From Clostridiales bacterium (GTDB lineage Bacteria; Bacillota; Clostridia; Lachnospirales; Lachnospiraceae): a stretch of 64,000 nt of DNA. The translations under genes were made by a program, and so were the position numbers. Under the pieces are notes generated by a model that was not told where the DNA came from, did no database searches, and saw only the letters and a program-made list of their open reading frames with translations. The first letter of the stretch is position 1; each line of letters starts with the position of its first letter. This document shows positions 1-64,000 of the stretch, one piece after another. The stretch is taken from positions 62,001 to 126,000 of the forward strand of contig JAQXKO010000025.1 of the NCBI GenBank assembly GCA_029010495.1. The letters run 5' to 3'.

Positions 1-225
1 TTTGCGGAAACAATAAAGAGACGTACGGCCTTACCTGTAATATTGTGGGACGAACGTCTTACAACTGTGTCTGCTCATAATTATCTTAATGAGGCCGGAC
101 TTGATTATCAGGAAAAAAATAAGGTTGTAGATACTGTTGCAGCAGGCATTATTTTACAATCGTATCTTGATTATCTTGCAAATCATCCGGATGACAAAGC
201 AAACCTTGAAAAGAATCTTGACTGA
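1..225 (+). CDS. ruvX: RuvX/YqgF-type Holliday junction resolvase, 3' part
   Basis: The frame is open from base 1 and gives the last 74 residues of the protein; the start lies before the window, so the TTG at 43 is internal. The segment has the family block DERLTT followed by a helix and the terminal VDTVAA..IL.SYL motif, whose Asp completes the RNase H-like acidic site. The enzyme is a putative Holliday junction resolvase or 16S pre-rRNA processing nuclease in the cytoplasm. It is followed 21 bases later by a DUF1292 gene, the same pairing as yrrK-yrzB in Bacillus subtilis, which supports the call. Only the C-terminal half can be judged. Confidence 0.9.
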   Translation, partial: FAETIKRRTALPVILWDERLTTVSAHNYLNEAGLDYQEKNKVVDTVAAGIILQSYLDYLANHPDDKANLEKNLD

Positions 226-246
226 AAGATGAAATGAGGGATTATT

Positions 247-507
247 ATGGAAGAAAATATTATTTTTACTACCGAAGACGGTGAAAAAATAGGTTTTAAA
301 TTAGTTGAAGAATTTAAACTTAACGGAGCATCATATCTGCTTGTCGAAGATACAAAAGCAAGTGAAGACGAAGATAATGCATATATTTTAAAAGTCGTCA
401 AGAATGATAATGATGAAATGATATATGAAATGGTATATGATGATAACGAGCTTAGTATTATATCTGATTATTTAAATGACATTCTTGACGACATTTACAT
501 AGAATAA
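247..507 (+). CDS. DUF1292 family small acidic protein (YrzB-like)
   Basis: A protein of 86 residues, very acidic, with the pattern I.F.TEDGEKIGFKLVEEF..NG..YLLVE and a later LKVV.....E.....DD.E, typical of DUF1292/YrzB proteins. The function of this family is unknown. The start ATG follows GAGGGATTATT, a usable Shine-Dalgarno at normal spacing. It sits between ruvX and the RNase J gene and is probably co-transcribed with both. No signal peptide or membrane segment is visible, so it should be cytoplasmic. Confidence 0.85.
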   Translation: MEENIIFTTEDGEKIGFKLVEEFKLNGASYLLVEDTKASEDEDNAYILKVVKNDNDEMIYEMVYDDNELSIISDYLNDILDDIYIE

Positions 508-527
508 ATGAAATGGAGTTATTTGAA

Positions 528-2177
528 ATGGGACAGAGTTTGAAAATCATTCCGCTTGGGGGATTGGAGCAGATCGGAATGAATATTACAGCATTCGAAT
601 ACGGTGATTCAATCGTAGTCGTTGACTGTGGATTGGCTTTTCCTGATGATGATATGTTGGGAATTGACCTTGTAATACCGAATATTACTTACCTTAAGGA
701 TAATATTAACAAGGTAAAGGGTTTTTTTATAACACATGGTCATGAAGACCATATAGGCGCTCTGCCTTATATTTTAAGGGAAATTGATGTGCCTGTATAT
801 GGTACAAAGCTTACAAACGGAATTATCAGGAATAAACTTGTTGAGTTTCAGCTTAGTGAAACAACGAGGCTTTTCGATGTTTCCTTCGGTGATGTTATTG
901 ATGCAGGAGAATTGAAGGTTGAATTTATAAAAACCAACCACAGTATATCCGATGCGGCCGCACTTGCAATTACATCACCTGCAGGTGTTGTGATTCATAC
1001 AGGTGATTTTAAGGTTGATTTTACTCCTGTATATGGTGATGCAATTGACCTTCAGCGCTTTGGCGAGCTTGGACGTAAAGGCGTGCTCGCACTGTTAAGT
1101 GACAGTACAAATGCATTAAAGCCGGGCATGACGATGTCCGAAAAGACGGTCGGTCATACATTTGATACTATTTTTCATGAGGCTGCCGACAGCAGAATTA
1201 TTATTGCCACCTTTGCATCAAATGTTGACAGAGTCCAGCAGATAATTAATTCCGCAGCAAAATTTGACAGAAAGGTGGCAATAGAAGGACGCAGTATGGT
1301 AAGCTATATCTCCACTGCGGCATCACTTGGATATTTATCCCTTCCCGACAATATTCTTATTACTGCTGAAGAAATGCATCTGTATCCAAACAGCCGTCTT
1401 GTAATTATTACAACAGGCTCTCAGGGAGAATCAATGGCTGCATTATCAAGAATTGCAGCAAATCTTCATAAAAAGGTATCTATTGTTCCGGGAGATACGG
1501 TTATATTCAGCTCTACACCTATTCCCGGAAATGAAAAGAATGTATCAAGGGTTATTAATGAGCTTTCAATGCAGGGCGCCAAGGTTATTTTCCAGGATAC
1601 TCATGTGTCGGGACATGCCTGTCAGGACGAATTAAAAATCATATATTCACTCCTTAAACCAAAGTATGCAATACCGGTTCACGGAGAATTCAGACAACGA
1701 AGCGCCAATCGCGAGCTTGCAATCAGTCTGGGAATGAAAAAGGAAAACGTTCTTCTTCTTAAATCAGGAGATGTATTAAGCATCAGTGAAGATGAAGCCG
1801 TAGTAACTGAACGTGTTCCGGCAGGGCCTGTATTTGTAGATGGTCTGGGTGTGGGTGATGTTGGTAATGTTGTTATAAGGGACAGACAATATCTTTCGGA
1901 AAACGGTCTGGTAATAGTATCTCTTGCCGTGTATTATGATGACGGTGAAATTGTGGCGGGACCTGATATTATTACAAAGGGCTTCGTATACCAGAAGGAA
2001 GCAGAGCAGATACTTTTGGAAGCAAAGAATGTTGCTTATGATTCATATTATCTGTGCTGTGAACGCGGATATGATTTTAACAAAACAAAAAACGTAATAA
2101 AGGATAATCTTGCGGACTTCTTCCGTAAACAGATTGGAAGAAAGCCGATGATAATTCCTATAATTCAGAAAGTATAG
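528..2177 (+). CDS. rnjA: Ribonuclease J
   Basis: A metallo-beta-lactamase/beta-CASP ribonuclease of 549 residues, the usual family length (about 555). The Zn-binding motif HGHEDHIG lies near residues 70-77, a second metal region reads VIHTGDFK, and the beta-CASP and C-terminal region contains VSGHA and PVHGE. RNase J carries 5'-3' exonuclease and endonuclease activity in bulk mRNA turnover and rRNA maturation. The ORF track starts at 513, but GGAG at 515-518 lies 9 bases before the ATG at 528, and the protein then begins MGQSLKIIPLGG, so 528 is preferred. It follows the DUF1292 gene closely and is likely in that operon. Whether it is the RnjA or RnjB paralogue cannot be told here. Confidence 0.95.
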   Translation: MGQSLKIIPLGGLEQIGMNITAFEYGDSIVVVDCGLAFPDDDMLGIDLVIPNITYLKDNINKVKGFFITHGHEDHIGALPYILREIDVPVYGTKLTNGIIRNKLVEFQLSETTRLFDVSFGDVIDAGELKVEFIKTNHSISDAAALAITSPAGVVIHTGDFKVDFTPVYGDAIDLQRFGELGRKGVLALLSDSTNALKPGMTMSEKTVGHTFDTIFHEAADSRIIIATFASNVDRVQQIINSAAKFDRKVAIEGRSMVSYISTAASLGYLSLPDNILITAEEMHLYPNSRLVIITTGSQGESMAALSRIAANLHKKVSIVPGDTVIFSSTPIPGNEKNVSRVINELSMQGAKVIFQDTHVSGHACQDELKIIYSLLKPKYAIPVHGEFRQRSANRELAISLGMKKENVLLLKSGDVLSISEDEAVVTERVPAGPVFVDGLGVGDVGNVVIRDRQYLSENGLVIVSLAVYYDDGEIVAGPDIITKGFVYQKEAEQILLEAKNVAYDSYYLCCERGYDFNKTKNVIKDNLADFFRKQIGRKPMIIPIIQKV

Positions 2178-2248
2178 ACTCTGATAATATCCGGACAATT
2201 TATAATTAAAATTATTTTCTTAATCTTTTAAAAAGGAGAGAAATCATA

Positions 2249-2914
2249 GTGGTTATCAGCGAGAACCTTAGTGGTTATATAAAAGCATTTGTTCCTGACT
2301 TATCTGATAAGCTTGAACAGATTGAAATATTCGGACACGACAACAGGGTACCAATCATTAAAAAGGATGCTCAGTCCGTATTATCATTTGCATTGAATAT
2401 ATCTAATCCTAAAAAAGTTCTTGAGGTTGGTACCGCTATTGGTTTTTCTTCTCTTTTAATGTGTGAGATATGTAATACAATTGAGAATATTGATACTCTG
2501 GAGAAAGATGAAAACAGAATTATTATCGCCAGGGAAAATATTGAAAAATGCGGAAGAACAGATACGATAAAAGTATACGAGGGTGATGCTGATGTGTTGT
2601 TAAAACAATTTGCACAGCAGGGCAGGAGGTACGATTTTGTGTTTTTGGATGCTGCCAAGGCTCAATATTTGGAATATTTAAAAAGTATTAATAAATTAAT
2701 TAAACCCGGCGGAATTCTTCTTACGGATAACGTTCTTCAGGAGGGAAGCGTATGTGCTTCCAAATTTTCAGTTACAAGAAGAGACAGAACGATACATATA
2801 CGTATGCGTGAATATATAGATTATATTATGAAACGTGAAATGTACTCCTCTGTAATTATACCGGTTGGTGACGGTATGATATTAAGTGTACGAAAAGGAA
2901 ATAATAATGAATAA
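2249..2914 (+). CDS. trmR: SAM-dependent O-methyltransferase, TrmR/YrrM family
   Basis: A class I methyltransferase of 221 residues, of the catechol-OMT-like family 3. The SAM motif is VLEVGTAIGFSS (near residues 50-62), followed by the acidic IDTLEKDE, then the metal/substrate segment FVFLDAAK and LLTDNVL. B. subtilis TrmR methylates 5-hydroxyuridine at the tRNA wobble base to 5-methoxyuridine. The next gene encodes a TrhP-type U32 protein, which makes the hydroxyuridine, so the two would act in sequence; this supports the specific assignment over a generic O-methyltransferase. The start is GTG behind AAAGGAGAG. The 3' end overlaps the next gene by 8 bases, indicating translational coupling. 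Confidence 0.88.
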   Translation: MVISENLSGYIKAFVPDLSDKLEQIEIFGHDNRVPIIKKDAQSVLSFALNISNPKKVLEVGTAIGFSSLLMCEICNTIENIDTLEKDENRIIIARENIEKCGRTDTIKVYEGDADVLLKQFAQQGRRYDFVFLDAAKAQYLEYLKSINKLIKPGGILLTDNVLQEGSVCASKFSVTRRDRTIHIRMREYIDYIMKREMYSSVIIPVGDGMILSVRKGNNNE

Positions 2915-4142
2915 AAAACCTGAGTTATTAATCCCGGCCGGCAGCCTTGAAGTATTAAAGGTTGCAATAGATTATGGCGCTGATGCAGTATATATCGGCG
3001 GAGAAATGTTTTCTCTTCGCGCCAAGGCCAAAAATTTTTCTGCAGAGGATATGGCCTGTGGAATTGAATATGCACACAGCTTTGGTAAAAAGGTGTACGT
3101 AACAGCTAATATTACGGCTCATAATGAAGATATTGAAAGTATATATGACTATTTTAATGAATTAAATGAGCTTGGACCTGATGCGGTTATTGTATCGGAT
3201 CCCGGTGTATTTATGATTGCAAAGGAGATTCTTGATTCTTCGATTGATATTCATATCAGTACACAGGCCAATAATGTCAATTATCTTACTTACAAATTCT
3301 GGTTCAATCAGGGTGCATCAAGAGTAGTAAGCGGACGTGAACTTTCATTAAAGGAAATAAGGGAGCTTAGGGATAATATCCCCGATGAGCTTGAAATTGA
3401 AACCTTTATCCATGGAGCAATGTGTATTTCTTACTCGGGAAGATGTCTGCTCAGTAATTTTATGACCGGAAGAGACGCCAACAAAGGTGCATGTACTCAT
3501 CCGTGCAGATGGAAATATGCGGTTGTAGAAGAAAACAGACCGGGAGAATATTTCCCTGTTTTTGAAAATGAACGCGGAACATACGTATTTAATTCAAAAG
3601 ATCTTTGTATGATTGAGTATATACCGGAGCTTGTTGATGCAGGTATTGACAGCTTCAAAATTGAAGGTCGTATGAAAACAGCACTTTACGTTGCATGTGT
3701 TACAAGAACATACCGTAAAGCGATTGATGATTATTTTATTTCAAAAGATATATATGAATCAAATATGGAATGGTACAGGGAAGAAATAAGCAAATGTACC
3801 TACAGAAATTTTACAACCGGCTTTTTCTTTGGTAAACCGGGTCCTGATTCACTTGTTTACGATAATAATGTGTATCAGCGTAATTACACATATCTCGGAA
3901 TAATTGAAGAGGTATTTGAAGACGGTTCATTTCTTATAACGCAGAGAAATAAATTCTGTGTTGGTGATGTGATAGAGGTTATGACACCTGATTTTGAAAA
4001 TATTCAGGTAACTGTTAAGGAAATGTATAATGATGAAAACATGCCAGTTGATTCATGTCCTCATCCTCTTATGAAGATTAGAATTGTAGGAGACAAAATT
4101 GTCAATAAAGGTAATTTAATCAGAATAAAAGATGTGGAATAG
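2907..4142 (+). CDS. trhP: U32 family protein, tRNA uridine hydroxylation (TrhP-like)
   Basis: A protein of 411 residues starting MNKKPELLIPAGSLE, the usual N-terminus of U32 'collagenase-like' proteins. The U32 signature region ETFIHGAMCISYSGRC is present, with further cysteines (KGACTHPCR) that could hold an Fe-S cluster. TrhP proteins hydroxylate wobble uridine 34 of tRNA using prephenate; older annotation calls them peptidase U32. The ORF track begins at a GTG at 2886, but AAAAGGA sits just before the ATG at 2907, so that start is used. It is coupled to trmR, as yrrM-yrrN-yrrO are in Bacillus, though only one U32 gene is seen here. Confidence 0.88.
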   Translation: MNKKPELLIPAGSLEVLKVAIDYGADAVYIGGEMFSLRAKAKNFSAEDMACGIEYAHSFGKKVYVTANITAHNEDIESIYDYFNELNELGPDAVIVSDPGVFMIAKEILDSSIDIHISTQANNVNYLTYKFWFNQGASRVVSGRELSLKEIRELRDNIPDELEIETFIHGAMCISYSGRCLLSNFMTGRDANKGACTHPCRWKYAVVEENRPGEYFPVFENERGTYVFNSKDLCMIEYIPELVDAGIDSFKIEGRMKTALYVACVTRTYRKAIDDYFISKDIYESNMEWYREEISKCTYRNFTTGFFFGKPGPDSLVYDNNVYQRNYTYLGIIEEVFEDGSFLITQRNKFCVGDVIEVMTPDFENIQVTVKEMYNDENMPVDSCPHPLMKIRIVGDKIVNKGNLIRIKDVE

Positions 4143-4171
4143 CACTTTTTGATTATATTTTGCATATAGTG
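4143..4171 (+). promoter_or_regulatory. Possible SigK/SigE-type promoter of the sigma factor gene
   Basis: CACT at 4143-4146 and CATATAGTG at 4163-4171 are exactly 16 bases apart, fitting the SigK consensus mACm-16-CATAnnnTA except for the last base. It starts right after the trhP stop codon. No good sigma-A promoter was seen in the 52-base gap. A start point about 7 bases downstream would leave a leader under 20 bases with no clear ribosome binding site. Confidence 0.4.
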
Positions 4172-4194
4172 ACAAAAACGACTTGGTTTTTATA

Positions 4195-4818
4195 ATGAAT
4201 ACATTTCCAAAGCCCTATACGCAAGCTGAGGAAAAAGAGGCATTTTTAAAGATGAAACAGGGAGATGTCTCGGCCAGGGAGGGACTGATTCTTCACAATT
4301 TGAGATTGGTAACTCATGTAATTAAGCACTATAATATATCGGAAGCCGATACTGCAGAATATATTTCTATTGGAACCATAGGACTGATAAAGGCAATTGA
4401 TTCTTTTGATGATTCGCAGGGTACGAGACTTGCAACATATGCATCACGATGTATCAACAATGAAATACTGATGCATCTGCGTGTGTCAAAGAAGCTAAAC
4501 AGGGAAATGTCATATAATGAAACCGTAGGAACGGATAAGGAGGGCAATGAGATACATCTTTTTGATGTACTTGAATCTACAGAGCCCATACCGCAGGAAA
4601 AATATATTCACAGCTGGGAGCTGGGAAAGATTTCCGAAGCAGTCGAAAAATGTCTTACTTCACGCGAGAAAGTCATTATCCGCTTAAGATACGGTTTTGA
4701 AAATAAAGCACCCTTAACTCAAAAAGAGATTGCTTCTATGTTTAAAATCAGTCGAAGTTATGTCAGCAGAATTGAAAAAAAGGCTTTGGAAAAAATTCGA
4801 AAATATTGTGATATGTAA
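4195..4818 (+). CDS. sigK: RNA polymerase sigma factor, SigK type, without pro-sequence
   Basis: A sigma-70 family protein of 207 residues. Region 2 has HNLRLVTHVIKHY, YISIGTIGLIKAIDSF and LATYASRCINNEILMHLR; region 4 has a helix-turn-helix ending ISRSYVSRIEKKALEKI. These phrases, including DKEGNEI, match sporulation SigK more closely than SigE, SigG or SigF. The N-terminus NTFPKPYTQAEEKE aligns with the mature start of Bacillus SigK. Upstream in frame there are only four more codons to a TTG at 4183, then no start before a stop at 4150, so no membrane pro-sequence can be encoded. The gene is intact, with no skin-type element. An ATG at 4195 or TTG at 4183 are both possible; neither has a clear Shine-Dalgarno. 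Confidence 0.85.
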   Translation: MNTFPKPYTQAEEKEAFLKMKQGDVSAREGLILHNLRLVTHVIKHYNISEADTAEYISIGTIGLIKAIDSFDDSQGTRLATYASRCINNEILMHLRVSKKLNREMSYNETVGTDKEGNEIHLFDVLESTEPIPQEKYIHSWELGKISEAVEKCLTSREKVIIRLRYGFENKAPLTQKEIASMFKISRSYVSRIEKKALEKIRKYCDM

Positions 4819-4839
4819 ATATGTTTACACGGAGGAAGT

Positions 4840-5634
4840 ATGGGTAAGAAAAACTTTATTATTATTTTGGTAATAGTAATTGCTGTAATATCGGTTGCGG
4901 CAGGTATTTTTTTACATGACAGACAGCAGAATAAATTAAATAATAACGGCAATGATTCGTTTTATCAGCCGCTCGTTACGGAGTCAGGTGATGTAACGCC
5001 CGAGCTGACACCTGAAGCCGTAATAACTCAGAATGTTACACCGAATGAACCAACAATTAAGGATTTGCAGGCAGATAGCCTGGGACTTTACCCGGTATTC
5101 AGCGGAAAACCCGAAAAAATTTGGGATGATTATGAAAGCATTCCTATTGATATAGTTGCATTGGGCAAGGAAAAAGAAAAGGCTTCATATAAGGTTATCT
5201 GGTCAAAGACTCATCTATATATTCAGGTTACAGTATATGATTCCACCCCTGATGTAAGCGGTAAAAAATATGATGTCCAGGACAGCGTAGAGGTTTTTCT
5301 TAATGAGGATGGGAAAAAGCATGAAACACTTGTAGTAGGAGATTCACATTATATTGTTAACAGAGAAAACAAGCAGAGTACCGGCTTCGGGGCAGCTGAT
5401 AAATTTGAATCCGTTACGTATGAGATTGTTGAAAATGATAAGTCAATCGGATATGTTGTTGAGATGGCTATACCGTTTCAGACGACAAGACCTAATAAAA
5501 ACGATGAAATGGGCTTTGATATTCAGATCAATAATGCTGTTAAAGGCGGTCTTGTCAGTATCAGGAAATGGGCAAGTAATTATATTTATACTTACCAGAA
5601 TTTCAAGGCTGTAGGCACATTGATTTATAAATGA
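4840..5634 (+). CDS. Membrane-anchored protein with CBM9-like domain
   Basis: A protein of 264 residues. Residues 5-25 form one hydrophobic segment (FIIILVIVIAVISVAAGIF) without an obvious cleavage site, suggesting an N-terminal anchor with the rest outside. A Thr/Pro/Glu-rich linker spans about residues 45-75. From about 85 to the end it resembles family 9 carbohydrate-binding modules or cytochrome-like sugar-binding domains, with IWDDYESI, LYIQVTVYD, QDSVEVFLNEDG and AIPF. Such modules bind ends of xylan or cellulose chains. It follows sigK after a GGAGG site and precedes a paralogue by 19 bases; the pair looks like a tandem duplication. No enzyme domain is seen. Confidence 0.75.
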   Translation: MGKKNFIIILVIVIAVISVAAGIFLHDRQQNKLNNNGNDSFYQPLVTESGDVTPELTPEAVITQNVTPNEPTIKDLQADSLGLYPVFSGKPEKIWDDYESIPIDIVALGKEKEKASYKVIWSKTHLYIQVTVYDSTPDVSGKKYDVQDSVEVFLNEDGKKHETLVVGDSHYIVNRENKQSTGFGAADKFESVTYEIVENDKSIGYVVEMAIPFQTTRPNKNDEMGFDIQINNAVKGGLVSIRKWASNYIYTYQNFKAVGTLIYK

Positions 5635-5653
5635 TTATTTCGGGAGAATTACA

Positions 5654-6619
5654 ATGAAGAAAATAGTTACTTTGTATACATGTTTAATTATCAGCCTTGT
5701 ATTTATATTTAGTGCAGTGACATATGTAAAGGCAGTGGAAGATGAAACTGAAGAACCATCAGTATCCGTTACTCCTACGGTAAGTGAAGAACCGACACCA
5801 ACAGTAACTGAGGCTCCTTCGGTAATCCCTTCACCGTCCGCGGAAGTAACGCCAAGTGCTGAACCGTCTGAGAAACCGACCCTGACACCGACTCCCCAGG
5901 TCACAGAAACTCCAACACCGATTGCAACAGCTACACCTAAGCCTGAGGAAAATATAAGCCCTACTGCAACCGTTAGTCCTACCGGTACACCGTACGCAAC
6001 CGTTATTCCTCCGCAGACAGACAAGAAACCGCAGGGACCTAAGAAGGCATCAGATAAAAAAGTTGAAATCAGGTCTCCAAAGGTTATTAAGATTGACGGT
6101 ATATATGAAAATGTATGGGACAATATTGAAACCGTAAATATTGAAAATGTTTCATGGGGTAAATCAGGTGCATCCGGTGGCTTCAAAACTTACTGGGATA
6201 AAGAAAAAATATATATTCTCGTTGATGTGAAAGATAATACTCCGGATTGTTCATCAGAAATGTTTTCAAGACAGGATTGTGTTGAAATCTTTATTAATGA
6301 AAATAACGAAAAACCTGAAGAATACGGTAAGGGTGACGTTCATGTTAAAATAAACAGAGAAGGCAGTGTTGAATATGGCCATAATGCAAATGAGGAAATA
6401 ATCAGCTATGGTGTAATAAAAAAAGACGGCGGTTATATGATTGAGGCTTCCGTAAGATTTACTGCAATAAAGCCTACTTTTGGAACAAAAATCGGTTTTG
6501 ATGTCAGAATTAATGATTCTCAGGGAAATGAGGACAGAGATTATATGATTCAATGGAGTGATACATCCATGATGACATTTAATAATCTTACAAAAATCGG
6601 AACAATTACTTTGAAATAA
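5654..6619 (+). CDS. Secreted protein with Pro/Thr linker and CBM9-like domain
   Basis: A protein of 321 residues. Residues 1-28 look like a cleavable signal peptide ending TYVKA, followed by a long Pro/Thr/Ser/Glu linker (about 33-130) of irregular TPT repeats. The C-terminal domain (about 140-321) has VWDNIETV, IYILVDVKDNTPDCSS, RQDCVEIFINENNE and GFDVRINDSQ, the same family 9-like fold as the preceding gene. It probably binds plant polysaccharide at or outside the cell surface; no wall-anchor motif is seen and no catalytic domain is present. The gene ends 4 bases before a strong bidirectional hairpin. The large antisense ORF over the linker is a composition artefact. Confidence 0.77.
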   Translation: MKKIVTLYTCLIISLVFIFSAVTYVKAVEDETEEPSVSVTPTVSEEPTPTVTEAPSVIPSPSAEVTPSAEPSEKPTLTPTPQVTETPTPIATATPKPEENISPTATVSPTGTPYATVIPPQTDKKPQGPKKASDKKVEIRSPKVIKIDGIYENVWDNIETVNIENVSWGKSGASGGFKTYWDKEKIYILVDVKDNTPDCSSEMFSRQDCVEIFINENNEKPEEYGKGDVHVKINREGSVEYGHNANEEIISYGVIKKDGGYMIEASVRFTAIKPTFGTKIGFDVRINDSQGNEDRDYMIQWSDTSMMTFNNLTKIGTITLK

Positions 6620-6623
6620 AAAT

Positions 6624-6650
6624 AAGGTGCAGATATTAATCTGCACCTTT
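6624..6650. terminator. Bidirectional intrinsic terminator
   Basis: An 11-bp perfect stem AAGGTGCAGAT / ATCTGCACCTT with a 4-base loop lies between two convergent units. On the - strand it is followed by TATTTTTATT, a good U-tract for the tRNA gene; on the + strand the tail is only TTTA, so termination of the CBM9 operon may be weaker. Confidence 0.85.
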
Positions 6651-6651
6651 A

Positions 6652-6734
6652 TGCGGATGGCGGGACTTGAACCCGCACGAAGTCGCCTCCGGCAGATTTT
6701 GAGTCTGCTGCGTCTGCCATTCCGCCACATCCGC
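6652..6734 (-). tRNA. tRNA-Leu (anticodon CAA)
   Basis: On the reverse strand the sequence folds as a class II tRNA: acceptor GCGGATG/CATCCGC, anticodon stem GCAGA/TCTGC with loop CTCAAAA giving anticodon CAA, a roughly 15-base variable arm, and a T arm GCGGG-TTCAAGT-CCCGC. The discriminator base is A and no CCA is encoded. It reads UUG leucine codons. It has its own promoter and terminator and is one of only two - strand genes in the window. Confidence 0.95.
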
Positions 6735-6743
6735 ATCAGGATA

Positions 6744-6772
6744 ATTTTATCACAAATAATTTAAAAAAGCAA
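6744..6772 (-). promoter_or_regulatory. Sigma-A promoter of tRNA-Leu
   Basis: On the - strand TTGCTT and TAAAAT are 17 bases apart, with an extended -10 TGA just before TAAAAT. It ends about 10 bases before the tRNA 5' end. Confidence 0.75.
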
Positions 6773-6799
6773 TACCTTATAGATAATTTTGGAGGAAGT

Positions 6800-7282
6800 A
6801 TGGATCATAAAATATGTGAATCATTAATTGATGATTATATTGAAGATCGTCTCACCGGCAGAGAGCTTGATGATTTTATTAAACATATTGAAAGCTGCCC
6901 TGCCTGCTATGAGGAATTATCAATTAATTATTCGTTGGTAAATGCATTAAAACAAATAGATCAGGGCAAGGATTTTTCTGAGGATTTTGAAATAGAGCTC
7001 GATGAAAAAATTAATAGATATAAACAGAAGAAAAAAAACATGACATCAATTCTTGTGTTTTCCGCAGTCTTTATATTTCTTGTATCATTTTCTTTTGCAT
7101 TTGTGTTTTCTCTTTTTACCATGTCGGATAATATTAAATATAGCAGCAATAAGAATGATAATATTATCAGCTTTAACATAAAATCGCCAGAAAGAGAATT
7201 TGACCCTGTTAAAATCAATATTGATAAATATAACAAGGATGTAATCAACTATCTTCACGATATAAACAGCGATAATAAATAA
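6800..7282 (+). CDS. Zinc-finger (zf-HC2-like) single-pass membrane protein, anti-sigma-like
   Basis: A protein of 160 residues. The N-terminal 45 residues carry an anti-sigma zinc-binding pattern: CESLIDDYIEDRLTG...FIKHIESCPACYEEL, with the HxxxCxxC core. A basic stretch (KQKKKN) and a strong membrane segment (about residues 83-108) follow, then a short polar outer tail rich in Asn/Lys/Asp. This layout is that of membrane anti-sigma factors, but no ECF sigma gene lies beside it; polA follows at once. Its partner, if any, is unknown. The start ATG follows GGAGGAAGT. The hydrophobic segment and zinc motif are clear; the regulatory role is inference. Confidence 0.75.
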   Translation: MDHKICESLIDDYIEDRLTGRELDDFIKHIESCPACYEELSINYSLVNALKQIDQGKDFSEDFEIELDEKINRYKQKKKNMTSILVFSAVFIFLVSFSFAFVFSLFTMSDNIKYSSNKNDNIISFNIKSPEREFDPVKINIDKYNKDVINYLHDINSDNK

Positions 7283-7298
7283 TATGGAAAGAGGCATT

Positions 7299-10052
7299 AT
7301 GGAAAAAGATTTTTTACTTATAATTGACGGTTCAAGCTTATTGTCAACACAGTTTTACGGAAATCTTCCCAGGGAAATTATGTTTGCAAAAACCATGGAG
7401 GATAAAGAAAAATTTTTTCATAAAATAATGCAGACAAAATCCGGCATTTATACAAATGGTGTTTACGGATTCTTGAGAACGTTATTTTCAATTATTGAAA
7501 AACAGAAGCCAAAGTATATCGCTGTAACCTGGGATGTTACCAGGGATACTTTCAGACGTGGGCTTTACAGTGAATATAAGGCTAACAGAAGTGAAACAAT
7601 GGCTCCGTTAAAGGAGCAGTTTATTCTTTGTCAGGATATATGTAAGCGTATTAATATACCGACTTTTATGGACTCGTACTATGAGGCAGATGATTATTCC
7701 GGAACACTTGCTTCAAAATTTGGAAAGAATATTGATGTAAGGATCCTTACTAAGGACCATGATTATCTCCAATTGGTTGAAAATAATACAAAACTCTGGC
7801 TGATTGTTAATGACCAGACAAAGGCAGATGAATTTTATAAGAAAAACAATATTGATAAATCATCATTGAATATTCCGGAAAAGGTCATTGAACTTGACAG
7901 GGAGGGTGTTAACAGCGAGTACGGAGTATATCCGGAATCAATACCTTCTCTTAAAGGACTTATGGGTGATGCGTCCGATAATATTTCGGGAGTAAAAGGT
8001 GTGGGTGAAAAGACTGCAGTTAAGCTGATTGCATATTATAAGACTGTTGACGCGCTTTATGATGATATTGAAGCCGTAGACAAGGATATGCTTAATGCAA
8101 AGTGGAAAGAAAAGCTCGGTATCACAAGAAGCCCATACAGTTATCTTATAAAAGAATCAGATGAAGAAATATCCGGGAAAAAAGCCGCAATGCTTTCTAC
8201 GCGTCTTGCCACGATTATTAAGGATGTTCCTGTAAATGTGTCATTAAATGAGCTTGAATTAAATATTGATGTAAGAGAATGTCTTAAGGTTTTAAAAGAA
8301 CTTGAAATCAATACCTTAAATGTTCCGTCAATGCTTAAAGATAATTCAACAGACGAGTTTTCAAAATATTATAAAAGCAATTATGTACTTATAAATGATT
8401 TTATGACACTTGATGAGTACCGTGATGAAATAATCCTTAGCTGTAAAGGTAAAAGAGTTGCAATTGATACAGGTATGGAATCCGAATGTCTTGAATCATT
8501 GGGAATCTGCACGGATGAAAAGATTTTCCATATTGTCAGTGAGGGATTTATCCTGAGCGGCATGCTTGAAGAATTACTTAAGGATGTTATAAACGTTTCT
8601 GAATGTATAATCGGTTATAACATTAAGAGGCTTTTCAAATATTTAAGAGGCAGGAAATTCGAAGATGTTGCGCTTATGTATTATCTTATCAATCCTCTGG
8701 CAAAGGAACAGAGCAGCCGTGAAATCTGCAACTTATTCGGAGTATATCCTGCCAATGAAATAAATGTGACTTTTAATGCTTATGTGGCGCACGCTTTTAT
8801 TGATAAGCTCTGTGAAAAGCTTATTTCCCTCGGAATGAAGGAGCTTTATGATAATATAGAAAAGCCTCTTATTGAAGTTCTTTATGAAATGGAATGTAAC
8901 GGAATCAAGTGCTCTGCCGAAGAGTTAATGCATCAGGGACAGGTATTAAAGAATTGTCTCGCAACGCTGGAGCAGAATATATATGATAAGGCAGGTCATA
9001 AATTCAATATTCTGTCGCCAAAGCAGCTTGGAGTTGTTCTTTTTGAGGAGCTTAAGCTTCCGGGAGGGAAAAAGACTAAGTCCGGCAGCTATAAAACTGA
9101 TATTGATGTATTATCAAAATTGACGGAATATGATATTGTAGATGATATATTATCGTACAGACAGCTTTCAAAGCTTGTTTCAACTTACATTGAAGGCCTT
9201 GAAAAATGTATAAGGACTGACGGACGTATTCATCCTACATTTAATCAGATGATTACCGCAACAGGACGATTAAGCTGTGAAGAACCGAATCTTCAGAACA
9301 TTCCCGTAAGGGAAGAACAGGGCAGGCTGATAAGAAAGGCATTTATTCCGGAAAAGGGAAATGTGTTTGTAGATGCGGATTATTCTCAGATTGAGCTTAG
9401 AATACTTGCTCATATGGCTGAAGATAAGAAGCTTCTTGAGGATTATAATAATTCAAAGGATATTCATCAGGCAACTGCGGCCAGTGTATTCGGAGTACCG
9501 TATGAATTGGTTACAAAGAAGCAGAGAAGCAATGCAAAGGCTGTTAATTTCGGTATAGTTTACGGTATTAGCTCATATGGTCTCGGTAATGATCTTGATA
9601 TCGCGGTTTCGGAGGCAAAAAAATATATTGAGACATATTTTAAACAATATCCGGATGTTAAAAAATTCATTGACGGTCTGGTAAATTTCTGTAAGGAGCA
9701 TGAATATGTCAAAACCTTATTCGGAAGGGTAAGACCGGTTCCTGAAATCACATCTTCAAATTATAGTCAGAGAAGCTTCGGAGAAAGAATTGCGATGAAT
9801 ACACCTATCCAGGGTACTGCTGCCGATATCATGAAGATTGCAATGATAAAAGTTTATAATGCATTAAAATCAAATAATTTAAAGGCTAAAATGTTACTAC
9901 AGATTCATGATGAAATTCTTGTTGAATGCCCAAAGGAAGAAGCGGAATGTGTATCAAAAATACTTATGGAGGAAATGAGCAGCGCTGCCAAATTAAAAGT
10001 TGCCCTTGAGGTTACAAGCGGTATTGCCGATAACTGGTACGAGCTTAAATAA
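7299..10052 (+). CDS. polA: DNA polymerase I
   Basis: A family A polymerase of 917 residues. The N-terminal 5' nuclease (about 1-320) has LLIIDGSS, WDVTRDTFRRG, YKANR and the acidic EADD, followed by an H3TH region GVKGVGEKTA. The middle 3'-5' exonuclease-like domain starts AIDTGMES: the catalytic DTE is changed to DTG, so proofreading is probably lost. The polymerase domain has motif A DADYSQIELR (about 692), motif B KAVNFGIVYG (about 747) and motif C QIHDEI (about 868). The 5' nuclease carries an insertion of roughly 25 residues (PREIMFAKT...) after the first strand, which I recall from Lachnospiraceae polymerases. GAAAGAGG upstream favours the ATG at 7299 over 7284. Confidence 0.95.
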   Translation: MEKDFLLIIDGSSLLSTQFYGNLPREIMFAKTMEDKEKFFHKIMQTKSGIYTNGVYGFLRTLFSIIEKQKPKYIAVTWDVTRDTFRRGLYSEYKANRSETMAPLKEQFILCQDICKRINIPTFMDSYYEADDYSGTLASKFGKNIDVRILTKDHDYLQLVENNTKLWLIVNDQTKADEFYKKNNIDKSSLNIPEKVIELDREGVNSEYGVYPESIPSLKGLMGDASDNISGVKGVGEKTAVKLIAYYKTVDALYDDIEAVDKDMLNAKWKEKLGITRSPYSYLIKESDEEISGKKAAMLSTRLATIIKDVPVNVSLNELELNIDVRECLKVLKELEINTLNVPSMLKDNSTDEFSKYYKSNYVLINDFMTLDEYRDEIILSCKGKRVAIDTGMESECLESLGICTDEKIFHIVSEGFILSGMLEELLKDVINVSECIIGYNIKRLFKYLRGRKFEDVALMYYLINPLAKEQSSREICNLFGVYPANEINVTFNAYVAHAFIDKLCEKLISLGMKELYDNIEKPLIEVLYEMECNGIKCSAEELMHQGQVLKNCLATLEQNIYDKAGHKFNILSPKQLGVVLFEELKLPGGKKTKSGSYKTDIDVLSKLTEYDIVDDILSYRQLSKLVSTYIEGLEKCIRTDGRIHPTFNQMITATGRLSCEEPNLQNIPVREEQGRLIRKAFIPEKGNVFVDADYSQIELRILAHMAEDKKLLEDYNNSKDIHQATAASVFGVPYELVTKKQRSNAKAVNFGIVYGISSYGLGNDLDIAVSEAKKYIETYFKQYPDVKKFIDGLVNFCKEHEYVKTLFGRVRPVPEITSSNYSQRSFGERIAMNTPIQGTAADIMKIAMIKVYNALKSNNLKAKMLLQIHDEILVECPKEEAECVSKILMEEMSSAAKLKVALEVTSGIADNWYELK

Positions 10053-10061
10053 AATGTGGTT

Positions 10062-10661
10062 ATGGTAGTATGTATTACAGGCGGAGCGGGAAGCGGCAAA
10101 TCATACGTATGTGATATATTAAAAAATGATTTCAATATATCCGTAATTGATTCTGACTCGGTTACAAAGAGTCTTTATGAGCCGGGCAGTGAGGTATATA
10201 AGAGAATAATAGAATATTTTGGCGAAAAATGTATTGATGAGGACGGCAGAATAGACAGACAATACTTGTCCGGAGTAGTATTTAATAATCCTGATGCCCT
10301 TAAAAGGCTTAATGAAATAACTCATCCGGCAACTTTAAGACTTATTAAAAAGCAGACCTCCGGCTTCAAGGGAAGAAATGACAATATTATAGTTGTCGAA
10401 TCGGCTATTGCCCACAAATCAGGATATACTTCCTTCTGCGACGAATTCTGGTATGTATATGCGCCTGAAGCTGACAGAATCCATAGACTGAAGAATACCA
10501 GAAACTATAGCGATGATAAAATTGCTGCTATATTTATGTCACAGGATGATGACGCCTTTTTCAGAGATAACTGTAACGAAATAATCATTAACAGTAATGA
10601 CTGTGACAGATCATCGCTTGTTTCTTATATTGGACAGCTTATCGCCAAAAAGATCAAATAA
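10062..10661 (+). CDS. coaE: Dephospho-CoA kinase
   Basis: A protein of 199 residues that phosphorylates dephospho-CoA in the last step of coenzyme A synthesis. The P-loop is GGAGSGKS near the N-terminus; DSDSVTKSLYEPG and the lid-like YVYAPEADRIHRL segment fit the family, as does the length. It follows polA by only a few bases, a common Firmicutes order. A GTG at 10056, in the same frame, is an alternative start; neither has a clear Shine-Dalgarno, so translation may depend on coupling to polA. Confidence 0.93.
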   Translation: MVVCITGGAGSGKSYVCDILKNDFNISVIDSDSVTKSLYEPGSEVYKRIIEYFGEKCIDEDGRIDRQYLSGVVFNNPDALKRLNEITHPATLRLIKKQTSGFKGRNDNIIVVESAIAHKSGYTSFCDEFWYVYAPEADRIHRLKNTRNYSDDKIAAIFMSQDDDAFFRDNCNEIIINSNDCDRSSLVSYIGQLIAKKIK

Positions 10662-10673
10662 TATTCATATTTA

Positions 10674-10702
10674 TTGAAGTATAAAGCTTTTTATGATAAA
10701 AT
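10674..10702 (+). promoter_or_regulatory. Sigma-A promoter before the WalJ-like gene
   Basis: TTGAAG, 17 bases, TAAAAT, with an extended -10 (TGA before TAAAAT). It lies in the 85-base gap after coaE and would start transcription about 40 bases before the next gene. Confidence 0.65.
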
Positions 10703-10746
10703 ATTATATACTTTTTTATGGATAAAACAGATTAAGGAATAAAATA

Positions 10747-11547
10747 ATGATAATATCAAGTATTTCAAGCGGGAGTTCCGGCAACTGCATATATATTGGT
10801 AGTGAAAATACACATTTACTTATTGATATGGGTATTAGTGGAAAGAAAATTGAAGAAGGATTAAATTATTTTGAAAAGTCAGCAGCTGATATATGCGGGA
10901 TTTTAATCACTCATGAACATTCAGACCATGTTAAAGGCATCGGTTCTTTTGTAAAAAAATATAAGGTGCCTGTTTATGGAACAATTGAAACACTTGCGGC
11001 AGTCAAGCATCAGGCTTACGGCAAAAGTATTCCTGTCGATTTGATGATTTATATAAAACCCGGCGATGAATTTGATATAGGCGACATTACGGTTAATGTT
11101 ACAAAAACCTCTCATGATGCTGCAAATTCAGTATGCTACAGATTTACAAACAATAACAGGAGCATTGCGATGGCAACAGACCTGGGTAAATATGATGATG
11201 AAATATTAAATCATCTGTCAGGAGCCGATGTATTGTATCTTGAATCTAATTATGACCCTGAAATGCTGATGGTCGGAACTTACCCATATTATCTGAAATT
11301 GCGTATTGACGGTGAGAAGGGTCATCTTTCGAATGAATTATCCGCAAAACTTATAAGTGAGGTTTTAAGTCCGAAGCTTCAAAGTATAATTCTTGCGCAC
11401 TTATCTAAGGATAATAATTATCCGGAGATAGCTTATATGACTCATAAAAACATGCTTGATGAAAAATGGATATATGACAAGGCACAGCCGGAGCTTTTTG
11501 TGGCCAAAAGAGATGTGCCTTCCGTAACATATACAATACATGATTAA
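10747..11547 (+). CDS. MBL-fold metallohydrolase, WalJ/YycJ (VicX) family
   Basis: A protein of 266 residues starting ISSISSGSSGNCIYIG, the family hallmark, with the metal motif THEHSDHVKG, a later TSHDAANS and the strand MATDLGKYDDEI containing a metal-binding Asp. WalJ proteins are cytoplasmic nuclease-like hydrolases linked in Bacilli to wall homeostasis and replication/cell-division coordination; there they sit beside walRK. Here no two-component genes are adjacent, so that link cannot be assumed. The gene has its own promoter and stands between coaE and the ACT/PFL pair. Confidence 0.88.
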   Translation: MIISSISSGSSGNCIYIGSENTHLLIDMGISGKKIEEGLNYFEKSAADICGILITHEHSDHVKGIGSFVKKYKVPVYGTIETLAAVKHQAYGKSIPVDLMIYIKPGDEFDIGDITVNVTKTSHDAANSVCYRFTNNNRSIAMATDLGKYDDEILNHLSGADVLYLESNYDPEMLMVGTYPYYLKLRIDGEKGHLSNELSAKLISEVLSPKLQSIILAHLSKDNNYPEIAYMTHKNMLDEKWIYDKAQPELFVAKRDVPSVTYTIHD

Positions 11548-11565
11548 ATATTTGGAGGAACAAAA

Positions 11566-11838
11566 ATGAAAAAGACGATTATTACGGTAGTAGGTAAGGA
11601 CTGTGTAGGTATCATTGCAAAAGTTTGTACATATCTTGCTGATACAAAGATTAATATTCTTGATATTTCACAGACAATTGTTGACGGTTATTTCAATATG
11701 ATGATGATTGCTGACATTAAGGATGCTACAAATGATTTCTTATCCGTTCAGAGGGATTTGGATAATCTTGGTAAGGAAATCGGATGTATTATAAAAATTC
11801 AGGATGAAGCTATATTCGATATGATGCACAGAATATAA
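11566..11838 (+). CDS. ACT domain protein (UPF0237)
   Basis: A single ACT domain of 90 residues ([34 protein letters not shown]), an amino-acid or ligand sensing fold. It begins after TTTGGAGGAAC and is 13 bases before the PFL-family gene. This two-gene pair is widely conserved in bacteria, so the ACT protein probably senses a ligand for, or binds to, the larger protein. The ligand is unknown. Confidence 0.93.
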
Positions 11839-11851
11839 GGGGGATACCAAA

Positions 11852-13216
11852 TTGATTAATATTAAAGAGGTAATTGAAACTAATGAAATGATTCAGAAGG
11901 AAAACCTTGATGTGAGAACAATTACACTCGGTATCAGCCTTCTTGACTGTATTGATTCTGATTTAGACAGACTTAACGAAAAGATATACACAAAAATAAC
12001 AACTCTTGCAAAGGACCTTGTAAGTGTCGGTATGGAAATTGAAAAGGAGCTTGGCATTCCTGTAGTTAATAAAAGAATTTCCGTAACTCCGATTGCACTT
12101 ATAGGTGGCGCTGCATGTAAGACTCCTGATGATTTTGTTACAATTGCAAAGACTCTTGATAAAGCTGCAAAGAATGTCGGTGTAAATTTTCTTGGCGGAT
12201 ATTCGGCTCTTGTATCAAAAGGTATGACAAATGCAGACAGACTTTTAATAGAGTCGATTCCTAAGGCACTCGCCGAAACAGAGCTTGTATGCAGCTCATG
12301 TAATGTCGGTTCGACAAAAACAGGTATAAATATGGATGCCGTTAAGCTTATCGGTGAGAAAATAATTGAAACTGCAGAGCTGACAAAGGATAATGATTCC
12401 ATTGGCTGTGCAAAGTTTGTTGTATTTTGTAATGCACCTGATGACAATCCTTTTATGGCAGGAGCATTTCACGGAGTGACTGAGGCGGACGCCATTATAA
12501 ATGTCGGCGTCAGCGGTCCCGGTGTAGTATTGAAGGCACTTGAAATTGCAAAGGGAAGGGATTTTGAATTCCTTTGTGAGACAATAAAGAAGACTGCATT
12601 TAAGATAACACGTGTAGGCCAGCTTGTTGCCAAGAGAGCATCAAAAATGCTTAATGTTCCTTTTGGAATTGTTGATTTGTCGCTTGCTCCTACTCCGGCT
12701 ATCGGAGACAGTGTTGCCGATATTTTAAAAAGTATCGGACTTGAGCATCCCGGAGCACCGGGAACAACTGCTGCACTTGCTCTGTTAAATGACCAGGTTA
12801 AAAAGGGTGGTGTAATGGCTTCTTCATATGTAGGTGGACTCTGCGGCGCATTTATTCCGGTAAGTGAAGACCAGGGAATGATAGATGCAGTTGTTGCCGG
12901 AAGCCTTACTATTGAAAAGCTTGAAGCAATGACATGCGTTTGTTCTGTAGGTCTTGACATGATTGCGATTCCGGGCAATACAAAGGCAACAACGATTAGC
13001 GGTATTATTGCCGATGAAATGGCTATCGGAATGATTAATCAGAAGACTACTGCAGTAAGACTTATTCCTGTTATCGGTAAGGACGTAGGTGATACCGTAG
13101 AGTTTGGCGGTCTGCTCGGATATGCACCGATTATGCCTGTCAATACTTTTTCATGTGATGAATTCGTAAACAGAACAGGTCGTATTCCTGCACCAATTCA
13201 CAGCTTTAAAAATTAA
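11852..13216 (+). CDS. PFL family protein (UPF0210/DUF711)
   Basis: A protein of 454 residues, normal for UPF0210. It is Gly/Ala-rich with repeated conserved stretches such as [40 protein letters not shown] and [15 protein letters not shown]. Structures of this family resemble pyruvate formate-lyase barrels, but no glycyl-radical motif is present and the reaction is unknown. The start codon is TTG behind AAGGGGGAT. It is coupled to the preceding ACT protein gene. It is cytoplasmic with no signal peptide. Large antisense ORFs over it are shadows. Confidence 0.92.
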
Positions 13217-13246
13217 TTAATACACATGGGGGTGTATATATAAATT

Positions 13247-14062
13247 ATGGAGATAAGCTTATGGAGAGAGACATTATTGCCATATAATCTGGCAGTAGAT
13301 GAGCTTGTAACAAAATTTAATCATTTGAAAAGCTCTGCTGAGGAAATGGGCAGATACTCGCCGATATACAGTGTATCCGGAAGAGTCAAGAGCATTACGT
13401 CTATTCTTGAGAAGGTTATGAAAAAGCATATTCCTTTTGATGAGATGGAACAGAGTATATATGATATTGCCGGAATTCGTATCATTTGCCAGTTTCATGA
13501 TGATATCATACAGGTTGTTGAGCTTATTCGTAACCGTAAGGATATAACAATTGTTGAGGAACTTGACTATATTAACAATCCGAAGCCAAGCGGATACAGA
13601 AGTTATCATCTTAAGGTGCTTTATGAAGTCCAGTTATTTAACGGACCTAAAAAGCTGTATGCGGAAATACAGATTAGAACAATGGGTATGAACTGCTGGT
13701 CAACAATTGAACATTCCCTTCAGTACAAATTCAAGGATCATATGCCTGAGGATATTAAAAAAAGTATATCGGAATCAGCAATTCGTATGCTTGATGCCGA
13801 AAAGGAATTATCTGCTGTAAGAGATGATGTTATGGCGGCACAGGCTACAAAGGCAGAACACAGAACACTTATTAGTGATATAATCATTACAATTCTTAAT
13901 ATATACCAGAATTCTTCAAGAAGAGAGGCCATCAGAATACAGAACGAATTTCTTGAGATATACAAGCTGGATGATTATGAAAAGCTTAAGCATTTTGCTG
14001 CGGAGCTGGATGTTATTGCAGAAGGATTCGGAGTACAGGAATATACACCGAATATTAAATAA
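13247..14062 (+). CDS. Small alarmone synthetase (RelA/SpoT-type GTP pyrophosphokinase)
   Basis: A protein of 271 residues with a single synthetase domain: SVSGRVKSITSILEK, DIAGIRIICQF, PKPSGYRSYHLKV and AEIQIRTMGMNCWSTIEHSLQYKF. There is no HD hydrolase domain and no TGS/ACT domain, so it is a SasA/SasB (YjbM/YwaC)-type enzyme making (p)ppGpp from GTP or GDP plus ATP. The C-terminal helices (about 175-265) probably drive oligomerisation. The start lies 12 bases after GGGGGTG, a long spacing. It may be read through from the upstream PFL gene. Confidence 0.92.
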   Translation: MEISLWRETLLPYNLAVDELVTKFNHLKSSAEEMGRYSPIYSVSGRVKSITSILEKVMKKHIPFDEMEQSIYDIAGIRIICQFHDDIIQVVELIRNRKDITIVEELDYINNPKPSGYRSYHLKVLYEVQLFNGPKKLYAEIQIRTMGMNCWSTIEHSLQYKFKDHMPEDIKKSISESAIRMLDAEKELSAVRDDVMAAQATKAEHRTLISDIIITILNIYQNSSRREAIRIQNEFLEIYKLDDYEKLKHFAAELDVIAEGFGVQEYTPNIK

Positions 14063-14071
14063 GAGGATTTT

Positions 14072-15466
14072 ATGGCAATAGAATTACCTGAAAAATTTAA
14101 AGAACAGATGAAGGACATGCTCGGAAACGAATATGATTCGTTTCTGAAAAGCTATGAGTATAAGGACAAATCAGGAATAAGGATTAATACTCTTAAGCTT
14201 TCGCCTGAAGAATTTAAAAAAATATCTCCGTTTGAGCTTAGTCCCATATCATGGATTCCGACAGGATATTTTTACGGTAAAAATGATATTCCTTCCAAGC
14301 ATCCGTATTATTATGCCGGTCTGTATTATATACAGGAGCCAAGCGCCATGACCCCTGCTTCGGTTTTCGATGTGGCACCCGGCCACAGAGTACTTGACCT
14401 ATGCGCTGCACCGGGCGGAAAAAGTACTGCTCTTGCAGCAAAGCTTGAGGGAAAGGGATTGCTTGTAAGCAATGATGTAAGCAATTCAAGGGCAAAGGCA
14501 CTGCTTAAAAATATAGAGCTGTTCGGTGTCAGAAATGCTTTGGTATTATCTGAGACAACTTCGAATCTTGCAAAACGTTTTGAAGGATTTTTTGACAGGA
14601 TTCTTGTTGACGCACCATGCTCCGGCGAGGGAATGTTCAGAAAGCAGCCATCAATTATAAAAAATTGGGAACAGTACGGCACAGGTTATTATGCTAAAAT
14701 ACAAAGAGAAATATTACCTGATGCAATCAGAATGCTAAGACCTGGCGGCAAGCTTCTGTTCTCAACCTGCACCTTTTCTCCCGAGGAAGATGAGCAGACT
14801 GTTGCATTTATTTTAGATAACTTTAAAGAAATGTCATTAATTGATGTCTTTGACGAAAAGGATAAGCAATATTATGACAAATGCGGCTTTTCATACGGCA
14901 ATGGCAGATATATTAACAGAGATGATTATGATTTTTCAAAATGCATTCGTTTGTTTCCTCATAAAGTTGAAGGCGAAGGACATTTTCTGTGTGTATTACA
15001 AAAAAATCCGGATGCTTTAGCTGTTATGTCACCGACTGAGAAGATTAACGGATGCAGACTTCCGAATGAGGTTTCGGAATTTCTGGATAATATTAAGTTT
15101 AATATTGATAAAAATAGAATCATATCAAAGGATGACAGATATTATTATGTTTCATATGATACGCCAAGGCTTAACGGTCTTCGAATATTAAGAAACGGGT
15201 TATTACTGGGCGAATATAAAAAGAATCGATTTGAACCGTCTCAGGCATTGGCATGTGCCTTGAATGCCGATGAATATTCAAATGTTTATAATTTATCTGC
15301 TGATGATCCGAGAGTAATAAAATATCTTAAGTGTGAGAGCATTGATTTACCTGACGCAAAAGACGGTTATGTGCTTATTACCTGCAATGGATTCAGTCTT
15401 GGATTTGCAAAGGTTAAGAAGGGTAATTTCAAAAATAAATATTTGCCCGGATGGAGACTTATGTGA
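14072..15466 (+). CDS. rRNA cytosine-C5 methyltransferase, RsmF/NSUN family
   Basis: A protein of 464 residues. The SAM motif DLCAAPGGKSTALAAKL (about residues 108-125), motif IV DAPCSGEGMFRK and motif VI FSTCTFSPEEDE give the two catalytic cysteines of m5C methylases. The C-terminal part (about 300-464) matches the RsmF-specific RNA-binding extension (LPNEVSEFL..., PGWRLM). It modifies rRNA, probably 16S, in the cytoplasm. The stop codon TGA overlaps the next gene's ATG (TGATG), so the two rRNA-modifying genes are translationally coupled. Confidence 0.92.
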   Translation: MAIELPEKFKEQMKDMLGNEYDSFLKSYEYKDKSGIRINTLKLSPEEFKKISPFELSPISWIPTGYFYGKNDIPSKHPYYYAGLYYIQEPSAMTPASVFDVAPGHRVLDLCAAPGGKSTALAAKLEGKGLLVSNDVSNSRAKALLKNIELFGVRNALVLSETTSNLAKRFEGFFDRILVDAPCSGEGMFRKQPSIIKNWEQYGTGYYAKIQREILPDAIRMLRPGGKLLFSTCTFSPEEDEQTVAFILDNFKEMSLIDVFDEKDKQYYDKCGFSYGNGRYINRDDYDFSKCIRLFPHKVEGEGHFLCVLQKNPDALAVMSPTEKINGCRLPNEVSEFLDNIKFNIDKNRIISKDDRYYYVSYDTPRLNGLRILRNGLLLGEYKKNRFEPSQALACALNADEYSNVYNLSADDPRVIKYLKCESIDLPDAKDGYVLITCNGFSLGFAKVKKGNFKNKYLPGWRLM

Positions 15467-16179
15467 TGGTAAGACTTGATAAATATCTGACACTTGCTCT
15501 TGGAATTTCAAGAAGCGAAGCAAAAAATTTATTGTCCGAATGTAAAGTTTGCGTAAACGGAATCGTTGTTAAAAAGGGCGAAATCAAAATTGATGAGGCA
15601 TCGGATAATGTGACATGTGCAGGAATAAGGGTGTCATATGAAGATAAGCTCTATTATATGCTAAACAAACCCTCAGGCTATGTATCTGCTACCGTAGATG
15701 ATATAAATCCTACTGTAATCAGCTTGTTTGAAGCCAATGAAAGGAAGAGACTGTTTCCCGTCGGACGTCTTGATATAGATACACAGGGACTTATTATAAT
15801 TACAAATGACGGACAGCTCAGTCACCATCTTACCAGTCCGAGGCATAATATTGTTAAAAAGTATTATGCCCGATTATCCGGCATTCCGGATGATGAAGGA
15901 ATCAGAAAAGTTGAAGAGGGTCTTGATTTAGGTGATTTTACGGCAAAGGCTGCAAGACTTGAAATAATTACTTCTGATGTACAAAATAATGAATCGGAAG
16001 TCTTTGTTTATATTTCTGAGGGCAGATACCATCAGGTTAAAAGAATGATGAGTGCAATAGGATGTGAGGTCACTTTCCTGAAAAGAACAGCAATTGGTGA
16101 TGTTTGTCTTGATGAAACGTTGTCACCGGGAGAATATAGAAAGTTAACAGAAACAGAATTAAGTATTCTTAGAAAGTAA
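15466..16179 (+). CDS. Pseudouridine synthase, RsuA/RluB/RluE family
   Basis: A protein of 237 residues with an N-terminal S4 domain (RLDKYLTLALGISRSEAKNLL) and a catalytic domain with FPVGRLDIDTQGLIIITNDG, where the Asp of GRLD is catalytic, and GRYHQVKRMM near the end. It isomerises a uridine in rRNA, with 16S U516 the likely target of RsuA members. The ORF track starts at 15451, but GGAG at 15453 is 9 bases before the ATG at 15466, which overlaps the preceding stop. It was chosen for that reason. Confidence 0.92.
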   Translation: MVRLDKYLTLALGISRSEAKNLLSECKVCVNGIVVKKGEIKIDEASDNVTCAGIRVSYEDKLYYMLNKPSGYVSATVDDINPTVISLFEANERKRLFPVGRLDIDTQGLIIITNDGQLSHHLTSPRHNIVKKYYARLSGIPDDEGIRKVEEGLDLGDFTAKAARLEIITSDVQNNESEVFVYISEGRYHQVKRMMSAIGCEVTFLKRTAIGDVCLDETLSPGEYRKLTETELSILRK

Positions 16180-16185
16180 AGAAAA

Positions 16186-16854
16186 ATGTTTAAAAATATT
16201 GAAGCAGTAATATTTGATCTTGACGGTACGCTTGTTGATTCCATGTGGATGTGGAAGCAGATTGATATTGATTATCTTGAAAAATATAATATTGAAATGC
16301 CTGTTGATTTGCAGGAGCAGATAGAGGGAATGAGTTTTTCGGAAACTGCGGTTTATTTCAAGGAAAAATTCAATCTGCCCGATACACTTGATGTTATTAA
16401 GTCTGACTGGATAGATATGGCTAAAGAGTATTATATGCATAAAGTCAGTCTTAAGCCGGGTGTATTAAAACTTCTGAGGGTATTAAAGAAAAACAATATT
16501 AAGACGGGTATTGCCACAAGTAATTCAATTGAGCTGCTTGACGCAGTGCTTGATTCACTAGGGGTACGTACATATTTTGACAGTATTCATGTGGCATGTG
16601 AAGTGGCAAAGGGTAAGCCGGCCCCGGATATATATAATCTTGTTGCGGATGAGCTGGGTGTATGCCATGATAAATGTCTTGTATTTGAGGATATTGCAAT
16701 AGGTGTAATGGCAGGCAAGGCAGCAGGTATGAGAACCTGCGGCGTGGGTGATGATTTTGCCGTTCTGCATAATGATAAAATTAAAGATGTGGCTGAATAT
16801 TTTGTTGACAATATATCAGACATAGTACTTGAAGATTATTTTGAGGAAATATAA
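16186..16854 (+). CDS. HAD family phosphatase, beta-phosphoglucomutase-like
   Basis: A protein of 222 residues with HAD motif I FDLDGTLVDSMW, motif II IATSNS, a Lys in KGKPAPDIY and motif IV VFEDIAIGVMAGKAAG. A helical cap lies at about residues 20-85, which places it in subfamily IA. It probably dephosphorylates a small phospho-metabolite or acts as a phosphoglucomutase; the substrate cannot be read from sequence. It follows the RsuA gene by 6 bases in the same operon. Confidence 0.9.
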   Translation: MFKNIEAVIFDLDGTLVDSMWMWKQIDIDYLEKYNIEMPVDLQEQIEGMSFSETAVYFKEKFNLPDTLDVIKSDWIDMAKEYYMHKVSLKPGVLKLLRVLKKNNIKTGIATSNSIELLDAVLDSLGVRTYFDSIHVACEVAKGKPAPDIYNLVADELGVCHDKCLVFEDIAIGVMAGKAAGMRTCGVGDDFAVLHNDKIKDVAEYFVDNISDIVLEDYFEEI

Positions 16855-16860
16855 CATAAT

Positions 16861-17415
16861 ATGAAGGTTAAAAAAGGCGAAAAAGGATATTTAAATTATT
16901 TAAAGAAGAAGGATATCATATTTATTATCTTTGTAGCATTAATTTCAATTGCAATATTTGCTTTCGGTTTATATTTTTATAAAACAAGAGCAAATATTGC
17001 TACTGTTTTTGCGGTTTTGTTACTGCTTCCCGCATGTAAAAGAATTGTAAATTTAATAGTTCTGCTGCCCTTCAGACAGATAAAAGATGAAGAGCTTGAC
17101 CGAATTGAAGCCCTGCTCACAGATAATGTTTTATCTTATATTGATCCCGTATTTTCCAGTGAAAAATATATTATGAAATTTGAGCATCTTACAGTCACCG
17201 GTAACGGTTTATTTGCATACTCGCATATGAGTAATGAAAAAAATCAATATGCAGAAGAATACCTGTCTGACGGATTAAAAAAACGTATGATTCCGGGTAA
17301 GGTTAAAATATATGTTACTCTCGGAGATTACGAGCATTTCCTTAAATCTTATGATTATAAAGGGGAATTTACAAATGAGGAAGCGGGAGATTATTTTAAA
17401 TCATTAATGATGTAA
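16861..17415 (+). CDS. Membrane protein of unknown function, two segments
   Basis: A protein of 184 residues that I do not recognise. A basic N-terminus (KVKKGEKGYLNYLKKKD) precedes two hydrophobic segments at about residues 20-40 and 45-68, giving a hairpin with both ends inside. The remaining 110 residues are soluble and mixed in charge, with no known motif. It lies between the HAD phosphatase gene (6 bases) and an RluA gene (9 bases) and is probably co-transcribed with them. The coding signal is sound: it fills the gap with operon-type spacing and a plausible start. Confidence 0.7.
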   Translation: MKVKKGEKGYLNYLKKKDIIFIIFVALISIAIFAFGLYFYKTRANIATVFAVLLLLPACKRIVNLIVLLPFRQIKDEELDRIEALLTDNVLSYIDPVFSSEKYIMKFEHLTVTGNGLFAYSHMSNEKNQYAEEYLSDGLKKRMIPGKVKIYVTLGDYEHFLKSYDYKGEFTNEEAGDYFKSLMM

Positions 17416-17424
17416 AGGTGAAAT

Positions 17425-18426
17425 ATGCAGAAGTATATTGTTGATAAAGGAAACGAGGGACAGCGTCTCAATAAATATATTGAACGAATATTGATAAATG
17501 CATCGTCTTCATTTGTTTATAAAATGCTGCGCAAGAAGAATATTACCCTTAACGGTAAAAAAGCCGAGGGCAAAGAAGTATTAAAAATAAACGATGAGAT
17601 TGTATTCTTTTTATCAGATGAAACCTTTATAAAATTTAGCACCCCAAACACCGAAAAAGGGAAAAATACAGATTATCCTTCTCTGAAAAGGGGAGAAATA
17701 GTATATGAGGATGAAGATGTTATAATCGTTCATAAGCCTGTCGGAGAGCTTTCGCAGAAGGCAAAGCCGGATGATGTTTCAATTAATGAGAGGATTAAGA
17801 CTTATCTGACTCATAACAATAATAATGCATTATTTACACCCGGAGTATGTAACAGACTTGACAGAAATACCGAAGGACTCATTACAGCCGGTAAGACGCT
17901 TCGCGGTCAGTCGTTACTGTCAAGAATGTTTAAAGAGCGTCTTCTTGATAAATATTATATTGCCGTTGTTTATGGTAAAATCACAAGGCAGATTGATGAA
18001 AAGGCATATCTGATTAAGGATAATGTTAACAATATAGTAAAAATATCAGATAAATACATAAGTGACGCAGAAATTATTCATAACCGTTTTGTTCCTGTCT
18101 GTTCTAATGAGAGGATTACTCTGTTAAAGGTAAAGCTTATGACCGGCAAAAGTCATCAGATAAGAGCTCATCTTGCTTATCTTGGATTCCCTATTGTGGG
18201 TGACAGAAAATATAAAAACGGAGCGGGTGATTATCTTTCTGAAAAATATAAAATTAATCATCAGCTGCTTTTGTCATATGAGCTTGTTTTTCCTGAAAAT
18301 ACTGATTTTGATTATGCGCTTTCAGGTAAAAGCATAAGGCTTGAGCTTCCTGAAATATATAGTAAGGTTATACAAGGAGAGAGCTTATGTCCTGGAAATC
18401 ACGCGGACTTAGGGGTTCATTTTTAG
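17425..18426 (+). CDS. Pseudouridine synthase, RluA/RluC/RluD family
   Basis: A protein of 333 residues with an N-terminal S4 domain (QRLNKYIERILINASSSFVYKMLRKKNITLNG) and an RluA-type catalytic domain: VHKPVG, then CNRLDRNTEGLI with the catalytic Asp, and KSHQIRAHLAYLGFPIVGD. The canonical HRLD is NRLD here and the following S of TSG is E, slightly unusual. The target is a uridine in 23S rRNA or tRNA. The last 40 bases overlap the start of recU, which has its own AAGGAGAG. Confidence 0.9.
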   Translation: MQKYIVDKGNEGQRLNKYIERILINASSSFVYKMLRKKNITLNGKKAEGKEVLKINDEIVFFLSDETFIKFSTPNTEKGKNTDYPSLKRGEIVYEDEDVIIVHKPVGELSQKAKPDDVSINERIKTYLTHNNNNALFTPGVCNRLDRNTEGLITAGKTLRGQSLLSRMFKERLLDKYYIAVVYGKITRQIDEKAYLIKDNVNNIVKISDKYISDAEIIHNRFVPVCSNERITLLKVKLMTGKSHQIRAHLAYLGFPIVGDRKYKNGAGDYLSEKYKINHQLLLSYELVFPENTDFDYALSGKSIRLELPEIYSKVIQGESLCPGNHADLGVHF

Positions 18427-18926
18427 AAGAGATTATTAATCTGACAAACGAATATTACAGAACCAATAATATTGCATTGATACAGAAAATACCTACACCT
18501 ATCACACCTATTGAAATTGACAAGGCAACAAGTCATATTACGCTTGCATATTTTGACAAGAAGAGTACGGTTGACTATATAGGTGTAGCACAGGGAGTAC
18601 CGATCTGCTTTGATGCAAAGGAATGTGCGACAGATACATTTTCGCTTCAGAACATCCATGAACATCAGATGGAATTTTTGTCTGATTTTAAAGCGCAGGG
18701 CGGTATAGCCTTTATTTTGATTTATTATACTAAAAAGAATCTTATATATTATATGAGTGTTGACGAGCTGCGTGTATTTTACGACAGGGCAGTGAACGGC
18801 GGTCGAAAGAGCATAAAATTCGAGGAATTAAGAAAACGTTGTTTTTATCAGGTTTCTCAATCCATGTATATTAATTATCTTGAGTTTGTAAATGATGAGC
18901 TTGAGGAAATTGACGCAGATAATTGA
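18387..18926 (+). CDS. recU: Holliday junction resolvase RecU
   Basis: A protein of 179 residues, somewhat shorter than Bacillus RecU (206). Family blocks are RGSFLEEIINLTNEYY, KIPTPITPIEI, the nuclease core STVDYIGVAQGVPICFDAKE, then NIHEHQMEFL, GGIAFILIYY and GGRKSIKFEEL. It resolves Holliday junctions in recombination and segregation in Firmicutes. The usual neighbour ponA is absent. The 40-base overlap with the RluA gene is real: both frames keep conserved residues there. Its stop codon lies within the -35 element of the his promoter. Confidence 0.93.
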   Translation: MSWKSRGLRGSFLEEIINLTNEYYRTNNIALIQKIPTPITPIEIDKATSHITLAYFDKKSTVDYIGVAQGVPICFDAKECATDTFSLQNIHEHQMEFLSDFKAQGGIAFILIYYTKKNLIYYMSVDELRVFYDRAVNGGRKSIKFEELRKRCFYQVSQSMYINYLEFVNDELEEIDADN

Positions 18927-18951
18927 CATAATTATGTTTATGGCTTAAAAT
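18923..18951 (+). promoter_or_regulatory. Sigma-A promoter of the his operon
   Basis: TTGACA, 17 bases, TAAAAT. The -35 box is the full consensus and contains the recU stop codon TGA. The leader to the hisZ ATG is only about 25-30 bases, too short for a T-box or leader-peptide attenuator. Confidence 0.8.
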
Positions 18952-18983
18952 AATTAGATACGTTTAAATTGTTTGGAGGTTAT

Positions 18984-20207
18984 ATGATTAATTTACTTCA
19001 CATACCTGAGGGTGTACGGGATATATACGGAAAGGAATGCTTTGCCAAATCTAAAATTGAAAATTCGATTCTCGGCTGTATTCACCGTTATGGTTATTCC
19101 GATGTTGAAACGCCATCCTTTGAGTATTTTGATATTTTTAATAAAGAAAGAGGTACAGTTCCGTCAAAGGATATGTACAAGTTCTTTGATAAAGAGGGAA
19201 ATACACTTGTTTTACGACCTGATATAACCCCTGCAATTGCAAGAACGGCAGCAAAATATTATAAGGACTGTACACTTCCGATCAGATTATGCTACAGGGC
19301 AAAGCAGTTTATTAATTATACCGGCTTACAGGGTAAGCTCAAGCAGACCACTCAGGTCGGCGTCGAGTTATATAATGATAATTCTGTTTACGGTGATTTT
19401 GAAATGCTTTCACTTACAATAGATTCTATTCTGGCAAGCGGCATCAGGGAATTCCAGCTTGAAATCGGTATTGCCGATTTTTACAACGGAATTGTTGATG
19501 AAGCCGGTTTAACTTTAGATGAAGTAAATGAATTAAGAGAAATTCTTGAACAGAAAAATATTTTTGCACTTGATAATTTTGTTTCAAGCAGGAGTCTGGA
19601 TAAGGAGCTTGCCAATATAATTAAAAGAATGGCTGAGCTTTACGGCTCAAAGGAAATTATTGACGAGATTCTTGTTGCTAAACTTCCTGAAAAATCACGT
19701 AAAGCCGTAGAAAGACTTAATGAATTATATAATATGCTTGAAGCGTACGGCTACGGAGACTATGTTTCATTTGATCTCTCAATGCTCAGCAAGTATTCAT
19801 ATTATACCGGTATTTTCTTCAAGGCCATCACATACGGTTCTGGCGAACCTATTGCATACGGCGGACGATATGATAATCTGGTTGCCCAGTTCGGGTTTGA
19901 AACATCAGCAATAGGCATGTCAATTACCATTGACTATATTCTTCAGAGTATGGACAGACAAAAGCTTGATTTTGATACTCCGAAGGATACTGCACTTATA
20001 ATATTTAATGAAGCAAAGCATACAGAAGCTATTAATTTATCAAATAAACTCAGAAAAGAAGGCCGCAGGGTTAAGCTTTGTTTTGATAAGGACGGAAGTC
20101 TTACAAACAGGGTTAAAGAATTTGAAAAGGGAGACCTTGAATCGGTTAACCGTTTTGTGGAGGAACTTGAGTTTTATGATGTTTCGGATATTGTTTACTG
20201 CTGTTAA
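18984..20207 (+). CDS. hisZ: ATP phosphoribosyltransferase regulatory subunit HisZ
   Basis: A HisRS-like protein of 407 residues without an anticodon-binding domain. It opens IPEGVRDIYGKE and contains class II synthetase-like motifs (motif 2 region LVLRPDITPAIAR) and YTGIFFKAITYGSGEPIAYGGRYDNL. HisZ is the regulatory partner of short-form HisG; the short HisG encoded next confirms this over a histidyl-tRNA synthetase. The ATG at 18984 follows GGAGG directly; the ORF track's TTG at 18969 is not needed. First gene of the his operon. Confidence 0.93.
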   Translation: MINLLHIPEGVRDIYGKECFAKSKIENSILGCIHRYGYSDVETPSFEYFDIFNKERGTVPSKDMYKFFDKEGNTLVLRPDITPAIARTAAKYYKDCTLPIRLCYRAKQFINYTGLQGKLKQTTQVGVELYNDNSVYGDFEMLSLTIDSILASGIREFQLEIGIADFYNGIVDEAGLTLDEVNELREILEQKNIFALDNFVSSRSLDKELANIIKRMAELYGSKEIIDEILVAKLPEKSRKAVERLNELYNMLEAYGYGDYVSFDLSMLSKYSYYTGIFFKAITYGSGEPIAYGGRYDNLVAQFGFETSAIGMSITIDYILQSMDRQKLDFDTPKDTALIIFNEAKHTEAINLSNKLRKEGRRVKLCFDKDGSLTNRVKEFEKGDLESVNRFVEELEFYDVSDIVYCC

Positions 20208-20286
20208 TTGATATGCATACAATTATTTCAGGCATAAATTACAGTTTTTATCCGAGGTAATATTATTACAAAAAGGAAGTAAATAT

Positions 20287-20925
20287 ATGAAATATTTAAC
20301 AATTGCCTTAGCAAAGGGGCGTGTTGCAAAAAAAACAATGGAGCTTCTGGCACAAATCGGAATTACTTGTGACGAGGTCAATGACAAAGATACAAGAAAG
20401 CTTATTTTCAAAAATGAAGAGCTCGGTTTTAAGTTTTTCCTCGCAAAGGCTGACGATGTACCGACTTATGTGGAATACGGAGCCGCCGATATCGGAATTG
20501 TGGGAAAAGATACCCTGCTTGAAAACGGACGAAAATTATATGAGGTTATTGACCTTAATATGGCAAAATGTCGTATGTGTGTGGCAGGACCCGAAAGTGC
20601 AAGAGAACTTCTTGACTCGGGCAAGGTAATCAGGGTGGCTTCAAAGTATCCTAATATAGCCAGAGAATATTTCCACAACACAAGACATCAGACATGTGAA
20701 ATCATTAAACTTCACGGAAGCGTTGAGCTTGCTCCGATAGTAGGTCTTAGTGATGTGATAGTTGATATTGTTGAAACCGGTTCCACACTTAGGGAAAATG
20801 GTCTTGAAGTTATAGAAGAAATCGTTCCATGTACGGCCAGAATGGTTGTAAATCAGGTCAGTATGAAGATGGAACAGAAACGAATCAGGGAAATGATTAA
20901 CAAATTGAAAGAGATACTTGCTTAA
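20287..20925 (+). CDS. hisG: ATP phosphoribosyltransferase, short form
   Basis: A protein of 212 residues that joins ATP and PRPP in the first step of histidine synthesis. It has LTIALAKGRVAKKTMELL at the start, GAADIGIVGKDTLLE and the PRPP-binding region VGLSDVIVDIVETGSTLRENGL. The length lacks the C-terminal regulatory domain of the long form, so it should need HisZ. It lies 79 bases after hisZ, behind AAAAAGGAAG, with no terminator seen in the gap. Confidence 0.95.
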   Translation: MKYLTIALAKGRVAKKTMELLAQIGITCDEVNDKDTRKLIFKNEELGFKFFLAKADDVPTYVEYGAADIGIVGKDTLLENGRKLYEVIDLNMAKCRMCVAGPESARELLDSGKVIRVASKYPNIAREYFHNTRHQTCEIIKLHGSVELAPIVGLSDVIVDIVETGSTLRENGLEVIEEIVPCTARMVVNQVSMKMEQKRIREMINKLKEILA

Positions 20926-20962
20926 AATGCAATACCGCATTGCGGGGAAATAGAGGTATAAT

Positions 20963-22252
20963 ATGCAGATAATTAGACTTACAAATGAAACTAAAAATGA
21001 TTTGTTGGAATCATTACTCAAGAGAAGCCCTAATCAGTATTCTGAATATGAAGCTAAGGTTATTGATATACTTGAGGATGTAAAGAAAAATGGAGACGAG
21101 GCGGTTTTTCGTCTTACTAAAACATTTGATAAGGCTGATATAAATAAGTCAAATCTTTATGTTACAAATGACGAAATTGAAGAGGCATATACACTTGTAA
21201 AGCCGGAAGTCATTGATGTTATTAAAAAAGCAGCTGCAAATATAAGAAAATTTCACGAAAAGCAGAGAAGAAACAGCTGGTTTGATAATGAAGAGGGTAT
21301 AATAGTCGGACAGAGAATTATTCCTCTTGAAAGCTGCGGTATTTATGTGCCTGGCGGAAAAGCTGCATATCCAAGCTCTGTTCTTATGAATGCAATTCCG
21401 GCAAAGGTTGCGGGTGTAAAGCGTATCATTATGACAACTCCTCCGGGAAAAGACGGAAAAATAAGTCCGAATACAATTGTTGCGGCAAATGAAGCCGGCA
21501 TAACAGAAATAATTAAATGTGGCGGTGCGCAGGCAATTGCGGCGCTTGCATACGGAACAGAATCAATAAGCAGGGTAGACAAGATTGTCGGACCGGGTAA
21601 CATATTTGTTGCTCTTGCCAAAAAGAGGGTTTACGGAAATGTAAGCATTGATTCTATTGCAGGACCAAGCGAAATACTTGTTCTTGCCGATGAAACGGCA
21701 AATCCGAGATTTGTCGCAGCTGATCTTTTGTCACAGGCTGAGCATGATGAGCTTGCCAGCGCGATACTTATTACTACCTCTGAGAAGCTTGCAAATCAGG
21801 TCAAAATTGAAATCGACGGTTTCATTGAGAAGCTTTCAAGAGCGGAGATAATTCGTAAATCAATTGAAAAATTCGGTTATATTTTTATTGCAGACACTAT
21901 GGAAGATGCCATAAATGCTGTAAATGATATTGCTTCAGAACATCTTGAGATTGTTACAAAGGATCCGTTTGCCGACATGACAAAGGTTACAAATGCCGGT
22001 GCAGTATTCCTCGGCTCATATTCAAGTGAGCCGCTTGGAGATTATTTTGCAGGTCCTAATCATGTACTTCCTACAAACGGTACTGCAAAATTCTTTTCAC
22101 CGCTTAATCTTGATGATTTTGTTAAGAAATCAAGTGTTATTTCATATACAAAAGAAGCATTATCAGATGTTTACAAAGATATAATCACATTTGCAAATGC
22201 TGAGGGCCTTACTGCTCATGCAAATTCCGTAGCAGTGCGTTTTGAAGATTAA
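20963..22252 (+). CDS. hisD: Histidinol dehydrogenase
   Basis: A zinc NAD enzyme of 429 residues that oxidises histidinol to histidine in two steps. Conserved stretches include GIYVPGGKAAYPSSVLMNAIPAKVAG (quoted in part), CGGAQAIAALAYGT, DKIVGPGN, DSIAGPSEILVLAD, SQAEHDELASA and EHLEIV, covering the metal and NAD sites. Length is typical. It begins 37 bases after hisG with AGAGG as ribosome binding site, in the his operon. Confidence 0.96.
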   Translation: MQIIRLTNETKNDLLESLLKRSPNQYSEYEAKVIDILEDVKKNGDEAVFRLTKTFDKADINKSNLYVTNDEIEEAYTLVKPEVIDVIKKAAANIRKFHEKQRRNSWFDNEEGIIVGQRIIPLESCGIYVPGGKAAYPSSVLMNAIPAKVAGVKRIIMTTPPGKDGKISPNTIVAANEAGITEIIKCGGAQAIAALAYGTESISRVDKIVGPGNIFVALAKKRVYGNVSIDSIAGPSEILVLADETANPRFVAADLLSQAEHDELASAILITTSEKLANQVKIEIDGFIEKLSRAEIIRKSIEKFGYIFIADTMEDAINAVNDIASEHLEIVTKDPFADMTKVTNAGAVFLGSYSSEPLGDYFAGPNHVLPTNGTAKFFSPLNLDDFVKKSSVISYTKEALSDVYKDIITFANAEGLTAHANSVAVRFED

Positions 22253-22261
22253 GGAGTATTT

Positions 22262-23542
22262 ATGGAAAAGAAAAATATCATTGCTTACATCAATGCAGAA
22301 ACAGAATATCAGAATGTGGTATTTGAGCAGGCTCTCGAATATGAACACATGGGTGCTGACGGACTGTATATATATAATTATGATAACGATGATAAGGCTC
22401 AGCTGGATTTTCTTACAACAGTCAGACTTATTTTAAAAAGAGTTGATATTCCTGTATATGTGGGAGTGGTTGTTAAAAAGTTTGAGGATATAAAAAAGGC
22501 TTTATACACCGGTGCCGAGGCAGTAGTAATAAATTATGATTCATTATTTAATGAAGATGTATTAAAGAAGGGTGTTGAAAGATTCGGTAAGGAGCATATT
22601 GCTCTCTGCTTTGATTTTTCACTCGGTCATGATGATATGCCTGAGATTGATGATGAAACGGTAAATCGTCTTTCGGAATTTGGAGCAGGAACTGTATTTG
22701 CCAAGCATGTTTCACTTACCAGGCACAGTATCGGAATACTCGATAAGCTTGAGGCAAAGCTTGTGGTAAGGGATTCTCTTGTAAGAAATGATATTATGTC
22801 ATTGCTTGAAATTGATAAGGTTTACGGTGTTGCAACAAATTATTACAGAGGGAAAGACATACTTGCAGTCAAGCAGACACTTAAAGAAAACGGAATCAAC
22901 GTTAAAACGCTTGAGAGCTCCGTTCCTTTCAGTGAATTTAAAAAAGATTCCAATGGTCTGGTACCTGTTGTGGTTCAGGATTATAAATCATCCGAAGTGC
23001 TTATGGTGGCTTATATGAATGAAGACAGCTATAATATGACAATTAAAACCGGAAGGATGACATATTACTCGAGAAGCAGGCAGGAATTGTGGATTAAAGG
23101 TGAAACCAGCGGTCATTATCAGTTTGTTAAAGAACTTCTGATTGATTGCGATAAGGATACGATACTGGCAAAGGTTCACCAGCTTGGTGCAGCCTGTCAT
23201 ACGGGTAATTATTCATGCTTTTATACAGAGCTTGCAAAAAAGGAATATAGTGATCTGAACCCTCTGAATATTTTGACAGAGGATTATAATCTGATTCTTG
23301 ACAGAAAAGTCAATCCCAAGGACGGTTCTTATACAAATTATCTTTTTAAAGAAGGAATTGATAAGATACTTAAAAAATGCGGAGAAGAAGCAACAGAGAT
23401 TATTATTGCAGCCAAAAATCCGGATTCGGAAGAATTAAAGTATGAAATAGCTGATTTCCTTTATCATCTGATGGTTCTTATGGCCGAATGTGATCTCGAC
23501 TGGAATGATATAGTAAAGGAACTGGCTAACAGACGTAAGTAA
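22262..23542 (+). CDS. hisIE: HisIE fused to an N-terminal HisA/HisF-like barrel
   Basis: A protein of 426 residues with three parts. Residues 1 to about 215 look like a degenerate HisA/HisF (beta/alpha) barrel ([45 protein letters not shown]), but the first catalytic Asp of the true enzymes is replaced by INAE. About 216-325 is PRA-CH (HisI) with metal motifs IDCDKDTIL and [12 protein letters not shown]. About 335-426 is PRA-PH (HisE) with [15 protein letters not shown] and [12 protein letters not shown]. The two active domains do steps two and three of histidine synthesis. The barrel's role is unknown; it may be structural or tether HisH/HisF substrates. Spacing to hisD is 9 bases. Confidence 0.93.
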
Positions 23543-23557
23543 GTATTGGAGGTAATC

Positions 23558-23683
23558 ATGGATTTTTTTGTTGAATTTTGCAGAACATTAATTTATTTTT
23601 TGGTATTAGGCGGCTGTGCCTTTTGCGGAATTTGTATCGGAAAGTTTTTACGTAACAAAAAATCTAATAAAACCGAAGAATAA
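23558..23683 (+). CDS. 41-residue membrane peptide of unknown function
   Basis: This ORF is too short for the supplied track. It has a GGAGG Shine-Dalgarno 6 bases before ATG and starts 15 bases after hisIE. The peptide has an acidic N-terminus, one hydrophobic segment (LIYFLVLGGCAFCGICIG, with four cysteines across the region) and a basic tail FLRNKKSNK. Small proteins of the shape membrane helix-GxxIGKxLR-basic tail are frequent in Lachnospiraceae, by recollection. No function is proposed. The good ribosome binding site and full use of the gap support it being translated. Confidence 0.6.
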   Translation: MDFFVEFCRTLIYFLVLGGCAFCGICIGKFLRNKKSNKTEE

Positions 23684-23698
23684 AGTTTTAAATACCTA

Positions 23699-23728
23699 TT
23701 GACTTTTTTAGATTACAAGTATTATAAT
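23699..23728 (+). promoter_or_regulatory. Sigma-A promoter of the rimP-nusA-infB operon
   Basis: TTGACT, 18 bases, TATAAT, placed about 100 bases before rimP. This is one of the best promoter matches in the window. Confidence 0.8.
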
Positions 23729-23752
23729 AGCTTGTAGTAAGATTTTGTTTTG

Positions 23753-23784
23753 GAAAGGAGTGGACAAGTAATTGTCCACTTCTT
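23753..23784 (+). promoter_or_regulatory. Leader hairpin upstream of rimP
   Basis: AAGGAGTGGACAA / TTGTCCACTTCTTT forms a stem of about 13-14 bp (one G-U) around the loop GTAA, followed by GTTTGTTTC. It lies about 20 bases after the expected transcription start. The tail is only moderately U-rich, so it could be an attenuator, a processing site or a stability element. The AAGGAG inside the 5' arm would be hidden when folded. Confidence 0.6.
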
Positions 23785-23830
23785 TGTTTGTTTCAAAGCA
23801 TTATTTTAAAAACAAAAAAAGGTGGTAATC

Positions 23831-24298
23831 ATGTCAAGAAAAGAAGATTATGAATCTAAAGCAGAAAATCTTGTAATGCCGATTCTTACACAGAATAATT
23901 TTTCACTTTATGATATTGAATATGTAAAGGAAGCAGGTATGTATTACCTTCGCATATTTATTGATAAAGAAGGCGGTATTACCATTGATGACTGTGAAAT
24001 TGTCAGCAGGGCATATTCTGAGCTTGTTGATGCTGATGATTTTATCGAAGAAAAGTATATTCTTGAGGTAAGCTCGCCGGGTCTGGGAAGAGCATTAAAA
24101 AAAGACAGACATTTTGAAAACAGTATTGGCCTTGAAGTTGAGGTCAGACTTTATAAGCCGGTTGACGGCTCAAAGTCTTATGTTGGAATATTATCAGGCT
24201 TCAACAGGGATAGTATTGAAATAGTAAATGAAGATGACCGGGTATTAAGTTTTAACAGAACAGACATATCAGGCGTAAAATTGACATTTGATTTTTAA
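23831..24298 (+). CDS. rimP: Ribosome maturation factor RimP
   Basis: A protein of 155 residues that helps assemble the 30S subunit. It has MSRKEDYESKAENLVMPIL, YYLRIFIDKEGGITIDDCE, the family signature YILEVSSPGLGRALKK and a C-terminal SH3-like part. AGGTGG is placed 6-7 bases before the ATG at 23831; the track's GTG at 23822 overlaps that site and is not preferred. First gene of the nusA operon. Confidence 0.95.
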   Translation: MSRKEDYESKAENLVMPILTQNNFSLYDIEYVKEAGMYYLRIFIDKEGGITIDDCEIVSRAYSELVDADDFIEEKYILEVSSPGLGRALKKDRHFENSIGLEVEVRLYKPVDGSKSYVGILSGFNRDSIEIVNEDDRVLSFNRTDISGVKLTFDF

Positions 24299-24309
24299 AC
24301 AGGAGGAAT

Positions 24310-25374
24310 ATGAAAAAAATGGAAAAGGGAAACAAGGAACTTATCGAGGCGTTAAATCTTCTCGAAAAGGAAAAATCAATCAGCAAGGAAGTGCTTTTCG
24401 AGGCACTTGAGACATCTCTTATGTCAGCATGCAAGAGTCAGTACGGTAAGAATGACAATATCAGAGTTGTAATTAACCGTGAGACGGGTGCTGTTGCAGT
24501 GTATGCGGATATGACTGTTGTTGAAGAGGTCGTTACTCCGGCTCTTGAGATGAGTATTGTAACTGCCAATGAAAAGTTCCCGGGCAAGAAGTATGAAGTC
24601 GGTGATGTTGTTTCGGTAGAAGTAACACCAAAGAATTTCGGACGTATTGCAGCAGGTCAGGCTAAGCAGACCGTTGTACAGAAAATCAGGGAAGAGGAAA
24701 GAAAAATTCTCTTTGAACAGTACAGCGTTCTTGAAAATACTGTAGTATCCGGTATTGTTCAGAGATTTTTTGGCAATAATATTTCAATTAACATCGGTAA
24801 GGTTGATGGTATACTTATCGACGGTGAGCAGATTAAAGGTGAGAGATTTAAGCACGGAGACAGGGTTAAGGTATTTGTTGTTGATGTAAAGGATCACAAT
24901 AAGGGACCTAAGATTACGCTCAGCAGAACTCATCCTGAGCTTGTTAAAAAGTTATTTGAAATGGAAGTTACCGAAATTGAAAACGGTACTGTGGAAATCA
25001 TGGCATTATCAAGAGATGCCGGTGCCAGAACAAAGATGGCAGTCCGCTCAAATGAGGCAGGCGTTGATCCGATCGGAGCATGTGTCGGCCCTAACGGTAT
25101 GAGAGTAAATGCCGTTGTTGATGAGCTCGGAGGTGAAAAGATTGATATTATTGCATGGAGTGATAATCCTGAAATCTTAATTAAGAATGCACTTTCACCG
25201 GCTAAAGCTATATCAGTTTCGGTAAATGTTGCAGAAAAGAGTGCAAATGTTGTAGTTCCTGATTCACAGCTTTCGCTTGCAATTGGTCGTGAAGGTCAGA
25301 ATGCCAGACTGGCTGCACGTCTTACAGGTTACAAGATTGACATCAAGAGCGAGAGCCAGATTTCAGAAATGTAA
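24310..25374 (+). CDS. nusA: Transcription termination/antitermination factor NusA
   Basis: A protein of 354 residues: N-terminal RNA polymerase-binding domain (about 1-130), S1 domain (about 135-200, ENTVVSGIVQRFFGNNISINI), then two KH domains with GACVGPNGMRVNAVVDELGGEKIDII (in part) and LAIGREGQNARLAARLTGYKIDIK. There is no acidic C-terminal repeat, as usual in Firmicutes. It controls pausing, termination and rRNA antitermination. SD AGGAGG precedes the ATG. An internal ATG at 24319 is a less likely start. Confidence 0.96.
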   Translation: MKKMEKGNKELIEALNLLEKEKSISKEVLFEALETSLMSACKSQYGKNDNIRVVINRETGAVAVYADMTVVEEVVTPALEMSIVTANEKFPGKKYEVGDVVSVEVTPKNFGRIAAGQAKQTVVQKIREEERKILFEQYSVLENTVVSGIVQRFFGNNISINIGKVDGILIDGEQIKGERFKHGDRVKVFVVDVKDHNKGPKITLSRTHPELVKKLFEMEVTEIENGTVEIMALSRDAGARTKMAVRSNEAGVDPIGACVGPNGMRVNAVVDELGGEKIDIIAWSDNPEILIKNALSPAKAISVSVNVAEKSANVVVPDSQLSLAIGREGQNARLAARLTGYKIDIKSESQISEM

Positions 25375-25388
25375 TTACAGGAGTAAAT

Positions 25389-25667
25389 ATGATTCAGAAA
25401 AAAATTCCTCTCAGAAAATGTATCGGATGTAATGAAATGTATCCGAAGAAGGAGTTAATAAGAATAGTAAACACACCTGAGGACGACGTTGTTCTTGATA
25501 TGACAGGCAAAAAAAACGGTCGAGGAGCATATTTGTGTAAGAATATCGGCTGTCTTGAAGCAGCAATTAAGACAAAAGCAATTAATAGAGCATTCAAAAA
25601 AAATATATCTGAAGATGTATATTCCAAAATGCTTGAAGAATTGGGCGGTGTATGCAATGGACAGTAA
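25389..25667 (+). CDS. ylxR: YlxR family RNA-binding protein (DUF448)
   Basis: A protein of 92 residues with the family pattern KIPLRKCIGCNEMYPKKELIRIV and GKKNGRGAYLCKN..C...A, including four cysteines. YlxR is a nucleoid or RNA-binding small protein linked to RNase P and transcription control in Bacillus. It sits between nusA and ylxQ, the conserved place. Its last 11 bases overlap ylxQ. Confidence 0.94.
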   Translation: MIQKKIPLRKCIGCNEMYPKKELIRIVNTPEDDVVLDMTGKKNGRGAYLCKNIGCLEAAIKTKAINRAFKKNISEDVYSKMLEELGGVCNGQ

Positions 25668-25968
25668 AAAGGTTTTATCGTTTCTAGGTCTTGCCACAAG
25701 AGCAGGCAAGCTTTTGTCGGGTGAATTTGTTGTTGAAAAAACAATTAAAGCCGGCGCCGCAAAGCTTGTGATAATTTCTGCCGATGCGTCAGATAATACA
25801 AAAAAGAAATTCGGAAATATGTGTACATATAGAAAGATTCCGATTTTTTATGAATTTGACAGATTTGAGTTAGGAAAGGCAACGGGTAAGGAATACAGAG
25901 TAAGTGTTGTAATAACTGATGAGGGCTTTGCAGAAGCAATCAGTTCATTACTTAAAATGGAGGTATAA
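25657..25968 (+). CDS. ylxQ: L7Ae-family ribosomal-like protein YlxQ
   Basis: A protein of 103 residues, with the start corrected from the ORF track (25555), which runs through ylxR. From ATG 25657 it reads [19 protein letters not shown], the standard YlxQ opening, then [18 protein letters not shown] and [19 protein letters not shown]. It has the L7Ae/L30e fold that binds RNA kink-turns. SD GGGCGG lies inside ylxR. The overlap with ylxR implies coupling. Confidence 0.93.
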
Positions 25969-25972
25969 TTTA

Positions 25973-28900
25973 TTGAGTAAAACAGTTATCGATGTAGCTA
26001 AGGAATGTAATATTCCTGCCAAAGAATTGATGTCATTTCTTCGTGAAAGAAGTGTAGACGCTAAAAATACAAAGTCAGTTCTTTCAAGTGATGCTATCGA
26101 GAAAGTATATGATTTTTATGGCACTCCAAAGAGTGTAATTAAGGCAAGAGAGAATGCCGCAAATGCCGCTGCACACAAGAGAGTTCTCTATGATGCAAAC
26201 GGTAATGTAATTAAACGTCAGTATGACGAAAATGGTAAGCTGATTCCGATTAAGGAGCCTGTCTTTGATGAAAACGGCAAGCAGCTTGTTATGAAGAAAG
26301 CACCAATCAGATTATTTGATGCAAACGGTAATGAAATCAAGCGTCAATATGATGAAAACGGCAAGCTTATACCTATTAAGGAGCCTGTTTTTGATGAAAA
26401 CGGCAAACAGCTTGTAATGAAAAAGAAGCCTGCCAAGAATGAAGAGGCAAAAACAGATGAAAAGGAAGCTTCAGTTTCTGAAAATGTCAGAAATGATAAT
26501 CCAAAGGAAACAGTTGAAGAAAAAACAGTTGAAACAGTTAAGGAAGAAGATGTTTCAGAACCTGCCCTGCCTGTTGCCGAGGTAAATAATGAAGCTGAAA
26601 AGACCGTGTCGGTTACAGAAGCTAAAGAAAAGCCTGGGGTAAATGCATTGCCTAAACGCGATAATAAAGATTTTGAAAAGAAATCACCTCGCGAAGATAA
26701 ACGTAACGATTTTAAGCGTAAAGATGACCAGAAAGGTGATTTTAAGCGCAAAGACGGTAAAACCTTTGAAAACAGGGATAAGAAGCCTGGAGAAAGAAGC
26801 TATAATAAGGATGGCCAGCGTCCGAACAGGGACGGAAAGCCATTTGAGAACAAGTCATTTGACGGTAAGAAACGCTTTGATAAGGATGGTCAGCGTCCTA
26901 ACAGAGATGGTGGCTTCGGAAAGGGCGGCAATGGCTTTGGTGCAGGCTTTGATAAGGACAAAGATGCCGGCGAGAGAAAGAGCTTTACGAAGAAAAATGA
27001 GCGTTCAAGTTCTTCATCATCACTTAAGAATGAGCTTGGAAAGGATATAAGCCGTGACCAGAGAGCCGCTGCATTTAACGAGCGTAAAAAGGATAAGGCT
27101 AATAAAAAGAACCGCGATTTTGAAAATGAAGACGGTCTTAAGAAGCCAAAGAAAAAGGATCCTAACAGAAAGGGCGCATTTATCATGCCTAAGCCTGTTG
27201 CAAAGAAAGAGGAGGATCCGAACGAGATTAAGACAATTGTCATTCCTGAGGTTATCACGATTAAAGAGCTTGCTGATAAGTTAAAGCAGAATGCTTCAAA
27301 TATTGTTAAGAAGTTATTCCTTAGCGGAAAGATGGTTTCGATCAATTCAGAGATAACATTTGAAGAGGCAGAGGAAATAGCTCTTGAATATGAATGTATT
27401 GCCGAGAAGGAACAGATTGTTGATGTGGTTGAGGAGCTCATGAAGGATATTGAGGATCCTGAGGATACACTTGTTGAAAGACCTCCTGTTATATGCGTTA
27501 TGGGCCACGTTGACCATGGTAAGACTTCTATTCTTGACGCAATCAGAAATACTAATGTAACAAGCCGCGAGGCAGGTGGTATTACCCAGCATATCGGAGC
27601 TTATCAGGTTGAAATTAACGGAAAGAAGATTACTTTCCTTGATACACCGGGTCATGAGGCATTTACTGCCATGAGACTTCGCGGTGCGATGTCAACAGAT
27701 ATCGCCATTCTTGTAGTAGCTGCAGATGACGGTGTAATGCCACAGACTGTTGAAGCTATTTCACATGCGAAAGCTGCCGGTGTTTCAATTGTTGTTGCAA
27801 TTAATAAAATGGACAGGGAAGGTGCAAACCCTGACAAAGTAATGGCAGAGCTTTCAGAGCATGGTCTTACTCCTGTTTCATGGGGTGGTTCAACAGAAAT
27901 GGTACCTGTATCCGCAAAGAAGGGTGAGGGTATCGAAGACCTGCTTGAAACAATTCTTCTTGAGGCTGAATTACTTGAGCTTAAGGCTAATCCTAACAGA
28001 AACGGACGTGGTCTTGTAATTGATGCCAAGCTTGATAAGGGTCGCGGACCGGTTGCAACAGTACTTGTTAAGAAGGGTACATTAAGAGTAGGTGATAATA
28101 TTGCAATCGGTTCTGCCTACGGTAAGGTTAGAGCCATGATTAATGAGCGTGGTATAAATGTCAAGGAGGCTACTCCTTCCATGCCTGTTGAGATTCTTGG
28201 TCTTAATACAGTTCCTAACGCAGGTGATGAATTTGTTGTAACCAAGACTGATAAAGAGGCAAGAACAATTGCAGAGGCATTTATTGCCCAGGGCAAGGAA
28301 AAGCTTATTGCTGAGACAAAAGCCAAGTTATCACTTGACGGATTGTTTGACCAGATTCAGGCCGGCAATGTCAAGGAACTTAATATTATTATTAAGGCCG
28401 ACGTACAGGGTAGCGTTGAGGCAGTAAAGAATGCACTTATCGGACTTTCAAATGAAGAGGTTGCTGTCCGCGTAATTCACAGCGGTGCCGGCAATATTAA
28501 TGAATCGGACGTAACACTTGCCGGTGCTTCCAATGCCATTATTATCGGCTTTAACGTTAAACCTGATAATGCCGCAAGGGAAAGTGCAGAAAAAGAAAAA
28601 GTCGATTTAAGACTCTATAATGTAATATATAATGCAATTGATGATATTGAGGCTGCCATGAATGGTATGCTTGACCCTGTTTATGAAGAAAAAGTTATCG
28701 GTCACGCTGAAATCAGACAGATATTTAAGGCTTCAGGTGTAGGTAATATCGCAGGCTCATATATTACAGACGGCAAGGCTGTCCGTAATTCTAAGATAAG
28801 AATTTACCGTCGTGAAGAGCTTATTCATGAAGGTGAGCTTGCATCGCTTAAGAGATTTAAGGATGATGTCAAGGAGGTTGCCGCCGGTTACGAATGTGGT

Positions 28901-28999
28901 CTTGTATTTGACAAATTTGGTGAGTTTATTGAAGGTGATACCGTAGAGTTCTATGTACTTGAGGAGGTTCCGAGAAGTCGTGAGAAAAAACAGTATTAA
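25973..28999 (+). CDS. infB: Translation initiation factor IF-2
   Basis: A protein of 1008 residues. The TTG at 25973 ([19 protein letters not shown]) follows GGAGG by 9 bases and is preferred to the track start inside ylxQ. A first IF2N domain is at about 1-55, then two 42-residue tandem repeats (72-155), an acidic stretch, a long Lys/Asp/Gly/Arg-rich linker (about 220-400), and a second IF2N at about 425-475. The GTPase domain has [17 protein letters not shown] and NKMD, followed by domains II-IV. It recruits initiator tRNA to the 30S subunit. The repeat array in the linker is not standard. Confidence 0.96.
26186..26437 (+). repeat. Two 126-base tandem repeats within infB
   Basis: Two in-frame 42-codon units. 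Each carries three sub-repeats of the form [YF]D[AE]NG[NK], such as [25 protein letters not shown] and [12 protein letters not shown]. The protein copies are nearly identical but the DNA differs at many third positions, so the duplication is not recent and the amino-acid sequence seems to be kept. Confidence 0.9.
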
Positions 29000-29357
29000 A
29001 AACACCAGAATTAATCAGGAAGTATTAAAGGAGTTAAATGTTCTTATTTCCTCTGAGGTTAAGGATCCGAGAATCGGTCTTATGACAACTGTAACGGCTG
29101 TTGAAGTTGCGTCTGATTTAAAAACCGCAAAGGTATTTATAAGCGTATTAGGCGATGAGGATTCAAAAAAGGAGACAATTAAAGGTCTTAAGAGCGCCTC
29201 ATCATTTCTTCGCAGCTCACTTGCACGTAATTTAAATCTGAGAAATACTCCTGAACTCAAATTTTATATTGATGATTCTCTTGAATATGGTATGCGTATG
29301 TCCAGGCTTATTGATTCTTTGGACATAAAGCATGAAGAGCCTGAAGAAGATGAATGA
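28980..29357 (+). CDS. rbfA: Ribosome-binding factor A
   Basis: A protein of 125 residues. The GTG at 28980 gives [24 protein letters not shown] lies 12 bases upstream inside infB and the first 20 bases overlap infB. Conserved [27 protein letters not shown] and [18 protein letters not shown] define RbfA, a KH-fold 16S maturation factor. The ORF track's earlier start (28953) would lie deeper in infB and is unlikely. Confidence 0.94.
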
Positions 29358-29370
29358 TTCGGAGGAATCC

Positions 29371-30333
29371 ATGAATAGTATTTTATTGGATGCAATTAAT
29401 AAAGCTGACACAATTGCCATATCAGGTCACATAAGACCTGACGGCGATTGTGTTGGTTCAACAACAGCATTATATTATTATATCAAAGAAAATTTTCAGG
29501 ATAAAAAAGTCTGTTTTATACTTGATAAATTTCCTGATTCCGTCGCAAGATGTATTGAACGTCCTGTAAGTGAGGAGCTTGATGAGGCAGATTTGTTTGT
29601 ATCAATGGACAGCTCTTCGAAGGACAGGCTTGGAGATGCTGTTCAGTTATTTGAAAAATCTAAGGTTAAATTTGTTATTGACCATCATAAGACAAATTCA
29701 AATTTCGGAGACATTAATGTTGTAGAGCCATCTGCAAGCTCATGTGCAGAGGTTTTATATGAGCTTCTTGAGGCTGATAAAATTTCTAGGCGTGTTGCCA
29801 CATCAATTTATATCGGAATCATTCATGATACAGGTGTATTTAAATACAGTGCAACAAGCAGCAGGACAATGAATATTGCCGGTGAGCTTATGGATAAGGG
29901 ACTTGACACGGCGTATCTTATTGACGAATCATTTTATTCAAAGTCATATAAGCAGAATATGCTTCTGGCAAGAGGACTTACAAAAGCAGTATTACTTAAG
30001 GATATTCCGGTGATTTACACAGTAATTTCAGCTGATGACTTATGCGAATTTGAAGCGTCCTCAATGGATACGGACGGTATTGTCGAGCAGCTCAGGCTTA
30101 CAAAGGGTGTTGAAACAGCAGTATTTATTCGTCAGGACGGTGAAGCATTATATAAAGTATCATTACGCTGCAAAACAGGTGTTGTTGATGTGTCGGAAAT
30201 TAGCATTAAACATGGCGGTGGAGGACATAAGATGGCTGCCGGCTTCTCTGTTGAGGGCTCATGTGATTATGTTATCAATACAGTAATTTCAGAACTGCGT
30301 GAGCTGTTTGCCGAAAAAAAACATAATAAATAA
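29371..30333 (+). CDS. nrnA: Oligoribonuclease/pAp phosphatase NrnA (DHH family)
   Basis: A protein of 320 residues: DHH domain with ISGHIRPDGDCVGS, SMDSSSKDRLG, the DHH variant FVIDHHKTN and HDTGVFKYS; the C-terminal DHHA1 domain has HGGGGHKMAAGF. It degrades 2-5 nucleotide RNAs and dephosphorylates pAp. GGAGG at 29360 sets the start at ATG 29371. It lies between rbfA and truB as in other Firmicutes. Confidence 0.93.
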   Translation: MNSILLDAINKADTIAISGHIRPDGDCVGSTTALYYYIKENFQDKKVCFILDKFPDSVARCIERPVSEELDEADLFVSMDSSSKDRLGDAVQLFEKSKVKFVIDHHKTNSNFGDINVVEPSASSCAEVLYELLEADKISRRVATSIYIGIIHDTGVFKYSATSSRTMNIAGELMDKGLDTAYLIDESFYSKSYKQNMLLARGLTKAVLLKDIPVIYTVISADDLCEFEASSMDTDGIVEQLRLTKGVETAVFIRQDGEALYKVSLRCKTGVVDVSEISIKHGGGGHKMAAGFSVEGSCDYVINTVISELRELFAEKKHNK

Positions 30334-30373
30334 ATATGTTTTGAGTATAATAATTATTGATGGGACAACATAC

Positions 30374-31258
30374 ATGAATGGAATTGTAAATGTTTATAAA
30401 GAACAGGGCTTTACATCCTTTGATGTTGTCGCTAAGCTTAGAAAAATTTTTCATACAAAAAAAATTGGGCACACCGGAACGTTAGATCCTTTAGCTGAAG
30501 GTGTGCTTCCTGTATGTATCGGAAATGCTACTAAGGTGTGCGGCCTGTTAACTGATAAGGATAAAGAATATGTTACTACTTTTAAGCTCGGTTTTTCAAC
30601 TGACACACAGGATATAACCGGTACTGTTATAAATGAAGCTGACGTAAATTGCACTGAAGAGGAAATCAGGGCAGTTATTAATTCTTTTGTCGGTAAAATA
30701 AATCAGCTTACCCCTATGTATTCGGCCAGAAAGGTAAACGGAAGAAAGCTTTACGAATATGCAAGAGAGGGTTTGGAGGTTGAGCGTAAAACAAAGGAAG
30801 TTACGATAAAAAAGATTTCAGATGTTGTTATTAATATGAAGGATAGGACTGTATCAATGCGGGTTCTGTGTGAAAAAGGCACATACATCAGAACACTTTG
30901 CAATGATATCGGTGAAAAACTTGGCTGTCTTGCAACAATGACTGAATTAAAACGTACAATGGTTGATATTTTTCTTGAAGAAAATGCCCTCAGACTGCGG
31001 GATATTGAAATTCTTGTCAATGCCGGCAGAGAAGATGCGTGTTTGATTCCTACTGATACGCTTTTTCTTAATTATCACAGAATTGACTGCTCTGAGGAAC
31101 AGGTTAAATTTGTGCTAAACGGTAATAAATTTGCGGCTGACTATTTTGATTATTGTCCTGAAGAGGAAGAAATTATTAGAGTATATTATGAGAACAGTTT
31201 CCTGGCTTTATATGAAAGGGCGGGAGATGAGCTTAAGGTTAAAGCAATGTTCTTATAG
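30374..31258 (+). CDS. truB: tRNA pseudouridine-55 synthase TruB
   Basis: A protein of 294 residues, starting MNGIVNVYKEQGFTSFDVVA. The catalytic Asp is in GHTGTLDPLAEGVLPVCIG; the TruB-specific PPMYSA-like motif is TPMYSARKVNGRKLYEYAR, and RVLCEKGTYIRTLCND follows. A C-terminal PUA-like part (about 235-294) is present. The track start at 30299 adds 25 codons overlapping nrnA and is unlikely. The Shine-Dalgarno is weak (GGGAC). Confidence 0.95.
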   Translation: MNGIVNVYKEQGFTSFDVVAKLRKIFHTKKIGHTGTLDPLAEGVLPVCIGNATKVCGLLTDKDKEYVTTFKLGFSTDTQDITGTVINEADVNCTEEEIRAVINSFVGKINQLTPMYSARKVNGRKLYEYAREGLEVERKTKEVTIKKISDVVINMKDRTVSMRVLCEKGTYIRTLCNDIGEKLGCLATMTELKRTMVDIFLEENALRLRDIEILVNAGREDACLIPTDTLFLNYHRIDCSEEQVKFVLNGNKFAADYFDYCPEEEEIIRVYYENSFLALYERAGDELKVKAMFL

Positions 31259-31268
31259 CAGGTGAAGT

Positions 31269-32168
31269 ATGATAATTATTGATGAAGATTATATTTTTAA
31301 AGAAAAAACAATATTAACGATAGGAAAGTTTGATGGCTTTCACAGAGGTCATAAGTTTATTATTGATAAAATGCTTTCGTTAAAGAGTTCTTCGCTCAAG
31401 TCACTTATAGTTTCTTTTTCAAATCATCCGGGTACTGTCTTAGGTAAAAAATTTGACGGCTTATTATTAAATAGTGAAGAAAAGGCTGATTTTGCAACCG
31501 GGTCAGGAGTTGATTATTATCTTGAACTACTTTTCGATAATAAGCTTATAAATACAGTGGCTGATGATTTCTTTGAAAAATACATTGTTGAAAAATGGAA
31601 TTGCAATATACTTGTAGTCGGAGATGACTTTACATTTGGAAAGAACAGGTGCGGTAATATTGAATTTTTGAAAGACAGATGCCGCAAATATAATATAGAT
31701 CTTTATGTGGTTGAAAGAATGCTTTTTCAGGATAAACCGATATCCAGCTCGCGAATAAAAGCATATATTAGCGAGGGTAATATTAAATCGGCTAATGAGT
31801 GTCTTGGTTATGAGTATTTCTTTGCCGGCAATATTGTTGAAGGTAACAGGCTGGGAAGAACAATTAATTTTCCTACAATTAACATTGAAAACAATACCGG
31901 GAAAATATATCCTGCATTCGGAGTATATAAAACCATTGTCGAAATAGACGGTGTATGTTATAAAGGAATTACAAATATCGGAATAAAGCCGACAGTTGAG
32001 AATAATGACAAAATTACAATAGAAACACATATCCTTGATTTTAACAGTAACGTATATGGTAAAAAAGCTTTCGTCAGGCTCATAAATTATATAAGGCCTG
32101 AATATAAGTTTAATTCACTTGATGAATTAAAAAAACAAATAGAAACAGATAAAAAATGCTGGACATAA
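31269..32168 (+). CDS. ribF: Bifunctional riboflavin kinase / FAD synthetase
   Basis: A protein of 299 residues. The N-terminal FMN adenylyltransferase domain has TIGKFDGFHRGHK and SSSRIKAYISEGNIKSANECLG; the C-terminal flavokinase domain has GNRLGRTINFPTINIE and KGITNIGIKPTVE. It converts riboflavin to FMN and FAD. Usual position between truB and rpsO. The stop codon directly follows the -35 box of the rpsO promoter candidate. Confidence 0.94.
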   Translation: MIIIDEDYIFKEKTILTIGKFDGFHRGHKFIIDKMLSLKSSSLKSLIVSFSNHPGTVLGKKFDGLLLNSEEKADFATGSGVDYYLELLFDNKLINTVADDFFEKYIVEKWNCNILVVGDDFTFGKNRCGNIEFLKDRCRKYNIDLYVVERMLFQDKPISSSRIKAYISEGNIKSANECLGYEYFFAGNIVEGNRLGRTINFPTINIENNTGKIYPAFGVYKTIVEIDGVCYKGITNIGIKPTVENNDKITIETHILDFNSNVYGKKAFVRLINYIRPEYKFNSLDELKKQIETDKKCWT

Positions 32169-32188
32169 CAGCATTTATGTGTTATATT
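32160..32188 (+). promoter_or_regulatory. Candidate promoter of rpsO
   Basis: TGGACA, 17 bases, TATATT, overlapping the last codons of ribF. It would give rpsO a leader of about 85 bases. Confidence 0.55.
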
Positions 32189-32199
32189 ATCTAAGTATG

Positions 32200-32266
32200 A
32201 CTGACCGTTTCCCGGTTGATGGCTCACTCCGACCACAGCTTAGAAATCGGCAATATATTAATTAAT
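32200..32266 (+). ncRNA. rpsO leader, possible S15 autoregulatory structure
   Basis: The rpsO 5' UTR holds small inverted repeats: GACCG / CGGTT around TTTCC, and CCGA / TCGG further on. S15 mRNA leaders in many bacteria bind S15 through such structures, but they are diverse and this one is proposed from position and folding only. Confidence 0.4.
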
Positions 32267-32280
32267 GGAGGTAATCAGAT

Positions 32281-32547
32281 ATGATTAGCAAGGAACAGAA
32301 GGCTGCAATTATTGCAGAATTTGGTAAGACACCTGAGGATACAGGTTCAACAGAAGTGCAGATTGCTTTACTTTCAGCAAGAATCAAAGAGCTTACAGAG
32401 CACCTTAAGGACAACAAGAACGATCACCATTCAAGACGTGGTCTTCTTATGATGGTTGGTAAGAGACGTGGTCTCCTTGATTATCTTAAGTCAAAGGATA
32501 TCGACGCTTATCGTAATCTCATTGAGAAGCTTGGTATCAGAAAGTAA
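32281..32547 (+). CDS. rpsO: 30S ribosomal protein S15
   Basis: A protein of 88 residues, full length, with the signature [47 protein letters not shown] (in part). It binds the central domain of 16S rRNA early in 30S assembly. GGAGG precedes the ATG. A strong terminator follows, so it is the last gene of this unit; pnp, its usual next gene, lies 7.7 kb further on. Confidence 0.97.
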
Positions 32548-32575
32548 TTTCGTTACTGACAAATTAGCTTTTAAT

Positions 32576-32610
32576 AAAATCCCTCATGAAAGTGGGGGAT
32601 TTTTTATTTT
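32576..32610 (+). terminator. Intrinsic terminator after rpsO
   Basis: AAAATCCCTCA / TGGGGGATTTT pairs over 11 bp (one G-U) with the loop TGAAAG, followed by TTTATTTT. It closes the long rimP-rpsO unit. Confidence 0.9.
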
Positions 32611-32665
32611 GGCTCAAATAGTAAATGTTAATAATACAGATATAAGGTTATAATTATCTTAAGTA

Positions 32666-32694
32666 TTGCATATTATGTTAATTCATGCTACAAT
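32666..32694 (+). promoter_or_regulatory. Promoter of the folT-folC unit
   Basis: TTGCAT, 17 bases, TACAAT. The expected start point is close to 32701, just before the THF riboswitch. Together with the rpsO terminator and the riboswitch it accounts for the 320-base gene-free stretch after rpsO. Confidence 0.7.
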
Positions 32695-32713
32695 TACATC
32701 GCAAAAAAAAATA

Positions 32714-32810
32714 TGCAGAGTAGAAACATATGCGTTAAGTGTTAGCCGAACGGGGAGTTGTCGGTTAAACGAAAAGTATTCTTGCGGTTTATGTTTCGCA
32801 TCCCGCTGCT
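32714..32810 (+). ncRNA. Tetrahydrofolate (THF) riboswitch
   Basis: The region has the conserved parts of the THF riboswitch: AGAGTAGA at the 5' side, the invariant GCGTTAAGTG, a central hairpin (TTAGCCGA.../...TCGGTTAA), and the 3' block CGCATCCCGCTGC, which pairs back with the 5' GCAG to close P1. The next gene encodes a folate ECF transporter subunit and the one after it FolC, as expected for THF feedback. A downstream hairpin (32808-32833, GCTACA / TGTAGC) shares bases with the 3' arm of P1, so the two could be exclusive. Confidence 0.93.
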
Positions 32811-32833
32811 ACATAAGGATTTCCTTTTGTAGC
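32808..32833 (+). promoter_or_regulatory. Expression-platform hairpin between riboswitch and folT
   Basis: GCTACA/TGTAGC and AAGG/CCTT pair with one T-T mismatch. No U-tract follows. The loop-side TTTCCTT could instead pair with the folT Shine-Dalgarno AAGGAGG at 32856-32862, suggesting a translational switch; this is inference. Confidence 0.5.
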
Positions 32834-32867
32834 TATTTGCATAAATATACTACTTAAGGAGGTAATT

Positions 32868-33470
32868 ATGGATTACATTTCACGTAATTTAAAGGGACTT
32901 CTTTTGGATTTTAAGAAGTCCTTTTTTGGTGTAAGGCTTTCTACACCAATGTCAAAAACAATTATGCTTGCCCTGATGGGTGTGCTCACAGCACTTTCGA
33001 TTGCATTTGAAAGGGTGGTATATATTCCGGTAGGTGATACATCCAGATATTCGCTTACCTTTATGATGACCGCAGTATGCTGTGTCTCACTCGGCGCATT
33101 AAGAGGAGCAGTCGTTGCAGTGCTTGCTGATGTAATAGGCGCAATTATCGTTTATGGTAACGCTAATCCGCTTCTTACAATATGTGTGTGTTTATCGGCT
33201 CTTACATATGGTCTTATTTTATATTGTAATCAGAGCATTGTGAGAATTGTAATAGCCGTACTCATTGACCAGCTTATTATCAGTCTTATTTTGAAAACCG
33301 GTGCTCTTTCCGTATGGTATTACGGAATCAGCCAGTATTTTAAAGTATTCGGTACGAGAGTGCCTCAGGTGCTTATCATGATTCCGATTCAGATTGTCGT
33401 TCTTATTGTATTTTCAAAATTTATTTTTAAATATTTGCAGAACATAGTAAAGGAATATGTTGAAAAATGA
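32868..33470 (+). CDS. folT: Folate ECF transporter S component FolT
   Basis: A membrane protein of 200 residues with about five or six hydrophobic segments, e.g. TIMLALMGVLTALSIAF and LGALRGAVVAVLADVIGAII, the usual S-component pattern of the FolT family. It binds folate and docks on the shared EcfA-EcfA'-EcfT module, not in this window. The THF riboswitch upstream and FolC downstream (4-base ATGA overlap) fix the substrate. The start has a very strong AAGGAGG with 5-base spacing. Codons 8-20 also form a terminator-like hairpin. Confidence 0.92.
   Translation: MDYISRNLKGLLLDFKKSFFGVRLSTPMSKTIMLALMGVLTALSIAFERVVYIPVGDTSRYSLTFMMTAVCCVSLGALRGAVVAVLADVIGAIIVYGNANPLLTICVCLSALTYGLILYCNQSIVRIVIAVLIDQLIISLILKTGALSVWYYGISQYFKVFGTRVPQVLIMIPIQIVVLIVFSKFIFKYLQNIVKEYVEK
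32891..32927 (+). terminator. Intrinsic-terminator-like hairpin inside the folT coding start
   Basis: AAAGGGACTTCTT pairs with AAGAAGTCCTTT over 12-13 bp (one G-U) around a 9-base loop and runs into TTTTTT. It has the full form of an intrinsic terminator but lies at codons 8-20 of folT. Ribosomes starting at 32868 would prevent folding; untranslated RNA would allow it. Confidence 0.65.
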
Positions 33471-36022
33471 ATTATAAAGAAGCAAAAATGTTACTTTTAT
33501 CTGACAGGTTTAATCTGAGCATGCCCGGTACGGACAGGATTAAAAAGGTATTATCAATATTGGGAAATCCAAATGATAAAATAAATTGTATTCATGTTGT
33601 CGGAAGCAATGGGAAGGGCTCTGTGTCAACAATGCTTTCGTCAATCTTTGGCATGTCAGGTCTAAATGTAGGTTTATTCAACTCTCCATATATTACAGAA
33701 TTAACCGAATACATTTCTCTTAACGGTAAAAACATGTCAGAAGAGGATTTTGCTTACTATTTTAACAAGGTTTATGAGTGTCTGTCACAATGCGGGATTG
33801 TGTTGACACATTTTGAAGTGATTACAGTTATGTCGGTGCTTTATTTCGCAGATAATAATTGTGATTTATGTATTTATGAAGCCGGAATGGGGGGCACATC
33901 AGATGCGACTAATGTGTTCCCGCATTCTTTATTAACCATTCTTACGACAGTATCATTAGAGCATATTGAATATCTTGGTAATACAATAGAAAGTATTATA
34001 AGCAATAAGCTCGGAATAGTCGGCAGAGGAGAAACTGTTCTTACATGCTTTGATAAATATCAGGATATTATTGAAAAATATTGCAGGGATAATCAGTTAA
34101 ATCTATGTATCGGTGACTCAAAAGCAGTTAATGTGAAGGAACTATATATTGACAGGATTTGCTTCGAGTATTGCGGGGTGGAATATAATCTTAATACAGG
34201 AGCCGTTTATCAGATTAATAATTGTATTACGGTCATAAATGCAATAAAAATAATTAACGGACTCTGTTTGTTTGATAATGTGGCTGACGAAACTGTAAAA
34301 AAAGCGTTTGAAACATTTTATATTAAATCACGTTTTGAAATTATCTGTAAAAAGCCTCTTATTATTGTTGACGGTGCACACAATTCCGAATGTGCTGAAT
34401 CAATAGCCGATATGATAAAAATGCATGGAATTGATAATTATATTCTTGTAACAGGAGTGATGAAGGATAAGGATTACAAATCCATTTATAATAAAATTGC
34501 TGTACATGCGAAAACAATAATTACAATTGACAATAATATTCCAAGAGCATTAAAAAGTGATCTTCTTGCGAGGGAGTGCCGTAATTACTGCGATAATATT
34601 ATTGATGCGCGCGATGCTGTTTATGCGGCAGAGTATATTTATAATCATGCAGAGGAAAATACAATTGTTTTATTTGCCGGCACTCTGTATATGACGGATT
34701 CATTTAAGGAAGCAGTCAGGCTGTTTTATGACTCAGAGTATTGTTTGAAATCATCGGCTGATATGATTCACAGACTTACGTCCAAAAGCTTTTATTCGAC
34801 ACATTATCCGATTGATGACATGAAGAGTATGCTTCGTTATTTTAATAATCCCGAAGAGTCCTACAAAATAATACATGTGGCAGGAACAAACGGCAAAGGT
34901 TCAACATGTAAAATGCTTGACGGACTTTTAATAAATAATAATCTTAATGTCGGCTTATTTACGTCTCCTTATATTAAAATATTCAATGAAAGAATCACAT
35001 TTAATGACACACCGATTGAAGATGCTTATTTATCTTATATAGGCAGTTTGGTTTTGGAAAAAATGACAATAATGGGGCTTGATTTAAATCAGTTTGCGAT
35101 AATTACATTAATTGCATTTATTTATTACAGAATAAAAAGGGCTGATTATGTTATCCTTGAAACAGGTCTTGGAGGTACTTATGATCCGACAAATGTAGTA
35201 GACAAGCCTGCTGTATCTGTCATTACAAATATCGGGCCGGACCATATTGCCGTGCTTGGTGATACCATTTCTTCTATAGCAAAGGCAAAGGCAGGTATTA
35301 TTAAGAAGGATGTACCTGTTGTTGTATATCCTTCGGAGGAAGAGGCAGTCAATGTAATTATTAATCAGGCAAAGACAGTGAAATCCAATGTAATATTTGC
35401 AGATAAGCAGGAAATATCATCAGTTGATTATGACAGTTTTGTATATAACAATTATCGATACAGGATTGGATTAGTCGGAGATTACCAGAAATTAAATGCT
35501 CTTACTGCAATAAAAACTTATGAAGCGTTAATAAATGACAAAAGGTTAAACATGGAGCCTGAATATATTTCCGACTGCCTGTCTAAAACCTCTTGGCCGG
35601 GCAGAATGGAAAAATTATCAGATAATCCGTTATGTTATGTCGATGGCGGACACAATGTTCAATGTATTGAAAATGTACTTGCATTTTTTGAAAAATACTA
35701 TCCATCAAGAAAAATAATAGTTATAGCCGGCTTTATGAAGGATAAGCAATATGATGAGATGATTAAGCTGTTATGTGAAAAATGCAGCAAAATATTTCTC
35801 ACACAGGTAAATTACCCGCGCTCTCTTAACATTATGGAATTGACTAAAATCAAAAATAGATATAAAATATTATCTGATGTGTCTGAATCGTTGGGGGAGG
35901 CTTTTTTGAAGGCAACAGAAGCTTATGATGATAATTCGGTTATATTTATTACCGGTTCTCTGTACCAAATTAATGATGCATATAATTTGTTTGATTTTGG
36001 AGGAGTGAATGGAAGAAAATAA
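33467..36022 (+). CDS. folC: Tandem FolC-FolC fusion (folylpolyglutamate synthase)
   Basis: A protein of 851 residues, twice the usual 420-440. Copy 1 (about 1-425) has the P-loop HVVGSNGKGS, YEAGMGGTSDATN and IIVDGAHN. Copy 2 (about 435-851) has HVAGTNGKGST, TSPYIKIFNERI, ETGLGGTYDPTN, NIGPDH and YVDGGHN. Each is a complete Mur-ligase-like FolC unit. Copy 2 is closer to canonical; copy 1 lacks the ERI Arg (TEYI) and has SLEH for the usual DH. FolC adds glutamates to folates so they are kept in the cell. It is coupled to folT (ATGA) and under the THF riboswitch. The frame is unbroken, so this is a true fusion. Confidence 0.9.
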   Translation: MNYKEAKMLLLSDRFNLSMPGTDRIKKVLSILGNPNDKINCIHVVGSNGKGSVSTMLSSIFGMSGLNVGLFNSPYITELTEYISLNGKNMSEEDFAYYFNKVYECLSQCGIVLTHFEVITVMSVLYFADNNCDLCIYEAGMGGTSDATNVFPHSLLTILTTVSLEHIEYLGNTIESIISNKLGIVGRGETVLTCFDKYQDIIEKYCRDNQLNLCIGDSKAVNVKELYIDRICFEYCGVEYNLNTGAVYQINNCITVINAIKIINGLCLFDNVADETVKKAFETFYIKSRFEIICKKPLIIVDGAHNSECAESIADMIKMHGIDNYILVTGVMKDKDYKSIYNKIAVHAKTIITIDNNIPRALKSDLLARECRNYCDNIIDARDAVYAAEYIYNHAEENTIVLFAGTLYMTDSFKEAVRLFYDSEYCLKSSADMIHRLTSKSFYSTHYPIDDMKSMLRYFNNPEESYKIIHVAGTNGKGSTCKMLDGLLINNNLNVGLFTSPYIKIFNERITFNDTPIEDAYLSYIGSLVLEKMTIMGLDLNQFAIITLIAFIYYRIKRADYVILETGLGGTYDPTNVVDKPAVSVITNIGPDHIAVLGDTISSIAKAKAGIIKKDVPVVVYPSEEEAVNVIINQAKTVKSNVIFADKQEISSVDYDSFVYNNYRYRIGLVGDYQKLNALTAIKTYEALINDKRLNMEPEYISDCLSKTSWPGRMEKLSDNPLCYVDGGHNVQCIENVLAFFEKYYPSRKIIVIAGFMKDKQYDEMIKLLCEKCSKIFLTQVNYPRSLNIMELTKIKNRYKILSDVSESLGEAFLKATEAYDDNSVIFITGSLYQINDAYNLFDFGGVNGRK

Positions 36023-37046
36023 TGTCGGCCTTGAAAAAGAATTATCAAATAAAAGAAAAGAAAATCGATTTTCTTTCGAGGATTTTGAAAAGGCTGAGAA
36101 TAATGAAAATTTTATTGCGGATAAAGAAGCGATAATTATACCGGACGATAATTCCGATACATCACTATCTGAAAAGGATAATACAGAAGAGACGACTGAA
36201 GGAAGCGAAAATATCAGCATAGAAGAGTCGGCTGAGGAAAGAGAAAGTGTCAGCATAGAAGAGCCTGCCCAAGGAAGCATAAAGGATAACGAGTACGATG
36301 CTTTGGAATCTGCTGAAAATCAAATATTTACCGAGGAAGAAAAATACAGGGCATTTTTGCAGGAAGCATTTTCAAACCCGGCAAATGAGGCTATGACAGC
36401 AGATTTGGAAGAGAAGAAAGAGGCACTAAACACAGAGCTGCTTGAGGGAAAATTAATGCTTGAACAGCTTCGTGAAGAAGTTGAAAGGGAAGAAGAAAAG
36501 ATTGCTCCGATAAGAGATGAATATATGAAAAAAATTGAAGAGATGGAGCAACAGATAACAAAGCTTGAGCTTGACCATAAAATTAAAGTTAAAAATCATG
36601 TTAAGCGAAAAGCTGAATTGAATGATCTTAAAAAAGAAATGAAAAATGAACAGATAAATCAGGAGGTTTATCAGGATGTTGCCGATGCATTAAAAGAACG
36701 TGCGGAGAAAACATTATTTAATAAACAAAAAATTCTTGATTTATACAATGAAAAGCAGAATGAAGCTGATGATTCCAAAAATAAATTCATTGATATGATG
36801 CTGAAGATAGAGGAGCTTGAAGCCGGAAAGGATGAGGAAGAAGCAGCTCATCAGCTGGAAGAGGAAGAATTCCTTCAAAATAAAGAGAAGCTGGAAGAAG
36901 AACTTAATCAGATAAAAAATGAACTTGCTGAAAAAACATCTGATTATATGGAAATAAAATGTAAATATGAGACTGATTTGAACGATTTTTCAAATAAAGA
37001 AAATGATTATCTTGAGATAGTCGCTAAGTTATCAGAACTCAAATAA
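36009..37046 (+). CDS. Acidic coiled-coil protein of unknown function
   Basis: A protein of 345 residues, not recognised. Residues 1-115 are acidic and low in complexity (runs of Glu, Ser, Asp). From about 120 to the end it is almost all heptad-like Lys/Glu/Leu coiled coil, with short breaks. No membrane segment or signal peptide is present, so it should be cytoplasmic. It overlaps folC by 14 bases behind a GGAGG site and is followed, 30 bases on, by a membrane protein whose cytoplasmic N-terminus is also helical. A scaffold or partner role is conceivable but unproven. It lacks ATPase motifs, so it is not SMC-like. Confidence 0.7.
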   Translation: MEENNVGLEKELSNKRKENRFSFEDFEKAENNENFIADKEAIIIPDDNSDTSLSEKDNTEETTEGSENISIEESAEERESVSIEEPAQGSIKDNEYDALESAENQIFTEEEKYRAFLQEAFSNPANEAMTADLEEKKEALNTELLEGKLMLEQLREEVEREEEKIAPIRDEYMKKIEEMEQQITKLELDHKIKVKNHVKRKAELNDLKKEMKNEQINQEVYQDVADALKERAEKTLFNKQKILDLYNEKQNEADDSKNKFIDMMLKIEELEAGKDEEEAAHQLEEEEFLQNKEKLEEELNQIKNELAEKTSDYMEIKCKYETDLNDFSNKENDYLEIVAKLSELK

Positions 37047-37076
37047 ATAGAAAAGTATTTATAACAGGGGAATAAA

Positions 37077-38150
37077 ATGGGAGAAGAACAATTATTTGCA
37101 AGTAAAGCGGAAAAATTATATTTGAAAATTGAAAAAGCCCAGCAAAAGCTTAATGAAGCTGATGATCCGGCTTCGATTAATGCAATAGGTAAGCTTATTA
37201 TTAAACTTCAGAACGAATTGCAGATGACGGGTAATCAACTGTACATATCAAAAGCAAATGAAATAATCAATCTCAGAAAGTTTAATAAGCAGAAGAAAAA
37301 TATAAATTGGAAGCCAATTGTGTTATTACTTCTTTTATTTGTGTTATTTGGCGCTTTGATGTATGGAGGTAAAGATAACGATACACCTAAACAGACCGGC
37401 AATAAAGGAACCGGTACTCAGTCGGCAAACATTAAAACTGCTACCCCTACAGTGAAAGGTGATAATTCGCAGATAGGTGCAGTTGAACCTGGAGGAGAGA
37501 ATACGATTCAGCCTACAGAGGAATTGAAGTCTACAGAAACGCCTGTACCTTCAAATACAAAATATGTTACGCCTACAAAGCAGATTATCGCATCTGCCGC
37601 AACAAACACCCCTACGCCGACGAAGAAGGTTAACACGCCTACACCGACGAAGAAGGTTAACACCCCTACGCCGACGAAGAAGGTTAATACACCTACGCCG
37701 ACGAAAAAGGTGAATACACCTACGCCTACGCCGACGACGAAAGTTAATACACCTACACCGACGAAGAAGGTTAATACGCCTACGCCTACGAAGAGAGTTA
37801 ATACGCCTACGCCGACTAAGAAGGTTAATACACCTACGCCTACGCCGACTCCGATTTATGTTAAAAATTCTTCGATGAATTTTTCAACCAAATGGCCAAG
37901 TAATTCTTACAGTTATATTTATCAATACAATTTTGACTGTTCGGCACTTAATAAAAATAAGGTTACTTCAAAAACCAGGGTTACGGTAACATTTTCCACG
38001 ACTATTACCGATGTTGTTCAGTCCTGGAACGGAACTGTAACTAATTCGGGTAATACTATTATTATTACAGGATTTACCGGGTCAAATCCGGGCTTTAGTA
38101 TTGAAGCAGGTGAAAATCTGAAAATACTTTATATAACTGTAGTATATTAA
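37077..38150 (+). CDS. Membrane-anchored protein with TPT repeats and CBM2-like C-terminal domain
   Basis: A protein of 357 residues. Residues 1-78 are a charged helical region, probably cytoplasmic; 81-98 (PIVLLLLLFVLFGALMYG) is a membrane anchor. A Ser/Thr/Pro linker leads to about nine copies of a NTPTPTKKV repeat (177-259). The last 95 residues form a beta-rich domain (YIYQYNFDCS, VTVTFSTTITDVVQSWNG, ILYITVVY) resembling family 2-type cellulose-binding domains, similar in plan to the end of the next gene product. No catalytic domain is seen. It may hold the cell to cellulose or act with the following cellulase. Confidence 0.72.
   Translation: MGEEQLFASKAEKLYLKIEKAQQKLNEADDPASINAIGKLIIKLQNELQMTGNQLYISKANEIINLRKFNKQKKNINWKPIVLLLLLFVLFGALMYGGKDNDTPKQTGNKGTGTQSANIKTATPTVKGDNSQIGAVEPGGENTIQPTEELKSTETPVPSNTKYVTPTKQIIASAATNTPTPTKKVNTPTPTKKVNTPTPTKKVNTPTPTKKVNTPTPTPTTKVNTPTPTKKVNTPTPTKRVNTPTPTKKVNTPTPTPTPIYVKNSSMNFSTKWPSNSYSYIYQYNFDCSALNKNKVTSKTRVTVTFSTTITDVVQSWNGTVTNSGNTIIITGFTGSNPGFSIEAGENLKILYITVVY
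37605..37853 (+). repeat. 27-base tandem repeats encoding NTPTPTKKV
   Basis: About nine head-to-tail units with small variations and two with an extra CCTACG-type insertion. All changes are multiples of three, so the frame is kept. Length could vary by slippage between strains. Confidence 0.92.
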
Positions 38151-38170
38151 TTTCACATTTTGAGGTGTTT

Positions 38171-40009
38171 ATGGAAGAAAATAAAGAGAAAAAAAAGAAT
38201 TATAAAAATCTGATAATTTTTATATTGTTGTTGATGTTTATCGGAAGTGGCGGGTATCTTTTGTTTGGCAGCAAAAATGAGCTGGATAACGAATATGTCA
38301 GCAAAGGTAACAAACCGACTTATTCTGCCAACGATAATCCTGCAGGCGGGAATACTGCTGAGATAGGCAAAGATAATGATGAAGAATCTTTGGAATTAAC
38401 AGGCAGTCCATCGGAGGACGTCACACCGACAAATGAACCGACAAAATCAGAACCGACAGTCGAAATTACTGAGGTAATTACACCTACAGGAAATGTAAGC
38501 GGAACGGCAACTGCTTCGCCTACGCCTGAAAAAAAGCCCGTGACTGTTCCTACAAAGACTGTTACAAAGGCTCCTGCGGTAACACTGACAAAGGTTCCTA
38601 CAAAATCACCTGTAAATGTATCAGGGACACCTGTTTCAATTCACGGAAAGCTTGGTGTATCGGGCACAAAGCTTGTTGATAAGAATGGAAAGGCATTTCA
38701 GCTCAAGGGCGTCAGTACTCACGGAATTGCATGGTTCCCTGGTTATGTAAATAAGGCTGCTTTTCAAAATCTTCGAGATGACTGGGGTGCTAACACAGTC
38801 AGACTTGCAATGTATACTCATGAATCTGGCGGATATCTTGCGGGAGGCAATAAAGCTGAGCTTGAAAAAATTGTTACAAATGGTGTTCAGTATGCAACCG
38901 AATTGGGAATGTATGTAATTATTGACTGGCATACACTTAACGGCGCCGGTTCAAATCCTGCCAATACATTATCAGATGCAAAGCTTTTCTGGAATAAAAT
39001 TTCTAAGAAATATGCATCCTATAATAATGTTATATATGAAATATGTAATGAGCCAAACAGCGGAGCGTCCTGGTCCTCAGTAAAGGGGTATGCTGAAGCG
39101 GTAATTAAGGTTATCAGAGCTAATGACCCTGATGCAGTCATTCTTATCGGAACTCCAACCTGGTGCCAGGATGTTGACCAGGCAGCTGCAAATCCGATTA
39201 AGGGTCAGAAAAACATCATGTATACTCTTCATTTTTATGCCGGAACGCATAAACAATGGCTTAGAGATAAAATGGTTGCGGCAATCAACAAAGGACTTCC
39301 TATATTTGTCTCTGAATTCGGTATTACAGATGCATCCGGTAACGGAGCATGCGATATTAAAGAAGCAAACACCTGGATAAAAACGCTTGACAGCTATAAC
39401 GTAAGCTATATTTGCTGGAACCTGGCTAATAAAAACGAATCGTCAGCCATGATAAAATCGGGCGTATCAAAAACCAGCGGATGGACGTATAGTGATTTAA
39501 AGGATGAAGGAAAATGGTTTGTCGATGTTCTGCGCGGAAGAATAAGTCAGGACAAGGTGGGAGCATATAAGTCCGGTACAGGCGAAAATATAGTTGCTCC
39601 AAAGCCTTCGTTAACACCTACAAAGTCACCCGGAAGTGCAACGCCTACTCCTACAAAGACGCCTGTTGCAACACCGACCGTAAAACCTGTAGATAAACCC
39701 GAAAGCTTTTCGGCAAACGGTGTTACACTAAAGCCAGAGAATTCCTGGGAAGGCAACTGTCAATATGCCATAAGCTTTCAGAATAATGACGGCTCTCCTG
39801 TAGATGATTGGACTATCAAAATCCAGTTTGAATCTGCCGTGTCGGTTAATAACGGATGGAACTGCAGTTATTCTGTCGAAAATAATAATATTATTATTAA
39901 ACCCGCAAGTTATAATAAATATTTACCTGACGGAAAATTAAGCAATGTCGGTCTTATAATTCATAGTGAAAAAGGTTTTAAAATTAAGAATGTAACAATT
40001 ACATATTGA
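38171..40009 (+). CDS. Membrane-anchored GH5 endoglucanase with CBM2-like domain
   Basis: A protein of 612 residues. A Lys-rich N-terminus and one membrane segment (IIFILLLMFIGSGGYLLF) act as an uncleaved anchor; a Thr/Pro/Val-rich linker runs to about 155. The GH5 domain (about 160-455) has FQLKGVSTHGIAWF, IDWHTL, the acid/base YEICNEPN (Glu near 293), HFYAGTH and the nucleophile VSEFG (Glu near 381), as in subfamily GH5_2 cellulases. A second TPT linker leads to a C-terminal CBM2-like domain (about 515-612). It hydrolyses beta-1,4-glucan at the cell surface. TGAGG upstream favours the ATG at 38171 over the track's GTG. Confidence 0.92.
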   Translation: MEENKEKKKNYKNLIIFILLLMFIGSGGYLLFGSKNELDNEYVSKGNKPTYSANDNPAGGNTAEIGKDNDEESLELTGSPSEDVTPTNEPTKSEPTVEITEVITPTGNVSGTATASPTPEKKPVTVPTKTVTKAPAVTLTKVPTKSPVNVSGTPVSIHGKLGVSGTKLVDKNGKAFQLKGVSTHGIAWFPGYVNKAAFQNLRDDWGANTVRLAMYTHESGGYLAGGNKAELEKIVTNGVQYATELGMYVIIDWHTLNGAGSNPANTLSDAKLFWNKISKKYASYNNVIYEICNEPNSGASWSSVKGYAEAVIKVIRANDPDAVILIGTPTWCQDVDQAAANPIKGQKNIMYTLHFYAGTHKQWLRDKMVAAINKGLPIFVSEFGITDASGNGACDIKEANTWIKTLDSYNVSYICWNLANKNESSAMIKSGVSKTSGWTYSDLKDEGKWFVDVLRGRISQDKVGAYKSGTGENIVAPKPSLTPTKSPGSATPTPTKTPVATPTVKPVDKPESFSANGVTLKPENSWEGNCQYAISFQNNDGSPVDDWTIKIQFESAVSVNNGWNCSYSVENNNIIIKPASYNKYLPDGKLSNVGLIIHSEKGFKIKNVTITY

Positions 40010-40034
40010 TTGAAATTTATTTTTATGATATAAT
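40006..40034 (+). promoter_or_regulatory. Candidate upstream pnp promoter (P1)
   Basis: TTGATT, 17 bases, TATAAT, with extended -10 TGA. The -35 box contains the cellulase stop codon. Its -10 box overlaps the 5' arm of the terminator hairpin that follows the cellulase gene. Confidence 0.6.
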
Positions 40035-40069
40035 ACAGGTTGGTGTATGCCGACCTGTATTATTTGTTT
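40030..40069 (+). terminator. Terminator after the cellulase gene
   Basis: ATAATACAGGTTGG pairs with CCGACCTGTATTAT over 14 bp (one wobble) around the 6-base loop TGTATG, followed by TTGTTTT. It ends the folT-cellulase unit. Confidence 0.8.
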
Positions 40070-40091
40070 TATCGATTATAATTTAATAATT

Positions 40092-40120
40092 TTTATGGTG
40101 AAATATAAGATTATTATAAT
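40092..40120 (+). promoter_or_regulatory. Candidate second pnp promoter (P2)
   Basis: TTTATG, 17 bases, TATAAT. The start point near 40127 would include the whole long leader hairpin. Confidence 0.45.
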
Positions 40121-40151
40121 GGGTTTTATAAGTCTATAAGGCGGTGACACA

Positions 40152-40202
40152 ATGAATAAGCTGTTTATCGTAACTTCTGAAAAGCACCTGATTTATAAAT
40201 AA
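40152..40202 (+). CDS. Possible 16-codon leader ORF upstream of pnp
   Basis: ATG preceded by AAGGCGGTG at workable spacing, reading MNKLFIVTSEKHLIYK and stop. It spans the whole 5' arm of the pnp leader hairpin and much of the loop, so its translation would unfold the hairpin. It has no known homologue in memory; it may be a chance ORF. Confidence 0.35.
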   Translation: MNKLFIVTSEKHLIYK

Positions 40203-40240
40203 TGTCTGTATCAAATGTTTTTCAGTAGTTACGACAGCTT
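40158..40240 (+). ncRNA. Long leader hairpin of pnp
   Basis: The 5' arm (AAGCTGT-ttat-CGTAACT-t-CTGAAAA-g-CA, 40158-40186) pairs with the 3' arm (40216-40240, TG-t-TTTTCAG-t-AGTTACG-ACAGCTT). This gives about 24 pairs including one G-U, with one T-T mismatch and one 4-base bulge. It ends 15 bases before the pnp Shine-Dalgarno. E. coli pnp has an RNase III-cut leader hairpin used for autoregulation; a similar role here is inference. Confidence 0.75.
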
Positions 40241-40267
40241 AAATAACATAACAAAAGGAGTAAAAAA

Positions 40268-42352
40268 ATGTTTAAAAGTTTTTCAATGGAACTTGCAGGC
40301 AGAACACTTACCGTAGATGTCGGCCGTGTTGCTGCCCAGGCTAATGGTGCTGCATTAATGCACTATGGCGATACTGTAGTTTTATCAACTGCTACAGCAA
40401 GTGAAAAGCCAAGGGACGGAATTGATTTCTTCCCACTCAGTGTTGAATATGAGGAGAAGATGTATGCAGTAGGAAAGATTCCGGGAGGCTTTAATAAAAG
40501 AGAAGGAAAGGCAAGTGAAAATGCTATCCTTACTTCAAGAGTAATAGACAGACCTATGCGTCCGTTATTCCCAAAGGATTACAGAAATGACGTTACAATT
40601 AATAACCTTGTGCTTTCTGTTGATCCTGCATGTTCACCGGAGCTTACGGCTATGCTCGGCTCTGCAATTGCAGTAGCCATTTCAGATATTCCGTTTGACG
40701 GTCCTTGCGCTACAACACAGCTTGGTATGATTGACGGAGACTTTATTGTTAATCCTAATTCGGAGCAGACAGCAGTATCTGATCTTAAGCTGACTGTTGC
40801 TTCTACAAGAGATAAAGTAATCATGATTGAAGCAGGCGCAAATGAGATTCCTGAAGAGAAGATGATTGAGGCTATTTATCTTTGTGATTCTGTAAATAAG
40901 GATATCATTGCTTTTATTGATAATATTGTTTCAGAGGTTGGTAAGGCAAAGCATGAATATACAAGCTGTGCAATTCCGGAAGAATTATTTGCAGCAATTA
41001 AGGAAATTGTACCTCCTGCTGATATGGAAGTTGTAATGTTCGCTCCTGAAAAGCAGGTAAGAGAAGAAAGAATCCGTAATTTAAAGGATACTCTTGCTGA
41101 AAAGCTTGCTGATAATGAAGAATGGCTTCCTCTAATCGATGAAGCTGTTTACCAGTACGAAAAGAAAACTGTTCGTAAGATGATTTTAAAGGACAAGAAG
41201 AGACCTGACGGAAGAGAAATCACACAGATTCGTCCGCTTGCCGCAGAGGTTGATATCATTCCGAGAGTTCATGGCTCATCTATGTTTACACGTGGACAGA
41301 CACAGATATGTGATATCGTAACTCTTGCTCCTTTATCAGATGCACAGAAGATTGACGGTCTTGACGAAAATACTGTTTCAAAGAGGTATATGCATCATTA
41401 TAATTTCCCTGCTTATTCTGTAGGTGAAACTAAGGTTTCGAGAGGTCCAGGTCGTCGTGAAATTGGTCATGGCGCATTAGCTGAAAGAGCTCTTTTACCT
41501 GTACTTCCTTCAGTAGAAGAATTCCCTTATGCGATTCGTGCAGTATCGGAGACATTTGAATCCAACGGTTCTACATCAATGGCTTCCACTTGTGCTTCAT
41601 GTATGTCTCTCATGGCTGCCGGTGTTCCTATTAAGCGTATGGTTGCAGGTATTTCATGTGGCCTCGTTACAGGCGAGACAGATGACGATTATATTCTCCT
41701 TACTGATATTCAGGGTCTTGAAGATTTCTTCGGCGACATGGACTTTAAGGTAACAGGTACAACAGAGGGTATCACTGCAATTCAGATGGATATTAAGATT
41801 CATGGTCTTACAAGACCTATCGTTGAAGGCGCTATTGCAAGATGTCGTGAAGCAAGAATGTTCATTATGGATACATGTATGAAGAAAGCAATTGACGCTC
41901 CAAGACCTACTGTAAATGAGTACGCTCCAAAGATTATCCAGATTCAGATTGATCCTACTAAGATAGGTGATGTTGTTGGTCAGAGAGGTAAGACAATTAA
42001 CGCCATTATTGAAGAAACCGGTGTAAAGATTGATATTACTGACGACGGTGCAGTTTCAATCTGCGGTACAGACATGGCCATGATGGAAAAAGCACAGAAA
42101 TATATTGAAATTATCGTTACTGATTTTGAGGAAGGACTTGTTCTTGAAGGAAAGGTAGTAAGTATCAAAGAATTTGGTGCTTTCCTCGAATTTGCTCCCG
42201 GCAAGGAGGCAATGGTTCATATTTCTAAAATTTCTGATCATAGAATTAATCATGTTGAGGAAGTTCTCACTCTTGGTGATGTAGTGAAGGCAGTTTGCCT
42301 CGGCAAGGACAAGATGGGCAGAGTAAGCTTCTCAATTAAGGACGTTAAATAA
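40268..42352 (+). CDS. pnp: Polyribonucleotide nucleotidyltransferase (PNPase)
   Basis: A protein of 694 residues, the normal length. Two RNase PH domains (GRTLTVDVGRVAAQANGA, EKMYAVGKIPGGFNKREGK; and DGREITQIRPL, FTRGQTQ, PGRREIGHG), then a KH domain with IGDVVGQRGKTINAIIEETG and an S1 domain (LEGKVVSIKEFGAFLEFAPG). It degrades RNA 3'-5' using phosphate. The start ATG follows AAAAGGAG. It stands apart from rpsO, with its own promoters, leader hairpin and terminator. Confidence 0.97.
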   Translation: MFKSFSMELAGRTLTVDVGRVAAQANGAALMHYGDTVVLSTATASEKPRDGIDFFPLSVEYEEKMYAVGKIPGGFNKREGKASENAILTSRVIDRPMRPLFPKDYRNDVTINNLVLSVDPACSPELTAMLGSAIAVAISDIPFDGPCATTQLGMIDGDFIVNPNSEQTAVSDLKLTVASTRDKVIMIEAGANEIPEEKMIEAIYLCDSVNKDIIAFIDNIVSEVGKAKHEYTSCAIPEELFAAIKEIVPPADMEVVMFAPEKQVREERIRNLKDTLAEKLADNEEWLPLIDEAVYQYEKKTVRKMILKDKKRPDGREITQIRPLAAEVDIIPRVHGSSMFTRGQTQICDIVTLAPLSDAQKIDGLDENTVSKRYMHHYNFPAYSVGETKVSRGPGRREIGHGALAERALLPVLPSVEEFPYAIRAVSETFESNGSTSMASTCASCMSLMAAGVPIKRMVAGISCGLVTGETDDDYILLTDIQGLEDFFGDMDFKVTGTTEGITAIQMDIKIHGLTRPIVEGAIARCREARMFIMDTCMKKAIDAPRPTVNEYAPKIIQIQIDPTKIGDVVGQRGKTINAIIEETGVKIDITDDGAVSICGTDMAMMEKAQKYIEIIVTDFEEGLVLEGKVVSIKEFGAFLEFAPGKEAMVHISKISDHRINHVEEVLTLGDVVKAVCLGKDKMGRVSFSIKDVK

Positions 42353-42362
42353 TAAAATAGTT

Positions 42363-42407
42363 AAAGGCATCAAATATATTTACTGATATCTGATGCCTTT
42401 ATTTATA
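42363..42407 (+). terminator. Terminator after pnp
   Basis: AAAGGCATCA and TGATGCCTTT pair perfectly over 10 bp across an 18-base loop, followed by ATTTAT. The larger loop and interrupted U-tract make it moderate in strength. Confidence 0.75.
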
Positions 42408-42431
42408 TAAAAATGTTTTGGAGGTTTATTA

Positions 42432-45413
42432 ATGAAAGAATTATTTAAATTTCATGAAAATTTACAGGAGCTGCATGTAAATACACTTCCTGATCATAAT
42501 TATTTTATTCCGTTTTTAAACGGTGAAGACCCATTTCAGGACAGGGAAAAATCAGGAGCATTTGAAATTTTAAACGGGGAATGGGATTTTAAATTTTTTA
42601 AAAGCTTTTATGATATGACAGATGATGAGCTCTTGTCAGAAAGATATTCTGAAAAAATACCTGTTCCGTCCTGTATTCAGATGCATGATTATGACAAAGC
42701 GCAATATACAAATGTCAGGTATCCGTTGCCTTATAATCCGCCGTTTGTTCCGGATGACAACCCTGTTGCCGTATACCACAGAAAATATGAATATATTAAT
42801 GACGGTCTTGAAAGAATTCTTACATTTGAAGGAGTTGACAGTTGCTTTTATCTGATGATAAACAATCAGCTGTTTGGTTATTCACAGGTTACTCACGGTG
42901 TAAGTGAATTTAATGTTACAGACGCATTACACGAAGGCTTTAACGATATAACCGTTGTTGTTCTTAAATGGTGTGACGGTTCGTATCTTGAGGATCAGGA
43001 TAAATTTCGACTTACGGGTATTATACGCGATGTTTATATGATTAAGCGCCCTGTAAAGTGTATTAAAGAATATAAAATCACGGCTTCATTTAATGATACA
43101 TATGACAAGGCTATGCTTCATATCGACCTTAAATCAGAGGTTGGAGTTACCATAAAGGTCAAAGACCCGGACGATAATTTGATTAAGGAAGAAAATACAT
43201 CAGGTTCATCATATGTTGATGTTACAATTGATAATCCAAAACTCTGGAATGCGGAAACACCTTTCCTTTATAAGATTATTTTTGAAACAAATGATGAAAT
43301 AATCGGTGAAAACTATGGACTAAGAGAAGTAACTGTTAAGGACGGCGTTATTTATATTAATGGACAGAACGTTAAATTTAAAGGAGTAAACCGTCATTCT
43401 TCACATCCTGATACCGGTGCGGTTGTATCTATGGACAGATTAATTAATGACCTTGTTATTATGAAGCATTTTAATGTAAATACAATAAGGACATCTCATT
43501 ATCCTGATGTTCCTGAGTTTTATAAGATTTGCGACAAGCTTGGTTTTTATGTAGTATCTGAAGCAGATATTGAAGCACATGCACAGATGGATTATTATCA
43601 GGCTGCTAAAAATAAAGATAATATTATTATGTCTGCTTCTGCGGGGGTTTTTGAAAAAGCCATTCTTGACAGGACAAACAAGCTTGTAATAAGAGATTTT
43701 AACCGCTCATGTATCGTATTCTGGTCACTCGGCAATGAGAGTGCATACGGAAGAAATTTTGTAAAGGCCGCTAATTTTATTAAATCAATTGATTTAAGCA
43801 GACTGATTCATTATGAATCAACATGGCTTAATGTTGATAATTCAGGTCTTGACTGTCTTGATATGACAAGTTATATGTATCCAAAGATTCTTGATTTGTA
43901 TAAAGAAGTCAAGAAGGATAATATTAAACCTGTTTTCCTTTGTGAATACTGCCATGCAATGGGTAACGGTCCGGGAGATTTAGAGGATTACTGGACTGCT
44001 ATTTATTCAAATGATAAGCTTGCAGGCGGTTGTGTATGGGAGCTTACTGATCATGCCGTAATTATTGATGAAAAGGACGGTAAGCCGGTTTACGGTTATG
44101 GCGGCGATTCGGGTGAAACCATGCATGATTATAATTTCTGTATGGACGGACTGATGTATCCGGACAGGACGCCTCATGTGGGCTTCTATGAGATGAAGAA
44201 TGTTTACAGACCGCTTCGTGTTTATACAGAGGATATTTCAAAGGGCATTTACGGTTTCTACAGCTCACTTGATTTTGTTAATTTTAAGGACTATTATAAG
44301 CTTTGTTTTGAGGTAAAGGATAACGGTTCAATAATAAAAGAAGGTGAAATTGATGTGGATATTGCTCCACATGCTTATACTACCATCCATATTCCAAAGC
44401 TTACGGCACTTACCGGAGAGAATTTACGTGTCAGGTTTATTATAAAGCTTAAAAAGTCTCTCCCTTGGATGGAAAAGGATACAGAGCTTGGATTTGATCA
44501 GATTACACTTATGGAGAGCTTCAGAAAGTATAAGCCTGCCAGAATTAAGGGTAAAAAGCTTCTTAATTCTTCAGAAAGTGACAGAGAAATTGTTGTTAAA
44601 GCAGGAGATTGTGAGTACCGGTTATTAAAGAAAACAGGAATGTTAAAATCTGTAAAAAAAGCGGCTCACGAATATCTTGCTGAGGAAGGTTCCGTTAATC
44701 TGTTCAGATCACCTATTGATAATGATATCAATGATAAGCAGGAATGGTTAAAATTTGGTCTGGACAATCCGATTACAAAGATGTACGGATATAAAATTGT
44801 CGATAATAGTGAAGAAATTAATATTACATTTGATTTTTCACTGACATGTATTAATTCAATTAATCCTGCAGACATTAAGCTTAATTACAAATTCTTCCCG
44901 TCAGGTGATGTCAAGGTCACGATTGAGGGCAATATTAGTGAAGAAATATCGTTTCTTCCAAGATTTGGTATGAGATATAAGCTTGATGAAAACTTTGAAG
45001 ATGTCGTCTATTACGGATATGGTCCGATGGAAAGCTATATTGACAAACATCAGTCAAGTTATGTGGACTTATTCAGTACAACTGTTACCGATAATTATGA
45101 GCCTTATATCAGACCTCAGGAGAATTCATCACATTACGGCACATCTTATGTAAAAATAAGTGATGAGAAATATTCGATGATTATTAATTGTGATGATGAA
45201 TTCAGCTTCAATGTAAGCCATTATACGCAGGAAAATATTACATCAACAGAGCATAGACACAAACTTAACCCAAATGCTCTCACAGAGCTTAACATTGATT
45301 ATTTTATGTCGGGTGTAGGTTCAAATGCCTGCGGACCACAGACAAAGGATGAGTATAAGCTTACAGATAAAGATATTAAATTCAGCTATTATATTTCTCT
45401 TGAGAAAAAGTAG
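42432..45413 (+). CDS. Beta-galactosidase, GH2 LacZ type
   Basis: A protein of 993 residues, close to LacZ length (1024). The N-terminal jelly-roll (WDFKFFKSFYD, VPSCIQMHDYD, YPLPYNPPFVP), Ig-like domains, then the TIM barrel with KGVNRHSSHPDTG, NTIRTSHYPDVPEFY, the acid/base WSLGNES (Glu near 436) and the nucleophile FLCEYCHAMGNG (Glu near 505). The C-terminal small chain ends with the Bgal_small_N pattern YYGYGPMESYIDKHQ. No signal peptide, so it acts inside on imported beta-galactosides. It precedes a GH95 gene by 15 bases; the pair could trim galactose- and fucose-bearing oligosaccharides such as from xyloglucan or host glycans. Confidence 0.93.
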   Translation: MKELFKFHENLQELHVNTLPDHNYFIPFLNGEDPFQDREKSGAFEILNGEWDFKFFKSFYDMTDDELLSERYSEKIPVPSCIQMHDYDKAQYTNVRYPLPYNPPFVPDDNPVAVYHRKYEYINDGLERILTFEGVDSCFYLMINNQLFGYSQVTHGVSEFNVTDALHEGFNDITVVVLKWCDGSYLEDQDKFRLTGIIRDVYMIKRPVKCIKEYKITASFNDTYDKAMLHIDLKSEVGVTIKVKDPDDNLIKEENTSGSSYVDVTIDNPKLWNAETPFLYKIIFETNDEIIGENYGLREVTVKDGVIYINGQNVKFKGVNRHSSHPDTGAVVSMDRLINDLVIMKHFNVNTIRTSHYPDVPEFYKICDKLGFYVVSEADIEAHAQMDYYQAAKNKDNIIMSASAGVFEKAILDRTNKLVIRDFNRSCIVFWSLGNESAYGRNFVKAANFIKSIDLSRLIHYESTWLNVDNSGLDCLDMTSYMYPKILDLYKEVKKDNIKPVFLCEYCHAMGNGPGDLEDYWTAIYSNDKLAGGCVWELTDHAVIIDEKDGKPVYGYGGDSGETMHDYNFCMDGLMYPDRTPHVGFYEMKNVYRPLRVYTEDISKGIYGFYSSLDFVNFKDYYKLCFEVKDNGSIIKEGEIDVDIAPHAYTTIHIPKLTALTGENLRVRFIIKLKKSLPWMEKDTELGFDQITLMESFRKYKPARIKGKKLLNSSESDREIVVKAGDCEYRLLKKTGMLKSVKKAAHEYLAEEGSVNLFRSPIDNDINDKQEWLKFGLDNPITKMYGYKIVDNSEEINITFDFSLTCINSINPADIKLNYKFFPSGDVKVTIEGNISEEISFLPRFGMRYKLDENFEDVVYYGYGPMESYIDKHQSSYVDLFSTTVTDNYEPYIRPQENSSHYGTSYVKISDEKYSMIINCDDEFSFNVSHYTQENITSTEHRHKLNPNALTELNIDYFMSGVGSNACGPQTKDEYKLTDKDIKFSYYISLEKK

Positions 45414-45428
45414 ATAACGGAGTAAATT

Positions 45429-47651
45429 GTGAGTAAATTATTATATAAGACAGATGCCGGTTTCGATTGGAATAAAGCACTTCCGGTCGGAAACGGCAGA
45501 CTTGGTGCAATGATTTTCGGAGGCCGGTCTTATGAGCGTCTTCAGTTGAATGAAGACAGTCTCTGGTATGGCGGTCCGATGGAAAGAATTAATCAGGATT
45601 CATATAAAAATCTTGAAAAAATCAGAAAACTAATTTTTGACGGAAAGATAAAGGCTGCAGAAGATCTGATTCTTCATTCTTTTTCGGGCAATCCGCCTTC
45701 AATGAGACCATATCAGCCTTTTGGGGAATTATACATTAACTACAGGGATATTGTGAGCGAGTGTGAAGATTATGAACGCGTGCTTGATATCGATAATTCC
45801 GTTCATATCGTTAAAAAAAGATGTGATAATGTATTATATACCGAAAAAATTATAGCCAGTTATCCTGACAACAGTATTGTAATTAATATTACTACAGATA
45901 ATGATGAACCGTTTAATGCTGATATAGATGCCGGTCGAATGAATTTCTATGACAGGGCATTTCACGATGAACGTAATATGTATTTTTGCGGCAATATGCC
46001 GGGAGACAATTACAGCTTCTGCGGTGGTATTACTGCATATGCCGATTCAGGTAATGTTGAATGTATTGGTCAGTATATTGTATGCAGAAATGTAATTAAT
46101 CTGACAATACTGTTTACTGCGGCAACTTCTTACAGAGAGCCTGATCCGCAGATATATGTCAAAAATATTCTTGATAATTTATCAAAAAATAGTTTTGAAT
46201 GTATATATGATAAGCATCTTAGGGATTATAAGGCTTTATATGATCATACAAAGCTTTTCCTGCAGCATGATGAACAATATGATTATGTTCCGACTGATGA
46301 AAGACTTGAAAAGCTTATTGAGGGCGGCAGTGACAACGGACTTATAAATACTTATTTTGACTTTGGTAAATATCTGTTAATCAGCTCCTCAAGAGAAGGA
46401 AGTCTTCCTGCAAATTTACAGGGAGTGTGGTGCAAAGACCTTGATCCGCCTTGGGGATGTAAGTACACAATTAATATTAACACACAGATGAATTACTGGC
46501 CGGCGGAGTTGCTTGGACTTGGAAAATGTCATTTGCCTTTGTTTGAGCTAATGTTAAAAATGTTGGATAACGGCAGGAAAACAGCAGAAAAAATGTATGG
46601 CTGCAGGGGAATTGTTGCACATCATAATACTGATTTGTGGGGCGACTGTGCACCTCAGGATTTATGGATTCCGGGAACATACTGGGTTATGAGCATACCA
46701 TGGCTGTGTACGCATATCATGAAGCATTACGAATATTCTTCTGATAAGGAATTCGTAAAAAAAATGTATCCTTTCGTCAAGGAATCAGTTCTGTTTTTTC
46801 ATGATTTTCTTGTTGAAAAGAATGGTATGTTATGTATATGTCCGTCTGTATCACCTGAAAATACATATATCCTGCCTAATGGTGAGAGAGGCAGTATATG
46901 CTTCAACTCAACGATGGATGTAGAGATTTTACGTGATCATTTTAAAAATTTCCTAAAATTATATGAAATATACGGAGATGATGATGAAGAATTTTATCAC
47001 AGGACTGAAATGATGCTTGAGAAGCTTCCTGAATTAAAAATCGGTAAGCACGGTCAGATTATGGAATGGGTTGAAGATTATGAAGAAGCTGAACCCGGTC
47101 ACAGACATATTTCCCAGCTTTATGCACTTTATCCTTCAGATCAGATTACTGTATTCGATACTCCTGAACTTGCCGATGCATGCAGGAAGACTATTGAAAG
47201 GCGATTGTCATTCGGTGGCGGTCATACCGGATGGTCAAGAGCGTGGATAATGAATATGTATGCCAGACTGTGGGAGGGAGAAAAGGTTTATGATAACCTG
47301 ATGCTCTTATTAAAACAGTCTACACTGACTAATCTGTTTGACAATCATCCGCCTTTTCAGATTGATGGTAATTTTGGCTCCGTTGCAGCCATTTGCGAAG
47401 CATTTGTCCAGACTAATAAAGACAGGGTATTTATATGTCCGGCTTTATCAAAGCGATTCGGCTCAGGTAAGATTGAAAATCTGTGCATTCCGGGCGGCGG
47501 ACGAGTTTCAATTGTTTTTAAAGACGGAAATGTAATTGAATTTACAATTTCCTCCCTTGTTGATAATTATTCATCAAAGGTGTTTTGTAATGAAAAAGAA
47601 TATATTGTAAATCTGAACAGGGATGAAGCATTTACAGTATGCTTCAATTAA
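45429..47651 (+). CDS. GH95 alpha-L-fucosidase (or alpha-L-galactosidase)
   Basis: A protein of 740 residues with the GH95 opening WNKALPVGNGRLGAMIFGG and LQLNEDSLWYGGP; the catalytic barrel has LPANLQGVWCKDL, NINTQMNYWPAELL (the two Asn activate the Asp), WVEDYEEAEPGHRH, and IDGNFGSVAAICEAF with the catalytic Asp. It is slightly shorter than typical members and has no signal peptide, so it should be cytoplasmic. It inverts alpha-1,2-linked fucose; GH95 also includes L-galactosidases acting on plant xyloglucan. The start is GTG with GGAG upstream. Its 3' end overlaps the convergent tepA-like gene by 8 bases with no terminator seen. Confidence 0.9.
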   Translation: MSKLLYKTDAGFDWNKALPVGNGRLGAMIFGGRSYERLQLNEDSLWYGGPMERINQDSYKNLEKIRKLIFDGKIKAAEDLILHSFSGNPPSMRPYQPFGELYINYRDIVSECEDYERVLDIDNSVHIVKKRCDNVLYTEKIIASYPDNSIVINITTDNDEPFNADIDAGRMNFYDRAFHDERNMYFCGNMPGDNYSFCGGITAYADSGNVECIGQYIVCRNVINLTILFTAATSYREPDPQIYVKNILDNLSKNSFECIYDKHLRDYKALYDHTKLFLQHDEQYDYVPTDERLEKLIEGGSDNGLINTYFDFGKYLLISSSREGSLPANLQGVWCKDLDPPWGCKYTININTQMNYWPAELLGLGKCHLPLFELMLKMLDNGRKTAEKMYGCRGIVAHHNTDLWGDCAPQDLWIPGTYWVMSIPWLCTHIMKHYEYSSDKEFVKKMYPFVKESVLFFHDFLVEKNGMLCICPSVSPENTYILPNGERGSICFNSTMDVEILRDHFKNFLKLYEIYGDDDEEFYHRTEMMLEKLPELKIGKHGQIMEWVEDYEEAEPGHRHISQLYALYPSDQITVFDTPELADACRKTIERRLSFGGGHTGWSRAWIMNMYARLWEGEKVYDNLMLLLKQSTLTNLFDNHPPFQIDGNFGSVAAICEAFVQTNKDRVFICPALSKRFGSGKIENLCIPGGGRVSIVFKDGNVIEFTISSLVDNYSSKVFCNEKEYIVNLNRDEAFTVCFN

Positions 47652-48303
47652 TACTTTTGTTTATTATCAATTCAAAAAGCTTATTTATTGCGGTATTCAA
47701 TCCGCCAATCTTATTAATTAATCCAAGATTCACACAGGTTGCTGCGTCTAACATTGAACCAACATCCTGTGTGAGTTCTTTTTTATTGTTTATTATCCGT
47801 TTATAATCATTCTTTCTGATTAGACTGTTTTTTACTATATATTCAGTAACCCTGTTTTGTAATTTATCTATATATTCATATGATATTTCTGAGCCGATCA
47901 TTGTTCCGGTAAAGCGTACCGGATGTGCAAGCATAAGGCCTGATGGTGCAATATAGCTTATATCTGCAGATATGGCAATAGGTATGCCTATGGAGTGACA
48001 GGTGCCGATTGTAAGTGATACGACAGGTTTGGTAATTGTTGAAATACATTCTGCCAAAGCAAGTCCTGCATCTACGTCTCCGCCAGTTGTATGGATAAGT
48101 ATAAACAGACCTGAAATGTCAGGATCTGTTTCAACCATTGTAAGAATAGGGAAAAGATGTTCATAACATGTGGATTTATAGCCTGAATTAGTAACGACAT
48201 GTCCTTCAATTTCGCCTATGATTTGTAAGTAACAAATTTTCACTCCTGATTTATCATGAAAAAAAGAAAATCCATATTCTTTAATCTGTTCATAACTGTC
48301 CAT
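47644..48303 (-). CDS. ClpP-like serine protease, TepA/SDH family
   Basis: A protein of 219 residues on the minus strand. The ClpP fold is seen in GLFILIHTTGGDVDAGLALAE, the Ser site GTCHSIGIPIA (Ser near 107) and the His in LMLAHPVRFTGT (near 133), matching TepA ('translocation-enhancing' protein) more than ClpP proper. There is no signal peptide. It stands alone between convergent GH95 and divergent uppP. The ORF track begins at TTG 48324; the ATG at 48303 is preceded by GGAG and is preferred. In Bacillus tepA lies near ftsK (ymfB-spoIIIE), and here ftsK is two genes away, which supports the call. Confidence 0.85.
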   Translation of the reverse strand: MDSYEQIKEYGFSFFHDKSGVKICYLQIIGEIEGHVVTNSGYKSTCYEHLFPILTMVETDPDISGLFILIHTTGGDVDAGLALAECISTITKPVVSLTIGTCHSIGIPIAISADISYIAPSGLMLAHPVRFTGTMIGSEISYEYIDKLQNRVTEYIVKNSLIRKNDYKRIINNKKELTQDVGSMLDAATCVNLGLINKIGGLNTAINKLFELIINKSIN

Positions 48304-48393
48304 ATTATTATATTCTCCGTGCAAACATATTTATTGTATTATTATTTCCGAAAAATTTATGTTTGATACAATATATAGGTTTAATTTTTTAAT

Positions 48394-48408
48394 TGATTGT
48401 GATATAAT
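48394..48408 (+). promoter_or_regulatory. Extended -10 promoter of uppP
   Basis: TGATATAAT gives a consensus -10 with the TG extension; the -35 at 17-base spacing is poor (TTTAAT), and TTGATT at 48394 is too close to serve. A start near 48415 gives a leader of about 38 bases. Confidence 0.5.
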
Positions 48409-48452
48409 GAAGAAGACTATGGATTAATTAACTTTGGGATGGAGGATAAGAA

Positions 48453-49298
48453 ATGACTTTTATTGAATTTCTGAAAATAATTTTCTTCGGTATTGTAGAG
48501 GGTATTACTGAATGGCTTCCTGTCAGCAGTACAGGTCATATGCTGTTAGTTGACCAGTTCATCAGATTAGATGTTTCCGAGCAGTTTTTTAATGTGTTTC
48601 TCGTTGTGATACAGCTCGGTGCGATTCTGGCAGTAGTAATGATTTTCTTCAATAAAATATGGCCTTTTTGCAACAATAAAGAAGATTATTACCTGAATAT
48701 TCCAAAGGTTGTACTTTGGATAAAAATAATTATTGCCTGTCTTCCGGCTGCAGTGATAGGCTTATTGTTTGAAGATAAGATTGATGCAATTTTTTATACG
48801 GACAAAACAGCACCATATACTGTCGGAACCACACTTCTTCTTTACGGTATTTTATTTATTGTAATTGAAAGATACAATAAAACCCGTACTCCCAAATATA
48901 ACAGTATTGATCGACTGCCGATAAAAATTGCGTTTTTAATTGGCGTATTTCAGATTCTTGCCATAATTCCGGGTACTTCAAGATCCGGAGCTACGATTCT
49001 CGGAGCGATTCTTATCGGAACAAGCAGAAGTGTAGCAGCAGAATTTACGTTTTACCTTGCAATTCCGGTAATGTTTGGAGCAAGTCTTCTTAAAATTGTC
49101 AAATTTATTTCTAATTACGGAATGTTTTCCGGAAATGAAATAGTGATTTTATTGACAGGATGTATTGTATCGTTTATGGTATCATTTTTTGTTATTAAAT
49201 TCTTTATGGATTATATTAAAAAACATGATTTTTCATTCTTTGGTATATATAGAATTGTGCTTGGTGTAATTGTTCTATTATATTTTTCTTTAAGATAA
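48453..49298 (+). CDS. uppP: Undecaprenyl-diphosphatase UppP (BacA)
   Basis: An integral membrane protein of 281 residues with about eight hydrophobic segments. The catalytic blocks are [14 protein letters not shown] near the N-terminus and [16 protein letters not shown] in the second half, the two conserved regions of BacA. It recycles undecaprenyl pyrophosphate for wall synthesis and can give bacitracin tolerance. GGAGGATAAG precedes the ATG. ftsK follows 16 bases later. Confidence 0.95.
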
Positions 49299-49314
49299 CA
49301 GTTTGGAGGAAAAA

Positions 49315-52314
49315 ATGTCAGAAACAAAGAAAACCGGTGCTGTTAAAAATAACAGTAACGCAAAAAATCCAGTAAAAAAAGAACAGAATTCAAAAAAAGA
49401 GTCTTCAGCTAAAAAAACGAAGAATTCTACTGAGTTTGAAAAATACAGAAATAATAAAAAGAAGGGCGCTGCTCCCCGCGAGGAAAGCATTGAGGAAATA
49501 AATGAAACAATCCGTCGCGGCGAATTATCTTTTCAGGAAACCATGCGCGGACGTAAAGTTAAGGATGAGATTATAATTATCGTATCCTTTCTTTTAAGTC
49601 TGCTGATGGTTCTGTCTTATTTTGATTTGTGCGGAATTATCGGTACAATGCTTAATTGTATCCTGTTTGGTATGATGGGTGTCTTTGCATATGTGTTTCC
49701 GATTGTCTTTTTCGGTTTTGTATTATTTCTGCTTGCAAACAGGTATAACTCTTTGTCCAGAAGCAAGATAACACTCTGTGCAATAATTATAATATGCATA
49801 ACGTCAATAATACATATACTTTCCGTTTATGACAATGTTACATTTTTCGGCAGCTTTGCCGAAGGCTTCAAAAATAAAAGCGGAGGCGGCTTTGCAGGTG
49901 AGCTTCTTGCATGGCCTTTCTGTCATCTTTTCGGTAAAATAGCAGCAATTATTATTGAAATAGTAATTATTATAGTATCCTTCATGTTACTTACCGGTAA
50001 GGCTTTGTTATCTATTGTAGGTAATAAATCCAAGCAGGAGTATAAAAATATTACTCAAAAAAAGAAAGAATTTGATGCGGCCAGGGTTAAAAGAAAATAC
50101 GAGGAAAATATTGCCCGTACTAACTACAACAGAAATAATTATATATCCGGTACTGATAAGGGGCTGTATTCCGTACCTGTTGACAATGCAAACAAGCAGG
50201 GTGAATTTATTCCCAGGAAAACTAATGAAAGCTTCTTGAAAAGGCTTAAACAGACTGGCGGTAATTTTGAAGAAAATAAAAAGCCTGTTGAAAATGAAGC
50301 TTCAGTTGCTGAAGCTCCAAAAAATGAGCCCGACAGTGGTCTTGACATGATCGAAATTACAGGTTTGCCTGCTGAAGCTAAGAAAAATGATGAAGAAGTA
50401 TATGTTTCCGAATTGAAGAGAAAGTTCGGTACGTCTGATGAAAAAGAATATATAAATAATGAGATAACAAAGGATGCAAATTATGACAGTGAGGTATTTG
50501 CAGATAAAAAGAAGGTTGATTCTTCAGACAGACCGTTTATAACAGATGAATCAGACGTTATTTCAAATCAGGCTTCGTCAAATTTCGGTATGCCTGCAAA
50601 TAAAGATTCGTCAACACTTACAAAATCTTCAAATCCGGCTGTGTTTGCCCGAGGAGATTATAAAAAGATTACATCATCATCGGAAAATTTATCACACAGC
50701 ATTAACGGTCTTCAAAATCAGCCGTCAGCTTCTCCGGTGAATGATGCGACTTCGCAGTCATTTATTAAAGAAAAGGTTAAAAAGATCGCTAAACCATATA
50801 AATATCCGCCAATCAGTCTGCTTAAGAGAGCAGGGGCAGCTGCCGGCTCTTCTAAAAATGAAAACAGGGAAGTTGCCAAAAAACTTGAGGATACTCTTAA
50901 AAGCTTCGGCGTGGATGTTGATGTTGACTACAATGCAATCAGTTGCGGACCAAGCGTAACCAGATATGAACTTATTCCGAAGCCGGGTGTAAAGGTAAGC
51001 AGGATAACAGGCCTTGCCGATGATATTAAGCTTAATCTGGCCGCATCAGACATCAGAATTGAAGCACCGATTCCGGGTAAATCAGCCATAGGTATTGAGG
51101 TGCCTAACAAGGTAAACCAGATTGTTACTCTTGGGGATTTGATTTGCTCTAATGAATTTAGAAATTCAGATAAGAAGCTGACATTTGCAGTCGGTAAGGA
51201 TATCGGAGGACAGGTTAAGATAGCAGATATTTCAAGAATGCCTCATCTGCTTATTGCCGGTGCTACGGGTTCAGGTAAGTCTGTATGTATCAATACATTA
51301 ATTGTCAGTATATTGTATAAAGCATCACCGGAGGATGTTAAGCTTATTTTAGTTGATCCGAAGGTCGTTGAGTTGTCGGTATACAATGGAATACCGCACC
51401 TTCTGATTCCTGTTGTAACTGATCCTAAAAAGGCATCTGGTGCACTTTTCTGGGCTGTACATGAAATGGATGAGCGTTATCAGAAATTCGCAAAGCTCGG
51501 CGTCAGGGATTTGACTGGATATAATGAAAGTATTAAAAACAGGAAAGAGCCGTTTGTTGATGAAAAGGGTGAAGAATATACCAAACTTCCTCAAATTGTA
51601 ATTGTAATTGACGAGCTTGCGGACCTTATGATGGTTGCACCGGGTGAGGTTGAAGAGCATATATGCAGACTTGCACAGCTTGCACGTGCGGCAGGTATTC
51701 ACCTTGTAATTGCAACGCAGAGGCCTACAGTAAATGTCATTACCGGACTTATTAAAGCTAATGTACCGTCACGAATTGCATTTGCTGTTTCTTCTCAGAT
51801 TGATTCAAGGACAATTATTGACATGGCCGGAGCAGAAAAACTCCTCGGAAAGGGTGATATGCTTTTCTTCCCACAGGGACTTACCAAGCCTGTTCGAGTG
51901 CAGGGCGCTTTTGTTTCTGATAATGAGGTCAGTGATATTGTAAACTTTGTTAAACAAAACAATGAAATTGATTATGATGACGAGATTGAGCAGAAGATGA
52001 ATACAGCTGCCAGCGAAAACAAAAATTCCAAAGGCAACGGACAGACCGGTTTAGACGCCCAGTCGTCAGGTCCTTCCAATGATTATGATGAATATATCTA
52101 TGCATCCGGAATTTTTATTATTTCTAAGGAAAAAGCTTCTATCGGTGCTCTTCAGCGCCAATTTAAAATCGGTTTTAACAGAGCCGCACGAATAATGGAC
52201 CAGCTTGCCGATTTCGGTGTAGTAGGACCTGAAGAGGGTACTAAGCCAAGACAGATACTTATGACTGCAGATGCATTTGAAAAATTTGCAGTTGAAAAAG
52301 GATTAAAGAATTAA
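49315..52314 (+). CDS. ftsK: DNA translocase FtsK/SpoIIIE
   Basis: A protein of 999 residues. A Lys-rich N-terminal tail (1-80), four membrane segments (about 85-220), a long charged variable linker (about 230-490), then the motor: [20 protein letters not shown], Walker [11 protein letters not shown] (near 649), [20 protein letters not shown], Walker [12 protein letters not shown], and the C-terminal gamma winged-helix ([22 protein letters not shown]) that reads KOPS/SRS. It pumps chromosomal DNA through the septum. GGAGG puts the start at ATG 49315. SpoIIIE versus FtsK role cannot be told. Confidence 0.95.
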
Positions 52315-52330
52315 TTTTTATGAGGATATT

Positions 52331-54250
52331 ATGGGTAAAATTAAGCTTCTTGATAAGGATACAATTAATAAAATTGCAGCAGGTGAAGTTGTAGAAAGAC
52401 CTGTATCGGTTGTAAAAGAATTAATTGAAAATTCTATTGATGCAGGTGCTACCATGATATCCTGTGAAATAAAGGACGGCGGCAGAACCTTTATAAGAAT
52501 TACCGATAACGGCTGCGGCTTTGCTTCGGAAGATATAGAAATAGCTTTTTTACGTCATTCAACGAGTAAAATCAGGGGCGAGGAAGACTTAACTAATATT
52601 AAGAGCCTCGGCTTTAGAGGTGAGGCATTAAGCAGTATTTCCGCAGTAAGCAGGGTTGAACTGCTGACAAAAACAGCTGATGATTTCTTCGGTCACAGGT
52701 TTATTTGTGAAGGAGGAGAAAACAGAAGTTTTGAAGATGCAGGCACGCCAAACGGTACTACTATTATTGTAAGGGATTTGTTTTTTAATGTTCCGGCAAG
52801 AAGAAAGTTTCTTAAATCTGCCATGACTGAGGCAGGATACATCAATGATACAGTCAACAGGCTTGCTGAATCACATCCTGATATTTCTTTCAGATTTATC
52901 AATCAGGGAAAGACCATATTGTTTACAAACGGAAACTGTAACGAAAAGGATACACTGTATTCAATATACGGCAGGGATATTGCATCTAATCTTATCAAGG
53001 TGAACTGTGATTCACCTGAATGCAGTATAACCGGATATATCGGAAAGCCTTGTATAATGCGTGGAAATCGTGTTCATGAAAATTATTATATAAACGGCAG
53101 ATACAGTAAATCGGTTATCATTACTAAAGCAATCGAAGAAGCATATAAGGGTTATTCAATGCAGCATAAATATCCCTTCACCTCCCTTCATTTTGAGTTT
53201 CCTTTAGAAAAGCTTGATATTAATGTGCATCCTACTAAAATGGAAGTCCGTTTACTGGACGGCGACTTTTATTATAATAAAATATATCAGACTATTCTTT
53301 ATGCACTTAAGTCAAGCAATATGATTGTTGATGCCGGTTATGAGAAAACAGCTAAAAATACTGATTCCGACAACATACTTGACAGTAAACCTTTTCCTTT
53401 TGAACAGTCCAGAATTAATGATTCTTCTGAACTAAATAATAAATCAAATATCCCTTCGGGTTATTCATATAATAATTCATTTAATGTTACTGTTCCGGAC
53501 AGCTTTAAAGAAAAGGATTATTCATATAATGAGCCGACTGAAATTAAGTTGAAAAAAGATAATAATATCGTTACCTGTGAAGTGCCCGTGAAAGCCTCAA
53601 TTCAGCCTGAAATTTCAGATTTTACGCAGCTTTCTTTTGATGATAAGGAAAGCTTTATGAATGATAAAGAAGCAATTGATTATAAAATAGTTGGTCAGAT
53701 TTTTAATACATATTGGATTGTTGAGCTTAATGAAACTATTTTTTGTATTGACCAGCATGCTGCCCACGAAAAAATCATATATGAGCGTATTTTAAAAAGA
53801 TATCGTAACAGGGAGACCATGTCACAGCAGATTTTCCCGCCTGTGGTTGTAACTTTATCTTTACTTGAAATTGAGGTTCTGAAGCGATATAGGGAATATA
53901 TTGAAAAGCTTGGTTTTGAGATATCTGAATTTGGGGGAAGAGAATATAACATTAGTGCAGTTCCGACCGATTTATTTGGTTTGTTGCCGGAAGACTTCTT
54001 TAATACCCTGTTAGATTCATTATTTGACTCACCCGTTAAAGGGGAAATGGATTTTATCGTTGATAAAATTGCCGGAATGGCCTGTAAGGCAGCAATTAAA
54101 GGTAACATGAGTATTTCTTCTTCGGTAGCAAATGAAGTGATTAAAGAATTGTTACAGCTTGAAAATCCATATAATTGTCCTCATGGAAGACCTGTTATTA
54201 TTTCAATTTCCAAAAAGGATATAGAGAAAAAATTTAAACGTATTATTTAA
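52331..54250 (+). CDS. mutL: DNA mismatch repair protein MutL
   Basis: A protein of 639 residues. The GHKL ATPase part has NSIDAGA, DNGCGF, RHSTSKI and GFRGEALSSI; the linker (about 340-450) is variable and polar. The C-terminal domain carries the endonuclease motif DQHAAHEKIIYE (about 474-485), fitting DQHA(x)2E(x)4E, and a later zinc-site CPHGRP, so it is the nicking type used where MutH is absent. mutS, which often precedes it, is not in the window; ftsK is upstream and miaA 9 bases downstream. Confidence 0.96.
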   Translation: MGKIKLLDKDTINKIAAGEVVERPVSVVKELIENSIDAGATMISCEIKDGGRTFIRITDNGCGFASEDIEIAFLRHSTSKIRGEEDLTNIKSLGFRGEALSSISAVSRVELLTKTADDFFGHRFICEGGENRSFEDAGTPNGTTIIVRDLFFNVPARRKFLKSAMTEAGYINDTVNRLAESHPDISFRFINQGKTILFTNGNCNEKDTLYSIYGRDIASNLIKVNCDSPECSITGYIGKPCIMRGNRVHENYYINGRYSKSVIITKAIEEAYKGYSMQHKYPFTSLHFEFPLEKLDINVHPTKMEVRLLDGDFYYNKIYQTILYALKSSNMIVDAGYEKTAKNTDSDNILDSKPFPFEQSRINDSSELNNKSNIPSGYSYNNSFNVTVPDSFKEKDYSYNEPTEIKLKKDNNIVTCEVPVKASIQPEISDFTQLSFDDKESFMNDKEAIDYKIVGQIFNTYWIVELNETIFCIDQHAAHEKIIYERILKRYRNRETMSQQIFPPVVVTLSLLEIEVLKRYREYIEKLGFEISEFGGREYNISAVPTDLFGLLPEDFFNTLLDSLFDSPVKGEMDFIVDKIAGMACKAAIKGNMSISSSVANEVIKELLQLENPYNCPHGRPVIISISKKDIEKKFKRII

Positions 54251-54259
54251 GGAGAACAA

Positions 54260-55198
54260 ATGATTCCGTTAATTATTTTATCAGGTCCAACGGCTGTCGG
54301 AAAAACAAAACTGTCTATTGAGCTTGCCAGGTCATTAAATGCAGAGATAATCAGTGCTGATTCGATGCAGGTATATAGGGGTATGGATATAGGCACTGCT
54401 AAAATAACAGCTGATGAAATGGAGGGAATCAGACACCACCTCATAGATATTATTTCACCGTTTGATGAATGGAACGTTACCGAATTTGTTAAAAGATCAA
54501 AAGAGGCGATTAATGAAATTGTTGCCGGAGGAAAAGTACCTATTGTTACCGGCGGAACCGGATTTTATATTCAGGCTTTGATAAAAGATGTTGATTTTTC
54601 AAATGAAGAGGATACGTCAGTCAGAGATGAGCTTATTAGAACTGCTGATGAAAAAGGTTCGGAGTTTCTGTATCAGATGTTACGGGAGGTTGACCCCGAG
54701 TCTGCTGAAATCATTCATAAAAATAACTTAAAACGTGTTATCAGGGCATTGGAATTTTTCAGACTGCACGGCAAAAAAATATCTGAGCACAACAAGGAAC
54801 AGACAGTTGATAATTCGCCTTATAATTATCTTTATTTTGTACTAAATGATGAACGGAGCAGGCTATACGAAAGAATTGACAGACGTGTTGATACTATGAT
54901 TGATAACGGGCTTGTTGATGAAGTTGCTTCATTACGAAACCGTGGTCTTGACTTAAGCTATGTATCAATGCAGGGACTCGGATACAAAGAAATATACCGT
55001 TATCTTTCCGGAGAAATCACTTTAGATGAAGCGGTTTATATTTTAAAAAGGGATACAAGACATTTTGCAAAACGTCAGCTTACATGGTTTAAAAGAGAAG
55101 AGAACGTTATTATGTTTGATAAAAGCAGATATAATAACGATAATGAAATACTTAATGAAATGGTTGAGCTTTACCGCAGAAAAATTTCAGGAAATTAA
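54260..55198 (+). CDS. miaA: tRNA dimethylallyltransferase MiaA
   Basis: A protein of 312 residues. P-loop SGPTAVGKTKLS, ISADSMQVYRGMDIGTAK, the VTGGTGFYIQAL segment and the FAKRQLTWFKRE motif near the end are all standard MiaA. It adds a dimethylallyl group to A37 of tRNAs reading UNN codons. It is in the mutL-miaA order common in bacteria, behind AAGGAG. Confidence 0.96.
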   Translation: MIPLIILSGPTAVGKTKLSIELARSLNAEIISADSMQVYRGMDIGTAKITADEMEGIRHHLIDIISPFDEWNVTEFVKRSKEAINEIVAGGKVPIVTGGTGFYIQALIKDVDFSNEEDTSVRDELIRTADEKGSEFLYQMLREVDPESAEIIHKNNLKRVIRALEFFRLHGKKISEHNKEQTVDNSPYNYLYFVLNDERSRLYERIDRRVDTMIDNGLVDEVASLRNRGLDLSYVSMQGLGYKEIYRYLSGEITLDEAVYILKRDTRHFAKRQLTWFKREENVIMFDKSRYNNDNEILNEMVELYRRKISGN

Positions 55199-55218
55199 TT
55201 TTTATGAGAGGAATCGGG

Positions 55219-56499
55219 ATGGATTTAAATAATATATATAATGAACTTGGTGTTGATAAGGAGGTTTTTGATTTCTGCAGTGATATTGAAGCAACACTTA
55301 AGAATCGCTTTGATGCGATTGATAAAATCGCTGAATATAATCAGCTTAAGGTATTAAATGCATTCAGAAGCTGTAAGGTTAGCGAAGGCTGTCTTTATGG
55401 TTCTACGGGCTACGGTTATAATGATATGGGCAGGGATACTCTTGAGGAGGTTTATGCAAAGGTATTTAATACTGAGAGCGCGCTTGTAAGGTCACAGATT
55501 GCCTGCGGAACACATGCTTTGTCAACTGCTTTGTTTGCGATATTAAGACCGGGTGATGAATTGCTGTCACCGGTTGGTAAACCATATGATACCTTAGAGG
55601 GAATAATCGGTATTAATCCTCTGCCGGGAAGTCTTACGGAATTCGGAGTTACCTACAGACAGGTAGATTTACTGGAGGACGGAGGCTTTGATTATGAAAA
55701 AATCAGAGATTCCATAAATGCTAAAACCAAGCTTATTACAATCCAGCGTTCTAAAGGTTACCAGACAAGACCGACTTTATCGGTTGAAAGAATCGGTGAG
55801 CTTATTAAATTTGTCAAGGGTGTAAAACCGGATGTAATCGTTATGGTTGATAACTGTTACGGTGAATTTGTCGAAATTATTGAGCCGAGTGATGTCGGAG
55901 CTGATCTCTGCATCGGTTCCCTTATTAAAAATCCTGGCGGCGGTCTTGCACCGACAGGTGGTTATATTGTAGGTAAAAAATCATTGGTTGATTTATGCGC
56001 CTACAGACTTACAACACCCGGATTAGGTAAAGAGGTCGGAGCCTCTCTTGGAGTAAACACTTCTTTTTATCAGGGACTTTTCCTTGCTCCTACAATTGTT
56101 GCGGGAGCACTTAAAGGTGCCATATTTGCAGCCTGCGTATATGAAAAGCTCGGTTACAGATGCGTTCCTGATGCCACTGAACCGAGATATGATATTATAC
56201 AATCTGTTGTACTTGGTTCTCCCGAAAAGCTGATTGCGTTTTGTAAGGGAATACAGGCGGCAGCACCGGTGGACAGCTTTGTTGTTCCCGAACCATGGCC
56301 TATGCCGGGATATCAAAGCGATGTAATTATGGCTGCAGGAGCATTTATTCAGGGCTCATCAATTGAATTATCTGCAGACGGACCGCTTACGGAACCTTAC
56401 GCAGTATATTTTCAGGGCGGATTAACGTGGTTTCATGCAAAATATGGTATTATTATGTCGCTTGAAATGCTATATAAAGAAAAATTAATAACTCTTTAA
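55219..56499 (+). CDS. PLP-dependent methionine gamma-lyase family protein ('aluminium resistance')
   Basis: A protein of 426 residues of the family annotated as methionine gamma-lyase-like or aluminium resistance protein. Typical stretches are GYGYNDMGRDTLE, CGTHALSTALFAILRPGDEL, VMVDNCYGEFVE and the PLP-lysine region GSLIKNPGGGLAPTGGYIVG. The true substrate is uncertain; a C-S lyase on sulfur amino acids is the family expectation. A location just after miaA is common in Firmicutes. The ATG at 55219, after GAGAGGAATCGGG, is chosen over the track's 55204. Confidence 0.9.
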   Translation: MDLNNIYNELGVDKEVFDFCSDIEATLKNRFDAIDKIAEYNQLKVLNAFRSCKVSEGCLYGSTGYGYNDMGRDTLEEVYAKVFNTESALVRSQIACGTHALSTALFAILRPGDELLSPVGKPYDTLEGIIGINPLPGSLTEFGVTYRQVDLLEDGGFDYEKIRDSINAKTKLITIQRSKGYQTRPTLSVERIGELIKFVKGVKPDVIVMVDNCYGEFVEIIEPSDVGADLCIGSLIKNPGGGLAPTGGYIVGKKSLVDLCAYRLTTPGLGKEVGASLGVNTSFYQGLFLAPTIVAGALKGAIFAACVYEKLGYRCVPDATEPRYDIIQSVVLGSPEKLIAFCKGIQAAAPVDSFVVPEPWPMPGYQSDVIMAAGAFIQGSSIELSADGPLTEPYAVYFQGGLTWFHAKYGIIMSLEMLYKEKLITL

Positions 56500-56581
56500 T
56501 ACCAATTTGAGATATTTTATGGTAATATAATAAATTATTATATATTGTTCTGGCACACAACATTTTTTTACGGAGGATGTT

Positions 56582-57268
56582 ATGGGCAATATTGATAATT
56601 GGACAATTAATGAAAAACCATATGAAAAATGTAAGGAGTACGGCCCTTCGTCACTGACTGATTCGGAGCTTCTTGCTGTTATATTAAGGACAGGCAGTAA
56701 AGATATTTCAGTATTTGAATTATCAAAGAAGATGCTTGGTTCAAACAGTGATGGCAAAGCTTTGATGAAATTGTCTGAAAAGACAGCCTACGAGCTTATG
56801 CAATATCCGGGGATTGGACAGATTAAGGCAATTCTGCTTGAATGTATATTCGAGCTTGCAAGACGTCTGTGGAAGATAAGAATAGACAGACCAGTTAAAT
56901 TCAATAATCCCTCTGAAATTGCAAATTATTATTATGAGGATATGAAATACCTGAAGGTTGAACAGGTAAAGCTGCTGCTTTTAAATACAAAGGGCGGTCT
57001 GATAAAGGAATTGACCTTATCTTCGGGTACTGTCAATCATTGTCTTGTGTCTTCACGAGAAATATTGATTGAATGCCTCAGATATGAAGCGGTCAATTTT
57101 ATTTTGATTCACAATCATCCTACAGGCGACCCTGCGCCGAGCATTGAAGATATTGAACTTACGAAAAATATAGACAGCGCTGCATGTATAGTAGGAGTAA
57201 ATCTTATTGATCATATTGTGATAGGTGACCATTGCTATGTCAGTTTGAAGGAAGAAAGATACATATAA
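56582..57268 (+). CDS. radC: RadC family JAB-domain protein
   Basis: A protein of 228 residues. The N-terminal UPF0758 region (ERPYEK-like KPYEKCKEYGPSSLTDSELLAVIL) has a helix-hairpin-helix (YPGIGQIKAILL); the C-terminal JAB/MPN domain carries the metal motif HNHPTGDPAPSIED (about 179-192). The function is unsettled despite the repair name. It lies directly ahead of mreB, as in many bacteria, behind CGGAGG. Confidence 0.94.
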   Translation: MGNIDNWTINEKPYEKCKEYGPSSLTDSELLAVILRTGSKDISVFELSKKMLGSNSDGKALMKLSEKTAYELMQYPGIGQIKAILLECIFELARRLWKIRIDRPVKFNNPSEIANYYYEDMKYLKVEQVKLLLLNTKGGLIKELTLSSGTVNHCLVSSREILIECLRYEAVNFILIHNHPTGDPAPSIEDIELTKNIDSAACIVGVNLIDHIVIGDHCYVSLKEERYI

Positions 57269-57280
57269 AAGGAGATAAAG

Positions 57281-58270
57281 ATGGCAACCAAATTATTTGG
57301 AGTAGATTTTGGTACAGATTCTTTGAAAATATATCAAAAAGGATTGGGCATGGTGTATGATCAGCGCACCGTCCTTGCGATGAAAGGCAAAAATTATATT
57401 GCAGTCGGCAATGAAGCTTATGAAATGTACGGAAAAGCTCCGGAATATATAAATATTGATTTCCCTGTTAAAAAGGGTGTAATTGCAAGTATTGATAAAA
57501 TGCTTGCTTTTATGAATTGCGTTTTTATGGATATGTCCAGAGAATACGGTAAAATTCGAGGCGCTAAATTTTATATATGTGTTCCGTCTGATATTACGGA
57601 TGTTGAGAAGAAAGCATTTTATGATATTATAGATAAATCTTTTATCAGACCAAGAAAAATATATATGATTGATAAGCCTGTTGCCAACGCAAAGGGTCTT
57701 GGAATAGATATTGATAAATCAAAGGGCACGCTTATAGTTGATATCGGTGCAGATACAACCGAAATATCAATTATAGCAAACGGCGGAGTGGTAATCAGCC
57801 GACTTATTCCTGTCGGCGGACGTGCTCTTGATGAAGTAATCGTAACGCATTTAAGAAGATGTCATAATCTTATAATCGGTGACAAATCAGCTGAAGCATT
57901 AAAGAAAAAGGTTGCAAGCTTTAATGAGATTGACAAATATGCTCCTGTTTACGGGCGTGATGTTGTATCCGGGCTGCCTATGGAAAAGAAGGTAACCACA
58001 AAGGAAATTCGTCCCGTCATCGGTGAACCTCTGAATATTATCATTGATAATATCAGACAGATTTTAGAGAGGACTCCGCCTGAAATTTCCGCTGATATTT
58101 TCTCTGACGGAATGTATCTTGTAGGCGGAAGCAGTCGAATTACCGGTATTGATGATTATATAGAAGACGCTACAAGACTTAATGTACACCTGACATCTGA
58201 TCCGTCCGGTATCGCTGCATTGGGGCTTGGTGTTATTATGGAAGATGATTCATTTTTTAATAATAAATAA
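57281..58270 (+). CDS. mreB: MreB-family rod-shape protein, divergent
   Basis: An actin-like protein of 329 residues. The phosphate-1 loop is FGVDFGTDSLKIY rather than the usual DLGTANT; the second loop is LIVDIGADTTEISII, the adenosine region YLVGGSSRITGID. Canonical MreB has GGTTE-type and GGGALL motifs, so this copy is diverged but has the full fold length. It should form membrane-bound filaments that guide wall growth with MreC, MreD and PBP2, whose genes follow. Start ATG behind AAGGAG, 12 bases after radC. Confidence 0.88.
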   Translation: MATKLFGVDFGTDSLKIYQKGLGMVYDQRTVLAMKGKNYIAVGNEAYEMYGKAPEYINIDFPVKKGVIASIDKMLAFMNCVFMDMSREYGKIRGAKFYICVPSDITDVEKKAFYDIIDKSFIRPRKIYMIDKPVANAKGLGIDIDKSKGTLIVDIGADTTEISIIANGGVVISRLIPVGGRALDEVIVTHLRRCHNLIIGDKSAEALKKKVASFNEIDKYAPVYGRDVVSGLPMEKKVTTKEIRPVIGEPLNIIIDNIRQILERTPPEISADIFSDGMYLVGGSSRITGIDDYIEDATRLNVHLTSDPSGIAALGLGVIMEDDSFFNNK

Positions 58271-58281
58271 CGGAGGCATAA

Positions 58282-59139
58282 GTGAACAAAAACAGATTTA
58301 AATATAATTTGGAACCCAGATATATTCTTTTGTTTTGTACAATTATTCTTATTTTTTTGATTTTTTTATCATATAAATTCGGTAATCTTATTATGCCTGT
58401 TAAAACAGGTATCAATAGTGCCATAACACCTGTACAAAAGGGTATAACCGTTGTCGGTAAATATCTGGTAAATATCAGAGATAATTTTAAAGATGCTGAT
58501 ACACTTCGCAAGGAAAATGCTGCTTTGCAGGCTGATTATGATGAGCTTCTTGCAAAATATAACGCTAAAATGACTGATTCGTACGAATTAGAACAGCTTA
58601 AGGCATTATTTGAACTTAAAAACAAATACAGTGATTATGATACGGTCGGAGCTCATGTGATTGCAAGTGACACGATTGGCTATAATTCCAAATTTACAAT
58701 AGATAAAGGAAGTAATGACGGAATCACAAAGGATATGAATGTCATCGCCAAGAACGGACTGGTAGGAATTGTTACCGAGGTAGGAAGCAATTATTCGATA
58801 GTCAGAAGTATTGTGGATGACAATTCTTATGTGGCTTCTACAATATTAAAGGCATCGGATTCCTGTATGGTCAGAGGAGATCTTAAGCTTATGGATGAGG
58901 GACATATACTTGTATATGATATTCCTTTGTCAAGCGAGGTTGCTAATAATTTTCAGGTTGTTACATCGAAAGAAAGTACTAAATATCTTCCTAATCTGCT
59001 TATAGGATATATATCTAACGTGACAGTAAGCAGCGACGGACTTACAAAGGTTGCTTATCTTACTCCTGTTGTGGATTTTGCAAGGCTTGATGCCGTACTT
59101 GTAATTACAACCGTCAAAGAAAATATTACAGAAGAATAA
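58282..59139 (+). CDS. mreC: Rod-shape protein MreC
   Basis: A protein of 285 residues: a short cytoplasmic N-terminus, membrane segment at about 14-32 (YILLFCTIILIFLIFLSY), a coiled coil (about 70-105, LRKENAALQADYDELLAKY) and the beta-rich MreC core with VIASDTIGYNSKFTIDKGSNDGI (in part), NGLVGIVTEVG and VRGDL. It links the wall-synthesis enzymes to MreB. The start codon is GTG behind CGGAGG, 11 bases after mreB. Confidence 0.94.
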   Translation: MNKNRFKYNLEPRYILLFCTIILIFLIFLSYKFGNLIMPVKTGINSAITPVQKGITVVGKYLVNIRDNFKDADTLRKENAALQADYDELLAKYNAKMTDSYELEQLKALFELKNKYSDYDTVGAHVIASDTIGYNSKFTIDKGSNDGITKDMNVIAKNGLVGIVTEVGSNYSIVRSIVDDNSYVASTILKASDSCMVRGDLKLMDEGHILVYDIPLSSEVANNFQVVTSKESTKYLPNLLIGYISNVTVSSDGLTKVAYLTPVVDFARLDAVLVITTVKENITEE

Positions 59140-59150
59140 CGGAGGAATGT

Positions 59151-59657
59151 ATGCTTTTTTTTGTTGTGTATCTGGTAGAGTTAATAATATGTTTTCTCTT
59201 ACAAAATACAATATTTGCAAAACTAAATATCGGTGGCATAGTTCCTGACCTTCTCATAGTTCTTGTTGTTTCCATTGCCTATGAAAGAGGTAAGGTTTCG
59301 GGACTTTTTATGGGCATTATTGCAGGACTTTTACTTGATATTACACAGGGAACGCTTTTGGGAGTATATGCCCTCTGTTATATGTTTATAGGATATCTTG
59401 TGGGATTTCTGGCAAAGTATTATGTGAAAAATGATACTGTTTTACCTCTATGCATGCTTTCCTTGTCGGAATTTACATTTATGATTTATTCATATATTAC
59501 AGGCATGCTCACTCACAGAAGATTTGAGATATTTTATTATATAAAAAGAATAATGCTTCCCAAGGTTTTATATACGGCAATTGTCGGCATTATATTATAT
59601 AAAATATTTGATTATGTTTTTTTGCGTGTAATTACTCCGTCAAATGAGGATGAATAA
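59151..59657 (+). CDS. mreD: Rod-shape protein MreD
   Basis: A membrane protein of 168 residues with about five hydrophobic segments. Features of MreD are GIVPDLLIVLVVSIAYERGKVSGLFMG (in part) and GLLLDITQGTLLGVYAL. Short and hydrophobic as expected, between mreC and the PBP2 gene. Its stop codon TAA overlaps the next ATG by one base (TAATG). Confidence 0.93.
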   Translation: MLFFVVYLVELIICFLLQNTIFAKLNIGGIVPDLLIVLVVSIAYERGKVSGLFMGIIAGLLLDITQGTLLGVYALCYMFIGYLVGFLAKYYVKNDTVLPLCMLSLSEFTFMIYSYITGMLTHRRFEIFYYIKRIMLPKVLYTAIVGIILYKIFDYVFLRVITPSNEDE

Positions 59658-62521
59658 TGATTCAAAGAATTATTGAAAAACTTAAGGATATTTCATTAAA
59701 TCGTCTTTTAATAGCGTTTTTCGTTATACTGTTTTTATATTCTTTTATCACAATAAGATTATTTAAAATTCAGATAATCGAGCATGATAACAATGCATCA
59801 AACCAGGAAATGAATGTTTCACTTGAAGAAGGGTACAGAACCGTATCGCTATTTACGAATCCTGTAAGAGGAATGATATATGATCGTGACGGTGATGTAC
59901 TGGCATATAATGAATCGGTTTATAATCTGGATTTTTTCAATTCTGCCTCATTAAAAACAAATGCAGAAAAAAATGCGGCAATTTATGAGCTGATTCAGCT
60001 TTTGAAAAAAAATAATCTGGAAAAGGAATTTGATTTTCCGCTGATAATCAATGAATACGGACAGTTGACATATACCGTAGCTGATAATGCTTTATTAAGA
60101 TTTTTAAAGAATTGTTATGCACTCCCTTCGGCAAATATGCTTACCGAGGCACAGAAGAATACTACACCGGACGAGCTTTTCAATTATCTGCGTCACGGTA
60201 CTTCATATAGTTCAATGTTCGGCATTGATGATAAATATACAAGGGAAGAAGCTCTTGAAATCATGAGCTATCGTTACCAGCTGTATATTAACAATCCGTC
60301 TTACAGCTCCATAAGACTTGTATCTGACATACCTGAAGACATGAAGGTTGTTATAATGGAGAATCTGGCGGTAATTCCGTGTATTGAAATTTCAAAATCA
60401 TATAAAAGAGTTTATAAAGATGCTGTATATTTTTCCCATATAATCGGTTACATCGGTAAAATTAATGAAAATGAATTAAATTCATATAAGGAAGAAGGGT
60501 TTGAAAATTATAACCTTAACAGCTATGTCGGCAAATCAGGAGTTGAAAAATCATATGATTCATATCTGCAGGGAGACCTTGGAGAGATAAAGGTCACAAT
60601 AAATAAGCTTGGACAGGTTGTCAAAAAAGAGGTTGTCAGTGAACCGGTTGAAGGAAATGACCTTCATCTGTGTGTTGACAGGGAGGCTCAGATAGCGGGT
60701 TATTTTATTGTTGAAAAAAATGTTGCCGCGATTCTTTTGAATAAAGTTGTAAATTCCTACAGCTACGGTACAAAAGGCACCAGTGCTGACGGTATTACTA
60801 TACCTGTATATGAAGTTTATAATGCATTTATTGCAAATAATCTGATTGATATTAAAGCATTGGAGGATGTTGATAATAATACCGATGCCGAAAAAAGAGT
60901 ATATAAGGCATTTGCGGATTATAAGAATAAAATCGATAATCGACTTAGGGAAATGCTGGATATTAATTATAAAATCCCTTATAAAAATCTTGCGGATTAC
61001 AACAAATCCTATTGTGATTATATATATGATAAGCTGCGTGGTGACTGGGGAATCATTAATATTAATATTGATTATGACAGTGATTATTTTGTAAGCTATA
61101 ATGACGGAGAAATCAGTCTTGCACAATGGATTCTTAAATGCATTGAAAACGGTAATGTAAATACAAAGGCATTTAAGCTTGAAGACGGTTATTATGAATC
61201 AGGAGAAATATACGAGTTTATCGTAAAGTATATTTTTGATAAAATATATGACGAAACAGGATTTGATAAGCTTCTGTACAGAACATTGATTTTTGATAAT
61301 TCAATATCAGGTCGCGACTTATGTCTGATATTATACGACCAGGGTGTTCTGAAGCCGGATAAGGACAGCTATAACGGGCTTTTGAATTATAAATTATCAG
61401 CTTATGATTTCATAAAAAGAAAAATCAATAATCTCGAGCTTTCTCCGGCAATGCTTGCATTAAAACCATATACCGGCTCTCTTGTTGTAACTGATCCGTT
61501 AAACGGAAATGTCATAGCTATGTGTTCATATCCGGGCTACGATAATAATAAACTGACTAATTCAATAGACTATGAGTATTACAATAAGCTTTCAAACGAC
61601 TTATCATATCCGATGCTCTGCAGTGCGACACAGTCAAAGACCACAACGGGTTCAACCTTTAAACCGTTAACATCGATTTTGGCATTAACTGAAGGATATA
61701 TTACAACAGGAACTTATATTCATGATGATGTTAAATTTAGTAAGATTTCTCCTTCGCCTGCATGCTGGGCATCATACGGACACGGTTCAATTAATGTTTC
61801 CGGTGCAATTATGCATTCGTGTAACTATTTTTTCTTTGAAACGGCTTATAAATTTTCAACAACTTCAAATGGTAATTATTCTGATGAATTAGGCTTAAGT
61901 GTTATTCACAAATATACTAAAAAGTTTGGCTTTAATGCATTAAGCGGTGTAGAAATATCCGAAACAATGCCTGTTCCGTCTAATACGGATGCCATACGTA
62001 CATCAATCGGTTATTATCATAATTTTGCACCGGTTCAAATTGCACGATATGCTACTACAATTGCCAATAAGGGTACATGCTACAATCTTACCTTAATTAA
62101 TAATGTTAAAAGCAAGGATGGGAATATTATTTATCAGCATACTCCTTCTGTATACAATGAACTTTCAGAGGTTGCCGCGACTTCATGGAATGCCGTTCAT
62201 ATTGGCATGAATCAGGTTGTTAATGCTTCTCCGTCAATGAAGAAGCTGTTTGGTCCGTGCGGACAGATAGTTGCAGGAAAGACGGGTACTGCACAGGTAA
62301 GTAAATCTCAGCCTAGTAATGCATTGTTTATTTCGTTTGCACCATATGACAATCCGAAAATATGTGTAACTGCGGTTCTTCCAAATGGTTATACATCATC
62401 AAATGCTGCAGCAACAGCAGCAGAATTTTATTCGTATTATTTCAAAAATATTAATGCGGAAAATCTTCTTTCGGGAAAAGTATATGCCGGCAAACAGGAA
62501 TCATTTGTTGTAGGAGACTAA
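59657..62521 (+). CDS. mrdA: Penicillin-binding protein 2 with long insertion
   Basis: A class B transpeptidase of 954 residues. One membrane anchor (about 15-37), the dimerisation domain (NPVRGMIYDRDGDVLAYN, YSHIIGYIGK-like), then the transpeptidase: SxxK motif STFKP (Ser near 665), SxN SCNYFF (near 720) and KTGTAQ (near 875). Between LHLCVDREAQIAGYF and SLVVTDPLNGNVIAMCSYPGYD (in part) lie about 240 extra residues, absent from typical PBP2 (about 630-720 residues), rich in Asp, Asn and Tyr. It crosslinks lateral-wall peptidoglycan in the elongasome. The place after mreBCD supports PBP2 over PBP3. Confidence 0.92.
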   Translation: MIQRIIEKLKDISLNRLLIAFFVILFLYSFITIRLFKIQIIEHDNNASNQEMNVSLEEGYRTVSLFTNPVRGMIYDRDGDVLAYNESVYNLDFFNSASLKTNAEKNAAIYELIQLLKKNNLEKEFDFPLIINEYGQLTYTVADNALLRFLKNCYALPSANMLTEAQKNTTPDELFNYLRHGTSYSSMFGIDDKYTREEALEIMSYRYQLYINNPSYSSIRLVSDIPEDMKVVIMENLAVIPCIEISKSYKRVYKDAVYFSHIIGYIGKINENELNSYKEEGFENYNLNSYVGKSGVEKSYDSYLQGDLGEIKVTINKLGQVVKKEVVSEPVEGNDLHLCVDREAQIAGYFIVEKNVAAILLNKVVNSYSYGTKGTSADGITIPVYEVYNAFIANNLIDIKALEDVDNNTDAEKRVYKAFADYKNKIDNRLREMLDINYKIPYKNLADYNKSYCDYIYDKLRGDWGIININIDYDSDYFVSYNDGEISLAQWILKCIENGNVNTKAFKLEDGYYESGEIYEFIVKYIFDKIYDETGFDKLLYRTLIFDNSISGRDLCLILYDQGVLKPDKDSYNGLLNYKLSAYDFIKRKINNLELSPAMLALKPYTGSLVVTDPLNGNVIAMCSYPGYDNNKLTNSIDYEYYNKLSNDLSYPMLCSATQSKTTTGSTFKPLTSILALTEGYITTGTYIHDDVKFSKISPSPACWASYGHGSINVSGAIMHSCNYFFFETAYKFSTTSNGNYSDELGLSVIHKYTKKFGFNALSGVEISETMPVPSNTDAIRTSIGYYHNFAPVQIARYATTIANKGTCYNLTLINNVKSKDGNIIYQHTPSVYNELSEVAATSWNAVHIGMNQVVNASPSMKKLFGPCGQIVAGKTGTAQVSKSQPSNALFISFAPYDNPKICVTAVLPNGYTSSNAAATAAEFYSYYFKNINAENLLSGKVYAGKQESFVVGD

Positions 62522-62532
62522 AGGAAAATACT

Positions 62533-63219
62533 ATGGATAAATCTATTATTATTAAATCAAATAAGCATGGATTAAGTCTTTTTATTGATGAAAAGCTTGA
62601 TTTTGAAGAAGTTTGCGAAAAGCTACGAAACAAACTCAGGGAGACAAGAAAATTTTTTGGAAATGCCAGTATGGCTCTGACCATTGAGGGAAAGGTTCTT
62701 TCAGGACGGGAAATCAACAATCTTCTTGATATTATTGATGAGGAGTCTGATCTTGAAATACTTGCAGTTATTGATAATCAGGAGGTGAACGATACAATAT
62801 ATACGTCTGCGTTAAACGAATTGATGCAGAAACTTGATGATAATGCCTGTGAAATATATCCGTTGACGGTATGTGAGGATTCCTGTCTTGAATTTAAGAG
62901 CAGTGTTATTATTCTGGGTGATGTTCCCGAATCCTCAGAAATTCATTCTAACGGAAGCATTTTTATATTGGGCTGCTCGTACGGAAAGCTGTATGCCGGA
63001 GAACTCGGCAATATTAATTCATGTGTATATGCAGGAGATTTGCAAAGCGATATAATTTCCATTGCAGATATTTCTTATAAAAAACCTAAAATAAACGAAA
63101 AAAAAGGTATATTTAACAGAAGAAAAAATAAAACTGCAGTTAATAATTCTGCGCTTTTAAGAGTAGCTGATGATAAAATTGTATCAACAATTATCAAAGC
63201 CGATATTGAAGAACAATAA
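62533..63219 (+). CDS. minC: Septum site-determining protein MinC
   Basis: A protein of 228 residues. The N-terminal domain (about 1-100) is weakly conserved; the C-terminal beta-helix has VIILGDVPESSEIHSNGSIFILG (in part), LYAGELGNINSCVYAG and IISIADISYK, the MinC_C pattern. It blocks FtsZ assembly away from midcell with MinD. It is followed by minD after a 109-base gap holding nothing clear beyond the minD Shine-Dalgarno. Confidence 0.93.
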   Translation: MDKSIIIKSNKHGLSLFIDEKLDFEEVCEKLRNKLRETRKFFGNASMALTIEGKVLSGREINNLLDIIDEESDLEILAVIDNQEVNDTIYTSALNELMQKLDDNACEIYPLTVCEDSCLEFKSSVIILGDVPESSEIHSNGSIFILGCSYGKLYAGELGNINSCVYAGDLQSDIISIADISYKKPKINEKKGIFNRRKNKTAVNNSALLRVADDKIVSTIIKADIEEQ

Positions 63220-63328
63220 ATTACAAAAGACATACAAACGTAAATTATTTGTTTAAGTTATTTGTAAGATAATATTTTGTCTGTTGTTTACAGCTAAATG
63301 TTAAATAAAATAAACGGAGGAGTTTGTT

Positions 63329-64000
63329 ATGTCAAAAGTATATGTTATCACATCAGGAAAAGGCGGAGTCGGAAAATCCACCATAACTGCAAATCTTGCC
63401 GGTAAAATATCAGAAAAAGGCCTAAGGACTCTTGCAATTGATATGGATACGGGACTTCGCAATCTTGACGTAATTATGGGTCTTGAAAATAAAGTAATTT
63501 ATCATCTGTATGATGTGTTAAATGATAAATGTAAAATATTCCAGGCTCTTGTTAAGGGTAACAGCGACAATCTGTATTTGCTTCCCACAGCCCAGTCTGT
63601 TACAAAGGCTACAATTGATAAAGATAAATTTTATAATTTATTATGTGTTTTAAGAGAGTATTTTGATGTGATACTGATAGATTGTCCTGCCGGAATTGAT
63701 GAGGGTTTTATGACATCCTGCGAATATGCCGACGAAGCAATTCTTGTTGTCAATCCTATCGTGACCAGTATACGAGACGGCGACAGAGTATTGGGTATAC
63801 TTAATTCAAATTCAATAACCTGTGACTCCGTAATAGTAAATATGTATCATAAGCATAATAAAAATGCTTCTATTGATGTCAATGATATCAGGAGGATACT
63901 CGGAGTGAAGGATACATATTTGTTTTATTATGATGAGGATGTTATCAGCTGCGGCAATAAGGGGTTGTCAATTTTTAAATCGAACAGACAGTCAAATGAA
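63329..64000 (+). CDS. minD: Septum site-determining protein MinD, 5' part
   Basis: The first 224 codons, open to the window end, so it is absent from the ORF track. It starts MSKVYVITSGKGGVGKSTIT with the deviant Walker A, then DMDTGLRNLDVIMGLEN, the Walker B-like DVILIDCPAGIDEGF and NPIVTSIRDGDRVLGIL. MinD is a membrane-bound ATPase that activates MinC. The C-terminal amphipathic helix lies beyond the window. GGAGGA is 8-9 bases before the ATG. Confidence 0.95.
   Translation, partial: MSKVYVITSGKGGVGKSTITANLAGKISEKGLRTLAIDMDTGLRNLDVIMGLENKVIYHLYDVLNDKCKIFQALVKGNSDNLYLLPTAQSVTKATIDKDKFYNLLCVLREYFDVILIDCPAGIDEGFMTSCEYADEAILVVNPIVTSIRDGDRVLGILNSNSITCDSVIVNMYHKHNKNASIDVNDIRRILGVKDTYLFYYDEDVISCGNKGLSIFKSNRQSNE

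Follow-up and report, generated by a model that had tools for sequence, protein, structure and literature searches.

How might a riboswitch act on a terminator-like hairpin that lies inside the reading frame of the gene it controls? The question arises at the folT locus of a Clostridiales bacterium (Lachnospiraceae), on a stretch of 64,000 nucleotides (hereafter the window). The original prediction for this DNA was a two-stage switch, in which THF blocks the start of translation of folT and the bare RNA then folds into a terminator within the gene.

A THF-I riboswitch between rpsO and folT

The genes and signals around the aptamer are:

32281-32547, + strand: rpsO, ribosomal protein S15 (TIGR00952, E 1.5e-38; synteny)
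32576-32603, + strand: rpsO terminator, present in the window species
32666-32694, + strand: possible promoter TTGCAT-N17-TACAAT with an extended -10 TGC (by eye; weak -35)
32714-32810, + strand: THF-I riboswitch aptamer (RF01831), P1 strands 32714-32718 and 32806-32810
32868-33470, + strand: folT, folate ECF transporter S component (TIGR04518, 74.1 bits, residues 29-184)
33467-36022, + strand: folC-folC tandem fusion of 851 aa (TIGR01499 in two stretches), its start overlapping the folT stop

The RF01831 match covers the full model (1-99), scores 89.3 bits where the gathering score is 36 (E 1.7e-19), and lies upstream of the folate genes folT (TIGR04518) and folC (TIGR01499). Judged by this homology, the aptamer is a THF-I riboswitch with THF as the predicted ligand, in agreement with the THF aptamer originally proposed from 32714 onward. 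The possible promoter, with its weak -35, was absent from the output of a scan of the sequence.

We compared five species of the same genus, the window species (G000) and four others (G001 to G004), a small sample in which two species are close. Each has exactly one THF match, and in all five rpsO is the upstream neighbour of the THF-folT locus. G000 and G004 carry the rpsO terminator and an intergenic region of 155-166 nt. In G001, G002 and G003 (loci L021, L026 and L030) the aptamer begins 19-25 nt past the rpsO stop codon; these 19-25 nt hold no terminator and no counterpart fits there, and the riboswitch of these species appears to sit within the rpsO transcript.

Predicted leader folds that expose or hide the Shine-Dalgarno sequence

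Between the aptamer and the folT start we distinguished three elements:

32808-32833, + strand: anti-sequestor hairpin, predicted to take the 3' strand of P1 and leave the Shine-Dalgarno sequence free
32812-32870, + strand: predicted sequestor, in which AUUUCCUU (32819-32826) pairs with AAGGAGGU, and an outer CAUAA with UUAUG of the start
32856-32862, + strand: Shine-Dalgarno sequence AAGGAGG of folT, identified from the sequence (folT start at 32868)

The very strong AAGGAGG noted earlier is indeed found before the folT start, at 32856-32862. The hairpin 32808-32833 had been described as sharing bases with P1 and as hiding the Shine-Dalgarno sequence through its own CCTT. The sharing stands, the first three bases of the hairpin being part of the P1 3' strand. 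The hiding does not, as the hairpin is the anti-sequestor, of which an equivalent is present in all five genus species. In each of the five, a hairpin built from the last 3-4 aptamer bases, and hence competing with P1, encloses a CCU strand; this strand is common to the anti-sequestor and the sequestor, and its alternative partner is the Shine-Dalgarno sequence. When P1 was held in folding, the Shine-Dalgarno sequence was paired in 5/5 species. The arms vary among the species, yet both leader pairings are kept. The leader is thus predicted to be a translational OFF switch in all five species, made of mutually exclusive folds linked to P1, and the exclusive folds support the earlier claim that the riboswitch acts on translation initiation. 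In G000 the anti-sequestor folds at -13 kcal/mol (z -4.8) versus -17.7 kcal/mol for the sequestor, and the thermodynamic fold favoured the sequestor in most species. Since the sequestor is the stabler fold, the unbound state would have to be set kinetically by the anti-sequestor, which is made earlier.

A conserved terminator-like hairpin inside the folT reading frame

One further element lies within the gene:

32891-32927, + strand: intrinsic-terminator-like hairpin and U6 tract, inside folT at codons 8-20

The hairpin and U-tract were found exactly where they had been placed. The arms (32891-32903 and 32913-32925) form 13 pairs around a loop of 9, and the U6 occupies 32922-32927. At -15.3 kcal/mol (z -3.8) the stem, 32891-32925, was equalled by none of 200 dinucleotide shuffles. 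In codon-preserving shuffles, for which synonymous codons were drawn anew for the first 40 residues according to window codon usage, 1000 times per species, the observed hairpin was never reached (0/1000 in each of the five species, 0/5000 in all), indicating that the protein sequence does not account for it. Against a background consisting of the window's contig (115 genes, 129 kb coding), the folT hairpin with its U-tract was the most stable in-gene case, scoring -14.8 against -11.6 for the next-best hairpin, which has a poor tail. A second hairpin, GGUGUA/UACACC, follows the U-tract directly in the window species (32928-32947).

The hairpin is present with a tract of U5-U7 in all five genus species, and its start lies 17-23 nt past the A of the folT ATG. 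The 45-nt stretch around it aligns without gaps, and 93.8% of the cells of the 13-pair stem are paired in the five-species alignment, with changes on both sides in 5 of the 13 pairs (10-36, 15-31, 16-30, 17-29 and 18-28). The covariation score of 0.438 was matched by 0/500 shuffles, and three of five covariation measures were likewise reached by none of 500; slid registers scored 0.08-0.25, with 34-71% paired and 0-1 pairs changed on both sides. Small as the sample is, the covariation points one way, and comparison of the sequences argues that the in-ORF hairpin is conserved at the RNA level and lineage-specific. The original prediction had looked to relatives with the same riboswitch for compensatory changes in folT codons 8-20, and the stem with such changes is present in 5/5.

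A downstream start codon, which would make the hairpin an ordinary leader terminator, was rejected in view of the strong Shine-Dalgarno sequence upstream of 32868 in the window. In G003 and G004 no in-frame ATG, GTG or TTG occurs from the hairpin to the Met inside the first membrane segment, indicating that the hairpin is translated. The TIGR04518 domain starts only at residue 29 and the hairpin therefore sits in the segment before it, which also holds a conserved K and an invariant SFFG. In the nearest other genera, FolT seems to begin only downstream of this segment. No FolT relatives were found in viral contigs.

With a stable stem, a U-tract directly after it and a stability beyond chance and codon constraint, the in-ORF hairpin probably acts as an intrinsic terminator. 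That the protein sequence forces it by chance might be argued from Leu CUN and Glu-Ser GAG-UCC codons, which are naturally complementary, and from the ES.(E) motifs that many FolT proteins carry N-terminally; set against 0/5000 codon-preserving shuffles and compensatory changes at 5 pairs, we find this hardly credible. Another alternative is a conserved mRNA structure with no terminator activity, which would modulate early elongation, targeting to the membrane or mRNA stability, and whose U-tract is just Phe-Phe. This would agree with the invariant SFFG, TTT being a frequent Phe codon where genomes are AT-rich, and with a stem that starts just past the footprint of the initiating ribosome (nt 17-23), where it does not hinder initiation. 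We consider it improbable, given that A-tract, stem and U-tract come in terminator order in 5/5 species, and that the conserved K and SFFG precede the FolT domain, in a part where the FolT of the nearest genera appears not yet to have started.

Terminator position across the family

The family comparison covered 142 THF loci of the family and order, the 5 genus members and 137 others. A U-tract stands immediately before the ATG in 92 of the 142 (91 of the 137 outside the genus), and at these loci the 3' arm of the stem typically contains the Shine-Dalgarno sequence; as judged from sequence, a single leader hairpin of this kind can serve to terminate transcription as well as to mask the ribosome site. 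Compact in-ORF terminators (<= -14 kcal/mol, within nt 15-60) occurred in none of the 137 other loci and only in the genus five. Other in-ORF matches were weak (-9 to -12), and one in G113 reached -15.0, but its position is nt 81-115 and an intact leader terminator precedes it. Between the Shine-Dalgarno stem and the ATG, G000, G001, G002 and G003 have no leader U-tract; G004 has a remnant UUCUUUU behind the Shine-Dalgarno sequence and looks intermediate between the leader and in-ORF forms. Most simply, the terminator function would have shifted in this genus from the leader into the ORF: the Shine-Dalgarno-holding terminator of the family would have lost its U-tract, and the function would have been rebuilt inside the ORF. 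We rejected the idea that the lineage generally places terminators within genes behind its riboswitches, since none was seen after the TPP and FMN riboswitches in these five genomes; several of these riboswitches have a Shine-Dalgarno stem and U-tract before the ATG.

Possible links between THF and the in-frame hairpin

Our leading view, a tentative one that we hold at somewhat under an even chance, is THF-dependent, ribosome-gated termination at the in-ORF hairpin. Without THF, the P1 3' strand would join the anti-sequestor, AAGGAGG would be free and ribosomes would initiate; a promptly started ribosome would cover the hairpin, and RNA polymerase would pass. With THF, P1 would be locked, the UUUCCUU strand would pair with AAGGAGG and ribosome entry would be blocked. 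The RNA behind RNA polymerase would then be bare, the hairpin at codons 8-20 could form over the U-tract, and transcription would end before folT and folC, termination at 32927 cutting off folC as well. This two-stage logic fits the anatomy of the locus and is plausible.

In folding, the terminator arms were free in both leader states, and no shared antiterminator, as a transcriptional switch based on RNA antitermination would have, was conserved among the five species. With no conserved THF-dependent pairing that frees or blocks the terminator, the one link to THF that is evident is ribosome loading, and a terminator not gated by ribosome entry would not be regulated by THF. We lean towards gating by ribosome loading, and hence by THF. 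An always-working full terminator would silence a conserved folate operon, and terminators elsewhere in the family are by their predicted structure ligand-linked. On the other side, a terminator about 30 nt after the AUG works almost unhindered by ribosomes in E. coli, where the ribosome needs 100-200 nt to draw level with RNA polymerase unless the polymerase is held at a pause (PMC4824070); such a terminator escapes ribosome protection, which counts against gating. Terminator stems on the contig begin 6-32 nt past stop codons (<=10 nt in 5 of about 14), and terminators close behind stop codons serve as a proxy for uncoupled transcription (review PMC7858274), a hint that again speaks against gating.

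These points also bear on a THF-independent attenuator, in which the in-ORF hairpin would stop a fixed fraction of transcripts and keep folT-folC low relative to rpsO, with THF acting on translation only. Such an attenuator agrees with a terminator predicted to form in both leader states, with early in-ORF terminators that work regardless of ribosomes in E. coli, and with U-tracts of only 5-7 U, which permit partial read-through. Moreover, transcription leaving rpsO in G001, G002 and G003 meets no stop signal before the in-ORF element, and halting read-through from the strongly expressed rpsO is a possible second use. The element is nevertheless kept in G000 and G004 despite their rpsO terminator and 155-166 nt of intergenic sequence, and since elsewhere in the family the terminator and the ligand-controlled Shine-Dalgarno stem typically go together, unlinking the two would mean a loss of control; we judge the attenuator a serious but rather unlikely alternative. 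Most transcriptional riboswitches operate by direct switching, which here would mean an RNA antiterminator that forms without THF and independently of ribosomes, the 5' arm pairing with L3 (GGGGAGUU) or with the leader. The arm-L3 pairing is possible, reaching -13.0 kcal/mol in G002 and -12.6 kcal/mol in G001, where it ranked at 0.03 and 0.06 against codon-preserving shuffles. It was rejected for being no better than the shuffles in three of the five species (G000 0.28, G004 0.63, G003 0.20), as were other arm-leader pairings, for which the five species share no partner. As both leader states also leave the arms free, direct switching seems very improbable.

Relation to known systems

Ribosome-gated termination would set this genus apart from several known arrangements. 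The usual Lachnospiraceae THF-I riboswitch (RF01831) has the same aptamer, the same folT, the same expected OFF logic and a ligand-controlled Shine-Dalgarno sequence, but there the Shine-Dalgarno sequence is the 3' arm of the terminator and the U-tract touches the ATG, whereas in the genus form the sequestor and the terminator are separate hairpins and the terminator is translated. Rho-coupled translational riboswitches (E. coli; the M. tuberculosis Mbox, PMC12810186) likewise have ligand-blocked translation and a stop on the untranslated RNA; they use Rho, whereas the candidate stop here is a Rho-independent in-ORF hairpin. At pyrBI and B. subtilis bmrB (PMC4191407) an intrinsic terminator also lies inside a translated frame and read-through depends on the ribosome, but that frame is a leader peptide whose translation is sensed, and here it is the structural gene, with ribosome entry set by the aptamer. 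A partial literature search found no description of a terminator inside an ORF behind a riboswitch.

With some reserve, we regard the locus as possibly a split platform, in which a metabolite-controlled translation switch is combined with a ribosome-gated, Rho-independent in-ORF terminator that replaces the Shine-Dalgarno-fused one. If so, riboswitch platforms can relocate into the gene under their control, and intrinsic polarity would be a built-in second stage of a riboswitch, in a group of bacteria whose transcription may outrun translation. The locus would also offer a simple natural test of whether ribosomes match RNA polymerase at the start of a gene in Clostridia. Were terminators sought in leaders alone, such switches would be misclassified as translation-only.

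Genes downstream of folT

A double folC follows folT also in G001, G002 and G004, and the available part fits in G003. The cellulase expected downstream of folT-folC exists, a GH5 enzyme with CBM2 at 38165-40009, behind two further ORFs after folC. An ORF between folC and the cellulase (37077-38150), for which no Pfam family was found, contains long (TPTPTKK) linker repeats. Past the end of the cellulase, at 40009, comes a terminator-like hairpin. rpsO and pnp adjoin in many bacteria; in the window the block of folT, folC, a coiled-coil-linker protein and the GH5 cellulase lies between them (32281-42352).
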